Shown piece by piece: positions 1-43,436 of a stretch of 43,436 nucleotides of DNA (its first letter is position 1; the number at the start of each line of letters is the position of its first letter). Location: the NCBI GenBank assembly GCA_902552705.1, contig CACDHZ010000006.1, positions 1 through 43,436 of the forward strand, given 5' to 3'. This DNA is from an uncultured Pelagibacteraceae bacterium. GTDB taxonomy: Bacteria > Pseudomonadota > Alphaproteobacteria > Pelagibacterales > Pelagibacteraceae. The position numbers and the translations under genes were made by a program. The notes below the pieces were generated by a model, which saw nothing but the letters and a program-made list of their open reading frames with translations, had not been told where the DNA came from and made no database searches.

Positions 1-677
1 AGTAGATAAGCTATAATTAACACAATATACTGTGCAACCTGTGTCCAAGTTACTCCTCTCATACCACCTAACATTGAACATAATAAGATACTTATTAATC
101 CAACATAAACTGCGTATTGGAATGGAATATCTAAAGCAACAGAAGCAATAGTTCCAGTCGCGTTAATTTGTGCAGTCACATAAGTAAATGAAGCAACAGT
201 TAATACTATTACCGCACTTAGTCTCGCTAAATTACCACCGTATCTTGTACCAATAAAATCTGGAACTGTGTAACAGCCAAATTTTCTTAGGTAAGGTGCT
301 AATAATGATGCAACTAACACATATCCACCAGTCCAACCAACAAGTAGTGCCATATAACCGTAACCTTTAAAGTAAATACCACCTGCCATTGCAACGAACG
401 ATGCACCAGACATCCAGTCTGCTGCTGTCGCCATTCCATTAAACACGGTTGGTACTTGTCTTCCAGCTACGTAATATGCGTCTGCTTGAGCTGTACGTGA
501 TAGATAACCAATTATAGCATAGATAGCCACTGTAAATGCTACAAAAGCGATACCAATCGCTTTAGCCGACATTCCAGCTTGTTCAGCAATTGCCATAATG
601 ATTATGAAACCTATGAATCCTCCAGTATAGATCCCATAAACTTTAGGCAAGTTGTCTATAAAATTACCTTTTATCAT
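1..677 (-). CDS. Sodium:solute symporter large subunit (ActP/SSS family), 3' end cut by window
   Basis: The reading frame starts at an ATG at 677 and runs off the left edge without a stop, giving 225 residues of the N-terminal half. After a short N-terminus it shows successive hydrophobic helices and the SSS-type stretch YLSRTAQADAYYVAGR, followed by GMATAADWMSGASF, which resembles the acetate permease ActP rather than the proline permease PutP. The ATG overlaps the stop of the upstream small subunit by one base (TAATG), and a GAGGAG ribosome site lies inside the end of that gene, so the two are translationally coupled. Family knowledge: large SSS subunits paired with DUF4212 proteins import acetate or other short monocarboxylates with sodium. 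The nearby acs supports an acetate-like substrate, but the substrate is inferred. Confidence 0.9.
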   Translation of the reverse strand, partial: MIKGNFIDNLPKVYGIYTGGFIGFIIIMAIAEQAGMSAKAIGIAFVAFTVAIYAIIGYLSRTAQADAYYVAGRQVPTVFNGMATAADWMSGASFVAMAGGIYFKGYGYMALLVGWTGGYVLVASLLAPYLRKFGCYTVPDFIGTRYGGNLARLSAVIVLTVASFTYVTAQINATGTIASVALDIPFQYAVYVGLISILLCSMLGGMRGVTWTQVAQYIVLIIAYL

Positions 678-937
678 TAATCGTCTCCTCTCTCACTGAA
701 GCCGAATTCTTCATCGATTTTTTCTTGTCTATTCGCAAACCAGAAAATTAGTATTACGAAAATTCCAAGAGATCCCTGACAAGTAAACCAATATGTCAGT
801 GGATAACCAAATGGTCCTGTAATCGATTCCATTTCTGCTCCAAAAAGGAAGATGCCCATTGAGAATACAAACCAAATTGCTAATGTAATAAATAGCAATG
901 CTCTGGTTTTTTCCCAGTGTTGTTCTTGTTTTGACAT
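677..937 (-). CDS. DUF4212 symporter small subunit
   Basis: An 86-residue protein with two predicted membrane helices (about residues 12-32 and 47-67) and the conserved PLTYWFTCQGSLGIFVI region typical of DUF4212, the putative sodium/solute symporter small subunit. A GGGAG ribosome site precedes the ATG. It overlaps the large subunit start by one base, so both are very likely made together as a two-component symporter in the inner membrane. The C-terminus is short, charged and probably cytoplasmic. Its biochemical role (assembly or stability of the transporter) is not established in the family, as far as I know. Confidence 0.9.
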   Translation of the reverse strand: MSKQEQHWEKTRALLFITLAIWFVFSMGIFLFGAEMESITGPFGYPLTYWFTCQGSLGIFVILIFWFANRQEKIDEEFGFSERGDD

Positions 938-1058
938 TTTTTACTCTCCCTATAGGTTAAAGAGAAGAACCATACATATAATGAGATGGAATGAAACCCC
1001 TAAAAATAGTACAATTAGACACATTTTTATAATATAATACAACCACAGGTAGTTAAAA

Positions 1059-1682
1059 ATGTTGAAATATAAATTGTCATGGAAAGATTTGACTTGGAAT
1101 GATTTTAAGATTTACCTTTTCGCGTTATTTAAGGCTTTTATCCCAAAGAAAAAAATTGAAACGTTAGATGACCTTGAGACTTTCATTCAGACCAAGTCGG
1201 CTTGGGTGTCCCAAGTTACACTTTATAGTTATTTAAAAACTAGAATGGGCACTAGGTACGTCCTTCATTTTGATAATGATGAATTTATGTCTTCTGTAAA
1301 TTTAGCTAAATGGAATATCTATGCAGTTGCTCTTCAAGATCTTACTTTTTTTGCATTTTCTCATTTAAAAGCAAATAATAATTATAATACAGTTGATAAA
1401 GCGAAAGAAATTTTTCTAAAAATTTTAGATGATGAAATATCAAATAAAATGCCACTAGATATTATTGATAAAGCAAAAAAAAATTTTGATGAAAGATTCC
1501 AAAAATTGAATTGGGAAATTTATTATAAAGAACTACCTTTTAATCCTAGTGCTTTATCTCTTTATGAATGGGCTCCAATATCTGATGAATTAAAAACTTT
1601 AGATCGAAAGATCGTCTTAAATTCAGTAATCTTAAAATGGGATGTTGTTAAAAAAGAATTTAGTGAAAGAATAAATTTTTAA
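1059..1682 (+). CDS. Conserved alphaproteobacterial protein of unknown function next to acetate genes
   Basis: A 207-residue soluble protein with no signal peptide and no catalytic motif that I recognise. It is rich in aromatic residues; its most conserved-looking part is residues 45-110, with [16 protein letters not shown] and [20 protein letters not shown] recall similar proteins beside acetate permease/acs genes in other alphaproteobacteria, sometimes loosely labelled esterase, but I see no GxSxG motif here and do not support that name. It is divergent from the symporter pair and convergent with acs, with both stop codons interlocked in a single TTAA (1679-1682). A role in acetate uptake or metabolism is inference from position only. 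Confidence 0.8.
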
Positions 1683-3727
1683 ATATTTTTTCTATTATCA
1701 ATTAAACTTTGAACAACACTAGGATCTGCAAGTGTGGTTGTATCGCCTAATTGGTCATGTTCATTAGCTGCGATTTTTCTTAAAATTCTTCTCATAATTT
1801 TTCCCGATCTTGTTTTAGGTAGTCCAGGTGAAAAATGAATGATATCAGGTGTCGCCAGTGGTCCAATTTGTTTTCTTACCCATAGCTTTAATTCTCTTTC
1901 TAGATCTAAATTATCTTCTTCACCAACATTTAATGTTACATAACAATACAATCCGTTTCCCTTAATATCATGTGGATAACCCACGACAGCTGCCTCTGCT
2001 ACTTTGTCATGGGCAACAAAAGCACTTTCTATTTCTGCAGTACCAAGATTATGCCCTGAGACTATTATTACATCATCAACTCTTCCTGTAATCCAATAAT
2101 ATCCATCTTTATCTCTTTTCGCGCCATCACCTGTGAAATATTTTCCATTAAATTGAGAAAAGTAAGTATCTATAAATCTTTGATGATCACCGTAAACGCT
2201 TCTCATTTGTCCTGGCCAGGATTGTGAAATGCAGAGCCTACCTTCACCAGCACCTTTTATTTCTTTTCCATCTTTATTTACTATTGAAGGTTTAATTCCA
2301 TAAAAAGGTTTAGTAGCTGAACCAGGCTTTAAATTAATAGCTCCAGTTTGAGGACTAATTAAAATTCCACCAGTCTCTGTTTGCCACCAAGTATCGACAA
2401 TTGGACAATTTGAGTTTCCGACTGTTTTAAAATACCACATCCAAGCCTCGGGATTTATTGGTTCTCCAACTGTTCCTAATAACTTTAGAGATTTTCTAGA
2501 AGTCTTTTTTACTGGTTCATTTCCATCTCTCATTAAAGCTCTAATAGCAGTCGGTGCTGTGTAAAAAATATTTACTTTATATTTGTCAACAATTTGCCAC
2601 CATCTAGAATTATCTGGATAAGTTGGAATTCCTTCAAACATAATAGTGGTAGCTCCATTAGCTAGTGGTCCATAAATTATGTAGCTATGACCAGTTACCC
2701 ATCCAATATCTGCTGTACACCAGTAAATATCTTTTGGTTTATAATTAAAAATATATTGATGCGTCATCGATGCATATACCATATAGCCGCCAGTCGTATG
2801 CAACACACCTTTTGGCTTACCAGTCGAACCTGATGTATAAAGAATAAATAAAGGATCCTCAGCGTTCATTTCTTCTGGCTCACAAAAATTCGATGCATTT
2901 TTAATTAAATCCTCATACCAAACATCTCTCTCATCATTCCAATCAATTGAATTGCCAGTCCTTTTAACAACTATACATTTTTTAACATTAGGACATTTCA
3001 ATAAAGCTTCATCAGTAATTTCTTTTAAAGGAATAGTTTTTCCTCCTCTTACACCTTCATCAGCTGTTATAATATATTCTGACTCACAATCGTTAATTCT
3101 TCCAGAAATAGAGTCAGCAGAAAATCCACCAAATATAATTGAATGAATTGCACCAATTCTAGCGCAAGCTAACATTGTTATAGCTAACTCCGGAATCATT
3201 GTTAGATAAATTGTGACTCTGTCTCCTTTTTTAATGCCTAAACTTTTTAGTCCATTAGCAGCTTTTGAAACTTCTTTAGATAATTGTTGATAAGATATTT
3301 TTCGTGAGTCTTTTGGGTCATCACCAACCCAGATAATTGCAGTTTTATCTTTTTTATCTTTAAGATGGCGGTCTATACAGTTTGCAGAAGCATTTAAAGT
3401 TCCGTCTTCATACCATTTAATTCTAACTTCTGTATTACTATATTTTATATCTTTAATTTTTTTGTAAGGTTTAATCCAGGTAATTCTTTTCCCCTCCTTT
3501 TTCCAAAACTCATTATTATTTTTTATAGAGTCAGAATATTTTTTTTGATAGCGAGCCTTATTTACTAAAGCATTTTTTACCCATTCTGGTCGAGTTTTAA
3601 AAATTAATTCCTTATCGTCGTTTATTTTATCATTAGATTTAATTTTTCTTGAAACTTTTTTTCTTCTCGATTTAGCTTTTCTTGAAACTTTTTTTCTTCT
3701 CGATTTTTTTTTATTTTTTTTTGGCAT
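1679..3727 (-). CDS. acs: Acetyl-CoA synthetase (AMP-forming) with basic N-terminal extension
   Basis: About 682 residues; acetate + ATP + CoA gives acetyl-CoA, AMP and PPi. Visible motifs are the adenylation P-loop [12 protein letters not shown] near residue 295, the WWQTETGG region, the [17 protein letters not shown] hinge/C-terminal domain, and [11 protein letters not shown], whose Lys (about 643) is the residue regulated by reversible acetylation in this family. The ATG at 3727 is preferred to an overlapping TTG at 3730; it lies 3 bases after the stop of the EVE-domain gene. The first 30 residues are an unusual Lys/Arg-rich segment with a duplicated SRRKKVSRK unit, ahead of the normal family start (around [10 protein letters not shown]). 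No internal Met offers a later start. It is last in the operon tsaD-DUF4396-EVE-acs. Confidence 0.97.
3644..3706 (-). repeat. Direct repeat (2 x 30 nt, 33-nt period) inside the acs 5' end
   Basis: Two identical 30-nt copies at 3644-3673 and 3677-3706, separated by 3 bases, encode a repeated 11-residue unit ([10 protein letters not shown] plus A or I) in the N-terminal extension of Acs. The in-frame period and nucleotide identity point to a recent tandem duplication in coding sequence. Confidence 0.9.
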
Positions 3728-3730
3728 CAA

Positions 3731-4144
3731 TTAAATATTACCCATGTTATTTAAAATTTTCCAGCTTTTAGAATCTATTGGCATAACTGATAATCTGCTT
3801 TGTTTTATAAGGGATAAATGCCTTAAAGACTTAATTTTCTTGATTTCTTCGAGAGTAATATTTTTTTTTAATTTTTCTTTAAATTTAACTTGTACGGCAA
3901 CAAAGCGTTTATTCTTGTCGGTTAAATCTATAAAAGCTTCCTTAATAACCTCTACAATACCAACAATTTCTTTACCAATATTTGAGTGATAAAAAAAGCA
4001 AAGGTCACCTTTTCTCATTGCTTTTAAATTTTTGGCAGCTTGATAGTTTCTGACTCCGTCCCAGGTTGCACCCTTCGATCCGGCTTTTTTTTGTTGATCG
4101 ATTGACCAAACATCAGGCTCCGATTTAAGTAACCAATAATTCAT
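3731..4144 (-). CDS. EVE domain-containing protein
   Basis: 137 residues starting MNYWLLKSEPDVWS, the hallmark opening of EVE-domain proteins (thymocyte nuclear protein 1 family), followed by WDGVRNYQAAKNL and GDLCFFYHSN. EVE domains are PUA-like folds that bind modified bases in nucleic acids; the specific ligand here is unknown. The whole protein is a single domain of normal length. Its start abuts the stop of the DUF4396 gene and its stop lies 3 bases from the acs ATG, so it belongs to the tsaD-to-acs operon. I recall an EVE gene upstream of acs in other alphaproteobacteria, which supports a conserved linkage rather than chance. Confidence 0.9.
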   Translation of the reverse strand: MNYWLLKSEPDVWSIDQQKKAGSKGATWDGVRNYQAAKNLKAMRKGDLCFFYHSNIGKEIVGIVEVIKEAFIDLTDKNKRFVAVQVKFKEKLKKNITLEEIKKIKSLRHLSLIKQSRLSVMPIDSKSWKILNNMGNI

Positions 4145-4588
4145 TTAATGACAAGATTGATTATGTTTTTTTAATCTCCAATAATTATAAGGCCATGGAG
4201 TTAAAAAACCAACCACTAACATTATGGGAACAATCCACCAATTTAATATGGCCCCACCGGTTAAAAAATAATCTGTCATGTTCATTGTAATCTCCATACT
4301 TATCATAGAAATAAAACTCATTCCCATAGCAGTTTTTAATGATTTTATTAATGGAATTTTTTGTTTAATTAGAATTATTGTTTCTAAAATAATACTGGTT
4401 ATCAAACCATTTATAATTGCTAAAATCATAATACTTAAAGTAGGAAATGGAATTTTTGTTAATTGAAAAAACAATATTGTACCAAAATCACCAATTGCAC
4501 ATCCAAGCAAACACCAGGCAGTATTTTTTGCACTTTTTTTCCAAGTATCTTTACATGACCAACTAAAATTTATTGCTTCAGAACTCAT
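4145..4588 (-). CDS. DUF4396 membrane protein
   Basis: 147 residues with about four hydrophobic helices and the C-terminal TPWPYNYWRLKK signature that I associate with DUF4396 proteins. Two glycine-containing helices (about residues 25-45 and 55-75) and a Met-rich helix (MGMSFISMISMEITMNMTDY) are visible. The C-terminus ends HNQSCH, a possible metal-binding tail, though this is speculative. The stop immediately precedes the EVE gene start and the gene lies 18 bases after tsaD. Function is unknown; some relatives are annotated as copper-related, which I cannot confirm from sequence. Confidence 0.75.
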   Translation of the reverse strand: MSSEAINFSWSCKDTWKKSAKNTAWCLLGCAIGDFGTILFFQLTKIPFPTLSIMILAIINGLITSIILETIILIKQKIPLIKSLKTAMGMSFISMISMEITMNMTDYFLTGGAILNWWIVPIMLVVGFLTPWPYNYWRLKKHNQSCH

Positions 4589-4606
4589 TGGATAACAAAT
4601 ATTTCA

Positions 4607-5680
4607 TTAAAGTTTTACTCCTGCACCCTTTAAATATTGGGCATCTTTATCGAGTGGCCATCGTGGTTTAGCAGGATAATCTAAATTACTAAATTGATTT
4701 AATTTGAATTTTTCTAAACCAACCATTGCAATCATTGCAGCATTATCACCACAAAGACTTGTTGCCGGAAATATAGCTTCAAATTTTTCTTCATGACAAA
4801 GTTTTTCCAATACTTTTCTTATATTTTTATTAGCTGCCACACCACCTGCAACTACAAATTTATTGTGATTTGTATTATTATTTTTTTTGAATTCTTCAAA
4901 AGCAATTTTGCTTTTCTTATATAAAATTTCCTCAACAGTTTTTTGAAATGATGCAGCTAAGTCATATTTTTCTTGTTCTGTTTTTATTTGTTTTGAAATT
5001 TTTAAAACTGCAGTTTTTAGGCCAGCAAAAGAAAGATTACACCCTCCTTTATGAAAAATTGGTTTAGGTAATTTGTACTTTTCATGATTTCCCTTTTTTG
5101 CATAATTCTCAATTTGTGGCCCACCAGGAAATTCTATTCCAATTAATTTAGCAGTTTTGTCGAAAGCTTCACCAACAGCATCATCTATTGTAGTGCCCAA
5201 TCTCTTGTAATCTCCTAAATTTTTAACATTTAAAAACTGAGTATGCCCACCCGATATAAGAAGCAAAAGATAAGGATAGTTTAAGTTTGAATTTAATTTT
5301 GGACTTAGAGCATGACCTTCAAGATGATTTACAGCAATAAAAGGTTTATTCATTGATGATGCTATTGCTTTTCCAAAACTTAAACCTACTGACAAGCAAA
5401 CTATAAGACCTGGACCAGCAGTTGATGCAACTGCATCTAAATCTTCTATTTTAATTCCGCTATCATCAATGGCTTTTTTTGTAATCAAATCAATTTTTTC
5501 TATATGAGATCTGGCTGCTAATTCGGGTACTACACCCCCGAATTCTTTATGGACATCAATTTGGCTAGAAACAATATTTGATAAAATTACTGGAAAACCT
5601 TGTTCATTTTCCGTTATAACTGAAGCTGCAGTCTCATCACAGCTTGTTTCAATTCCTAAAATTAAAGGTTTTTTTTTCAT
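4607..5680 (-). CDS. tsaD: tRNA threonylcarbamoyladenosine modification protein TsaD
   Basis: 357 residues, full length. It shows the ASKHA-type GIETSCDETAAS start, the metal-binding NHLEGH motif (His119 and His123), ISGGHTQ, DDAVGEAFDK and the AGGVAANKNIR segment near the C-terminus. TsaD transfers the threonylcarbamoyl group from threonylcarbamoyl-AMP onto A37 of ANN-decoding tRNAs, together with TsaB and TsaE, which are not in this window. It is the first gene of the leftward operon and is divergent from hemC across a 59-bp AT-rich spacer that must hold both promoters. This hemC/tsaD divergence is common in alphaproteobacteria. Confidence 0.98.
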   Translation of the reverse strand: MKKKPLILGIETSCDETAASVITENEQGFPVILSNIVSSQIDVHKEFGGVVPELAARSHIEKIDLITKKAIDDSGIKIEDLDAVASTAGPGLIVCLSVGLSFGKAIASSMNKPFIAVNHLEGHALSPKLNSNLNYPYLLLLISGGHTQFLNVKNLGDYKRLGTTIDDAVGEAFDKTAKLIGIEFPGGPQIENYAKKGNHEKYKLPKPIFHKGGCNLSFAGLKTAVLKISKQIKTEQEKYDLAASFQKTVEEILYKKSKIAFEEFKKNNNTNHNKFVVAGGVAANKNIRKVLEKLCHEEKFEAIFPATSLCGDNAAMIAMVGLEKFKLNQFSNLDYPAKPRWPLDKDAQYLKGAGVKL

Positions 5681-5739
5681 TAAATTAATTTTTATTAATA
5701 ATACAATCTCAATATAAATATTAATTATAATGTAATTAA

Positions 5740-6660
5740 ATGAAAAATAAAAAAATTATTATAGGTTCAAGAGGAAGTAAATTAGCACTTATTTATGCCA
5801 ATAAAGCAAAGGATAAGATAATTCAAAATACCAGCTTGGAAGAAAACAATATAATTATAAAAAAAATAGTTACAGAAGGAGATCAAGTTAAAGACTCAAG
5901 ATTATCAGATGTTGGTGGAAAGGGATTATTTTCAAATTATATTGAAAAAGAGCTTATGGAAAATAAGATTGATATTGCTGTCCACGCTCTGAAAGATATG
6001 CCAGCAAAAGAGACCGATGGTTTGAGAGTAGATACCTTTTTGGAACGAAATGATCCTAGAGAAGTTTTAATCTCTAAAGAGAAAAAGAAACTAAGAGATT
6101 TAAAAGCTGGTTCAGTTATCGGTACTTCTTCCTACAGAAGAGATTTTCAAATCCAAAGAATTAGATCTGATGTTAATTGTCAACTTGTAAGAGGAAATGT
6201 AGATACAAGAATAAAAAAATTAAATGATGGATTATATGATGCGTTAATCCTATCTTGTGCTGGTATGAAATCTTTAAAATTAGATGATAAAATAACGGAG
6301 ATTTTTTCAGCTCAAGATATAATTCCAAGTGCTGGACAAGGAATTATAACACTTCAGTGTCGTAACGATGATAGTGAGATTATTTCTATTTTAGAAAAGA
6401 TAAATCATTACGAGACTTACCAAAAAGCTCAAGCCGAAAGGAGTGTTTTAAAAGTTTTAGAAGGTGATTGTGAAACAGCTGTTGGAGTTCATGCTTTAAT
6501 AAAAGAAGATAAAATAATTTTAGAGGCAGAGCTTTTTTCTTTAGATGGAACAAAAAGATTTTATGAAAAAAAATCTTTAAAAATAGAAAATGCAAAAGAA
6601 CTTGGTGAAGAAGTAGGAGAGATATTAAAAAAAAAATCAAATAATTCTTATAAAAAATAG
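5740..6660 (+). CDS. hemC: Porphobilinogen deaminase (hydroxymethylbilane synthase)
   Basis: 306 residues. It polymerises four porphobilinogen units to hydroxymethylbilane in tetrapyrrole synthesis. Visible features are the GSRGSKLALI start, KDMPA, the GTSSYRR segment and the dipyrromethane-cofactor attachment site LEGDCETAVGVHA (Cys244). The family loop is usually LEGGC, so Asp replaces Gly here without touching the Cys. It is followed after one base by hemD, giving the committed heme branch in order. The genes downstream (mscS, yggT, folD) continue in the same direction with minimal gaps. Confidence 0.97.
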   Translation: MKNKKIIIGSRGSKLALIYANKAKDKIIQNTSLEENNIIIKKIVTEGDQVKDSRLSDVGGKGLFSNYIEKELMENKIDIAVHALKDMPAKETDGLRVDTFLERNDPREVLISKEKKKLRDLKAGSVIGTSSYRRDFQIQRIRSDVNCQLVRGNVDTRIKKLNDGLYDALILSCAGMKSLKLDDKITEIFSAQDIIPSAGQGIITLQCRNDDSEIISILEKINHYETYQKAQAERSVLKVLEGDCETAVGVHALIKEDKIILEAELFSLDGTKRFYEKKSLKIENAKELGEEVGEILKKKSNNSYKK

Positions 6661-6661
6661 T

Positions 6662-7360
6662 ATGCATATTTTATTAACTAGACCATTAGAAGATAGTTCT
6701 GAAATGATATTAAAATTTAAATCATTAGGCCATCAAGTTTCCCATCTTCCTTTAATAAAAATTTTACCTTTAAAACATGAAGAAACTGATAGTTCATTTT
6801 ATAAAGGAATTATCTTTACAAGTGCAAATGCTGTTAAATATTTAGATTTAAAAAATATTGATAAAAAGATTTTATGTTTTTGTGTTGGAAGCGCTACAGA
6901 AAAAAAAGCTAGAAGTATTGGTTTTCAAAATGTAATTGCGGCAGATGGAAATGTTTCTAATTTAAAGGAATTAATTTTACAGAATTTTGACCCAAAGTAT
7001 GGCAAATTAGTTTACATAAGTGGCGAATTCATTTCTGATGATCTTGATCATCAACTTACTAAAGCAGGCTATACTATTCAAAGAATAGTAAATTACAAAA
7101 CTGTTCATAATAAAAGTTTCGATAAAAATTTTATTAAAGAACTTAAGGTTAGAATGCCTGATATAGTTTTTATATATTCACAAAATAGCGCTTTAAGTTT
7201 TTTGGATTTTATTAAGATTCATCAAACTGAAAGCCTTTGGATGAACACAAATTTGATGTGTATTGGTGAAAAAACATCGTCAATATTGAACGAAATTAAG
7301 TGGAAAAAAATTTTTCTTTTTAATCCTGGAGAAGAAGAATTTTTGTTATATAAAATTTAA
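6662..7360 (+). CDS. hemD: Uroporphyrinogen-III synthase
   Basis: 232 residues starting MHILLTRPLEDS, the usual HemD opening, with the two-domain pattern IIFTSANAVKYL (about residue 55) and CVGSATEKKA (about 75), then VYISGEFISDDL and the late IGEKTSSILNE. HemD cyclises hydroxymethylbilane with inversion of ring D. Sequence conservation in this family is low, so the placement directly after hemC is important supporting evidence. Length is slightly short for the family (about 240-260). Confidence 0.93.
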   Translation: MHILLTRPLEDSSEMILKFKSLGHQVSHLPLIKILPLKHEETDSSFYKGIIFTSANAVKYLDLKNIDKKILCFCVGSATEKKARSIGFQNVIAADGNVSNLKELILQNFDPKYGKLVYISGEFISDDLDHQLTKAGYTIQRIVNYKTVHNKSFDKNFIKELKVRMPDIVFIYSQNSALSFLDFIKIHQTESLWMNTNLMCIGEKTSSILNEIKWKKIFLFNPGEEEFLLYKI

Positions 7361-7362
7361 TT

Positions 7363-8448
7363 ATGGAATTATTTAATAATTTTTCAGACGTCTTTTTATC
7401 CGTTTGGAATAAAGGAATTTTAGGTGTAGATATTTTTCAAATTTTAATTGGAATTGGAATTTTTTTAATCTTCCTTATTTTTAGAGGATTAATAAGTAAA
7501 CTTATTATTAAGAAACTGGAAGTTATTTCAAAACGAACTACTAACAAATTAGACGATACATTCGTAAATGCATTAATTGGACCTGCAAGATTTTTACCAA
7601 TAGTTTTAGGTTTTTTTATTGCAAGTTATTATATGACTTTTTCGGTAGAAGGCAGGGAAGTTGTAGACACAATCAATAGAACTTTAATTACTATTTTAAT
7701 CTTTTGGGTTATTCACCAAATTATAGAACCAATTTCTTATATTCTGAGTGGACTCGATAAACTTTTAACTAGAGAATTGATTGGTTGGATTATTAAATCT
7801 TTAAAAATTCTTATATTTATTTTAGGTCTTGCTGCTGTTTTAGAGTTATGGGGAATTAAAATTGGACCAATTATAGCTGGATTGGGTTTATTTGGTGTAG
7901 CAGTTGCTTTGGGTGCTCAAGATTTATTTAAAAATTTAATTTCAGGAATTTTAGTTTTAGTTGAAAAGAGATTTAAGATTGGTGACTGGATTTTAGTTGA
8001 AGGAATTATTGAGGGTATAGTTGAAAAAATTGGATTTCGATCAACAACAATAAGAAAATTTGATAAGTCATTAGCAATTATTCCAAATTTTCAATTTGCT
8101 GAAAATGCAGTTGTTAATGTTAGTGAGACTTCTAATTGGTTAATTAGTTGGGTTATTACTTTACAATACGACACTACTGTTGAACAATTAAAAACTATTA
8201 GAGATCAAATAGAAGATCATATAAAAAAAAGTGAGGATTTTAATAAAAGTATAGGTTTAGCAGTTAGAGTTGATAAATTTTCTGATAGCTCTATCGATAT
8301 GTATGTACGTTGTTTTACTAACTCAGATAGTTGGAATGAATGGCTTTCAATAAAAGAAAAATTAGCTATTGAAATAAAACAGATAGTTGAAAAAAATAAA
8401 GCGTCATTCGCTTTTCCGAGCTCTTCAATTTATATTGAAAAAAAATGA
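7363..8448 (+). CDS. MscS-type mechanosensitive ion channel
   Basis: 361 residues. It has four or so N-terminal membrane helices, then the pore helix and beta domain: GLFGVAVALGAQDLFKNLISG (TM3 and its amphipathic extension, with the Gly/Ala packing pattern), KRFKIGDWI and GIVEKIGFRSTTIRKFDKSLAIIPN. These are the diagnostic MscS core segments. The protein opens under membrane tension to release solutes on osmotic downshock. It starts 2 bases after hemD and overlaps yggT by 4 bases (ATGA), so it sits within the hemC operon. Confidence 0.94.
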   Translation: MELFNNFSDVFLSVWNKGILGVDIFQILIGIGIFLIFLIFRGLISKLIIKKLEVISKRTTNKLDDTFVNALIGPARFLPIVLGFFIASYYMTFSVEGREVVDTINRTLITILIFWVIHQIIEPISYILSGLDKLLTRELIGWIIKSLKILIFILGLAAVLELWGIKIGPIIAGLGLFGVAVALGAQDLFKNLISGILVLVEKRFKIGDWILVEGIIEGIVEKIGFRSTTIRKFDKSLAIIPNFQFAENAVVNVSETSNWLISWVITLQYDTTVEQLKTIRDQIEDHIKKSEDFNKSIGLAVRVDKFSDSSIDMYVRCFTNSDSWNEWLSIKEKLAIEIKQIVEKNKASFAFPSSSIYIEKK

Positions 8449-8735
8449 TCGCAATTTTTTATCTGATTTTACAAATATTAAAACTTTATTCCTATGTAGT
8501 AATTGCCAATGTAATTGTAAGTTGGTTAGTTGCATTTAATGTTTTAAATACTCAAAATAGATTTGTTTATTCTATTTTAGAATTAACATATCGTTTGACA
8601 GATCCAATTTTAAATAAAATAAGACACTTTTTACCTAATCTGGGTAGTTTAGATATTTCACCAGTGATATTACTTTTGTTGATTTGGTTTGTAGAAATGT
8701 GTATGAAATTGTACATAGCACCAATGATATTTTAG
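8445..8735 (+). CDS. YggT family membrane protein
   Basis: 96 residues with two hydrophobic blocks (about 3-25 and 65-90) and the family motifs VIVSWLVAFNV and YRLTDPILNKIRHFLPNLGSLDISPV. YggT proteins are small integral membrane proteins linked to cell shape, division or osmotic behaviour; no enzymatic function is known. It overlaps the mscS end by four bases and is followed by folD after 8 bases. Confidence 0.92.
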   Translation: MIAIFYLILQILKLYSYVVIANVIVSWLVAFNVLNTQNRFVYSILELTYRLTDPILNKIRHFLPNLGSLDISPVILLLLIWFVEMCMKLYIAPMIF

Positions 8736-8743
8736 TCTTACTT

Positions 8744-9589
8744 ATGATTTTAATTGATGGAAAAAAAATAGCCGCTGAGATTAGAGAGGAACTTAAAAAA
8801 GAAGTTTCTCAGCTAAAGAAGAAAAATAATCAAGCTCCTGGTCTGACTGTTATATTAATTGGTGATTTAGCACCTAGTCAAATTTATGTAAGAATGAAAG
8901 AAAAAGCTGCTAATGAAGTGGGTCTCAAATCTGAAATCATTAAGTATCCAAATGATGTAGAAGAAAAAACAGTTTTGGATAAAATTGATGAATTGAATAA
9001 AGATAGTTTAGTGTCTGGAATTTTAGTTCAGTTACCGCTACCAAAACATATTGATAAAAAAAAAGTTATAGAAAAAATTTCTCCTTCAAAAGATGTTGAT
9101 GGTTTTCATCCAATAAATGTTGGAAATTTATCCTCTGGCTATGAAAGTACTGTACCTTGTACTCCACTTGGGTGTTATTTATTAATAAAGAAATACGAAA
9201 AAAATTTGAATGGAAAAAAAGCAGTTGTTATAGGAAGATCTAATCTAAATGGTAAGCCTATGATGCAACTTCTTTTAAAAGAAAATTGCACTGTAACAAT
9301 TACTCATTCAAAAACAAAAGACCTCAAAGCTGAATGTTTAGAAGCAGACATAATAGTTGCAGCTGTAGGAATTCCTGAACTTGTCAAAGCTGATTGGATT
9401 AAAAAAGATGCAATTGTAATTGATGTTGGAATAAATAAAACTGAAAAAGGAATAGTAGGAGATGTAGCTTTCGATGAAGTTTCAAAAATTGCTAAAGCAT
9501 TAACACCTGTGCCAGGCGGAGTTGGACCAATGACTATAGCATGTTTACTAAAAAACACTGTTGAGTGTTTTAAAAGATTACAAAATTAA
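8744..9589 (+). CDS. folD: Bifunctional methylenetetrahydrofolate dehydrogenase / methenyltetrahydrofolate cyclohydrolase
   Basis: 281 residues from the ATG at 8744; an upstream in-frame start at 8684 would lie inside yggT and adds residues foreign to the family. Catalytic Tyr48 and Lys52 sit in YVRMK, followed by LVQLPLP (Gln96) and SKDVDGFHP (Asp119), then the NADP-binding GRSNLNGKPM and the TPVPGGVGPMT signature. FolD interconverts 5,10-methylene- and 10-formyl-THF for one-carbon metabolism. Its stop TAA interlocks with the stop of the convergent MBL-fold gene through one TTAA (9586-9589). Confidence 0.98.
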   Translation: MILIDGKKIAAEIREELKKEVSQLKKKNNQAPGLTVILIGDLAPSQIYVRMKEKAANEVGLKSEIIKYPNDVEEKTVLDKIDELNKDSLVSGILVQLPLPKHIDKKKVIEKISPSKDVDGFHPINVGNLSSGYESTVPCTPLGCYLLIKKYEKNLNGKKAVVIGRSNLNGKPMMQLLLKENCTVTITHSKTKDLKAECLEADIIVAAVGIPELVKADWIKKDAIVIDVGINKTEKGIVGDVAFDEVSKIAKALTPVPGGVGPMTIACLLKNTVECFKRLQN

Positions 9590-10644
9590 TCAAAAAAATT
9601 TTTTAAAGAGTTAATTTCTCCAATTTTAAATATAATCGCTTCTTCTTTTTTAAATCCATATTTTTCAGCATTATTTTTAAATCTAACTGGCGGTTCCATA
9701 ATTGGCTCTAAGGATAAGACAAAAGTACCCCAATGAGTCCCTAAAACCTTTTTACTTTTTAAATCTTGAGCTATTTGTAGAGCTTCTTCAGGATTAGTGT
9801 GGTAGGCAGATTTATCTTTGTAGGGAGAAAGTGGATAAAAATTGTAAGCACCAATATTAATTAAAGTAAGATCTATTGGACCATATTTTTTTCCAAGGTC
9901 CTTATAAATGTTGCCAACGCCAGTATCGCATGCAAAAAAGATTTTTTTACCATCGTATTCAATTAAAAAATTACCCCATAAAGTTTTGTTAGTATCTGTT
10001 AAACTTCTTTTTGACCAATGCACTGCAGGCAACAAAGTTATTTTTAATTTATCATTAATCTTTATCTCATCGTACCAATCCATTTCGTTAACATCTTTGT
10101 AGCCATTTCTTGAAAAATATTTTCCAAGTTTAAGTGGAAGCATAACCTTGGCACTTTTGTATGGAAATCTTCTAATTGTCGTCATATCTTGATGATCATA
10201 ATGATTGTGAGTGAGTAAAAATAAATCAATTTTCGGAATTTCTTTAAGCTTTAAGGCTGGTTCAGTGAACCTTTTTGGACCAAATATTAAAGGGCCTGCA
10301 TTTTTGGAAAATACCGGATCTGTAATTATTGTTGTTTCTCCTAATTTTATTATAAATGTAGCATGACCAATCCAAGCGATATAATCAGTGTCTTTTAATT
10401 TTTCTAAATTAGACAATACTTTCTCTTTTTTAACAACATGCTCTTCAGGGACGGTCATATTAAGTTTCTTTTTTTCTTGGTTAAAAATTTTAAATGACCA
10501 CTTAAAATTTGTATCCCTTTTTGGTGATCCTTCTGGATTTCTAAATGTGCCATCAGGAAGATGATGATAAGGTTTTTTTTCCATAGAAATTATTGAAGAG
10601 TTATAAATAAAAATAAAAATAATTAAAATTGTTAACTTTGTCAT
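9586..10644 (-). CDS. MBL-fold metallohydrolase, NAPE-PLD/UlaG-like, exported
   Basis: 352 residues with a hydrophobic N-terminal segment (residues 3-20) that looks like a signal peptide or anchor. The metallo-beta-lactamase core is clear: GHATFIIKLGETTIITDPVFS, then HNHYDH (146-151, the dinuclear metal site), an AVHWSKRS His, FACDTGVG (metal Asp), and the C-terminal GTHWGTF His. The pattern fits the NAPE-phospholipase D-like/L-ascorbate lactonase-like branch, and a lipid-related phosphodiesterase role is possible. The substrate cannot be told from sequence. It stands alone on this strand and is divergent from the GATase-like gene. Confidence 0.88.
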   Translation of the reverse strand: MTKLTILIIFIFIYNSSIISMEKKPYHHLPDGTFRNPEGSPKRDTNFKWSFKIFNQEKKKLNMTVPEEHVVKKEKVLSNLEKLKDTDYIAWIGHATFIIKLGETTIITDPVFSKNAGPLIFGPKRFTEPALKLKEIPKIDLFLLTHNHYDHQDMTTIRRFPYKSAKVMLPLKLGKYFSRNGYKDVNEMDWYDEIKINDKLKITLLPAVHWSKRSLTDTNKTLWGNFLIEYDGKKIFFACDTGVGNIYKDLGKKYGPIDLTLINIGAYNFYPLSPYKDKSAYHTNPEEALQIAQDLKSKKVLGTHWGTFVLSLEPIMEPPVRFKNNAEKYGFKKEEAIIFKIGEINSLKNFFD

Positions 10645-10738
10645 TTAAAAGTTGTTTTTTATAATTTAGAGTTAAAAAAAAAGCAAATTTAAGCCAAGTA
10701 TTATTTCAAGAAATGTTTTAAACTAACTTCTATAAAAA

Positions 10739-11467
10739 ATGAATATTCTAATATTACAACATATTAAGATAGAAGACCCAGGATATATTAAAGATTTAAT
10801 GTTACTTGATGGATTTAATCTTACCACAATTGAATTAGATGAAGGTGAAAAAATTCCAGAAGATTTAACAAAGTTTGATGCGATGTTTTGTATGGGTGGA
10901 CCAATGGATACCTGGATGGAAAAAGAATATCCATGGCTAGTTGATGAAAAAAAATCAATAAAAAAATTTGTTATAGATTTAAAAAAGCCATATTTAGGTT
11001 TTTGTCTAGGCTGTCAACTTTTAGGTGAAGTAGTAGGGGGAAAAGTTGTTAAATCAAAAAATCCTGAAATAGGAATGTTGGATGTTAATTTTAAAGAAAA
11101 TAAAAACACAGACCCATTATTTTGCAAATTCCCTGAGAAAATAACTTCTTTACAATGGCACTCTTATGAAGTTCAAGGTTTAGAAAATAATAATAGCATA
11201 ACTCTTTTAGCTTCTTCTTCGGAAACCAAATATCAGATTTTTAAATATCAAAATCATGCTTACGGAATTCAATTTCATATTGAAGTTAAAGATACAACCG
11301 TAAATGAATGGGGATGTGTTCCAGAATACAAGTCTGCTTTAGAAAAACAATTAGGTTCAAATGCTCTAGAAAAATTTGACAAGGAAGCACAAATTAATAT
11401 GAAAAAAATGAACAACTATTCTAATATTTTGTATTCAAAATTTAAAAGTGATATTCTTAAAATATAA
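10739..11467 (+). CDS. Class I glutamine amidotransferase-like protein
   Basis: 242 residues with the class I GATase triad: Cys89 in the nucleophile elbow GFCLGCQLLGE, His180 in YGIQFHIEV, and Glu182. A CMGGPMDTW segment forms the oxyanion side. It is free-standing, with no fused synthetase domain, like the GMP-synthase-glutaminase-like proteins annotated as GuaA-related or gamma-glutamyl hydrolases. The acceptor substrate is unknown. The following DUF952 gene begins directly after its stop. Confidence 0.9.
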   Translation: MNILILQHIKIEDPGYIKDLMLLDGFNLTTIELDEGEKIPEDLTKFDAMFCMGGPMDTWMEKEYPWLVDEKKSIKKFVIDLKKPYLGFCLGCQLLGEVVGGKVVKSKNPEIGMLDVNFKENKNTDPLFCKFPEKITSLQWHSYEVQGLENNNSITLLASSSETKYQIFKYQNHAYGIQFHIEVKDTTVNEWGCVPEYKSALEKQLGSNALEKFDKEAQINMKKMNNYSNILYSKFKSDILKI

Positions 11468-11470
11468 TTG

Positions 11471-11809
11471 ATGGATCTAAAGTATATTTATAAAATTTGT
11501 ACTAAAACTGAATGGCTTGAGGCAAAAAAAAAAGGAAAATTTTATGGTTCTAATAAAGATCAAGAAGATGGCTTTATTCATTTTTCAAACAAAGATCAAT
11601 TGAAAGGGACTTTAAATAAATATTTTTTAAATCAGAGAGATTTAGTCTTATTAAAAATAGAAGCATTAAAATTAGACAATCTAATTTATGAACAATCTTC
11701 CGATGGAAATATTTTTCCACATCTTTATTCATATCTTAATATATTACATGTTTGTAATGAATATGAAATCAACATTGATGAAAAAGGTAATCATACCTTT
11801 TCAATTTAG
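11471..11809 (+). CDS. DUF952 domain-containing protein
   Basis: 112 residues from the ATG at 11471 (a TTG one codon earlier is also possible). It begins KYIYKICTKTEWLEAKKKGKFYGS and contains DGFIHFSNKDQL, the DUF952 hallmark GFIHxS. The fold is small and resembles RES/ADP-ribosyl-type cores, and the biochemical function is unknown. It follows the GATase with 3 bases between stop and start, so they are probably co-transcribed. Confidence 0.88.
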   Translation: MDLKYIYKICTKTEWLEAKKKGKFYGSNKDQEDGFIHFSNKDQLKGTLNKYFLNQRDLVLLKIEALKLDNLIYEQSSDGNIFPHLYSYLNILHVCNEYEINIDEKGNHTFSI

Positions 11810-11886
11810 ATTATTTTATCAAATAAATTTAAGAGATCCTGCCGCATCGAAAAAATAATTTTCTGATATATATCTTTTATAAAATT

Positions 11887-13383
11887 ATGAATTTACTTTT
11901 AATACTTGGAAATCAATTATTTGATCAAAAGTACATAGAAAAATATAAAAAAAATCATATCTTGTTCATGTCTGAAGACTATGAATTATGTTCATATGAA
12001 AAGCATCATAAGCTAAAGATTTTATTATTTTTATCCTCGATGAGGTCATACGCAGAAAGTTTGAAGAAAAAAAATTTTAAAATTATATATTCAAAAATTG
12101 ATACGAGTGATTTTAAAAAAAAATATATAGATAAATTAAATAAAATAATCAGGTCTAAAAATATTAAAGAGGTTACTAGCTTTGAGATTGAAGATAAACA
12201 TTTTGAGAAAAAAATTAAAAATTTTTTAAATAAAAATAAAATAAAATGGAACATTGTGAATTCACCAATGTTTCTTAATACAAGAGAAGATTTTAAAAAT
12301 TATCTTTCAAAAGTAAAGAAACCGTTCATGGCGTCATTTTACAAGGAAAGAAGACAAAAATTTAATATTCTGATGAAAAATGATGGAAACCCTGAAGGTG
12401 GTAAGTGGAGTTTTGATGAAGATAATAGAAAAAAACTTCCGAGCAATGTATCAGTTCCTAAATTTCCTGAAATAAAAAAAACTAAACACACAAAAACTTT
12501 AGCACCAATTATCGAAAAAATATTTAAAAATCACCCAGGAAATACTGAAAATTTTTGGTTTGCTACAGAATATCAGGATGTGATTAAGTTATTAAATTTT
12601 TTTATAAAAGAAAAATTTAATTTATTTGGGGATTACGAGGATGCAGTTAATCAAAAAGATAATGTACTTTTTCATAGTGCTCTTAGTCCTTATTTAAATT
12701 TAGGTCTAATAACACCAGATGAAGTTATTAAAAAAATTTTAGAATCTCACAAAAAAAATAAAATCAAATTAAACTCTTTAGAGGGTTACATTAGACAAGT
12801 TATAGGATGGCGTGAATTTATGAGGGGTATCTATCAAAATTATAGTTTAGAAATGGAAAAAGGAAATTTTTTTAAACAAAATAGAAAAATGAAAAATTCT
12901 TGGTACGATGGAACAACAGGTCTCCCGCCGCTAGATTACGCTATCAAAAATGCTATAAGCTATGGATGGTCACATCACATAGAGAGACTTATGATACTTT
13001 CAAATATAATGAACCTTTGTGAAATAAAACCGCAAATAGTTTATAAATGGTTTATGGAAATGTTTGTGGACTCATCTGATTGGGTAATGGTGCCTAATGT
13101 TTACGGGATGGGTTTATTTAGCGATGGAGGAATTTTTGCAACAAAACCTTATATTTGTGGTTCAAGCTATTTTATGAAAATGATGGATTTTAAAAAAGGA
13201 GATTGGTGCAATATTATGGATGGTTTGTATTGGAGATTTATCAATAGAAATAGAAATTTTTTTTTAAAAAACCCAAGACTCTCTATGATGGTTAGAATAT
13301 TTGATAAAATGAAAGAAGAGAGAAAAAAATTAATTTTATCTGAAGCTGCAAAATTTATAAGTAAAAATACATATGGGAATTAA
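11887..13383 (+). CDS. Cryptochrome/photolyase family protein, bacterial (6-4)-type (FeS-BCP clade relative)
   Basis: 498 residues matching the COG3046 group of prokaryotic (6-4) photolyases: LGNQLFD start, MASFYKERRQKFNILM, KWSFDEDNRKKLP, QVIGWREFMRGIY, SHHIERLMILSN with the active-site His pair at 363-364, DWVMVPNVYGMG and FATKPYICGS. The group repairs UV pyrimidine-pyrimidone photoproducts using FAD and light. Compared with what I recall of Agrobacterium PhrB, the first cluster Cys position is Pro348 and the CxxC loop is missing, leaving only Cys441 in an equivalent place, so a [4Fe-4S] cluster is unlikely. It overlaps the DCC gene by 11 bases. See findings. Confidence 0.93.
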   Translation: MNLLLILGNQLFDQKYIEKYKKNHILFMSEDYELCSYEKHHKLKILLFLSSMRSYAESLKKKNFKIIYSKIDTSDFKKKYIDKLNKIIRSKNIKEVTSFEIEDKHFEKKIKNFLNKNKIKWNIVNSPMFLNTREDFKNYLSKVKKPFMASFYKERRQKFNILMKNDGNPEGGKWSFDEDNRKKLPSNVSVPKFPEIKKTKHTKTLAPIIEKIFKNHPGNTENFWFATEYQDVIKLLNFFIKEKFNLFGDYEDAVNQKDNVLFHSALSPYLNLGLITPDEVIKKILESHKKNKIKLNSLEGYIRQVIGWREFMRGIYQNYSLEMEKGNFFKQNRKMKNSWYDGTTGLPPLDYAIKNAISYGWSHHIERLMILSNIMNLCEIKPQIVYKWFMEMFVDSSDWVMVPNVYGMGLFSDGGIFATKPYICGSSYFMKMMDFKKGDWCNIMDGLYWRFINRNRNFFLKNPRLSMMVRIFDKMKEERKKLILSEAAKFISKNTYGN

Positions 13384-13723
13384 AGTTTATTTCAATAACT
13401 CTTGTAATATTTGTAGATTTGAAATTAATCATTATAAAAAGATATCTGACAGCAATCTAGAATGGATTGATATAACAAATAATGAAGAAGCTTTAAAAAT
13501 TACTTCAAAATCAAAAGAGGAACTTCTAAGAAGATTACATGTGATAGATAATGGAAAGGTTATAGGAGGCGCTCAAGCTTTTATTATTATATGGTCTAAA
13601 ATTCCGAAATATAAATTTTTATCAAAAATATTTTCAATAAAACCATTATATATTCTTTTTCATTATGTTTATGAATTTATTGCTTATTTTTTATTTTTAA
13701 AAAATAAAAGTCAGCTCAAATGA
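13373..13723 (+). CDS. DCC-family (DUF393) thiol-disulfide oxidoreductase-like protein
   Basis: 116 residues with YFNNSCNICRFE near the start, the CxxC (Cys11, Cys14) that replaces the family's DCC-type opening, a middle LLRRLHVIDNGKVIGGAQAF segment and a hydrophobic C-terminal half. DUF393 proteins have a thioredoxin-like beginning; their substrates are unknown. It overlaps the photolyase by 11 bases and the DUF2256 gene by 4 (ATGA), so the three are one transcription unit. Confidence 0.88.
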   Translation: MGIKVYFNNSCNICRFEINHYKKISDSNLEWIDITNNEEALKITSKSKEELLRRLHVIDNGKVIGGAQAFIIIWSKIPKYKFLSKIFSIKPLYILFHYVYEFIAYFLFLKNKSQLK

Positions 13724-13845
13724 AAAAACAAAATTTACCTTCAAAAATTTGTCCAATTTGTAAAAGATCTTTTGTCTGGAGAAAAAAATGGAAGCTTAAT
13801 TGGGAAAGAGTTAAATATTGTTCAAAAAAATGTGCTTCTAAATAA
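13720..13845 (+). CDS. DUF2256 zinc-ribbon-like small protein
   Basis: A 41-residue protein with two Cys pairs, ICPICKRSFVWRKKW and VKYCSKKC, and an intervening Trp/Lys-rich stretch. This is the complete pattern of DUF2256, a small putative zinc-binding family that I know as a frequent neighbour of cryptochrome/photolyase genes. The ATG overlaps the DCC stop (ATGA). It probably binds one Zn through the four Cys; a role in DNA or cofactor handling beside the photolyase is inference. Confidence 0.9.
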   Translation: MKKQNLPSKICPICKRSFVWRKKWKLNWERVKYCSKKCASK

Positions 13846-13848
13846 AGC

Positions 13849-13965
13849 TTAACTTATAATTAGGTAACTAATTAAAATTATCCAGAAAAAAGCATAGTAA
13901 TAACGGATATGCTTACTTGCGAATAAAAATGCAATAGAATCTTGTTTCTTATTATTTCTTTTCAT
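13849..13965 (-). CDS. Possible 38-residue membrane microprotein
   Basis: An ATG at 13965 opens a 38-codon frame, beginning MKRNNKKQDSIAFLF and ending in one hydrophobic helix rich in Tyr, Phe and Ile. It starts 5 bases after the SDR stop and ends 3 bases from the DUF2256 stop, so it neatly fills a gap that is otherwise large for this genome. The positive N-terminus and single helix suit a small inner-membrane protein. No homologue is recognised and there is no Shine-Dalgarno site, so it could be a chance frame in AT-rich DNA. Confidence 0.4.
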   Translation of the reverse strand: MKRNNKKQDSIAFLFASKHIRYYYAFFWIILISYLIIS

Positions 13966-13970
13966 ATTAA

Positions 13971-14681
13971 TTAAGATAGTTTTGATCTACCCCCATCCAC
14001 AGCTATAACTTGACCAGTAACCCAAGAGCTATCTTCTGTGATAAGAAATTTTGCAAGAGAAGCTGAATCTTTACCTTCACCCAACCTTTTTAAGGGATGA
14101 GCTTTAGCTATCCCATCTGCTAATGCTTTATTTTTTAACATTGGCTCCGCAATTTTTGAATTTGTTAAGCTAGGTGCAATACAATTTACTCTAATATTTG
14201 GAGCAAATTCAGCTGCTAGTGAGACAGTCAATCCCTCTACAGCTGCCTTGGTTGAAGCGATTATTGCATGATTAGTAAATCCTCTTTGAGCTGCTACTGT
14301 TGAAAACAATACTACTGAACCTTTATTCTTTTTTAAACTTTCTTGGTAACCTTTTATAGCTTCAACTGCTGAATAAAGATTTAATTTCATACACTTATTA
14401 AAGTCTTGTTCATTAACCATTCTGAAAGGTTTTAAATCTATTGAACCAACACAGTAAGCAATCCCTTTAACTTCGGAAATTTGAGATTTTACTTTTTCAA
14501 TAAAATTATCTTCTAAAACATCAGCCACAGAATAAGTACATTTAAATTTTTCTGAAAGAGTTTTTACTTCTTGTTCATTTCTTGCAACAAGATGTATATT
14601 TTGATTAGAGTTAAATAATTGAGTAGCTAAATTTGATCCAATAGAGCCAGTCGCTCCAAAAATTAAATATTTAGGGTCCAT
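13971..14681 (-). CDS. SDR-family protein lacking the catalytic Tyr
   Basis: 236 residues with the Rossmann motif GATGSIG (residues 9-15), Asn101 in LNLYSA, Ser127 in LFSTVAAQ, and a C-terminal VTGQVIAVDGG typical of classical short-chain dehydrogenases. The active-site YxxxK is altered: Lys145 is present but the Tyr position is Ile141 (HAIIASTK). I recall the same xHAxIAxxK pattern in SDR proteins near photolyase genes in other bacteria, so this is probably a subfamily trait rather than decay. The protein may bind NAD(P) without ordinary dehydrogenase chemistry. It is transcribed after psiE, 5 bases away. Confidence 0.88.
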   Translation of the reverse strand: MDPKYLIFGATGSIGSNLATQLFNSNQNIHLVARNEQEVKTLSEKFKCTYSVADVLEDNFIEKVKSQISEVKGIAYCVGSIDLKPFRMVNEQDFNKCMKLNLYSAVEAIKGYQESLKKNKGSVVLFSTVAAQRGFTNHAIIASTKAAVEGLTVSLAAEFAPNIRVNCIAPSLTNSKIAEPMLKNKALADGIAKAHPLKRLGEGKDSASLAKFLITEDSSWVTGQVIAVDGGRSKLS

Positions 14682-14686
14682 TCTTT

Positions 14687-15070
14687 TTACTTACGATTTT
14701 TTTTTGGCTTGATACCGAGTTTGTCACTATGTCTTAATCTTAAAATAACTATTGCAGCGGCAATGAGCACTATAGCTACCGCTTCATAAACTAAACCTGC
14801 TGGATCCATTTCCTTACCTTGTAATATTATAAATCGAGATAATGCTGTTATTGCAATAAGCAAAGGCAATGTGATACTTATTGATTGTTGGACCCAAAAA
14901 ATTCTTACCATTGCAATTACTTCTAAGTAAAGAAACATTAAAAGTAAATCTGCTAAAGTAACAGATTTATTAGAAAACATTGTTCTAATTTCGATTCCAA
15001 CAGCTATAATTGTGCTGACTAGAATTATAGATAATAAAACTAATTGTAAGTTTTTAGTTACGTTTTCCAT
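14687..15070 (-). CDS. PsiE-family membrane protein
   Basis: 127 residues with four hydrophobic helices and the family pattern LADLLLMFLYLEVIAMVRI, then a positively charged tail (RLRHSDKLGIKPKKNRK). PsiE (phosphate-starvation-inducible E) proteins are inner-membrane proteins of unknown activity. The gene is first in a short leftward unit with the SDR. A strong inverted repeat lies 42-96 bases upstream of its start and could control it. Confidence 0.85.
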   Translation of the reverse strand: MENVTKNLQLVLLSIILVSTIIAVGIEIRTMFSNKSVTLADLLLMFLYLEVIAMVRIFWVQQSISITLPLLIAITALSRFIILQGKEMDPAGLVYEAVAIVLIAAAIVILRLRHSDKLGIKPKKNRK

Positions 15071-15111
15071 AAATTATGTGAATAATTTATATTTTATTCT
15101 CATTCTTTGTT

Positions 15112-15166
15112 TTTTTTGTCGCAGATTAAATCAATTAAAGGCAAATATATCAACTGCGACAAAAAA
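15112..15166. promoter_or_regulatory. Perfect 13-bp inverted repeat in the psiE / small-membrane-gene divergent spacer
   Basis: The left arm TTTTTTGTCGCAG (15112-15124) and right arm CTGCGACAAAAAA (15154-15166) are exact reverse complements around a 29-base AT-rich spacer. The spacing is long for a terminator loop. The site is midway between divergent genes (psiE start at 15070, small membrane gene start at 15219). It could be a paired operator, a long-loop RNA hairpin, or part of a small RNA. The sequence supports the repeat; the function is open. Confidence 0.7.
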
Positions 15167-15218
15167 TTGATATAAAAAATTTGAATTAAAAAGAAAACAT
15201 TATAGTCAACATTTCCGA

Positions 15219-15440
15219 ATGTTTAAAATTATTATATTTTATGAAATATTTTTCTTCCTTTTTTGGAATATAATATATTTTGGTGCTGATTTGCATGATT
15301 TTGCAAGAAGTGAATCTCTAGCTTTTATATATTATATATTATCTTCAATGGCACTGGGATGGGTAGTAGTAAGTGTAATTCGATTATCATTTGGAGCTAT
15401 TCCAGACCCTAGGGTAATTGCTAAAAAAAAAGCAAAATAA
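15219..15440 (+). CDS. Small membrane protein of unknown function
   Basis: 73 residues with two hydrophobic helices (about residues 3-22 and 35-58), a polar linker GADLHDFARSESL, and a basic C-terminus. No family is recognised. The ATG lies inside a 6-bp palindrome (AACATT and AATGTT with a TCCG loop, 15208-15223) that could hide the start codon in RNA. It ends 9 bases from the stop of the convergent argG. Coding is likely because its reading frame spans nearly the whole gap between its neighbours. Confidence 0.7.
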   Translation: MFKIIIFYEIFFFLFWNIIYFGADLHDFARSESLAFIYYILSSMALGWVVVSVIRLSFGAIPDPRVIAKKKAK

Positions 15441-15449
15441 TATTTTAGA

Positions 15450-16634
15450 TTATTTCAATTTCTTTTTGTGAAAATTAATAAATCGTTCAACGTTTAATCT
15501 ATTAAATGATTTATTTTCTTCAAAAGATACCTTTTTAATAGAATATGCATTACTTTTAGTGATCCTTGATAAAATAGTGATGTTACCTTTATAAAGTTTT
15601 AATTTTACAGTTCCATTAACTTTGTTTTTTTTTAAGTCTACTATTTTTTGAAGTTTTAATCTTTCTTTTGAATACCAATAACCATTATATATTAATTCAG
15701 CATATCTGGGCATTATAGAGTCTTTTCTGTGCATTGTTTTTTTATCTAAAGTAACAGACTCTATTGCTCTATGAGCATTAATCAAAATTGTCCCACCTGG
15801 AGTTTCATAAACTCCTCTTGATTTTATTCCTAAAAATCTATTTTCGACTAAATCAACTCTACCTATTCCATTTTTCCCAGCAATTTTATTTAATTTTTCA
15901 AGTAATGTAGCTGGACTTAACTTTTTTCCATTAATTCCAATTGGATCACCATTTTTAAAATTAATAGATACAAATGTTGTATTATTAGGAGATTTTTCCG
16001 GGGAAACTGTTCTTTCAAATATAAATTCTGGAGCAGAGTTTTTTGGATTTTCTAAAACTTTACCTTCAGTTGAGGTGTGAAAAAGATTATCATCAACTGA
16101 AAAGGGTGAAGCTCCTTTTTTATCTTTTGGAATAGGAATATTATTTTTTTTTGCGTATTTAATAAGATCAGTTCTAGATTTAAGTTTCCATATTCTCCAA
16201 GGTGTAATTATTTTAATTTTTGGTCCAAAAAAATGATAACCAAGTTCTAATCTAACTTGATCATTTCCTTTTCCTGTTGCACCATGAGATACTGCATAAG
16301 CTTTATATTTTTTTGCTATTCTAATTTGATCTTTTGCAATTAGAGGTCTTGCAATTGATGTCCCTAATAAATAAACCCCTTCATAAATTGCATGCCCTCT
16401 TAGCATTGGGAAGACATAATCTTTTACAAAAATATTTTTTAAATTTTGAATAATAATTTTTTTAACACCTAATCTTTTAGCGTTTTTTATAATTTTTTTT
16501 TTATCAATTTTTTGACCAATATCTGCTGTGTAGCAAATAATTTCTGCTTTATAATTTTCTTGCAGCCATTTTAATATAATAGACGTGTCTAATCCACCCG
16601 AGTAAGCGAGTACTATTCTTTTTTGAGGTTTCAT
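15450..16634 (-). CDS. argG: Argininosuccinate synthase
   Basis: 394 residues. It joins citrulline and aspartate with ATP to form argininosuccinate in arginine synthesis. The N-terminal ATP pyrophosphatase loop AYSGGLDTS is at residues 9-17, followed by HGATGKGNDQVR and the DNLFHTSTEGKVLE segment, all canonical. Full length. It starts 3 bases after the stop of the IalB-like gene, so the three leftward genes AKR-ialB-argG may be one transcript; argH is not in the window. Confidence 0.98.
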   Translation of the reverse strand: MKPQKRIVLAYSGGLDTSIILKWLQENYKAEIICYTADIGQKIDKKKIIKNAKRLGVKKIIIQNLKNIFVKDYVFPMLRGHAIYEGVYLLGTSIARPLIAKDQIRIAKKYKAYAVSHGATGKGNDQVRLELGYHFFGPKIKIITPWRIWKLKSRTDLIKYAKKNNIPIPKDKKGASPFSVDDNLFHTSTEGKVLENPKNSAPEFIFERTVSPEKSPNNTTFVSINFKNGDPIGINGKKLSPATLLEKLNKIAGKNGIGRVDLVENRFLGIKSRGVYETPGGTILINAHRAIESVTLDKKTMHRKDSIMPRYAELIYNGYWYSKERLKLQKIVDLKKNKVNGTVKLKLYKGNITILSRITKSNAYSIKKVSFEENKSFNRLNVERFINFHKKKLK

Positions 16635-16637
16635 TAT

Positions 16638-17138
16638 TTAACTACAGTTTGCTTTAGTAGCCTTATATGCTTTAGTAAAACCTAATAGAGAGTAGTGGTC
16701 TATAGTTTGAGATCCTTTTTGATTATAAGCTTTAACCATTATTCTGGATCCTTTTTTCATAGTTTTAATCATTTTTTTTTCAAAATTTTTGTCTGTAATC
16801 CAGGCAAAATTTTCTCGAATAATATCAAATGTGTATTTGTTTTTACCTGAAATAGCTTTGATAGAATTTTTTGTATTATAATTATATCCACTAGTAATAC
16901 TGATCTCATTAGTTATATTTTCAGCTGGCCTAAAACTAATAAATAATCTTGCTTCTCGAGGATCTTTTTTTGGAGCTTGTAAAACAGGCTTTGATTGTGC
17001 AAAACAAATTTTGCCAGTTTCATTTTTTATAATAAAAGTTTCCCAATCTTTATGAGTACCCATTTTTTTCACTTCATCAGAAAAAACTTGATTAGAAAAA
17101 ATAGTAAAAAAAATTATTAATATTGATTTTTTAATCAT
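16638..17138 (-). CDS. Invasion-associated locus B (IalB)-like exported protein
   Basis: 166 residues from the ATG at 17138, which overlaps the upstream AKR stop as ATGA; an ATG two codons earlier (17144) is possible. Residues 1-20 form a signal peptide (MIKKSILIIFFTIFSNQVFS). The body shows the IalB pattern: DWETFIIKNETGKICFAQSKP, then a beta-rich domain ending GFTKAYKATKANC. IalB-like proteins are periplasmic beta-domain proteins common in free-living alphaproteobacteria; despite the name, no virulence role should be assumed. The two Cys (in KICFA and the C-terminal NC) could form a disulfide. Confidence 0.82.
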   Translation of the reverse strand: MIKKSILIIFFTIFSNQVFSDEVKKMGTHKDWETFIIKNETGKICFAQSKPVLQAPKKDPREARLFISFRPAENITNEISITSGYNYNTKNSIKAISGKNKYTFDIIRENFAWITDKNFEKKMIKTMKKGSRIMVKAYNQKGSQTIDHYSLLGFTKAYKATKANCS

Positions 17139-18172
17139 GGGCATGGATTTGGATAAATTTTTTGTATTTCATTAATTTCATTTATAACATTTTCAGTTAA
17201 ATTTATATTTACACTTTCTATATCAGTTTTCAACTGGTCCATTTTTGTAGCGCCAATTATAACACTCGTAATGAAGGGCTGGACTTCACAAAATTTGAGA
17301 CTCATTTGAGCAAAATCTAAATTATGTTTTGTTGCTATTTCATAATATTTTTCTATAGCTAATTGTCCATTTTTGCTTTTATACCTATCAAATTGATCTC
17401 CAAATAATTTCATTCTTGATTTTTCAGGTAATTTTCCATTCCTATACTTTCCAGTTAAATAACCAAAAGCCAATGGAGAATATGCCAATAAACCACTTTC
17501 TTCTCTTACCGAGACTTCTGCAAGCCCAACTTCATAGGTTCTATTTAATAGGCTATATGGATTTTGAACTGACATTATTCTAGGAAGTTTTTTAGTTTTT
17601 GAAATTTCTAAAAACTTTGATAAACCCCATGCCGTTTCATTTGAAAGCCCAATGTATCTAACCTTTCCACTTTTTATTATTTTATCTAAAGAATTAAGAA
17701 TATCCTCAAATTTATTCCAATCACCTTCATCTTTATGTTGATAACCTAGTCTTCCAAAAAAATTACTTTTTCTTTCAGGCCAATGTAATTGATATAAATC
17801 AATATAATCAGTTTTTAATCTTTTAAGACTTCCCTCAACTGCTTTATTAAGATTTTTTTCGTCATATTGATTACCTCCGCCTCTAATCCAACTTAAACCA
17901 GGTCCCGAAACTTTAGTTGCAAGTATTATTTCATTTCTTTTTTTTGTTTTTTTAAACCAATTACCAATTACTTCTTCCGTTTTTCCATAGGTATTTTTCT
18001 TAGGAGGTATTGCATACAATTCTGCTGTATCCCAAAAGTTTACACCATTTTCCAAAGCATAATCCATTTGCTCAAATCCTTCTTCTTGAGTGTTTTGTTC
18101 ACCCCAAGTCATTGTTCCGAGACAAATTGTACTTACATTTATATCTGTATTTCCTAATTTTTTGTAATTCAT
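17135..18172 (-). CDS. Aldo/keto reductase (Tas-like)
   Basis: 345 residues. The AKR catalytic tetrad is visible: Asp48 and Tyr53 in DTAELY, Lys87 in ATKVSG, His130 in YQLHWPER. The NADPH-binding end includes SVIIGATKMDQLKTDIES. It resembles E. coli Tas and YghZ-type reductases of the Kvbeta group (GTMTWGEQNTQEEGFEQMDYAL). The substrate is unknown, probably a reactive aldehyde or ketone. It is divergent from the Bax-inhibitor gene across an 83-bp spacer. Confidence 0.93.
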   Translation of the reverse strand: MNYKKLGNTDINVSTICLGTMTWGEQNTQEEGFEQMDYALENGVNFWDTAELYAIPPKKNTYGKTEEVIGNWFKKTKKRNEIILATKVSGPGLSWIRGGGNQYDEKNLNKAVEGSLKRLKTDYIDLYQLHWPERKSNFFGRLGYQHKDEGDWNKFEDILNSLDKIIKSGKVRYIGLSNETAWGLSKFLEISKTKKLPRIMSVQNPYSLLNRTYEVGLAEVSVREESGLLAYSPLAFGYLTGKYRNGKLPEKSRMKLFGDQFDRYKSKNGQLAIEKYYEIATKHNLDFAQMSLKFCEVQPFITSVIIGATKMDQLKTDIESVNINLTENVINEINEIQKIYPNPCP

Positions 18173-18255
18173 TAAGGTTTTATAGAATTAATTTTTTTTA
18201 TTAATCTTTTAAGGCATCTTGAATAATTAGTAAAAGACTATATATTTCTATTATT

Positions 18256-19017
18256 ATGGAATTTGATAAAAAAGGTATTTTAGCTAGAGCAAAGGAAGCA
18301 CAACAATCAACCATTGTAATGGATGAAGGCTTAAGAGCCTACATGCTTAAAGTATATAATTTTATGGCTTCAGGAGTTTTGCTAACAGGTATTATCGCAT
18401 TAATAACCTTTTATTTTGCTGCTGAAACAAACTCTGCAGGTGATGTTGTAGACTTTACTTCACTTGGTAAAGCAGTATTTTTTTCACCTTTAAAATGGGT
18501 AATAATGTTAGCACCACTTGGTGTAGTTTTTTATATGAGTTTTGGTATTAACAAGATGAGCGCATCAAAAGCACAGACTGTATTTTGGATATTTGCGGCA
18601 TTGATGGGACTATCATTATCATGGATATTATTAGTTTATACTCAAGCAAGTATAGCGAGAGTCTTTTTTATTACTTCAGGAACTTTTGGTGCAATGAGTA
18701 TTTATGGCTATACTACTAAAAGAGATTTAACAAAATTTGGTTCTTTTTTGATGATGGGTTTAATTGGAATTATAATTGCTTCCTTAGTAAATATATTCTT
18801 AAAATCTTCAATGATGTATTTTGTTATTTCTATACTTGGTGTTTTAATATTTGTAGGACTAACAGCTTATGATACTCAAAAAATTAAAAATATGTATGCT
18901 GCTTCTGACTCAGGTGAATTAATGGGCAAGAAAGCTGTTATGGGAGCTTTGACACTTTACCTAGACTTTATAAATTTATTTATAATGCTGCTTAGATTAT
19001 TCGGTCAAAGACGATAA
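18256..19017 (+). CDS. Bax inhibitor-1 / YccA family membrane protein
   Basis: 253 residues with about seven membrane helices, a cytoplasmic N-terminus with RAKEAQQSTIVMDEGLRAYMLKVYN, the YGYTTKRDLTKFGSFLMMGLIG segment, and the late GLTAYDTQKIKNMY and LYLDFINLFIMLLRLFG motifs that define the family. In bacteria these proteins are linked to membrane protein quality control (YccA and FtsH) and pH-dependent calcium leak. Single gene; the convergent DUF2794 gene ends 3 bases away. Confidence 0.94.
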   Translation: MEFDKKGILARAKEAQQSTIVMDEGLRAYMLKVYNFMASGVLLTGIIALITFYFAAETNSAGDVVDFTSLGKAVFFSPLKWVIMLAPLGVVFYMSFGINKMSASKAQTVFWIFAALMGLSLSWILLVYTQASIARVFFITSGTFGAMSIYGYTTKRDLTKFGSFLMMGLIGIIIASLVNIFLKSSMMYFVISILGVLIFVGLTAYDTQKIKNMYAASDSGELMGKKAVMGALTLYLDFINLFIMLLRLFGQRR

Positions 19018-19020
19018 TTT

Positions 19021-19365
19021 TTATTTTTTAAGCTTTTTCCAATTCGTGTTTTTAAGTAAAGTTCTTAAATTTGAAGAGTTTTTCAATATTTTTCCGTTTG
19101 TATCACTAATCAAGTATTTTAAATTTCTACTATTAGGATTAAAGTTTTTGCAGATCTTATATAAAGCATTTTCTGTAGCATTTTTGAAAACATTAAAACT
19201 AACTTGTTTGGTTGAAATATTTAAACCATAATCTTTCCATGATCCTTCTGAAACCATCTTAGCATATAAATCTAAAATAATTTTTAGCTCATCTTTTTCA
19301 AAAAATTGTTTTTCTTCTATTTGATTATAATGATTATTAATTATTAATTTTAGATTATTACTCAT
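19021..19365 (-). CDS. DUF2794 domain-containing protein
   Basis: 114 residues from the ATG at 19365 (a TTG one codon upstream is possible). It matches alphaproteobacterial DUF2794: FEKDELKIILDLYAKMVSEGSWKDYGL, then VSFNVFKNATENALYKICK. Single small domain; function unknown. It overlaps the end of yciB by 8 bases. Confidence 0.85.
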   Translation of the reverse strand: MSNNLKLIINNHYNQIEEKQFFEKDELKIILDLYAKMVSEGSWKDYGLNISTKQVSFNVFKNATENALYKICKNFNPNSRNLKYLISDTNGKILKNSSNLRTLLKNTNWKKLKK

Positions 19366-19918
19366 CAATTTTATATTTATTTATTAAAGATATTTGAAGA
19401 CCTGTAAATACAAGTGTTATCGGAAACATACCCCAAACTTTGAAATTTACCCAAAATTCTTCTGATTGAGTTCTCCATATACATTCATTTAGAATTGCAA
19501 GGCCAAAAAAGAAAAAAACCCATCTTCTATTTAATAACTCCCAACCCAAATCTGTTAATGAAATTGCTTTGCCCATTATTTTCTTAAGAACTGGTTCTTT
19601 AGTAAAGTATTTTCCAAAAAGTAAAGCTAAAGCAAATATTATATTTATTATTGTGGGTTTAATATAAATAAAAATTGGATCATTAAAATAGATTGTAAGT
19701 CCCCCAAAAAAAGTGATTAGAATTCCACTTATTAAAGGCATCATAGGTATTTTTTTTTCAAAAAACCATACAACAAATAATGCTATTAATGTTGCAACTA
19801 TTAGTGGTGGGATTGCAATTGATAAGTTTTTATCGTTGTAGTAATAAAAGAAAAAAAATATTGCTAGAGGGCCAAAGTCAGTAATAAATTTAAGAAATGA
19901 TTTATTCATTTGTGACAT
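19358..19918 (-). CDS. yciB: Septation protein A / YciB (inner membrane)
   Basis: 186 residues from a Met at 19918; Mets at 19939 and 19909 are alternatives, and family proteins usually begin close to KFITDFGPLAIFF. Five or so helices follow, with KPTIINIIFALALLFGKYFTKEP, WELLNRRWVFFFFGLAILNE and FWVNFKVWGMFPITLVFTGLQ as diagnostic segments. YciB (IspZ) affects envelope and septum integrity. It is divergent from hspQ. Confidence 0.93.
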   Translation of the reverse strand: MSQMNKSFLKFITDFGPLAIFFFFYYYNDKNLSIAIPPLIVATLIALFVVWFFEKKIPMMPLISGILITFFGGLTIYFNDPIFIYIKPTIINIIFALALLFGKYFTKEPVLKKIMGKAISLTDLGWELLNRRWVFFFFGLAILNECIWRTQSEEFWVNFKVWGMFPITLVFTGLQISLINKYKIDE

Positions 19919-19988
19919 ATTAGCATATCCACAAAACATTTATATTTTTTTTATTGATTTTTATTTTTAAAACACCATATTAATATCT

Positions 19989-20309
19989 ATGGCAATTCAA
20001 AAAGCTAAATTTTCAATTGGAGACATAGTTAAACATAAACACTTTGAGTTTAGAGGTGTTATTTATGATGTGGATTTTGAGTTTAATAATTCAGAAGAGT
20101 GGTACCAGTCTATTCCAAAAAATGTTCGCCCAAAAAAGGAACAGCCTTTTTATCATTTATTAGCTGAAAATGATGAAATTACTTATGAGGCTTATGTTTC
20201 AGAACAAAATTTATGTATTGATGATTCAGAAGAGCCAATCAAGCATCCTTTAATAGAGGAGATTTTTTCAGGCAAAAAAGGCTCAAGTTACTTCAAACCT
20301 TCTAATTAA
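19989..20309 (+). CDS. hspQ: Heat shock protein HspQ (YccV-like)
   Basis: 106 residues with KFSIGDIVKHKHFEFRGVIYDVDFEF, NVRPKKEQPFYHLL and AYVSEQNLCIDD, the complete HspQ/YccV hemimethylated-DNA-binding-like domain. HspQ is a small regulator and specificity enhancer of the Lon protease in enterobacteria. The gene is separate from the following ccm operon by a 180-bp spacer with its own putative promoter. Confidence 0.93.
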   Translation: MAIQKAKFSIGDIVKHKHFEFRGVIYDVDFEFNNSEEWYQSIPKNVRPKKEQPFYHLLAENDEITYEAYVSEQNLCIDDSEEPIKHPLIEEIFSGKKGSSYFKPSN

Positions 20310-20340
20310 TTCATTTTTTAAACACAATTGTCTCAAATCT

Positions 20341-20371
20341 TTGACATAGATTTTTGTTAATTTTTTTTAAT
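20341..20371 (+). promoter_or_regulatory. Putative sigma-70 promoter for the ccm operon
   Basis: A perfect -35 TTGACA (20341-20346) is followed after 18-19 bases by TTTTAA/TTTAAT (20365-20371). Initiation would fall near 20377, inside the left arm of the downstream inverted repeat, leaving a leader of roughly 110 bases before ccmC. The -10 is weak, so confidence is moderate. Confidence 0.5.
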
Positions 20372-20436
20372 TCTGATCAAGAGTGTTAAAAACATACTCA
20401 AAACATCATTATCTCCCTCTTCATTCTTGATCAGGA
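20371..20436 (+). promoter_or_regulatory. Inverted-repeat leader upstream of ccmC
   Basis: CTGATCAAGA (20373-20382) and TCTTGATCAG (20425-20434) form a perfect 10-bp inverted repeat spaced by 42 bases. Between them lies a smaller hairpin: GAGTGT (20381-20386) with ATACTC (20394-20399), including one G-U pair. The two arms overlap by two bases, so they would be alternative or sequential folds. It could act as an operator (each arm has the palindrome TGATCA) or an RNA leader for heme/cytochrome genes. Function inferred only. Confidence 0.45.
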
Positions 20437-20489
20437 TAAATATCCATAATAAAAATTAGAAATTAATTTTTTTCATATATAATCTAAAT

Positions 20490-21200
20490 ATGTTTAAATT
20501 TTTTGAACCTAATAAAGTTTTTGCAGTTACTTCTAAATCAATAAAGTATGTTTTATTTTTATTCATTATCGTTATATCAATTGGTTTAGTTGAAGCATTA
20601 ATTTTATCTCCAGAGGACTACAAACAAAGTGATGCGGTAAGAATAATGTACGTTCATGTGCCAGCAGCTTGGATTTCTTTAGGAATATTTTCAGCTTTAG
20701 CATTATTATCTCTAGGAAGTTTTATATTTAAAAATAAAATTTTTTCTTTAATTGCAAAAAGTTTAGCACCTTCTGGATTTGTTTTTAGTATCATCGCATT
20801 AGTCACAGGATCTATTTGGGGTAAACCCACTTGGGGAACTTGGTGGGCTTGGGATGCAAGAATAACTTCGATGTTTATTTTGGTTTTGTTTTATGGAATG
20901 TATTTATTGGCCTGGAGAATTTATGAAGACAATCAAAAAGTGATAAGAATAACTTCATTAATAGCAATTATAGGTGCGGTAAATATTCCAATAATTAAAT
21001 TTTCTGTTGATTGGTGGAATACACTTCATCAACCTGCTTCAATTAATATTTTATCAACCAATACAGCAATTCACTCATCAATGTTAATTCCTCTAAGTAT
21101 TATGACTGCGGCATTTGCTCTTTTTTCATTGCTTATTTTTTTGATGAAATATAATACTGAACTGATAAAAATAAAAAATAAAGGATTAAATAGATTATGA
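20490..21200 (+). CDS. ccmC: Heme exporter permease CcmC
   Basis: 236 residues, six helices. The heme-handling tryptophan-rich WWD motif is present: GSIWGKPTWGTWWAWDARITS (about residues 110-130), with conserved His in MYVHVPAAW and HSSM flanking it. CcmC loads heme onto CcmE at the periplasmic face. The ABC partners CcmA and CcmB are not encoded beside it in this window, unlike the usual ccmABC order. The ccmD start overlaps its stop (ATGA). Confidence 0.97.
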   Translation: MFKFFEPNKVFAVTSKSIKYVLFLFIIVISIGLVEALILSPEDYKQSDAVRIMYVHVPAAWISLGIFSALALLSLGSFIFKNKIFSLIAKSLAPSGFVFSIIALVTGSIWGKPTWGTWWAWDARITSMFILVLFYGMYLLAWRIYEDNQKVIRITSLIAIIGAVNIPIIKFSVDWWNTLHQPASINILSTNTAIHSSMLIPLSIMTAAFALFSLLIFLMKYNTELIKIKNKGLNRL

Positions 21201-21424
21201 TTATTGAAATAATTTCAATGAATGGTTATGGAGCTTACGTATGGTCGGCTTTTTCATTTACATTGATTAGTTTTACAGCCTTATATTTTGTAACCAAATT
21301 ACAACTTTCAAAAGAACAAAAAAGATTTGTATCTAAATATGGTTCTCTAAATACAGAGAAAGCTAAAGCTGCAAAATCACAAATTACTAATAGAGAAATA
21401 TTATCCAATATATCAAATATTTAA
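21197..21424 (+). CDS. ccmD: Heme exporter protein CcmD
   Basis: 75 residues or 68 if the second Met (21218, NGYGAYVWSAF) is used, which is the usual family start. One membrane helix with the YVWSAF pattern is followed by a positively charged cytoplasmic tail. CcmD aids release of heme-loaded CcmE from CcmABC. The tail is somewhat longer than average for the family. Confidence 0.9.
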   Translation: MIIEIISMNGYGAYVWSAFSFTLISFTALYFVTKLQLSKEQKRFVSKYGSLNTEKAKAAKSQITNREILSNISNI

Positions 21425-21434
21425 CTAACAAACC

Positions 21435-21854
21435 ATGTATGGTAAAAAAGTTAAATTACGATTTATATTTATAGCTTCAATTTTAGCCTCAGTAATTTTA
21501 ACAGTTTTTTTAATTTTACAATCTTTAAAAGATAATGTTGTATACTTTCAATCACCGTCCGAAATTAAGTCTTTAGTTGAAATAAGTAAAAAAAAAATAA
21601 GAGTAGGTGGAATGGTTAAAAAGCAATCAATTGCTATTAGATCTGATGAAGTCAACTTTATAATTACTGATTTTAAAAATGAGATTAATGTTATTTATTC
21701 AGGAGCCGTACCAAATTTATTTGCTGAGGGAAAAGGAGTAGTTGCTGAAGGTTTTTTAAAAGATAAGAATTATTTCTCAGCTACAAAAATTTTAGCAAAA
21801 CATGATGAAAATTATAAACCCCCAGAAGTAAAAGAAGCATTAGGAGATAAATAA
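21435..21854 (+). CDS. ccmE: Cytochrome c-type biogenesis protein CcmE (heme chaperone)
   Basis: 139 residues. An N-terminal membrane anchor (about 11-29) precedes the OB-fold domain with [12 protein letters not shown] and [21 protein letters not shown]. His123 in HDENY is the covalent heme ligand and Tyr127 the axial ligand. It carries heme from CcmC to CcmFH in the periplasm. Confidence 0.97.
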
Positions 21855-21855
21855 A

Positions 21856-23739
21856 TTGCTTGCTAGTCAAATAGGTTATTATTCATTAATTTTAGGATTG
21901 TTCTTTTCTATCTTATTGAGCGGATACTCAGTAAAAGATTTCAAAATTAAAAGTAAAGTGATCAATCAAAATTTGTTATCCTTATCTTTTTTGCAATTAT
22001 TTTTTGTAATTATAAGTTTTATTAGTTTGATCTTATCTTTTATTAATTCAGACTTTAGTAATGAGACAGTTTTCAATAATTCGCATACTACTAAACCATT
22101 ATTTTATAAAATTTCTGGAACATGGGGAAATCATGAGGGAAGTTTGTTGTTATGGTTATTAGTGTTAACTTTATTTATTTTTATATTTTTAATAAAATCA
22201 AAAGAACAACCCAAAAAATATAGAATTTTAACTTTATTATTTCAACAAATAATAATTATTGGATTTTTTTTGTTTGTATTAATGACATCTAATCCTTTCA
22301 ATTATTTATTTCCAACGCCGAAAGAGGGTCTTGGTTTAAATCCAATTTTACAGGACCCAGCTTTAGCAATTCATCCACCAATTTTATATTTAGGCTATGT
22401 TGGCACATCTATAATTTTTTCAGCATCACTTGCTGCTGTCACTCAAAATTATGTTTCAAGAGAATGGGCTTATCATATTAAAAAATGGATTTTAGTTTCA
22501 TGGATTTTCTTAACTATTGGGATCATGCTTGGATCTATTTGGGCCTATTATGAATTGGGATGGGGAGGTTTTTGGTTCTGGGATCCTGTTGAAAATGTTT
22601 CACTCATGCCATGGTTAACATTAACAGCATTGTTACATAGTATTATAGTTTTAGAAAAAAGAGCCACATTAAAATCTTGGGTAATTATATTATCCATTAC
22701 ATCATTTACATTAAGTATGTGTGGAACTTTTTTAGTGAGGTCTGGAATATTAAATTCTGTACATACGTTTGCAAATGATCCTTCAAGAGGAGTTTTTATA
22801 TTAATTTTTTTATTTATTTTAATTATTTTGTCATTAGTAATATTTTTTTTCTATTTCAAAGATAATAATAAAGATTTAAATAATTTTTTTTTGCTGAGTA
22901 AAGAGACTTCTATATTAATAAATAATTGGTTTATGATGTATTTTTTGTCTGTTGTCTTAATTGGTACAGTTTATCCTATTTTTTTGGACGTAATAGCGAG
23001 TGAAAAAATATCGGTAGGACCTCCCTTTTATCACAAATTAATAATACCTTTTTTAATCCCTTTTTTTATATTTATGTCTCTTGGACCAGGTTTAAAATGG
23101 ATTAAATCAAAAATTGATAATAAAAATTCTTTAATAATTACTTTCATAATTTCAATAATTCTTTCATTATTTATAATCAAAAATTTAACAACTGAAATAT
23201 TATATTATACGGTTTTAGTTTCTGTTGCATTTTTTTTATTCTTTACAACTTTAAAAGAATTATTTACCAAAAAATTTAATAATTCTTCTCAAATAATAGC
23301 TCACTTTGGTTTCAGCTTATTAATACTTAGTATTTTATTTAATAGTATTTTATCATCTGAAATTATTACTAATATGAAGATTGGTAAAAAATATACTTAC
23401 AATAATAGTGAAATTTTTTTTAAAAAAATAGAGGAAAAAAGTAAGAGTAATTTTAACTCTATCATCGCACATTTTGAAATTAAAAATGAAAATGGAAAAA
23501 TTTTTGAATTAAAACCTGAAATTAGAATTTATAATCAACCTGTTATAATTACAAGTGAGGCTGATATAAAAACAACATTATTGGAGGATAAGTTTTTAGT
23601 AATGAACTTAGTTAAAGGAAATGAATATTTTAATGTGAGGTACCAAGAAAAGCCGTTTATGATTTGGATTTGGATTTCAGTTTTACTAATAAGTCTTGGT
23701 GGATTAATGAGTTTTTTTAAAAAACAATATGAAAAATAA
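21856..23739 (+). CDS. ccmF: Heme lyase CcmF
   Basis: 627 residues, beginning at a TTG codon one base after the ccmE stop; the family start LASQIGYYSLILGLF supports this unusual start. Many helices, with WGNHEGSLLLWLL, LQDPALAIHPPILYLGYVG and the WWD domain WGGFWFWDPVENVSLMPWL visible. With CcmH it ligates heme to CXXCH apocytochromes. It overlaps ccmG by 11 bases. Confidence 0.97.
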   Translation: MLASQIGYYSLILGLFFSILLSGYSVKDFKIKSKVINQNLLSLSFLQLFFVIISFISLILSFINSDFSNETVFNNSHTTKPLFYKISGTWGNHEGSLLLWLLVLTLFIFIFLIKSKEQPKKYRILTLLFQQIIIIGFFLFVLMTSNPFNYLFPTPKEGLGLNPILQDPALAIHPPILYLGYVGTSIIFSASLAAVTQNYVSREWAYHIKKWILVSWIFLTIGIMLGSIWAYYELGWGGFWFWDPVENVSLMPWLTLTALLHSIIVLEKRATLKSWVIILSITSFTLSMCGTFLVRSGILNSVHTFANDPSRGVFILIFLFILIILSLVIFFFYFKDNNKDLNNFFLLSKETSILINNWFMMYFLSVVLIGTVYPIFLDVIASEKISVGPPFYHKLIIPFLIPFFIFMSLGPGLKWIKSKIDNKNSLIITFIISIILSLFIIKNLTTEILYYTVLVSVAFFLFFTTLKELFTKKFNNSSQIIAHFGFSLLILSILFNSILSSEIITNMKIGKKYTYNNSEIFFKKIEEKSKSNFNSIIAHFEIKNENGKIFELKPEIRIYNQPVIITSEADIKTTLLEDKFLVMNLVKGNEYFNVRYQEKPFMIWIWISVLLISLGGLMSFFKKQYEK

Positions 23740-24250
23740 ATCTATTTTATTAATTATAATAATTTTTTTAGTTTTTTGTTTTGTTGTTTTTTATAAGGGC
23801 TTAAATAGTTCAAACACTTATTCTCCTAATATTAACAATAAAAAAGCAATCCCATTTTTTAAAGCAAAAGATTTTAATTCAAATACTTATTTAAATTCTA
23901 CAAAAATTTTTAATGAAGATGTTTTTTATGTTGTAAATATTTGGGCATCATGGTGCCTTCCTTGTAGAACTGAACATCCTTTATTGGTAGAATTGAGCGA
24001 AACAGAATCAATTAAATTAGTTGGAATAAATTATAAAGATAAGCTGAACAATGCTAAAAATTTTATTAATGAATTTGGAAATCCTTATTCTCAAATCATA
24101 ACCGATATTGATGGAACTTTGAGTGTAGAATTTGGAGCTTATGGTATACCTGAAACTTTTCTAATTGATAAAAATAAGATAATCATAAAAAAATTTATCG
24201 GCCCAATTAATGAAGAGATAGTAAAGGAAATTAAATTAGCTACTAAATGA
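23729..24250 (+). CDS. ccmG: Thiol:disulfide reductase CcmG (DsbE)
   Basis: 173 residues with an N-terminal anchor (5-24) and a thioredoxin-like domain holding WASWCLPCRTEHP (Cys76, Cys79) and the cis-Pro YGIPETFLID. It reduces the CXXCH thiols of apocytochromes. Its stop overlaps the ccmH ATG (ATGA). Confidence 0.96.
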   Translation: MKNKSILLIIIIFLVFCFVVFYKGLNSSNTYSPNINNKKAIPFFKAKDFNSNTYLNSTKIFNEDVFYVVNIWASWCLPCRTEHPLLVELSETESIKLVGINYKDKLNNAKNFINEFGNPYSQIITDIDGTLSVEFGAYGIPETFLIDKNKIIIKKFIGPINEEIVKEIKLATK

Positions 24251-24606
24251 AAATTTTAAGAATATTTATAATTTTATTTTTATTTTTAGGTTTCTCTCAT
24301 TTGAAATCTGATGAAAAAAAAGATGAATTAAAAATTAAAATTTTAAAAAATATTCGTTGTTTAATTTGCCAAGGACAATCTGTGTATGACTCAGAGTCAG
24401 AATTTGCTTACACTATTAAATTAATCGTCGATAAAAAAATAGATGAGGGATTGGAAGAAAATTCTATATATGAATTTCTGAGAGAAAAATATGGAGATTG
24501 GATTATTTATGATCCAAAATTAAACAAAAATACTTATATTTTATGGGTATTACCGTTATTGTTATTTTTGTTAGGCGGTGCAATAATGTATAAAAAAATA
24601 AAATGA
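24247..24606 (+). CDS. ccmH: Cytochrome c maturation protein CcmH
   Basis: 119 residues: signal peptide, the redox motif IRCLICQGQSVYDSES (Cys38, Cys41), the EFLREKYGDWIIYDP signature, and a C-terminal membrane helix. This is the short CcmH (CcmL-type) form; no CcmI/TPR gene follows. It overlaps the next gene by four bases. Confidence 0.95.
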   Translation: MKILRIFIILFLFLGFSHLKSDEKKDELKIKILKNIRCLICQGQSVYDSESEFAYTIKLIVDKKIDEGLEENSIYEFLREKYGDWIIYDPKLNKNTYILWVLPLLLFLLGGAIMYKKIK

Positions 24607-25121
24607 AAATTAAAAACCTATTAATAGTATTTTTGTTAGCAATTATTTCTTTTGTAAATATTTTACAAGCAGAAGAAAAAAAAACTATCAGTGAACATCA
24701 ATATAATTTTTATACAGGAAATTTTGATTTTAGTGATGATAAACAAAAAGCTGTACTATTTGGATTTCAACATCAAAACGAAAATTTAGAAAGAGATACT
24801 TTTTTAGGAATTGCTTCTCCTGTGACAGGTGCTTTTATTACAGAAAATTCAGCTGCATATATTTATACTGGTGTAGAATGGAATTATTCATTAAGTGACA
24901 AATTAAATTTAACTCCAAGTTTTACTCCGGGTATTTATCATGAAGGTAATGGAAAAGATTTAGGTCACGCAATAGAATTTAAAACCGAGCTACAAGCAAA
25001 TTACTCTATATCAGAAGGCACAAATTTAGGTTTATCATATAATCATTTATCAAATGCAAGCCTAGGCGTTAAGAATCCTGGGGCAAATAGTTATATGTTC
25101 AATATTTTAAAAAACTTTTAA
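24603..25121 (+). CDS. PagL-like outer-membrane acyloxyacyl hydrolase (lipid A 3-O-deacylase family)
   Basis: 172 residues: signal peptide (1-23), then a small beta-barrel pattern (alternating strands YNFYTGNF, KAVLFGFQHQ, IYTGVEWNYSL, LTPSFTPGIYHE), ending in aromatic Phe172 as outer-membrane proteins do. The active-site HxSN motif is HLSNA (His148, Ser150). The Glu found 12 residues after the Ser in characterised PagL is Asn162 here (PGANS). It may remove an acyl chain from lipid A, or be inactive. It is coupled to ccmH by an ATGA overlap, an unusual partner. Confidence 0.75.
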   Translation: MKIKNLLIVFLLAIISFVNILQAEEKKTISEHQYNFYTGNFDFSDDKQKAVLFGFQHQNENLERDTFLGIASPVTGAFITENSAAYIYTGVEWNYSLSDKLNLTPSFTPGIYHEGNGKDLGHAIEFKTELQANYSISEGTNLGLSYNHLSNASLGVKNPGANSYMFNILKNF

Positions 25122-25130
25122 TATAAAGTT

Positions 25131-26285
25131 GTGAGACTAAAAGATTGTTATAACTTTAGTGATTTTAGGAAACTAGCTCAAAAAAAATTACCTTCTCCAA
25201 TATTTCATTATATTGATGGTGCTGCAGATGATGAAATTACTTATCAAAGAAATACAAGTGCATTTGATGATGTTGATTTAGTTCCAAATGTTTTAAGAGG
25301 AGTCGAAAAAGTTGATTTATCAACTACAATATTTGGTAAAAAATTAGATTTACCTTTTTATTTAGCACCAACTGCTTTGCAAAGGCTTTTTCATTATGAT
25401 GGTGAAAGAGCTGTTGGAAGAGCTGCACAAAAATTTAATACAATGTTTGGTGTTTCAGCCTTAGCTACTGTGAGTGTAGAGGAAATATCTTCTATGATTG
25501 ACACTCCTAAGATGTTTCAGTTTTATTTTCACAAAGATAGAGGTTTAAATGACTCTTGCTTAGAAAGAGCAAAAGCAGCAAAATTTGATGTAATGGCTTT
25601 AACAGTAGATACTATAACTGGTGGAAATCGTGAAAGAGATCTTCGCACTGGTTTTACATCTCCTCCTAAATTGACACTATCAAGTTTATTTAGTTTTGCT
25701 ACAAAACCAATGTGGGGGATAAACTATTTAACAAAAGGTAAATTTGAATTACCTCATTTACAAGATTTTGTGAAAGAGGGTACGAGCACTAACTCCTCTA
25801 TAGGAAATTATTTTTCTACTATGCTTGATCAGTCTATGAATTGGAAAGATGCTGAAAAACTTTGTTCTCAATGGGGTGGACATTTTGCTTTAAAAGGAGT
25901 GATGAGTGTTGAAGATGCTAAAAGAGCTGTTGATATAGGATGCACAGGTATAATGGTTTCAAATCATGGTGGTAGACAACTTGATGGGTCAAGATCTCCT
26001 TTTGATCAACTTGCTGAAATAGTTGATGCAGTTGGAGATAAACTTGATGTAATATGTGAAGGTGGAATCCATAGAGGCACTCATATGCTTAAGGCATTAT
26101 CATTGGGCGCGAAAGCTTGCTCAGGTGGAAGATTATATCTTTATGCATTAGCTGCTGCGGGTCAAGCAGGTGTCGAGAGAGCATTAGGACAGTACAAGGC
26201 CGAGTTAGAGAGAAATATGAAATTGATGGGTTGCACAAAAATATCAGATCTAAATAGAAATAATTTAAGATTTAGAAAAATTTAA
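25131..26285 (+). CDS. FMN-dependent alpha-hydroxyacid dehydrogenase, paralogue 1 (LldD/glycolate oxidase family)
   Basis: 384 residues from a GTG start. Motifs: FHYIDGAADDE (FMN-site Tyr), FQFYFHKDR, LTVDT, FALKGVMS (Lys), and SNHGGRQLDGSRSPFD with catalytic His279 and Arg282. It oxidises a 2-hydroxyacid such as L-lactate or glycolate to the oxoacid. The FMN-phosphate loop is divergent: EGGIHRG (Glu310, His314) instead of the family DGGxRRG. It is the first gene of the catabolic island and lies 9 bases after the PagL-like gene; paralogue 2 follows after 8 bases. Substrate unproven. Confidence 0.93.
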   Translation: MRLKDCYNFSDFRKLAQKKLPSPIFHYIDGAADDEITYQRNTSAFDDVDLVPNVLRGVEKVDLSTTIFGKKLDLPFYLAPTALQRLFHYDGERAVGRAAQKFNTMFGVSALATVSVEEISSMIDTPKMFQFYFHKDRGLNDSCLERAKAAKFDVMALTVDTITGGNRERDLRTGFTSPPKLTLSSLFSFATKPMWGINYLTKGKFELPHLQDFVKEGTSTNSSIGNYFSTMLDQSMNWKDAEKLCSQWGGHFALKGVMSVEDAKRAVDIGCTGIMVSNHGGRQLDGSRSPFDQLAEIVDAVGDKLDVICEGGIHRGTHMLKALSLGAKACSGGRLYLYALAAAGQAGVERALGQYKAELERNMKLMGCTKISDLNRNNLRFRKI

Positions 26286-26293
26286 TATTTTTG

Positions 26294-27451
26294 ATGAGCT
26301 TAAAAAACTGTCACAATTTTGAAGATTTTAGAAATATAGCAAAAAGAAAATTACCCTCACCTATTTTTCATTATATTGATGGAGGAGCTGATGATGAAAC
26401 TACATTAAAAAGAAATACTGAATCTTTTAATGAATGTGATTTGGTTCCCAATATTCTTACAAGTGTTGGAAAACCTGATTTATCAACAACTATATTTGGA
26501 AAAAAAATTGACATGCCAATATTTTTATCTCCGTGTGCTATGCAAAGGCTTTATCATCATGATGGAGATAAAGCTTCAGCTAAAGCCGCGGGTAAATTTG
26601 GTACATTTTACAGTATGTCAACAATGGCAAATAATACAATTGAGGAAATTTCTAATATTGCTGGTGGTCCAAAATTGTTTCAACTTTATGTACACAAAGA
26701 TAAATCAATCACAGATGATTTGATAGATCGTTGTAAAAGATCAGGCTTTGATGGAATGTGTTTAACGGTTGATACATTAGTAGCGGGTAATAGAGAAAGA
26801 GATCATCGTACTGGTTTTACAACACCCCCTAAGCTCACATTACAAAGTTTATTAAGTTTTGCTATGCATCCAAAATGGGTAATAAATTATATAACTCACG
26901 GAAAATTTAAATTAGCAAATGTTGCAACAAAAACAGACAAAGGTACTAACATTGCAAAATCAGTTATAGAATATATTAATGAACAATACGATCCTTCGAT
27001 GAATTGGAAAGACGCTGAGTATTGTGTAAAAAAATGGAATGGTCCATTTGCATTAAAGGGAGTGATGTCAGTTGATGATGCAAAAAAAGCAATTGATATA
27101 GGGTGCACAGCGATAATGGTTTCAAATCATGGAGGCCGTCAATTAGATGGTTCCAGATCTCCTTTTGATCAAGTAAAGGCAATTTCAGACGCTGTAGGTG
27201 ATAAAATTGAGATTATCTTAGATGGTGGTGTAAGAAGAGGAACGCATGTTTTAAAAGCTTTAGCAGCTGGAGCTAAAGCATGTAGTTTTGGAAAAATGTT
27301 TCTGTTCTCTTTGGCCGCAGGTGGCCAACAAGGTGTTGAACATTTGTTACAAAATATGCACGATGAGTTAAATAGAAATATGGTTTTAATGGGCTGTAAA
27401 AACTTAAAAGAGTTGAATAGTTCAAAATTAATTTATAGAAACAGGAGATAA
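26294..27451 (+). CDS. FMN-dependent alpha-hydroxyacid dehydrogenase, paralogue 2
   Basis: 385 residues from ATG 26294 (an in-frame TTG at 26291 is less likely). It is colinear with paralogue 1 throughout, including FHYIDGGADDE, FQLYVHKDK, FALKGVMS and SNHGGRQLDGSRSPFD (His279), so the pair arose by tandem duplication. Unlike paralogue 1 it keeps DGGVRRG, but the second FMN-phosphate Arg is Lys334 (SFGKMF). A different substrate preference or a heteromeric enzyme is possible. Confidence 0.93.
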   Translation: MSLKNCHNFEDFRNIAKRKLPSPIFHYIDGGADDETTLKRNTESFNECDLVPNILTSVGKPDLSTTIFGKKIDMPIFLSPCAMQRLYHHDGDKASAKAAGKFGTFYSMSTMANNTIEEISNIAGGPKLFQLYVHKDKSITDDLIDRCKRSGFDGMCLTVDTLVAGNRERDHRTGFTTPPKLTLQSLLSFAMHPKWVINYITHGKFKLANVATKTDKGTNIAKSVIEYINEQYDPSMNWKDAEYCVKKWNGPFALKGVMSVDDAKKAIDIGCTAIMVSNHGGRQLDGSRSPFDQVKAISDAVGDKIEIILDGGVRRGTHVLKALAAGAKACSFGKMFLFSLAAGGQQGVEHLLQNMHDELNRNMVLMGCKNLKELNSSKLIYRNRR

Positions 27452-27471
27452 AATATAAAAAGGATTAAAAT

Positions 27472-28635
27472 ATGGAATTAGCTAAAAATTTAGAGAGATT
27501 AGGGACAGAGACAGCATTTTCTGTATTAGCTGAAGCAAAAAAATTAGAGGCTCAAGGGAAACCAATGATTCATTTAGGATTAGGTCAACCAGATTTTAAA
27601 ACACCTAAACATGTGGTTGAGGCAGCAAAAAAAGCTTTAGATGATGGTCATCACGGTTATGTTCTATCTAATGGAATTTTAGAATGTAGACAAGCTGTTA
27701 CTAGAAAAATTAAAAAACTTTATAACCAAGATATTGATCCTGAAAGAATTTTAATAATGCCAGGAGGAAAACCTACTATGCATTATGCTATTCAGTGTTT
27801 TGGTGAGCCAGGTGCTGAAATAATTCATCCAACACCTGCTTTTCCAATTTATGAGTCTATGATTAATTATACTGGTTCAACTCCAGTTCCTTACGATCTT
27901 ACTGAAGATAAAGATCTTAAATTTAGTGCTGATAAAATTTTATCTTTAATAACTAATAAAACTAGACTGTTAATTTTAATCAACCCTAATAATCCAACTG
28001 GAAGTTTTGTTGAAAAATCTGAAATAGATAAATTAGCTGAGGGTTTAAAAAAGCATTCTCATGTAACAATATTAAGTGATGAAATTTATAGTAGACAAAT
28101 TTTTGATGGAAAAGAAATGCCAACATTTTTTAATTATCCAGAATTAAGAGATAGATTGATTGTTTTAGAAGGTTGGAGTAAAGCATATTCCATGACAGGA
28201 TGGAGACTGGGCTGGAGTTTTTGGCCAGAACATTTAGTTCCACATGTTAATAAACTTCTAATAAATAGTGTTTCTTGTGTTAATGCAGCTGCGCAATATG
28301 CAGGTATTGCAGCTTTGGATGGTCCAGATGACTCAATCAATGAAATGATGGAAAAATTCACTGCAAGAAGAAACTTGATCCATCAAGGGTTAAATGATTT
28401 GCCAGGAGTAGAATGTAGTTTACCTGGAGGTGCTTTTTATGCATTTCCTAAAGTTAGTGGCACTGGAATGAATGGTGTAGAATTTTGTAAGAAGGCTATG
28501 CATGAAGCTGGTGTTGCAATAGTTCCAGGTACAGCTTTTGGACAAACATGTAGTGATTACGTAAGGTTTAGTTTTGCTGCTTCAAGAGACAATATCTCTC
28601 AAGCCTTAGAAAATATTAAGAAAATGCTTGGCTAG
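27472..28635 (+). CDS. Class I/II aminotransferase (aspartate aminotransferase fold)
   Basis: 387 residues with PLP Lys237 in GWSKAYSMTGWRLGW, the LILINPNNPTGS motif, LSDEIYS and a C-terminal YVRFSFA with the carboxylate-binding Arg. It is closest in appearance to the aspartate/alanine/aromatic aminotransferases of alphaproteobacteria; the amino donor and acceptor cannot be fixed by sequence. In this island it could transaminate the oxoacids made by the hydroxyacid dehydrogenases. Confidence 0.92.
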   Translation: MELAKNLERLGTETAFSVLAEAKKLEAQGKPMIHLGLGQPDFKTPKHVVEAAKKALDDGHHGYVLSNGILECRQAVTRKIKKLYNQDIDPERILIMPGGKPTMHYAIQCFGEPGAEIIHPTPAFPIYESMINYTGSTPVPYDLTEDKDLKFSADKILSLITNKTRLLILINPNNPTGSFVEKSEIDKLAEGLKKHSHVTILSDEIYSRQIFDGKEMPTFFNYPELRDRLIVLEGWSKAYSMTGWRLGWSFWPEHLVPHVNKLLINSVSCVNAAAQYAGIAALDGPDDSINEMMEKFTARRNLIHQGLNDLPGVECSLPGGAFYAFPKVSGTGMNGVEFCKKAMHEAGVAIVPGTAFGQTCSDYVRFSFAASRDNISQALENIKKMLG

Positions 28636-28678
28636 TTTTAAGTTTATTTTTTTTTATATAATTCTATAATATTTAGAT

Positions 28679-30052
28679 ATGAATGAAGTACTTCAAAATG
28701 AGTTAAAAAAAATTTTGAATGGGAGATTTTCCCAGTCAGAGTCTACCCGGGCAAATTATGCAAGAGGAGAAGATACATATGATCCAGTCTTGTCTAAAGC
28801 AGTAGTTTTTCCAGAAACTAATGTTGAGGTTTCAAAAATTTTAAAATTATGTAATGAGCACAAAATTCCAGTTGTGCCATTTGGAACTGGCACGTCATTG
28901 GAGGGAAATGTTGTTGGTAATGAAAATGGAATAACAATTTCACTTGAAAAAATGAATAAAATATTAAGTGTCAATGCTGAAGATTTTGACTGTAGAGTTC
29001 AAGCTTGTGTCACAAAAGAACAACTAAATGATTATTTAAGAGAGGATGGAGTTTTTTTTCCAATTGATCCAGGTGCTAATGCAGCAATTGGAGGTATGGC
29101 TTCAACATCAGCTTCAGGAACAATGGCAGTAAAATACGGCACTATGAAAACTGTAATCACAGGACTTACAGTAGTTTTACCTAATGGAGACATTATAAAC
29201 ACAGGTAGCCGAACAAAAAAAACTTCTGCAGGATATAATTTAACTAACTTATTTATCGGTTCAGAAGGTACATTAGGTATCATAACTGAGGTTCATTTAA
29301 GATTATCTCCAATACCAGAAAGCATTATGAGTGCTGTATGCCATTTTCATACTCTTGAGAGTGCAGTTCAAACTGCCCAACAGATAATTCAATACGGTGT
29401 TCCAATTGCAAGGATTGAGATGCTTAATAAAGATCAAATGGAGATTAGTATTAATTATTCTAAATTGACAAATATAGAAGCTGTTCCTACATTATTTTTT
29501 GAATTTCATGGATCTGAGTCCTCTAATAAAGAAAATATTAAAATTGTTGAAGAAATATCAAAAGATAACAACGGGAGTTCTTTTAAGTGGGCTAAAGATT
29601 TAGAAGAGAGAAATAAACTTTGGAAAGCAAGATGGGATGTATATTATTCTGTTAAAGCTTTAATTGACAATGGAAGAGTTTATTCAACTGATGTATGTTT
29701 ACCTATTTCAAAGATAACAGAATGTGTGAATTTTGCTGAAGAACAAACTAAAAAATTTGGACTTAGAGCTCCAATGGTTGGCCATTTAGGGGATGGAAAT
29801 TTTCATGTGCTTTTACCTTTTGATCCTAAAAAGAAAGAAATGTATAAAAAAATTCGGGAGTTTAACGACTTATTAATTAAAAAATCTTTAGAATTAAATG
29901 GAACAATTACTGGTGAACATGGTATTGGGTTACATAAAAAAGAATATCTCCTTGAAGAGCATCCTGATAATATTCCTGTGATGAAATCAATTAAAAGAAC
30001 AATGGATCCAAATAATATCATGAATCCAGGTAAAATTTTTGATTTAAATTAA
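28679..30052 (+). CDS. FAD-binding oxidoreductase, GlcD / D-lactate dehydrogenase type
   Basis: 457 residues: FAD_binding_4 (PCMH) domain with VVPFGTGTSLEGNV and FFPIDPGANAAIGGMASTSASG, then the FAD-oxidase C-terminal domain with APMVGHLGDGNFHVLLPF and GTITGEHGIGLHKKEYL. The C-terminal HGIG and NPGKIFDL endings are characteristic. The family oxidises D-lactate, glycolate or other D-2-hydroxyacids. There is no GlcE or GlcF gene next to it, so the protein would be stand-alone like D-lactate dehydrogenase (cytochrome). It is followed after 8 bases by the 2-hydroxyacid dehydrogenase. Confidence 0.93.
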   Translation: MNEVLQNELKKILNGRFSQSESTRANYARGEDTYDPVLSKAVVFPETNVEVSKILKLCNEHKIPVVPFGTGTSLEGNVVGNENGITISLEKMNKILSVNAEDFDCRVQACVTKEQLNDYLREDGVFFPIDPGANAAIGGMASTSASGTMAVKYGTMKTVITGLTVVLPNGDIINTGSRTKKTSAGYNLTNLFIGSEGTLGIITEVHLRLSPIPESIMSAVCHFHTLESAVQTAQQIIQYGVPIARIEMLNKDQMEISINYSKLTNIEAVPTLFFEFHGSESSNKENIKIVEEISKDNNGSSFKWAKDLEERNKLWKARWDVYYSVKALIDNGRVYSTDVCLPISKITECVNFAEEQTKKFGLRAPMVGHLGDGNFHVLLPFDPKKKEMYKKIREFNDLLIKKSLELNGTITGEHGIGLHKKEYLLEEHPDNIPVMKSIKRTMDPNNIMNPGKIFDLN

Positions 30053-30060
30053 TCTTAAAA

Positions 30061-31014
30061 ATGAAAAAAATCTTAGTTACTAGAAAATTACTTAAAGCAT
30101 GCGAAGAGAAAGCTTTAAAAATTTTTGATGTGAAATTAAATGATAATGATGAATTATATTCTCAATCAAAAATAATTGAAATGAGCCAAGGATATGACGG
30201 GATTTTAACATCTTTGACAGATAAAATGGATGCTAAAACAATTGATAAATTACCTGATAGTATAAAAATATTATCAAACTTTGCAGTCGGATTTGGAAAT
30301 ATAGACTTAGAGGCAGCTAAAAAAAAAAATATTGTAGTTACTAATACACCGGATGTTTTAACGGATGCAACTGCTGAAATAGGTGTATTGTTAATATTAG
30401 GTGCATGTCGTAGAGCAGCTGAGGGAATTGAGAGTGCTAGAGAAGGTGGTTGGAAATGGTCAGCAGATTATTTAATTGGAAAACAATTGACTGGAGCAAG
30501 ATTAGGAATTTTAGGAATGGGCAGAATAGGACAAAAAATTGCTAAGGTTGCAAAATCTTTAGGTATGATAATTCATTATCATAATAGGTCTAAGCTAAGT
30601 AAAGAAAAAGAAAATGGTGCTATTTATCATGATAATCTTAAAAGTTTATTATCTGTATCTGACGTATTGTCCATTTGTTGCCCTGCATCAAAAGAGACGG
30701 TTGATATGATAAATAAAGATACCATTGAATATTTGCCTAAAGGAGCAATAGTTACAAATGTTGCTAGGGGAGATATAGTTGAAGATGAAGCTTTAATTGA
30801 TGCACTTAACAGAAGGAAAGTTTATGCAGTTGGTTTAGACGTTTATAAAAACGAGCCAAATTTAAATCCAGGTTATTTAAAACATAAAAGTGCGTTTATT
30901 CTTCCACATTTAGGAAGCGCTACAAAAGAAACTAGAACTGCGATGGGAAATCTTGCAATCGATAATATTGATGAATTTTTCAAAACAGGAAACTGTAAAA
31001 ATATAGTTAATTAA
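30061..31014 (+). CDS. D-2-hydroxyacid dehydrogenase (glyoxylate/hydroxypyruvate reductase-like)
   Basis: 317 residues. NAD(P) loop GMGRIG (152-157) and catalytic Arg236 (VARGD), Glu265 (KNEP) and His283 (PHLGSAT) are all present. Closest in pattern to glyoxylate reductase GyaR. With the upstream GlcD-like enzyme it could run a hydroxyacid/oxoacid cycle (glycolate-glyoxylate or glycerate). Substrate inferred, not shown. Confidence 0.93.
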   Translation: MKKILVTRKLLKACEEKALKIFDVKLNDNDELYSQSKIIEMSQGYDGILTSLTDKMDAKTIDKLPDSIKILSNFAVGFGNIDLEAAKKKNIVVTNTPDVLTDATAEIGVLLILGACRRAAEGIESAREGGWKWSADYLIGKQLTGARLGILGMGRIGQKIAKVAKSLGMIIHYHNRSKLSKEKENGAIYHDNLKSLLSVSDVLSICCPASKETVDMINKDTIEYLPKGAIVTNVARGDIVEDEALIDALNRRKVYAVGLDVYKNEPNLNPGYLKHKSAFILPHLGSATKETRTAMGNLAIDNIDEFFKTGNCKNIVN

Positions 31015-31086
31015 AATTATAGAAATATATACAACCTTAAATAGTATCTTTAAAAATTAGTTAATAAAAATAGCCCTAAAAAACTC

Positions 31087-31123
31087 TTGCAGGGTGCGAC
31101 ATCTTGTAATTAAATTATTACAA
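31087..31123 (+). promoter_or_regulatory. Candidate promoter and overlapping 7-bp palindromic operator before the PQQ-type gene
   Basis: TTGCAG (31087-31092), 17 bases, then TTAAAT (31110-31115) is a moderate sigma-70 match. The -10 lies inside an inverted repeat, TTGTAAT (31104-31110) and ATTACAA (31117-31123), separated by 6 bases, a typical operator geometry. A good GGGG-type ribosome site (aaggggtagag) precedes the ATG. The rest of the 137-bp spacer shows nothing further. Confidence 0.4.
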
Positions 31124-31151
31124 TTAATAACACTTTAAGAAAGGGGTAGAG

Positions 31152-32450
31152 ATGAAAAAAATATCAATTTTTTTATCTTCTTTATTATTTGTTATATCTG
31201 TTTTCACTAATGCTAATTCAGCTGGTGATGAAGAAGCTATTAAAAAACTTAGTAGTTTTAAAAAAACAGGTATAGATGTTGTAGCTGATGTAATTGATCA
31301 GAACACAAAATATAGAGCAAATATAGAAAAGAATATCCTTCCAAAAATAAAAATGCCTCAAGGATTTAAGATAGAAATCTTTGCTGTTGCTCCTGACGCT
31401 AGACATATGGCTGTTAGTAGAAACAAAGGTACTGTTTGGATTGGAACAAGAAAAACAAGAGTATGGCAAGCAACCGATAGGGACATGGATAATGTCGCTG
31501 ATACCGTAGAGCAGTTTGCTCCAACAGTGAATTTTGATATTCCTAATGGTCCTTGTTATTCAGCAGACGGACATTTGTATATTGCTGAGAGAAACAGAGT
31601 TTTATGGTTTCCTGCAGCAGAATATTTTATGGAAAGTCCTGATACTGTAGCTATACCAATCATCAATCAAGGTGATTTAATACCAGTAGAAGAGGAGTCT
31701 TATAATCATACAGCAAGAGTTTGTGCGATTGGACCAAAAGATAACAAACTGTATGTTAGTTTGGGTCAACCATTTAATGTTGCTGGACCAGATAAATACC
31801 CTCTTTATGATCAAGTTGGAATCGGTGGAATGATTAGATTTAATAGATTCCCCGGAAAACTTGAAAGAGAAGTAGTTGCAATTGGAATAAGAAATTCAGT
31901 TGGACATGCTTTCAACCCTAAAGATGGATCATTATGGTTTACTGATAATCAAGTGGATGGAATGGGAGATGAAACACCTCCTGGAGAATTAAATAAAGCT
32001 TGTGCGTTAGGACCAAAAGTTTGGTACGGACATCCTTATACTGGTGGTGGCGAAGTAAGAACTAATGAGTATAAAGACAAAAAAATTCCTAAAGAATATG
32101 CAGACAATTATTGTAAGCCTCAAGTAGAAATGATTGCACATGCTGCTGATCTAGGAATGATGTTTTATACTGGAAATATGTTTCCAAAAAAATATCATAA
32201 CGCGATATTTAGTGCTCAGCATGGTTCTTGGAACGCAATTAAACCAAGAGGTGCTAGAGTTATGGTCACTTACTTAGACAAAAAAGGTAATGCTAAGAAA
32301 ACAGAACCTTTTGCAGAAGGTTGGATGACTGAAATGGGAACTTACTTAGGTAGACCCGTTGACGTTCAACAATATGTCGATGGATCATTACTAGTATCAG
32401 ACGATAAAGCTGGTGTTGTATATAGAATTACTTACGACAGTCCTGCTTAA
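31152..32450 (+). CDS. Exported PQQ-dependent sugar/aldose dehydrogenase-type beta-propeller
   Basis: 432 residues with a signal peptide (1-23). The beta-propeller shows the soluble glucose dehydrogenase/L-sorbosone dehydrogenase pattern: GIRNSVGHAFNPKDGSLWF, DGMGDETPPGELN, WYGHPYTGG, AQHGSWN and GRPVDVQQYVDGSLLVSDD. Such enzymes oxidise sugars, aldehydes or alcohols in the periplasm with PQQ and pass electrons to a cytochrome c; one is encoded 470 bases downstream. Single gene closed by an intrinsic terminator. Confidence 0.88.
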   Translation: MKKISIFLSSLLFVISVFTNANSAGDEEAIKKLSSFKKTGIDVVADVIDQNTKYRANIEKNILPKIKMPQGFKIEIFAVAPDARHMAVSRNKGTVWIGTRKTRVWQATDRDMDNVADTVEQFAPTVNFDIPNGPCYSADGHLYIAERNRVLWFPAAEYFMESPDTVAIPIINQGDLIPVEEESYNHTARVCAIGPKDNKLYVSLGQPFNVAGPDKYPLYDQVGIGGMIRFNRFPGKLEREVVAIGIRNSVGHAFNPKDGSLWFTDNQVDGMGDETPPGELNKACALGPKVWYGHPYTGGGEVRTNEYKDKKIPKEYADNYCKPQVEMIAHAADLGMMFYTGNMFPKKYHNAIFSAQHGSWNAIKPRGARVMVTYLDKKGNAKKTEPFAEGWMTEMGTYLGRPVDVQQYVDGSLLVSDDKAGVVYRITYDSPA

Positions 32451-32460
32451 TCAATAAATT

Positions 32461-32496
32461 AAAAAAAGGGATCAGTTAATAACTGGTCCCTTTTTT
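32461..32496 (+). terminator. Intrinsic terminator after the PQQ-type dehydrogenase gene
   Basis: Stem GGGATCAGTT (32468-32477) with AACTGGTCCC (32481-32490), one G-U pair, an AAT loop and a T6 run (32491-32496). An A7 run precedes it, so it could also work on the other strand. Confidence 0.92.
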
Positions 32497-32522
32497 ATTA
32501 TACAAACACAGAAAGCATAAAT

Positions 32523-32921
32523 ATGAAAAAGATTATTATTTTATTTTTTTTAAGTTTTTTATTTAATTCCATTTCTTTTGCATCTACTGAAAGTAATAAA
32601 AAAATCTGTTCAGGATTTTCTAAATGGACTGAGGATGGGGAATTTAAACAAGTTAGAGAGAGTAAGTGTATGACAGTAGATGAATATAATGCTTATTTAG
32701 AATCACCAGATTATCTTTGTAAATATTATCAAAAATCAATTTGGAAAGAGTCAGAACGCGCTTATGGAAAAAAGCAATATAAATATACTGAAGAAAAATT
32801 AAAAAAAATAAAAGATCTAAAAGAAGAAGGTAAAGCTTTATGTGATGCAGGAAATCTAAAGGAAGGTGAGGCTAAACTTATAGAAGCATTGACCATAATC
32901 AGTTTTACTATGATGAATTGA
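32523..32921 (+). CDS. Exported Cys-containing protein of unknown function
   Basis: 132 residues: signal peptide (1-20), four Cys in the mature part (KICSGF, SKCMTV, YLCKYY, ALCDAG), and a C-terminal helical hairpin (EKLKKIKDLKEEGKALCDAG) that looks like a single TPR-type repeat. No family recognised. It overlaps the cytochrome c start by one base (TGATG), so a periplasmic role linked to that cytochrome is likely but inferred. Confidence 0.75.
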   Translation: MKKIIILFFLSFLFNSISFASTESNKKICSGFSKWTEDGEFKQVRESKCMTVDEYNAYLESPDYLCKYYQKSIWKESERAYGKKQYKYTEEKLKKIKDLKEEGKALCDAGNLKEGEAKLIEALTIISFTMMN

Positions 32922-33262
32922 TGAAAAAGAAAACTATCCTTAAAATTATAGTTATTTTATTCTTTTTCCCAAATATTTCTTTGTCTAATGATTTAAGTCT
33001 TGGAAAAGAAGTTGCAGAAAGTATTTGTGCGTCATGTCACGGATTAGATGGAAGAGCTGCTTCAGGTGGAAATTCTGCTTTAGTTCCAAATATTTTTGCT
33101 CAGAATAAAGATTATCTTGTAGTTAAATTAAAGGATTATAAGTCAGGAAAGATTAATCATCCTCAAATGAGTTTAATTGCACAAATGCTTACCGAAGATC
33201 AAATTGTGAATGTTTCTGAGTGGTATTCTAGGATAACTGTAGAAATAAAATTACCAGAATAA
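32921..33262 (+). CDS. Small class I cytochrome c
   Basis: 113 residues from ATG 32921, which overlaps the upstream stop by one base. Signal peptide (1-22), heme-binding CASCH (36-40), and a Met ligand in NHPQMSLIA (Met83). The size fits c553/c4-half type electron carriers in the periplasm. The ccm operon upstream supplies maturation; the PQQ-type dehydrogenase is a plausible donor. Confidence 0.92.
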   Translation: MKKKTILKIIVILFFFPNISLSNDLSLGKEVAESICASCHGLDGRAASGGNSALVPNIFAQNKDYLVVKLKDYKSGKINHPQMSLIAQMLTEDQIVNVSEWYSRITVEIKLPE

Positions 33263-33388
33263 TAATATTTTCAACTCGAAGTAGTAAATTTTTTTACAGG
33301 AGTATTTTGTAGGTCATTTTTTTTCAAGACTCTTAATTCAATATGTGTTTAAATTCCATCAAGTTAATTAACTAATGAGGAGTATATA

Positions 33389-34546
33389 ATGATTAAAGAA
33401 AAAAAATCATTGAAAGGTACTAAAACACCTTCAAGACGTAAATTCTTCAAAGCAGCAGCAGCAACAGGTGCAGCAGCAGCAACAGCTGTAGCTATGCCTA
33501 ATGTAGCTTTTGGTGCTCCATTGACATTAAAGATGCAAGCAGCTTGGCCATCAGGTGCTAACATATTTTTTGAAATGGCAGGAGATTACGCAAAAATGGT
33601 TAGCGACATGTCTGGAGGATCATTAAAAATAGATCTTCAGCCTGTTGGTTCAGTTGTAAAAACTTCTGAAATCGGAGCAGCAGTTAGTGATGGAAACCTT
33701 GATATGGGTCACTGGGTGACAGCATATTGGTATGGTAAAAATCCTGCGGCTTCACTTTTTGGAACTGGTCCTTCATACGGAATGTCATCTCAAGAAGTAA
33801 TGGGATGGATGGAGTATGGTGGAGGTAGAAAGCTATATGAACAAGCTGTAGCTTCAGTAGGGTTCGATTATATCGGATTCTTCCATATGCCTATGCCAGC
33901 TCAACCGTTTGGTTGGTTCAAAAAGAATGTAACAAAAGTATCTGATGTAAAAGGAATGAAGTATAGAACTGTTGGTCTAGCGACTAACGTTTTAACTGCT
34001 ATGGGAATGGTCGTAAGACAATTACCAGGTGGTGAAATTCAACCAGCAATGAAAACTGGTTTAATTGATGCTGCAGAGTTTAATAACCCAACATCAGACT
34101 CTCAATTTGGAATGCAAGATGTATCTAAACACTATCACTTAGGTAGTTTCCACCAGTCTCAAGAAATGTTTGAGATACCGGTGAATAAGAAAAGATACAA
34201 TAGCCTTTCACCTGCTCATCAAGCTATCCTGAAAAATGCTGCTTATGCTGCAAATTCAGATAACTACTTTAAAGCTTTAGTTAGATATTCATCTGACTTA
34301 GCTAAATTGATGAATGAGCATAAGGTTAATGTTTACCAAACATCTGATGCTATTTTAGCCGAGCAATTAAAAGGCTGGGACAAAATAGTTGCTGAGTTTT
34401 CTGGGAAAGATCCTTTCTTTAAGAAAATTATAGCATCTCAAAAAGCATATGCTAAGAAAACTATGAAGTATCTGTTGATGAATCAACCGAACTACAAATT
34501 AGCTTATGAAAATGAGTTTGGTCCAATTGCAAAAGTTAAGATTTAA
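33389..34546 (+). CDS. dctP: TRAP transporter solute-binding protein (DctP family), Tat-exported
   Basis: 385 residues with a twin-arginine signal (SRRKFF, Arg16 and Arg17) and an Ala-rich hydrophobic core, cleaved near residue 43. The mature part is a TRAP binding protein resembling the mannitol/chloroaromatic and alpha-keto acid (TakP) branch: LKMQAAWPSG, KYRTVGLATNVLTAMGM, and DAAEFNNPTSD where the conserved Arg/Asn carboxylate site is expected. An AGGAG ribosome site precedes the ATG. It binds an organic acid; which one cannot be told. A strong terminator separates it from the permease genes. Confidence 0.94.
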   Translation: MIKEKKSLKGTKTPSRRKFFKAAAATGAAAATAVAMPNVAFGAPLTLKMQAAWPSGANIFFEMAGDYAKMVSDMSGGSLKIDLQPVGSVVKTSEIGAAVSDGNLDMGHWVTAYWYGKNPAASLFGTGPSYGMSSQEVMGWMEYGGGRKLYEQAVASVGFDYIGFFHMPMPAQPFGWFKKNVTKVSDVKGMKYRTVGLATNVLTAMGMVVRQLPGGEIQPAMKTGLIDAAEFNNPTSDSQFGMQDVSKHYHLGSFHQSQEMFEIPVNKKRYNSLSPAHQAILKNAAYAANSDNYFKALVRYSSDLAKLMNEHKVNVYQTSDAILAEQLKGWDKIVAEFSGKDPFFKKIIASQKAYAKKTMKYLLMNQPNYKLAYENEFGPIAKVKI

Positions 34547-34569
34547 TTAATTTTAAATATTATTAAAAA

Positions 34570-34597
34570 GGGGGTTCAAAAACCCCCTTTTTTTTTG
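34570..34597 (+). terminator. Intrinsic terminator between dctP and dctQ
   Basis: Stem GGGGGTT (34570-34576) with AACCCCC (34581-34587), loop CAAA, followed by a T10 run. It is very GC-rich for this genome and is the strongest terminator in the window. Confidence 0.95.
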
Positions 34598-34622
34598 CTC
34601 TAAATTAATATACCTTTTCATA

Positions 34623-35207
34623 ATGAAATCATTCATTAAATTTGCTGATACTTTAAGCACCTCTATGGGAAAAGCCTTCTCTTGGTGCATTGTTATTTTA
34701 ATGGGTGGTACTGTTTACGAAGTTATAATGGCTTATGCTTTTAATAAACCAACTTTATGGAATTTTGATTTTAGTATGCAGATGTATGGTGCGATCCTTA
34801 TGATGTCTGGTGCTTATTGTTTAGCTACCGAAGCTCATGTAAGAGGAGATGTAATTTACAGATTATTTGAACAAAGAACACAAGCTTGGATAGATTTAGT
34901 TCTTTATTTTCTTTTCTTCTTTCCTGGTGTTATAGCTCTAGCATTTTATGGATATGAATATGCAGCTCAAGCTTGGAAAATAAAAGAAACTAGCTGGAGT
35001 AGCCCAGCTCAAATTCAAATTTATATGGTTAAGTCAATGATACCTGCAGCAGGAGTTTTACTTATTATTCAAGGGATTAGTGAAGTATTTAGATCTATAA
35101 TTTGTATTAGAACAGGAATATGGCCTGCAAGAATGGTTGTGGCCGAGGAAACAGAACAAATGTTAATGAGAACGTCACAAAAGGAAGATAAAGAAAATGT
35201 TATTTAG
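34623..35207 (+). CDS. dctQ: TRAP transporter small permease (DctQ)
   Basis: 194 residues, four membrane helices with the DctQ pattern FNKPTLWNFDFSMQMYGAILMMSGAY and HVRGDVIYRLF. It bridges the binding protein and the large permease in the inner membrane. It overlaps dctM by 11 bases. Confidence 0.94.
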   Translation: MKSFIKFADTLSTSMGKAFSWCIVILMGGTVYEVIMAYAFNKPTLWNFDFSMQMYGAILMMSGAYCLATEAHVRGDVIYRLFEQRTQAWIDLVLYFLFFFPGVIALAFYGYEYAAQAWKIKETSWSSPAQIQIYMVKSMIPAAGVLLIIQGISEVFRSIICIRTGIWPARMVVAEETEQMLMRTSQKEDKENVI

Positions 35208-36558
35208 CCTTACCAATCCTGAAGTAGCAATTCTAATGATGGGAATATTTTTATTCGCTGTTCTCTTAGGATTCCCTATTGCATTTACTTTGATGGCAAT
35301 GGGAATAGGTTTTGGTTATTATGCTTATTACGATCCAGTTTTAATGGATCATATTTTTGATAACAGGATATTCTCTTTATTTGTAAAAAACACATATACA
35401 GTAATGGACAATAATGTGCTCACTGCAGTACCTCTTTTTTTATTTATGGGATATTTAGTTGAAAGAGCCGGAATAGTGGCAAGATTATTTTTTGCTATCA
35501 GATTAGCAGCTCACAGTCTTCCAGCATCAATGGCAGTAGCTGCATTAATAACCTGTACTTTGTTTTCAACAGCAACAGGAATAATAGGTGCTGTTGTAAC
35601 ATTAATGGGATTGTTAGCTTGGCCTGCAATGGTCAAAGCTGGATATGATAAGAAATTTGCTTCAGGAATAATTTGTGCTGGGGGATGTTTAGGAATTTTA
35701 ATACCTCCTAGCATTATGCTAATTGTGTACTCTGTAATTGCTCAATTGTCACCATTGAGATTATTTGCGGCTGCAATTTTTCCTGGATTAATGTTAGCTG
35801 GTTTATATATAGCATACGCAGTTACTAGAGCCTGGCTAAACCCTTCGATAGCGCCAAGACCACCAGAAGGAGATATTCCTCCGAGAGCACAAATTTTAAA
35901 AGAAGTACTAGTTTCTTTTGTGCCTCTTTTTGGTTTGATAATGCTGGTGCTTGGTACAATTTTAGCAGGAATAGCAACGCCAGCGGAAGCTGCAGCAGCA
36001 GGAGCATTTGGAGCAATAATCTTATCATGGTTTTATAAAACTCTTAAATGGCAAAATTTTAAAGAGTCAGTTTTTTTAACAGCTAAAACTACTGCAATGA
36101 TTATGTGGTTATTTATTGGCTCTTGGACTTTTTCTTCAGTATTTTCATATCTAGGAGGTCATGAAGTTTTTGAACATTTTTTCACATCTATAAATATTAC
36201 TACTTGGCAATTTTTGGTAATTACTCAAATAATTATTTTTCTTTTAGGATGGCCGTTAGAATGGACTGAAATTTTAATTATTTTTGTTCCAATTTTTTTA
36301 CCATTACTTGAGGTATTTGGTGTAAACCCATACTTCTTTGCAATGTTAATAGCTTTAAATCTACAAACATCTTTTTTAACACCTCCAATGGCTATGTCGG
36401 CCTATTACTTAAAAGGTGTTCAAACTAAAAATGTTGAACTGTTACAAATATTTGCTGGAATAATGCCATTCTTAGCAATAGTTATATTTGCAATGTTTTT
36501 GATGTATATGTTTCCCGGAATTGCATTGTGGTTACCAGATACGCTATTCGCTAATTAA
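35197..36558 (+). CDS. dctM: TRAP transporter large permease (DctM)
   Basis: 453 residues with about twelve helices, FLFMGYLVERAGI, CTLFSTATGIIGA, GILIPPSIMLIVY and LNLQTSFLTPPMAMSAYYLKG, all characteristic of DctM. It carries sodium-coupled solute movement. Start at ATG 35197 lies inside dctQ, indicating coupling. Confidence 0.95.
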   Translation: MLFSLTNPEVAILMMGIFLFAVLLGFPIAFTLMAMGIGFGYYAYYDPVLMDHIFDNRIFSLFVKNTYTVMDNNVLTAVPLFLFMGYLVERAGIVARLFFAIRLAAHSLPASMAVAALITCTLFSTATGIIGAVVTLMGLLAWPAMVKAGYDKKFASGIICAGGCLGILIPPSIMLIVYSVIAQLSPLRLFAAAIFPGLMLAGLYIAYAVTRAWLNPSIAPRPPEGDIPPRAQILKEVLVSFVPLFGLIMLVLGTILAGIATPAEAAAAGAFGAIILSWFYKTLKWQNFKESVFLTAKTTAMIMWLFIGSWTFSSVFSYLGGHEVFEHFFTSINITTWQFLVITQIIIFLLGWPLEWTEILIIFVPIFLPLLEVFGVNPYFFAMLIALNLQTSFLTPPMAMSAYYLKGVQTKNVELLQIFAGIMPFLAIVIFAMFLMYMFPGIALWLPDTLFAN

Positions 36559-36568
36559 TTATTTTTAA

Positions 36569-37906
36569 ATGATAAATATATTTTCTCTTACAACTAATAA
36601 GTTGGTTGAAAAATTAAAAAAAGGTGAAATTTCATCTGTTGAAGTTTGTTCACAATATATTGAGAGAATTAAACAATTTGAAAAAGATGTAAAAGCCTGG
36701 GCATATTTTGATAAAAAAGAACTTTTAGAAAAGGCTGCTGAGGCAGATGAATTAAGAAAATCAGGAAAACCATTAGGTCCATTACATGGCTTACCAGTAG
36801 CAGTAAAAGACATTGTAGGAACCTTGGATATGCCAACTGAGTGTGGAACTATTATTAGAAAAAAAATGACAGGATCCCAAGAAGCTGAAGTAGTAAACTT
36901 ACTAAAGATTGCTGGCGCGATTGTTATGGGTAAAACACAAACAACTGAGCTAGCCTATTTCCATCCTTCAAATACAACAAATCCTCATGATTATACAAGA
37001 ACACCAGGAGGATCCTCAAGTGGTTCTGCAGCAGCTGTTGCAGCACATATGGCACCATTATCATTAGGATCACAAACAAATGGTTCAATCATAAGACCTG
37101 CATCTTATTGTGGTGTTGTCGGATATAAACCATCATATGGATTAATTTCTAGAAGTGGAGTATTAAAACAATCAAATAGGCTTGATCATATCGGAGTATT
37201 TGGAAAAACTGTTGAAGATGTAGCATTATTAACTAAAAATTTAATAAAAAAAGATTTATACGATAACTCAACAATACATTATTCAGCAGATGAAATGTTG
37301 AATGTTTGTAAAAAGGGACCATTGTTTGAACCAAAATTTATTTTTTATAAAACTAAAAATTGGAAAAAAATTGATAAAGAGTCACAAAAATCTTTTGAAT
37401 TTTTTATAAAAACTTTTAAGAAAAATATTGAGCTATTTGATACTCCGTCATATTTTGATGATATTCCTAATTATCATAAGATTATACATGAAACTGATAT
37501 GGCTAATAATTTTCAAAATTATTATAAAAAATATAAAAAAAAACTTTCTAAAGAAATCATAAGTGCTATTGAAAGAGGAATGAAATATTCAGCTAAAGAT
37601 TATGCTGAAGCTATTGATTTTATGAAACAAAGTTATGAGTCGTATCAGGAAGTATTTGAAGATTATCATGGCATATTAAGTCCAGCTACAACAGGAGTTG
37701 CTGATAAAGGTTTAAAAAGCACGGGCAGCCCAGAATTTTGCACTGTTTGGACTTATATGGGGGTTCCTTCAATATCATTACCTTTACTTACTGGTTCAAA
37801 TAATTTACCATTAGGAGTTCAGTTGGCCGGTGATAAATTTGATGATCAAAGGTTTTTAGGAGTAGCTAATTGGTTAGAAAAAAATTGTAAAAAATATGCT
37901 AAATAA
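36569..37906 (+). CDS. Amidase (amidase signature family)
   Basis: 445 residues. The Ser-Ser-Lys triad is clear: Lys80 (VAVKD), cis-Ser149 (PGGSSSGS) and nucleophile Ser173 (TNGSIIRPAS), with the usual 24-residue spacing between the serines. It hydrolyses a carboxamide; its place right after a TRAP transporter (10-base gap) suggests that the imported compound, or a derivative, carries an amide. It is not GatA: no gatC or gatB is nearby. Substrate unknown. Confidence 0.93.
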   Translation: MINIFSLTTNKLVEKLKKGEISSVEVCSQYIERIKQFEKDVKAWAYFDKKELLEKAAEADELRKSGKPLGPLHGLPVAVKDIVGTLDMPTECGTIIRKKMTGSQEAEVVNLLKIAGAIVMGKTQTTELAYFHPSNTTNPHDYTRTPGGSSSGSAAAVAAHMAPLSLGSQTNGSIIRPASYCGVVGYKPSYGLISRSGVLKQSNRLDHIGVFGKTVEDVALLTKNLIKKDLYDNSTIHYSADEMLNVCKKGPLFEPKFIFYKTKNWKKIDKESQKSFEFFIKTFKKNIELFDTPSYFDDIPNYHKIIHETDMANNFQNYYKKYKKKLSKEIISAIERGMKYSAKDYAEAIDFMKQSYESYQEVFEDYHGILSPATTGVADKGLKSTGSPEFCTVWTYMGVPSISLPLLTGSNNLPLGVQLAGDKFDDQRFLGVANWLEKNCKKYAK

Positions 37907-38075
37907 AATAACAACATTATTAGGAACTCTTCTTGCTGCTGCTTTTTTAGTTGGTCTTGCTACTACTTTAACAAGATCATCAATGATTGGTTTTTTTGAT
38001 GTTCTTCCTGTTTATATTTTAATGGCTTTAGCAATTTTTATGATGGTGTACGAAGCCTTTTTTGATAAAAAATAA
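37896..38075 (+). CDS. 59-residue two-helix membrane protein
   Basis: The ATG at 37896 overlaps the amidase end by 11 bases and the 59-codon frame contains two hydrophobic helices (about 8-24 and 33-53) separated by TRSSMIGFFDVLPV, ending FFDKK. Overlap geometry and codon pattern resemble true genes here. No family recognised; it could anchor or accompany the amidase/TRAP system. Confidence 0.65.
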   Translation: MLNKITTLLGTLLAAAFLVGLATTLTRSSMIGFFDVLPVYILMALAIFMMVYEAFFDKK

Positions 38076-38904
38076 CACCTTATTCAATGTGAATAATTTA
38101 AGGACTAATTTGCTAAAATTTTTTCTTATCATCTTATTTCTATATTTAGTAATTTTATTTTTTTTATTTTTTTATCAAAGAAATTTATTATATCACCCCA
38201 ATGAAAATAACTATTATGGTGATAAACTAACTGTTGATATCAAAAAAGTGAAGATTAGTACTGCGGATAATATTGAATTATTAGCTTGGTATCATGAAAA
38301 AAATCTTAAGGATTATAAAACAATATTATATTTTCATGGAAATGCTGGATCACTAGAAAATAGAATTCATAAATTGAATCATTTTAAAAATTTAGATATT
38401 AATTTTTTGATAATTGCTTGGAGAGGATTTAGTGGAAATGAAGGCAAGCCTTCAGAAAATGGCCTGTATGAGGATGGGGAAAGTGCTGTTAAATGGTTAT
38501 TGAATAAAGGCATAGAGGAGAAAAATATTATTCTTTATGGAGAATCTTTAGGAACAGGTATTGCAACACATATTTCTCAGAATAAAAATTTTGCTGGAGT
38601 AATTCTTGAAACTCCATTTACATCAATGGTTGATGTAGCAAAAACTTTTTATCCATATATTCCTGTGAGTTTAGTTTTAAAAGATAAATTTGAAAATAAA
38701 AAAAAAATGAAAAATATTTCTTCTCCAATTTTAGTAATGCACGGAGAGCTAGATCAAATAGTACCTTTTAGAATGGGAGAAAAAATTTATAAAATTGCCA
38801 ATAATCCTAAATATTCTTATTTTACAAAATATGACAATCATATGATGGAATATGATGAAAATCTAATTAGAGCATTAGAATCTTTTTTAAAAAGTTTAAA
38901 TTAA
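38062..38904 (+). CDS. Membrane-anchored alpha/beta hydrolase (BEM46/ABHD13-like)
   Basis: 280 residues with an N-terminal anchor (about 18-38), oxyanion HGNAGSLENR, nucleophile Ser162 (GESLGTG), Asp231 (HGELDQIVP) and His260 (YDNHMMEY). This fits the BEM46/ABHD13 group of serine hydrolases; substrate unknown. The TTG start at 38062 overlaps the small membrane gene; GTG at 38089 is a good alternative. It may belong to the same transcript. Confidence 0.87.
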   Translation: MIKNNTLFNVNNLRTNLLKFFLIILFLYLVILFFLFFYQRNLLYHPNENNYYGDKLTVDIKKVKISTADNIELLAWYHEKNLKDYKTILYFHGNAGSLENRIHKLNHFKNLDINFLIIAWRGFSGNEGKPSENGLYEDGESAVKWLLNKGIEEKNIILYGESLGTGIATHISQNKNFAGVILETPFTSMVDVAKTFYPYIPVSLVLKDKFENKKKMKNISSPILVMHGELDQIVPFRMGEKIYKIANNPKYSYFTKYDNHMMEYDENLIRALESFLKSLN

Positions 38905-38952
38905 GCCACAATCTAAACAAAGATAATTCAAAATTAATATTTAATTTAATTT

Positions 38953-39516
38953 ATGAATAAATTTTATCTATTTTTAATTATTTTTTTCGTTTCTTCAAAT
39001 AATGTTTTCTCAAAAGATAATTCTTTTTTTCCTGATGATTTATTTCATATTGATTATATGAATTCTCACAATGAAAATTTTGCGTTATATTTTAAAGGTA
39101 GAGAAAAATCGATATTAGCTCGTGGAGAGGATAGTAATTACATTAATGATTATCCCAATGATCTTTATATTTATGACTACACGACAAAATCATCAACCCC
39201 TTTAATCTCTTATGAATGGTTTCCATCTCAGGCTAAGTACTTTCTTCAAGAGTATGATTTTCCGGTATTTCCAGATGATTTTGCATATTATCTTTTAAAA
39301 GATAATAGAACTTTAATAATGATAAGTGCCGTGAAAAGTTTAAATGCAAATTTTAAATTTGATATCTCAAAAAAGAAATTAGAATTATATCCAACTAATG
39401 GAAAGTTTGATTTTATTATATCCTCTTTTTCAAAGAATTGTGGATACAATGAATTTAAGGACAACTATAAATGTAGTATTTATAAACCTTTGATTTCAAG
39501 TAATTTAATTAATTAA
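38953..39516 (+). CDS. Exported protein of unknown function
   Basis: 187 residues with a signal peptide (1-20). The rest is rich in Tyr, Asp and Asn, with FPDDLFHIDYMNSHNENFALYF and a C-terminal Cys pair (KNCGYNEF, YKCSIY) that could form a disulfide. No family recognised. It converges on ftsY; the two stops share TTAATTAA (39509-39516). Confidence 0.75.
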   Translation: MNKFYLFLIIFFVSSNNVFSKDNSFFPDDLFHIDYMNSHNENFALYFKGREKSILARGEDSNYINDYPNDLYIYDYTTKSSTPLISYEWFPSQAKYFLQEYDFPVFPDDFAYYLLKDNRTLIMISAVKSLNANFKFDISKKKLELYPTNGKFDFIISSFSKNCGYNEFKDNYKCSIYKPLISSNLIN

Positions 39517-40426
39517 TCTCAGTGAAAGCGTCAGCAAACTGTTCGGCATTAAATATTTGTAAATCATCTTCTTTTTCACCTAAACCCAAGGCAATAATTG
39601 GTAGCTTATATTTTTTTGCTAAAGCTAATAATATGCCACCTTTTGCAGTTCCATCTAATTTCGTCATAATAATTCCAGTTATTGGAATATTTTTATTAAA
39701 CTCTTCAACTTGATTAATTACATTTTGTCCTGAAGTTGCATCAAGAATTAAAATTACATCATGAGGTGCATCAGGATCTATTTTTTTTGTAACATTGGCA
39801 ATTTTTTTATATTCCTCCATTAAATTCTTTTTATTTTGAAGTCTACCAGCAGTATCGATTAAGACTTGATTGAAATCGTTTTTTAAAGCTGTATCAATCG
39901 CTTTGTAAGCAACAGAAGCAGGGTCAGACCCTTGAGAGGATTTAGTTATCTGAACATCAATTTTATTAGCCCAATTTTCAAGTTGTTCAATAGCCGCTGC
40001 TCGAAAAGTATCTGATGCAGCTAACATTACTTTGTTACCATTAGATTTCAAGATTTTACTAATCTTTCCTATACTAGTTGTTTTACCAACTCCATTAACT
40101 CCAGAAATGAGAGTTGTGGTAAGCTTATCTTTTTTTTTAAAAAAAGAATTGTTTTCTAAAGGTTTCATTAAATAGATAATATATTCCCTTAAAATTAGAT
40201 TTATTTCTAATGTTAAGTCTTTATTTGGATCAATTTTTTTTTTTGAAATTATTTCTCTTATTTCAGAGGAAGCTTCTACACCTACGTCTGACTGAATTAA
40301 AAATTCTTCTATCTTATTAAGATTTTCATCATCTATTTCTTTTTTTATAATTATTTCTTTAAGTCCATTAGATAGTGCTGAGGCACTTTTTTTAAAACCA
40401 AACCTAAATTTTTCAAAAATATTCAT
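39509..40426 (-). CDS. ftsY: Signal recognition particle receptor FtsY
   Basis: 305 residues containing only the NG core, with a short N-terminus instead of the long acidic A domain of E. coli. G1 loop GVNGVGKTT (109-117), DTFRAAAIEQL, DTAGRLQN and TKLDGTAKGG are intact. It docks Ffh-ribosome complexes at the membrane. Start overlaps the dapF stop (TAATG). Confidence 0.97.
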   Translation of the reverse strand: MNIFEKFRFGFKKSASALSNGLKEIIIKKEIDDENLNKIEEFLIQSDVGVEASSEIREIISKKKIDPNKDLTLEINLILREYIIYLMKPLENNSFFKKKDKLTTTLISGVNGVGKTTSIGKISKILKSNGNKVMLAASDTFRAAAIEQLENWANKIDVQITKSSQGSDPASVAYKAIDTALKNDFNQVLIDTAGRLQNKKNLMEEYKKIANVTKKIDPDAPHDVILILDATSGQNVINQVEEFNKNIPITGIIMTKLDGTAKGGILLALAKKYKLPIIALGLGEKEDDLQIFNAEQFADAFTEIN

Positions 40427-41250
40427 TATAATTTTATTTCTACATTTTGAATATTTGAAACGGGTCCTTTCATATGGACACTGTTTTTTTTATCTATTGA
40501 GATTGTAAGCTTTCCTAGACTAAACTGAATTTCTGTAACTTTTTCTATTAGACCATTAATGTTACCCGCAACAGCTGTTGCACAAGCAGCAGTACCACAA
40601 GCTTTAGTTAGTCCAGCACCTCTTTCCCAAACTTTAACTTTTATTAAATTTTTTTTTAAAACTGTTGCAAGAGTTACATTACATCTTTCAGGAAATAATT
40701 CAGAGTTTTCAATTTTTGGTCCAATATTATTTATGTCAAAATCATCAATATCATTTACAAAAAATATTATATGTGGGTTGCCAACATTTATTGCAGTACC
40801 ACCAATATGTTTATTGTTATTTTTATCTGAAATTTCAATTTCAAGGTTTTTAGTATCCATTTCTTTATTTAATGGAATTTCATTCCATTTAGTTTTTGGA
40901 ATACCAATTTCTGTTTCTACTAAGTTATCTCCTAAAATCTTTGATTTTAATATTCCTGCAGAAGTCCAAAGAATTATTTCTTTTTTTTTATTTTCTTTAG
41001 CTAATAAGTCGGCAACACATCTTGTACCATTACCACAAGCGCCTGAAATGCTACCATCCGAATTATAGAACTCTAAACCAGCATCTATTTTTCTATTTTT
41101 TTTAATTAAAATCAATTGATCACATCCAATGTAGTTTCGATCACATATTCTGATTATTTGATCTTTCTTTAAATCTAAATTTTGATTTCTTTGATCAATG
41201 ATTATAAAATCATTGCCTAATCCATCCATTTTAAAAGCTTTAATATACAT
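40426..41250 (-). CDS. dapF: Diaminopimelate epimerase
   Basis: 274 residues with both active-site Cys: Cys72 (ACGNGTRC) and Cys218 (KACGTAAC), plus the MDGLGNDFIIID start. It converts LL- to meso-diaminopimelate for lysine and peptidoglycan. It is divergent from ffh and leads the dapF-ftsY operon. Confidence 0.97.
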   Translation of the reverse strand: MYIKAFKMDGLGNDFIIIDQRNQNLDLKKDQIIRICDRNYIGCDQLILIKKNRKIDAGLEFYNSDGSISGACGNGTRCVADLLAKENKKKEIILWTSAGILKSKILGDNLVETEIGIPKTKWNEIPLNKEMDTKNLEIEISDKNNNKHIGGTAINVGNPHIIFFVNDIDDFDINNIGPKIENSELFPERCNVTLATVLKKNLIKVKVWERGAGLTKACGTAACATAVAGNINGLIEKVTEIQFSLGKLTISIDKKNSVHMKGPVSNIQNVEIKL

Positions 41251-41272
41251 ATATAGTTATTTAACTTATTTA

Positions 41273-41300
41273 TTGACTTTTTGAACCTCTATTATATTTT
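41273..41300 (+). promoter_or_regulatory. Putative promoter of the ffh leader
   Basis: TTGACT (41273-41278), 16 bases, TATTTT (41295-41300); other -10 choices (TATATT at 41293) give short spacing. Initiation near 41307 would start the transcript at the first hairpin of the structured segment. Confidence 0.4.
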
Positions 41301-41306
41301 GTTGCC

Positions 41307-41391
41307 GTTTCCGCAAAAACGTTAAATTTGCGGTGTCTTTGGAAACAAAGAGATCGACACTAGTCAGCGAGGGTTCGCCCACTAGTGCGAT
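41307..41391 (+). ncRNA. Candidate structured RNA / 5' leader of ffh
   Basis: Three consecutive foldable elements. (1) CCGCAAA (41311-41317) with TTTGCGG (41327-41333). (2) TCTTTG (41336-41341), a GAAA tetraloop, and CAAAGA (41346-41351). (3) A long stem: ATCG (41353-41356), a bulged A, CACTAGT (41358-41364), paired with ACTAGTG (41381-41387) and CGAT (41388-41391), and inside it GCGA/TCGC closing a GGGT loop. GTTTCC/GGAAAC (41307-41312, 41341-41346) offers an alternative fold that competes with (1) and (2). It ends 20 bases before the ffh ATG. I recognise no known RNA family; it is not a tRNA and lacks the SRP RNA core. Confidence 0.55.
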
Positions 41392-41411
41392 TACTGCTGT
41401 GTGAAATAAAT

Positions 41412-42770
41412 ATGTTTGAAAATTTAACAAGTAAATTTGAAGAAATTTTTTCTTCTTTAAAAAAAGCCCCATCACTTGATGAAAAACAAGTTGATGAAGG
41501 ACTGATTGGTATTAGACAAGCTCTTTTAGAAGCTGATGTATCCCTTGAAGTAGCAAAAAATTTTATATCAAAAGTAAAACCTAAGGTTATTGGGCAGGAG
41601 ATTATAAGATCAACTTCTCCAGGTGACATGGTTGTTAAAATTGTCCATGATGAATTAGTAAGTTTTTTAGGAGATAGTAATGTCGACATAAATTTAAATG
41701 CTGTGCCACCAGTTTCAATGATGCTAGTAGGCCTTCAAGGTTCTGGTAAAACAACAACTACTGCAAAATTAGCAAAGTATTTAGAAAAAAATAAAAAAAA
41801 GAAAATCATGATGGCTAGTCTAGATATTTATAGACCAGCTGCACAAGAACAACTAAAGACTCTTGGAGAACAAAATAGTATTTTAACTTTACCCGTTATT
41901 GAAGGACAATTACCCGTAGACATCTGCAGAAGAGCAGTTAGTGCAGCAAATCTTAATGGCGCTGAGATTATATTATTTGATACAGCAGGAAGAACACAAA
42001 TCGATATTCAAATGATGAGTGAAATTAAACAGATTGAAAGTGTAGTAAATCCTACAGAAATATTTTTAGTCGCTGACTCTCTGACAGGACAAGTAGCAGC
42101 AGAAGTAGCCAAGGAATTTAAAAATACTGTAAATTTAACTGGTATTGTTTTAACTAGAGCAGATGGTGATGCTAGAGGTGGTGCAGCAGTGAGTATGAAA
42201 TATGTTTCTCAAGTCCCTATCAAATTTTTAGGGGTAGGAGAAAAAATAGACAATTTAGAAGTTTTTCATCCAGAAAGGATCGCAAATAGGATTCTTGGAA
42301 TGGGAGATATCGTATCTCTTGTTGAAAAAGCTGCAGAGGATCTTGGTGAAGAAAATTTAAAAAAAGCTGAAGAAAATTTAAAAAAAGGACAATTTTCTAT
42401 GGAAGATTATTTAGCACAATTAAAACAAATGAAAAAAATGGGTGGTATAGAAGGAATAATGTCATTCATGCCAGGCGTTTCCAAGATGAAATCACAAATG
42501 GATGCTGCCGGAATTGATGAAAAGATTATTACAGCAAATGAAGCAATAATTTTATCCATGACAAAAAAAGAAAGAGAGAATCCTAAACTTATTAATGGAT
42601 CAAGAAAAAAAAGAATTGCTAATGGCTCTGGAACAGATACAGCCACTATCAATAAATTGTTGAAACAATTTAAAATGATGTCTGAAATGATGAAGAAAAT
42701 GTCTAAGGGAAATCTGAAAGGTATGTCTGACAAAGGAATACCTCCAGAGCTATTAAATCAACTTAAATAA
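41412..42770 (+). CDS. ffh: Signal recognition particle protein Ffh
   Basis: 452 residues from ATG 41412 (MFENLTSKFEEIF, the family start); an in-frame GTG at 41385 would add nine non-family residues inside the leader structure. G1 GLQGSGKTT (107-115), DIYRPAAQEQL, DTAGRTQ, TRADGDARGG, then the Met-rich M domain ending MMKKMSKGNLKGM. It binds SRP RNA and signal sequences at the ribosome. rpsP follows after 15 bases. Confidence 0.97.
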   Translation: MFENLTSKFEEIFSSLKKAPSLDEKQVDEGLIGIRQALLEADVSLEVAKNFISKVKPKVIGQEIIRSTSPGDMVVKIVHDELVSFLGDSNVDINLNAVPPVSMMLVGLQGSGKTTTTAKLAKYLEKNKKKKIMMASLDIYRPAAQEQLKTLGEQNSILTLPVIEGQLPVDICRRAVSAANLNGAEIILFDTAGRTQIDIQMMSEIKQIESVVNPTEIFLVADSLTGQVAAEVAKEFKNTVNLTGIVLTRADGDARGGAAVSMKYVSQVPIKFLGVGEKIDNLEVFHPERIANRILGMGDIVSLVEKAAEDLGEENLKKAEENLKKGQFSMEDYLAQLKQMKKMGGIEGIMSFMPGVSKMKSQMDAAGIDEKIITANEAIILSMTKKERENPKLINGSRKKRIANGSGTDTATINKLLKQFKMMSEMMKKMSKGNLKGMSDKGIPPELLNQLK

Positions 42771-42785
42771 ATAAAAGGAGAAGAA

Positions 42786-43436
42786 ATGTTAAAATTAAGA
42801 TTATCAAGAGGTGGAACAAAAAAAAGGCCCGTATATAAAATGGTTGTTGCAGATAGCCGTTTTGCAAGAGACGGAAGATTTATTGAAAAAGTAGGTTTCT
42901 TTAATCCTCTTTTACCTAAAGATAAAAAAGAAAGAATAGGATTGGAAGAGGAAAGAATTAAATATTGGTTAGGTCAAGGGGCTCAGCCAACAACAAGAGT
43001 TGCTAGAATTTTAGGTGAAAATAAATTGATGGCAATGCCAGAAAATGGCAACAATCCTAATAAAGCAATTCCTAAAAAAGAAAGAAAAAAAGCAGAAGCT
43101 CCTAAAGAAGATACACCTAAGGCAGAAGCTCCTAAGGCAGAAGCTCCTAAGGCAGAAGCTCCTAAGGCAGAAGCTCCTAAAGCGGATGCACCAAAAAAAG
43201 CTGAGGCTCCTAAGACAGAAGCTCCTAAAGCGGATGCACCAAAAAAAGCTGAGGCTCCTAAGACAGAAGCTCCTAAAGCGGATGCACCAAAAAAAGCTGA
43301 GGCTCCTAAGACAGAAGCTCCTAAAGCGGATGCACCAAAAAAAGCTGAGGCTCCTAAGACAGAAGCTCCTAAAGCGGATGCACCAAAAAAAGCTGAGGCT
43401 CCTAAGACAGAAGCTCCTAAAGCGGATGCACCAAAA
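42786..43436 (+). CDS. rpsP: 30S ribosomal protein S16 with long repeat tail, cut by window end
   Basis: 217 codons without a stop. Residues 1-80 are a normal S16 ([42 protein letters not shown]). An AGGAG site sits 5 bases before the ATG. From about residue 95 it becomes a Lys/Ala/Pro/Glu tail made of PKAEA and then [16 protein letters not shown] repeats that continue to the window end. Alphaproteobacterial S16 often has a short acidic/alanine tail; this one is already longer than the domain itself. Confidence 0.95.
43116..43436 (+). repeat. Coding tandem repeats in rpsP (4 x 15 nt, then 5+ x 48 nt)
   Basis: Four identical 15-nt units (43116-43175), then five identical 48-nt units starting at 43176, 43224, 43272, 43320 and 43368, and a 21-nt partial unit to the window end. 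All are in frame. Each 48-nt unit contains an A7 run. Confidence 0.97.

Follow-up and report, generated by a model that had tools for sequence, protein, structure and literature searches.

Autoregulatory leaders of ribosomal protein (r-protein) operons, such as those of S4, S15 and L20, are well known. As for the trmD operon, a 2024 review (PMC10931766) states that information on its regulation is lacking. The other described RNA that matters here is the ffh motif (Rfam RF01793), which Meyer et al. (2009; PMC2704228) reported in 'Cand. P. ubique' and other Alphaproteobacteria. In the excerpted text of that paper, the motif is a single bulged hairpin with two conserved cytosines, its transcript is detected in metatranscriptomes and regulation of ffh is suggested as its possible role. 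Passages of other published work name the RNA as the ffh leader RNA in Bartonella and list RF01793 in a table for Mesorhizobium. Rfam types the family as an sRNA, with a model that covers 52 positions only.

Here, we analyse a copy of this motif in a 43,436-nt stretch of DNA from an uncultured Pelagibacteraceae bacterium (contig CACDHZ010000006.1, hereafter the window) and compare it with its relatives in SAR11 and across the Alphaproteobacteria, including an order that appears to have lost the signal recognition particle (SRP) and has kept the motif in front of an r-protein gene.

Architecture of the predicted ffh-rpsP leader

The segment of ~105 nt that precedes ffh in the window (41305..41411; all features are on the forward strand unless stated otherwise) is conserved across SAR11. 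An earlier note on this DNA had presented it as an undescribed RNA, a description ruled out by the Rfam search, in which RF01793 matches 41343..41396 (hairpin 3 and flanks) at 54.4 bits for a gathering score of 35 (E 9.6e-8), and by its publication in 2009 (PMC2704228). The segment scores above the gathering threshold, contains a bulged hairpin with a covarying stem and the two cytosines, and precedes ffh; it is, practically beyond doubt, a member of the family. On the other side of the leader, dapF is found on the opposite strand, while ffh (41412..42770, with its ATG at 41412; TIGR00959, 554.5 bits vs a cut-off of 473.2) and then rpsP, which encodes S16 (42786..43436, extending past the window end; TIGR00002, 96.7 bits vs a cut-off of 45.3), follow on the same strand. 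The S16 of the window has a long C-terminal tail with (KAEAPK/KADAPK)-type repeats (43100-43436), which continues beyond the window end.

Three adjacent stems, one of them with a GAAA loop, are present as the earlier note had described them. Hairpin 1 (41311..41333) pairs CCGCAAA (41311-41317) with TTTGCGG (41327-41333), and hairpin 2 (41336..41351) pairs TCTTTG (41336-41341) with CAAAGA (41346-41351) across the GAAA loop. Hairpin 3 is composed of ATCG (41353-41356), a bulged A, CACTAGT (41358-41364) and an inner 4-bp helix (GCGA/TCGC), and its core (41358..41387) consists of 7 bp, a C.C mismatch (41365/41380), an A.C position (41366/41379) and 4 bp. The 7-bp stem, the bulged A and the inner helix all stand, but the outer 4-bp helix that the same description included (41353-41356 / 41388-41391) is poorly kept in relatives (84% of cells paired, with zero compensatory changes) and was dropped as a conserved feature.

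The piece 41305-41396 has a minimum free energy of -33.7 kcal/mol vs a mean of -20.1 for shuffled sequences (z -4.37), and none of 200 dinucleotide shuffles folds as low. Equally good folding was found in 4 of 3770 sampled 92-nt pieces from both strands of the 43-kb window, two of which are the leader locus itself, one per strand, and two of which lie opposite the rpsP repeat tail (43092-43229). The GC content of the leader segment is 48% vs 30% for the whole window, and the window's own minimum-energy fold contains hairpin 1.

Upstream, a predicted promoter (41273..41300) consists of TTGACT, a 16-nt spacer and TATTTT, with a transcript start predicted at ~41306-41308. A scan of the promoter pattern returned three sites vs 1.5 in shuffles. 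TTGAC occurs within 105 nt upstream of the motif in 131/131 sequences (63 from SAR11, 58 from other Alphaproteobacteria and 10 from the SRP-less order, many of them related) vs 4/129 in a control stretch of coding region, and TANNNT lies 16-18 nt from it in 49/63, 27/58 and 0/10 of these groups, respectively. This conserved placement predicts that transcription begins near 41306, which would make the element a 5' untranslated leader. It precedes an operon with r-protein genes, its inclusion in the transcript being predicted from the promoter element and from the published transcript reports, and the segment is very probably an operon leader. No terminator-like site was found in 41150-41500, so the segment does not qualify as a transcription attenuator.

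Conservation and covariation

Two alignments were used. The SAR11 alignment holds 55 of 63 unique leaders drawn from 89 loci, eight near-identical rows having been excluded, and its main-family rows come mostly from the best-scoring RF01793 matches among those listed; the class-wide alignment holds 91 of 94 alphaproteobacterial sequences. Across the 55 SAR11 leaders, hairpins 1-3 are paired in 97.7% of cells, vs 92.5% in shuffled alignments and at most 45% when the pairing is slid. Hairpin 1 is paired in 94% of cells, with a double change in one pair (G-C to A-U in 5/55), and each of the four pairs scored in hairpin 2 shows compensatory changes on both sides. None of 500 shuffles matched the covariation score or the number of doubly changed cells, while 61/500 matched the number of pairs with double changes and 432/500 the number of pair types.

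Hairpin 3 covaries class-wide. In the 91 sequences, double changes are found in 11 of 12 pairs, a number reached by 0/500 shuffles, as is the covariation score, and the pair types were matched by 7/500. The C.C mismatch is kept in 90/91. The position beside it is A.C in 57 sequences, A.A in 10, C-G in 10, U-A in 5, G.U in 4, G-C in 3 and something else in 2; when the 5' letter is other than A, a standard pair is formed in 22 of 23 sequences, and the 2x2 loop of the published model is therefore more aptly described as a C.C mismatch (1x1) with a weak or real pair beside it.

The earlier note was right to propose a structured RNA that lies between a possible promoter and ffh, and the covariation in SAR11 leaders and in hairpin 3 across the class supports it. 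What is new is that hairpins 1 and 2, which lie beyond the Rfam model, are conserved in SAR11. They were rejected as class-wide features, being weak outside SAR11: partly stable in other Alphaproteobacteria (mean z -1.02, n=57) and not clearly so in the SRP-less order (mean z -0.66, n=10).

A possible two-state switch in SAR11

That the leader might switch between folds had also been suggested, with GTTTCC and GGAAAC as the competing pair. The idea is right in spirit, with another partner: this pairing is complete in just 9/55 SAR11 leaders (at least five of six pairs in 15/55) and was discarded, the stretch before the start codon being better conserved than the hairpin-2 loop. In its place, the 5' strand of hairpin 1 (GTTTCCGCA, 41307..41315) is predicted to pair, when hairpin 1 is open, with TGTGTGAAAT (41398..41407), which ends 4 nt before the ffh ATG (RNAduplex -7.8 kcal/mol). 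The corresponding pairing can be formed by ACUUCCAA with UUGGAAGU in locus L053, by UAUUCC/GGAAUA in L106 and by CUUCC/GGAAG in L006 and L111; L155 has an altered 3' element.

The 3' strand of hairpin 1 can in turn extend hairpin 2 (41331..41356) through CGGU (41331-41334) and AUCG (41353-41356), which excludes hairpin 1. RNAalifold favours this extended form, which is paired in 100% of cells and has one compensatory pair (C-G in 50 and U-A in 5 SAR11 leaders). Alignment column 45 can therefore pair with column 24 or with column 70, and the three columns change jointly from G-C-G to A-U-A in five sequences (L053, L099-L102), from two genera only.

In a swap test with 25 representatives, the 5' and 3' pieces of the same leader bind with -8.77 kcal/mol vs -7.15 for taxon-swapped pieces (z -5.1, p 5e-5); with 15 representatives, the result is z -3.4 (p 5.5e-4). 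The arms of hairpin 1, used as a benchmark, give z -5.4 (n=25) and -3.6 (n=15). When the pieces were subdivided (n=25), neither the piece upstream of the arm (p 0.48) nor the arm alone (p 0.10) was significant, while the piece with CC, minus the remaining arm, was weakly significant (p 0.02). Of the three negative controls, one reached z -2.35 (p 0.01). Of ten relatives folded, L091 and L099 adopt the alternative state. Hairpin 1 thus shares both of its strands with other helices: the 5' strand has another conserved partner just ahead of the ffh start and the 3' strand can extend hairpin 2, which makes a two-state switch possible. Since hairpins 1 and 2 are weak in the SRP-less order and elsewhere, such a switch may be specific to SAR11.

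Genes downstream of the motif

RF01793 is found over the cut-off in 268/297 Pelagibacterales genomes, and in 65/241 genomes of a class-wide sample at E up to 0.001, 53 of them over the cut-off. Genomes listed with a match have one copy each. The motif also lies upstream of ffh in records titled Robiginitomaculum (L208; Maricaulales; 31 bits), Emcibacteraceae (L181) and Rhodothalassium (L205), groups that the excerpted text of the 2009 paper (PMC2704228) does not name as carriers.

In a set of 150 loci, from which a copy of the window (L048) was excluded and in which one genome (G093) was entered twice, the next gene is ffh in 146, rpsP in three and a contig end interrupts one. In the class-wide sample, 61/64 motif-bearing genomes have rpsP on the same strand at a distance of 35-5060 nt downstream of the motif, the other three having a split contig or no rpsP match (among the 65 class matches, G439 was placed from coordinates only). 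Because ffh sits between the motif and rpsP in 58 of the 61 placed genomes, placement outside the f41 order described below cannot separate Ffh from S16. In SAR11 genome G001 (locus L253), the order by tblastn is ffh-rpsP-trmD-rplS, and one distant query gave no RimM match in the rpsP-trmD interval. Among named rpsP loci, 76/80 match model R1 at 22.7 bits or more; of the four without such a match, L187 and L228 have a short upstream stretch, and L198 and L206 carry ffh. The R1 model was also used to look for rRNA mimicry, and across ten genomes it returned its own locus in 10/10 and one further, weak match in one genome (E 4.2), which gives no convincing sign of such mimicry.

An order that keeps the motif without a detected SRP

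All three rpsP-adjacent loci of the 150-locus set come from family f41. The order in question is represented by 18 genomes from three genera (G335, G440, G520, G535-G549), six of which are at least 90% complete, and its loci (L061, L127, L141, L160-L177) are from marine Alphaproteobacteria. In none of the 18 genomes did an SRP54 GTPase (Ffh or FtsY) exceed the cut-off, one sub-threshold match covering 41 model positions, while 14/14 controls were detected, and no SRP RNA was found at E up to 0.001 (0/18) with a model that detects 11/14 controls. The f41 order thus shows an apparent complete loss of SRP. An assignment of this order to HIMB59 was considered and dropped, since its relatives are labelled PS1 clade, OCS116 cluster or Hyphomicrobiales.

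The motif is nonetheless over the Rfam cut-off in 14/18 genomes of the f41 order, one of the four without it being 96% complete. In all 14, the reading frame that follows begins like S16, at 59-66 nt past the hairpin-3 core position (in three also by tblastn), and the distance from the leader to the S16 match downstream, measured in three genomes, is 35-40 nt. Five named f41-type loci (L173-L177, which carry the PS1 clade, OCS116 cluster or Hyphomicrobiales labels) have the motif followed by rpsP, with no ffh match in the available stretch. In L174, the order is rpsP-rimM-trmD-rplS, each protein scoring above its own NCBIfam cut-off, with dapF upstream on the other strand; the same rpsP-rimM-trmD-rplS order is found in L256 (tblastn).

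Among the best-ranked matches listed from openly licensed papers, there was no report of the rpsP link or of SRP loss in the f41 order. A passage of PMC3264578 lists the signal recognition particle protein among Pelagibacter features absent from Rickettsiales, so SRP absence in some Alphaproteobacteria is not in itself a new idea. Elsewhere in the class sample, where up to 12 candidates per genome were scored, four genomes that are 97-100% complete (G353 and G452 of f59, G356 of f62 and G406 of f112) gave no SRP54 match, and SRP54 matches are weak in G339 and G489.

What the leader may regulate

The earlier note had raised the possibility that Ffh, which is an RNA-binding protein, autoregulates by binding to the leader and repressing ffh, a role hinted at in 2009 (the excerpted paper, PMC2704228, allows for it) and in keeping with the position of ffh directly downstream in nearly all loci. 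What speaks against it is the f41 order, where the motif persists directly upstream of rpsP in most genomes and no SRP GTPase exceeds the cut-off; in addition, no SRP RNA model matches the window at the gathering score. Autoregulation by Ffh is therefore disfavoured and, as sole function of the leader, unlikely. In contrast, an operon leader with a regulator other than Ffh is the simplest account, because no ffh or ftsY was found in the f41 order while the leader stays, and since the motif is kept before rpsP in relatives without a detected ffh, it likely controls the r-protein operon rather than Ffh alone. That the regulator is not Ffh, or not only Ffh, is accordingly a reading we lean towards, with the proviso that f41 is one lineage and that four of its 18 genomes have no motif match.

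Two further explanations have less to do with the downstream genes. The leader could be cleaved off and act in trans as a processed small RNA, the gene that follows being incidental, as the sRNA type given by Rfam would have it and as the transcript reports might suggest (metatranscriptomes in the excerpted PMC2704228, the Bartonella ffh leader RNA and the Mesorhizobium table, each seen in passages). This explanation sits poorly with one match per genome among those listed, with a motif that adjoins ffh or rpsP in 149/150 loci and precedes rpsP in every motif-bearing f41 genome, and with the lack of terminator-like sites around the leader, and we regard it as improbable. Alternatively, a ligand-free 5' hairpin could protect the transcript or enhance its translation, in agreement with its location at the predicted transcript start and its high folding stability. 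The C.C mismatch, kept in all but one of the sequences, points to recognition instead of mere stability, which makes a purely structural role quite improbable.

Our tentatively favoured reading is therefore that the segment is the predicted leader of an ffh-rpsP-trmD-rplS operon, built around the known hairpin 3, and that it may regulate this r-protein operon in cis through a product other than Ffh, most likely S16. S16 ranks first among the candidate sensors, if tentatively, as an RNA-binding r-protein whose gene is the constant member downstream; L19, RimM and TrmD are the alternatives. In the mechanism that we propose, S16 or another product of the operon would bind hairpin 3, the part conserved class-wide, and in SAR11 this would tip the leader towards the state in which the 5' strand pairs just ahead of the start codon and hairpin 2 takes its extended form. 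Such a pairing would hide the ribosome-binding region, whereas hairpin 1 would form when the product is scarce, leaving that region open. The broader claim, that the ffh motif supplies the trmD r-protein operon with its long-missing autoregulatory leader and has S16 as candidate signal, is at present doubtful.

A leader that occurs in many Alphaproteobacteria and stays on rpsP after ffh has apparently gone gives the question of how the trmD operon is regulated a defined RNA and a few candidate proteins to test, and it turns an orphan motif from 2009 away from the gene that named it. Because ffh has apparently been deleted in nature, the two candidate targets can be told apart with no need for a mutant.

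Comparison with known systems

SRP RNA (RF00169) is linked to Ffh by function yet is separate from the leader. The possibility that the leader is the SRP RNA itself was considered, since the window's own incomplete genome has no RF00169 match, and was rejected because 50/58 SAR11 genomes have a separate RF00169 match. In the window, RF01793 is the sole gathering-score match. SRP RNA in SAR11 is often below the Rfam gathering score, with 35/58 genomes over the cut-off vs 50/58 at E up to 0.001.

With RF01793 as described, the window leader shares hairpin 3, the two conserved cytosines and the place before ffh, but it adds, for SAR11, two hairpins, the conserved TTGAC element and the 5'-3' pairing, and its operon target is here putatively reassigned. 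As for the leaders of the S4, S15 and L20 type, they resemble the present case in that an r-protein operon is preceded by a structured 5' leader that may switch at the ribosome-binding site. Here, however, the first gene is usually ffh rather than an r-protein gene, and no convincing rRNA mimicry was seen with model R1.
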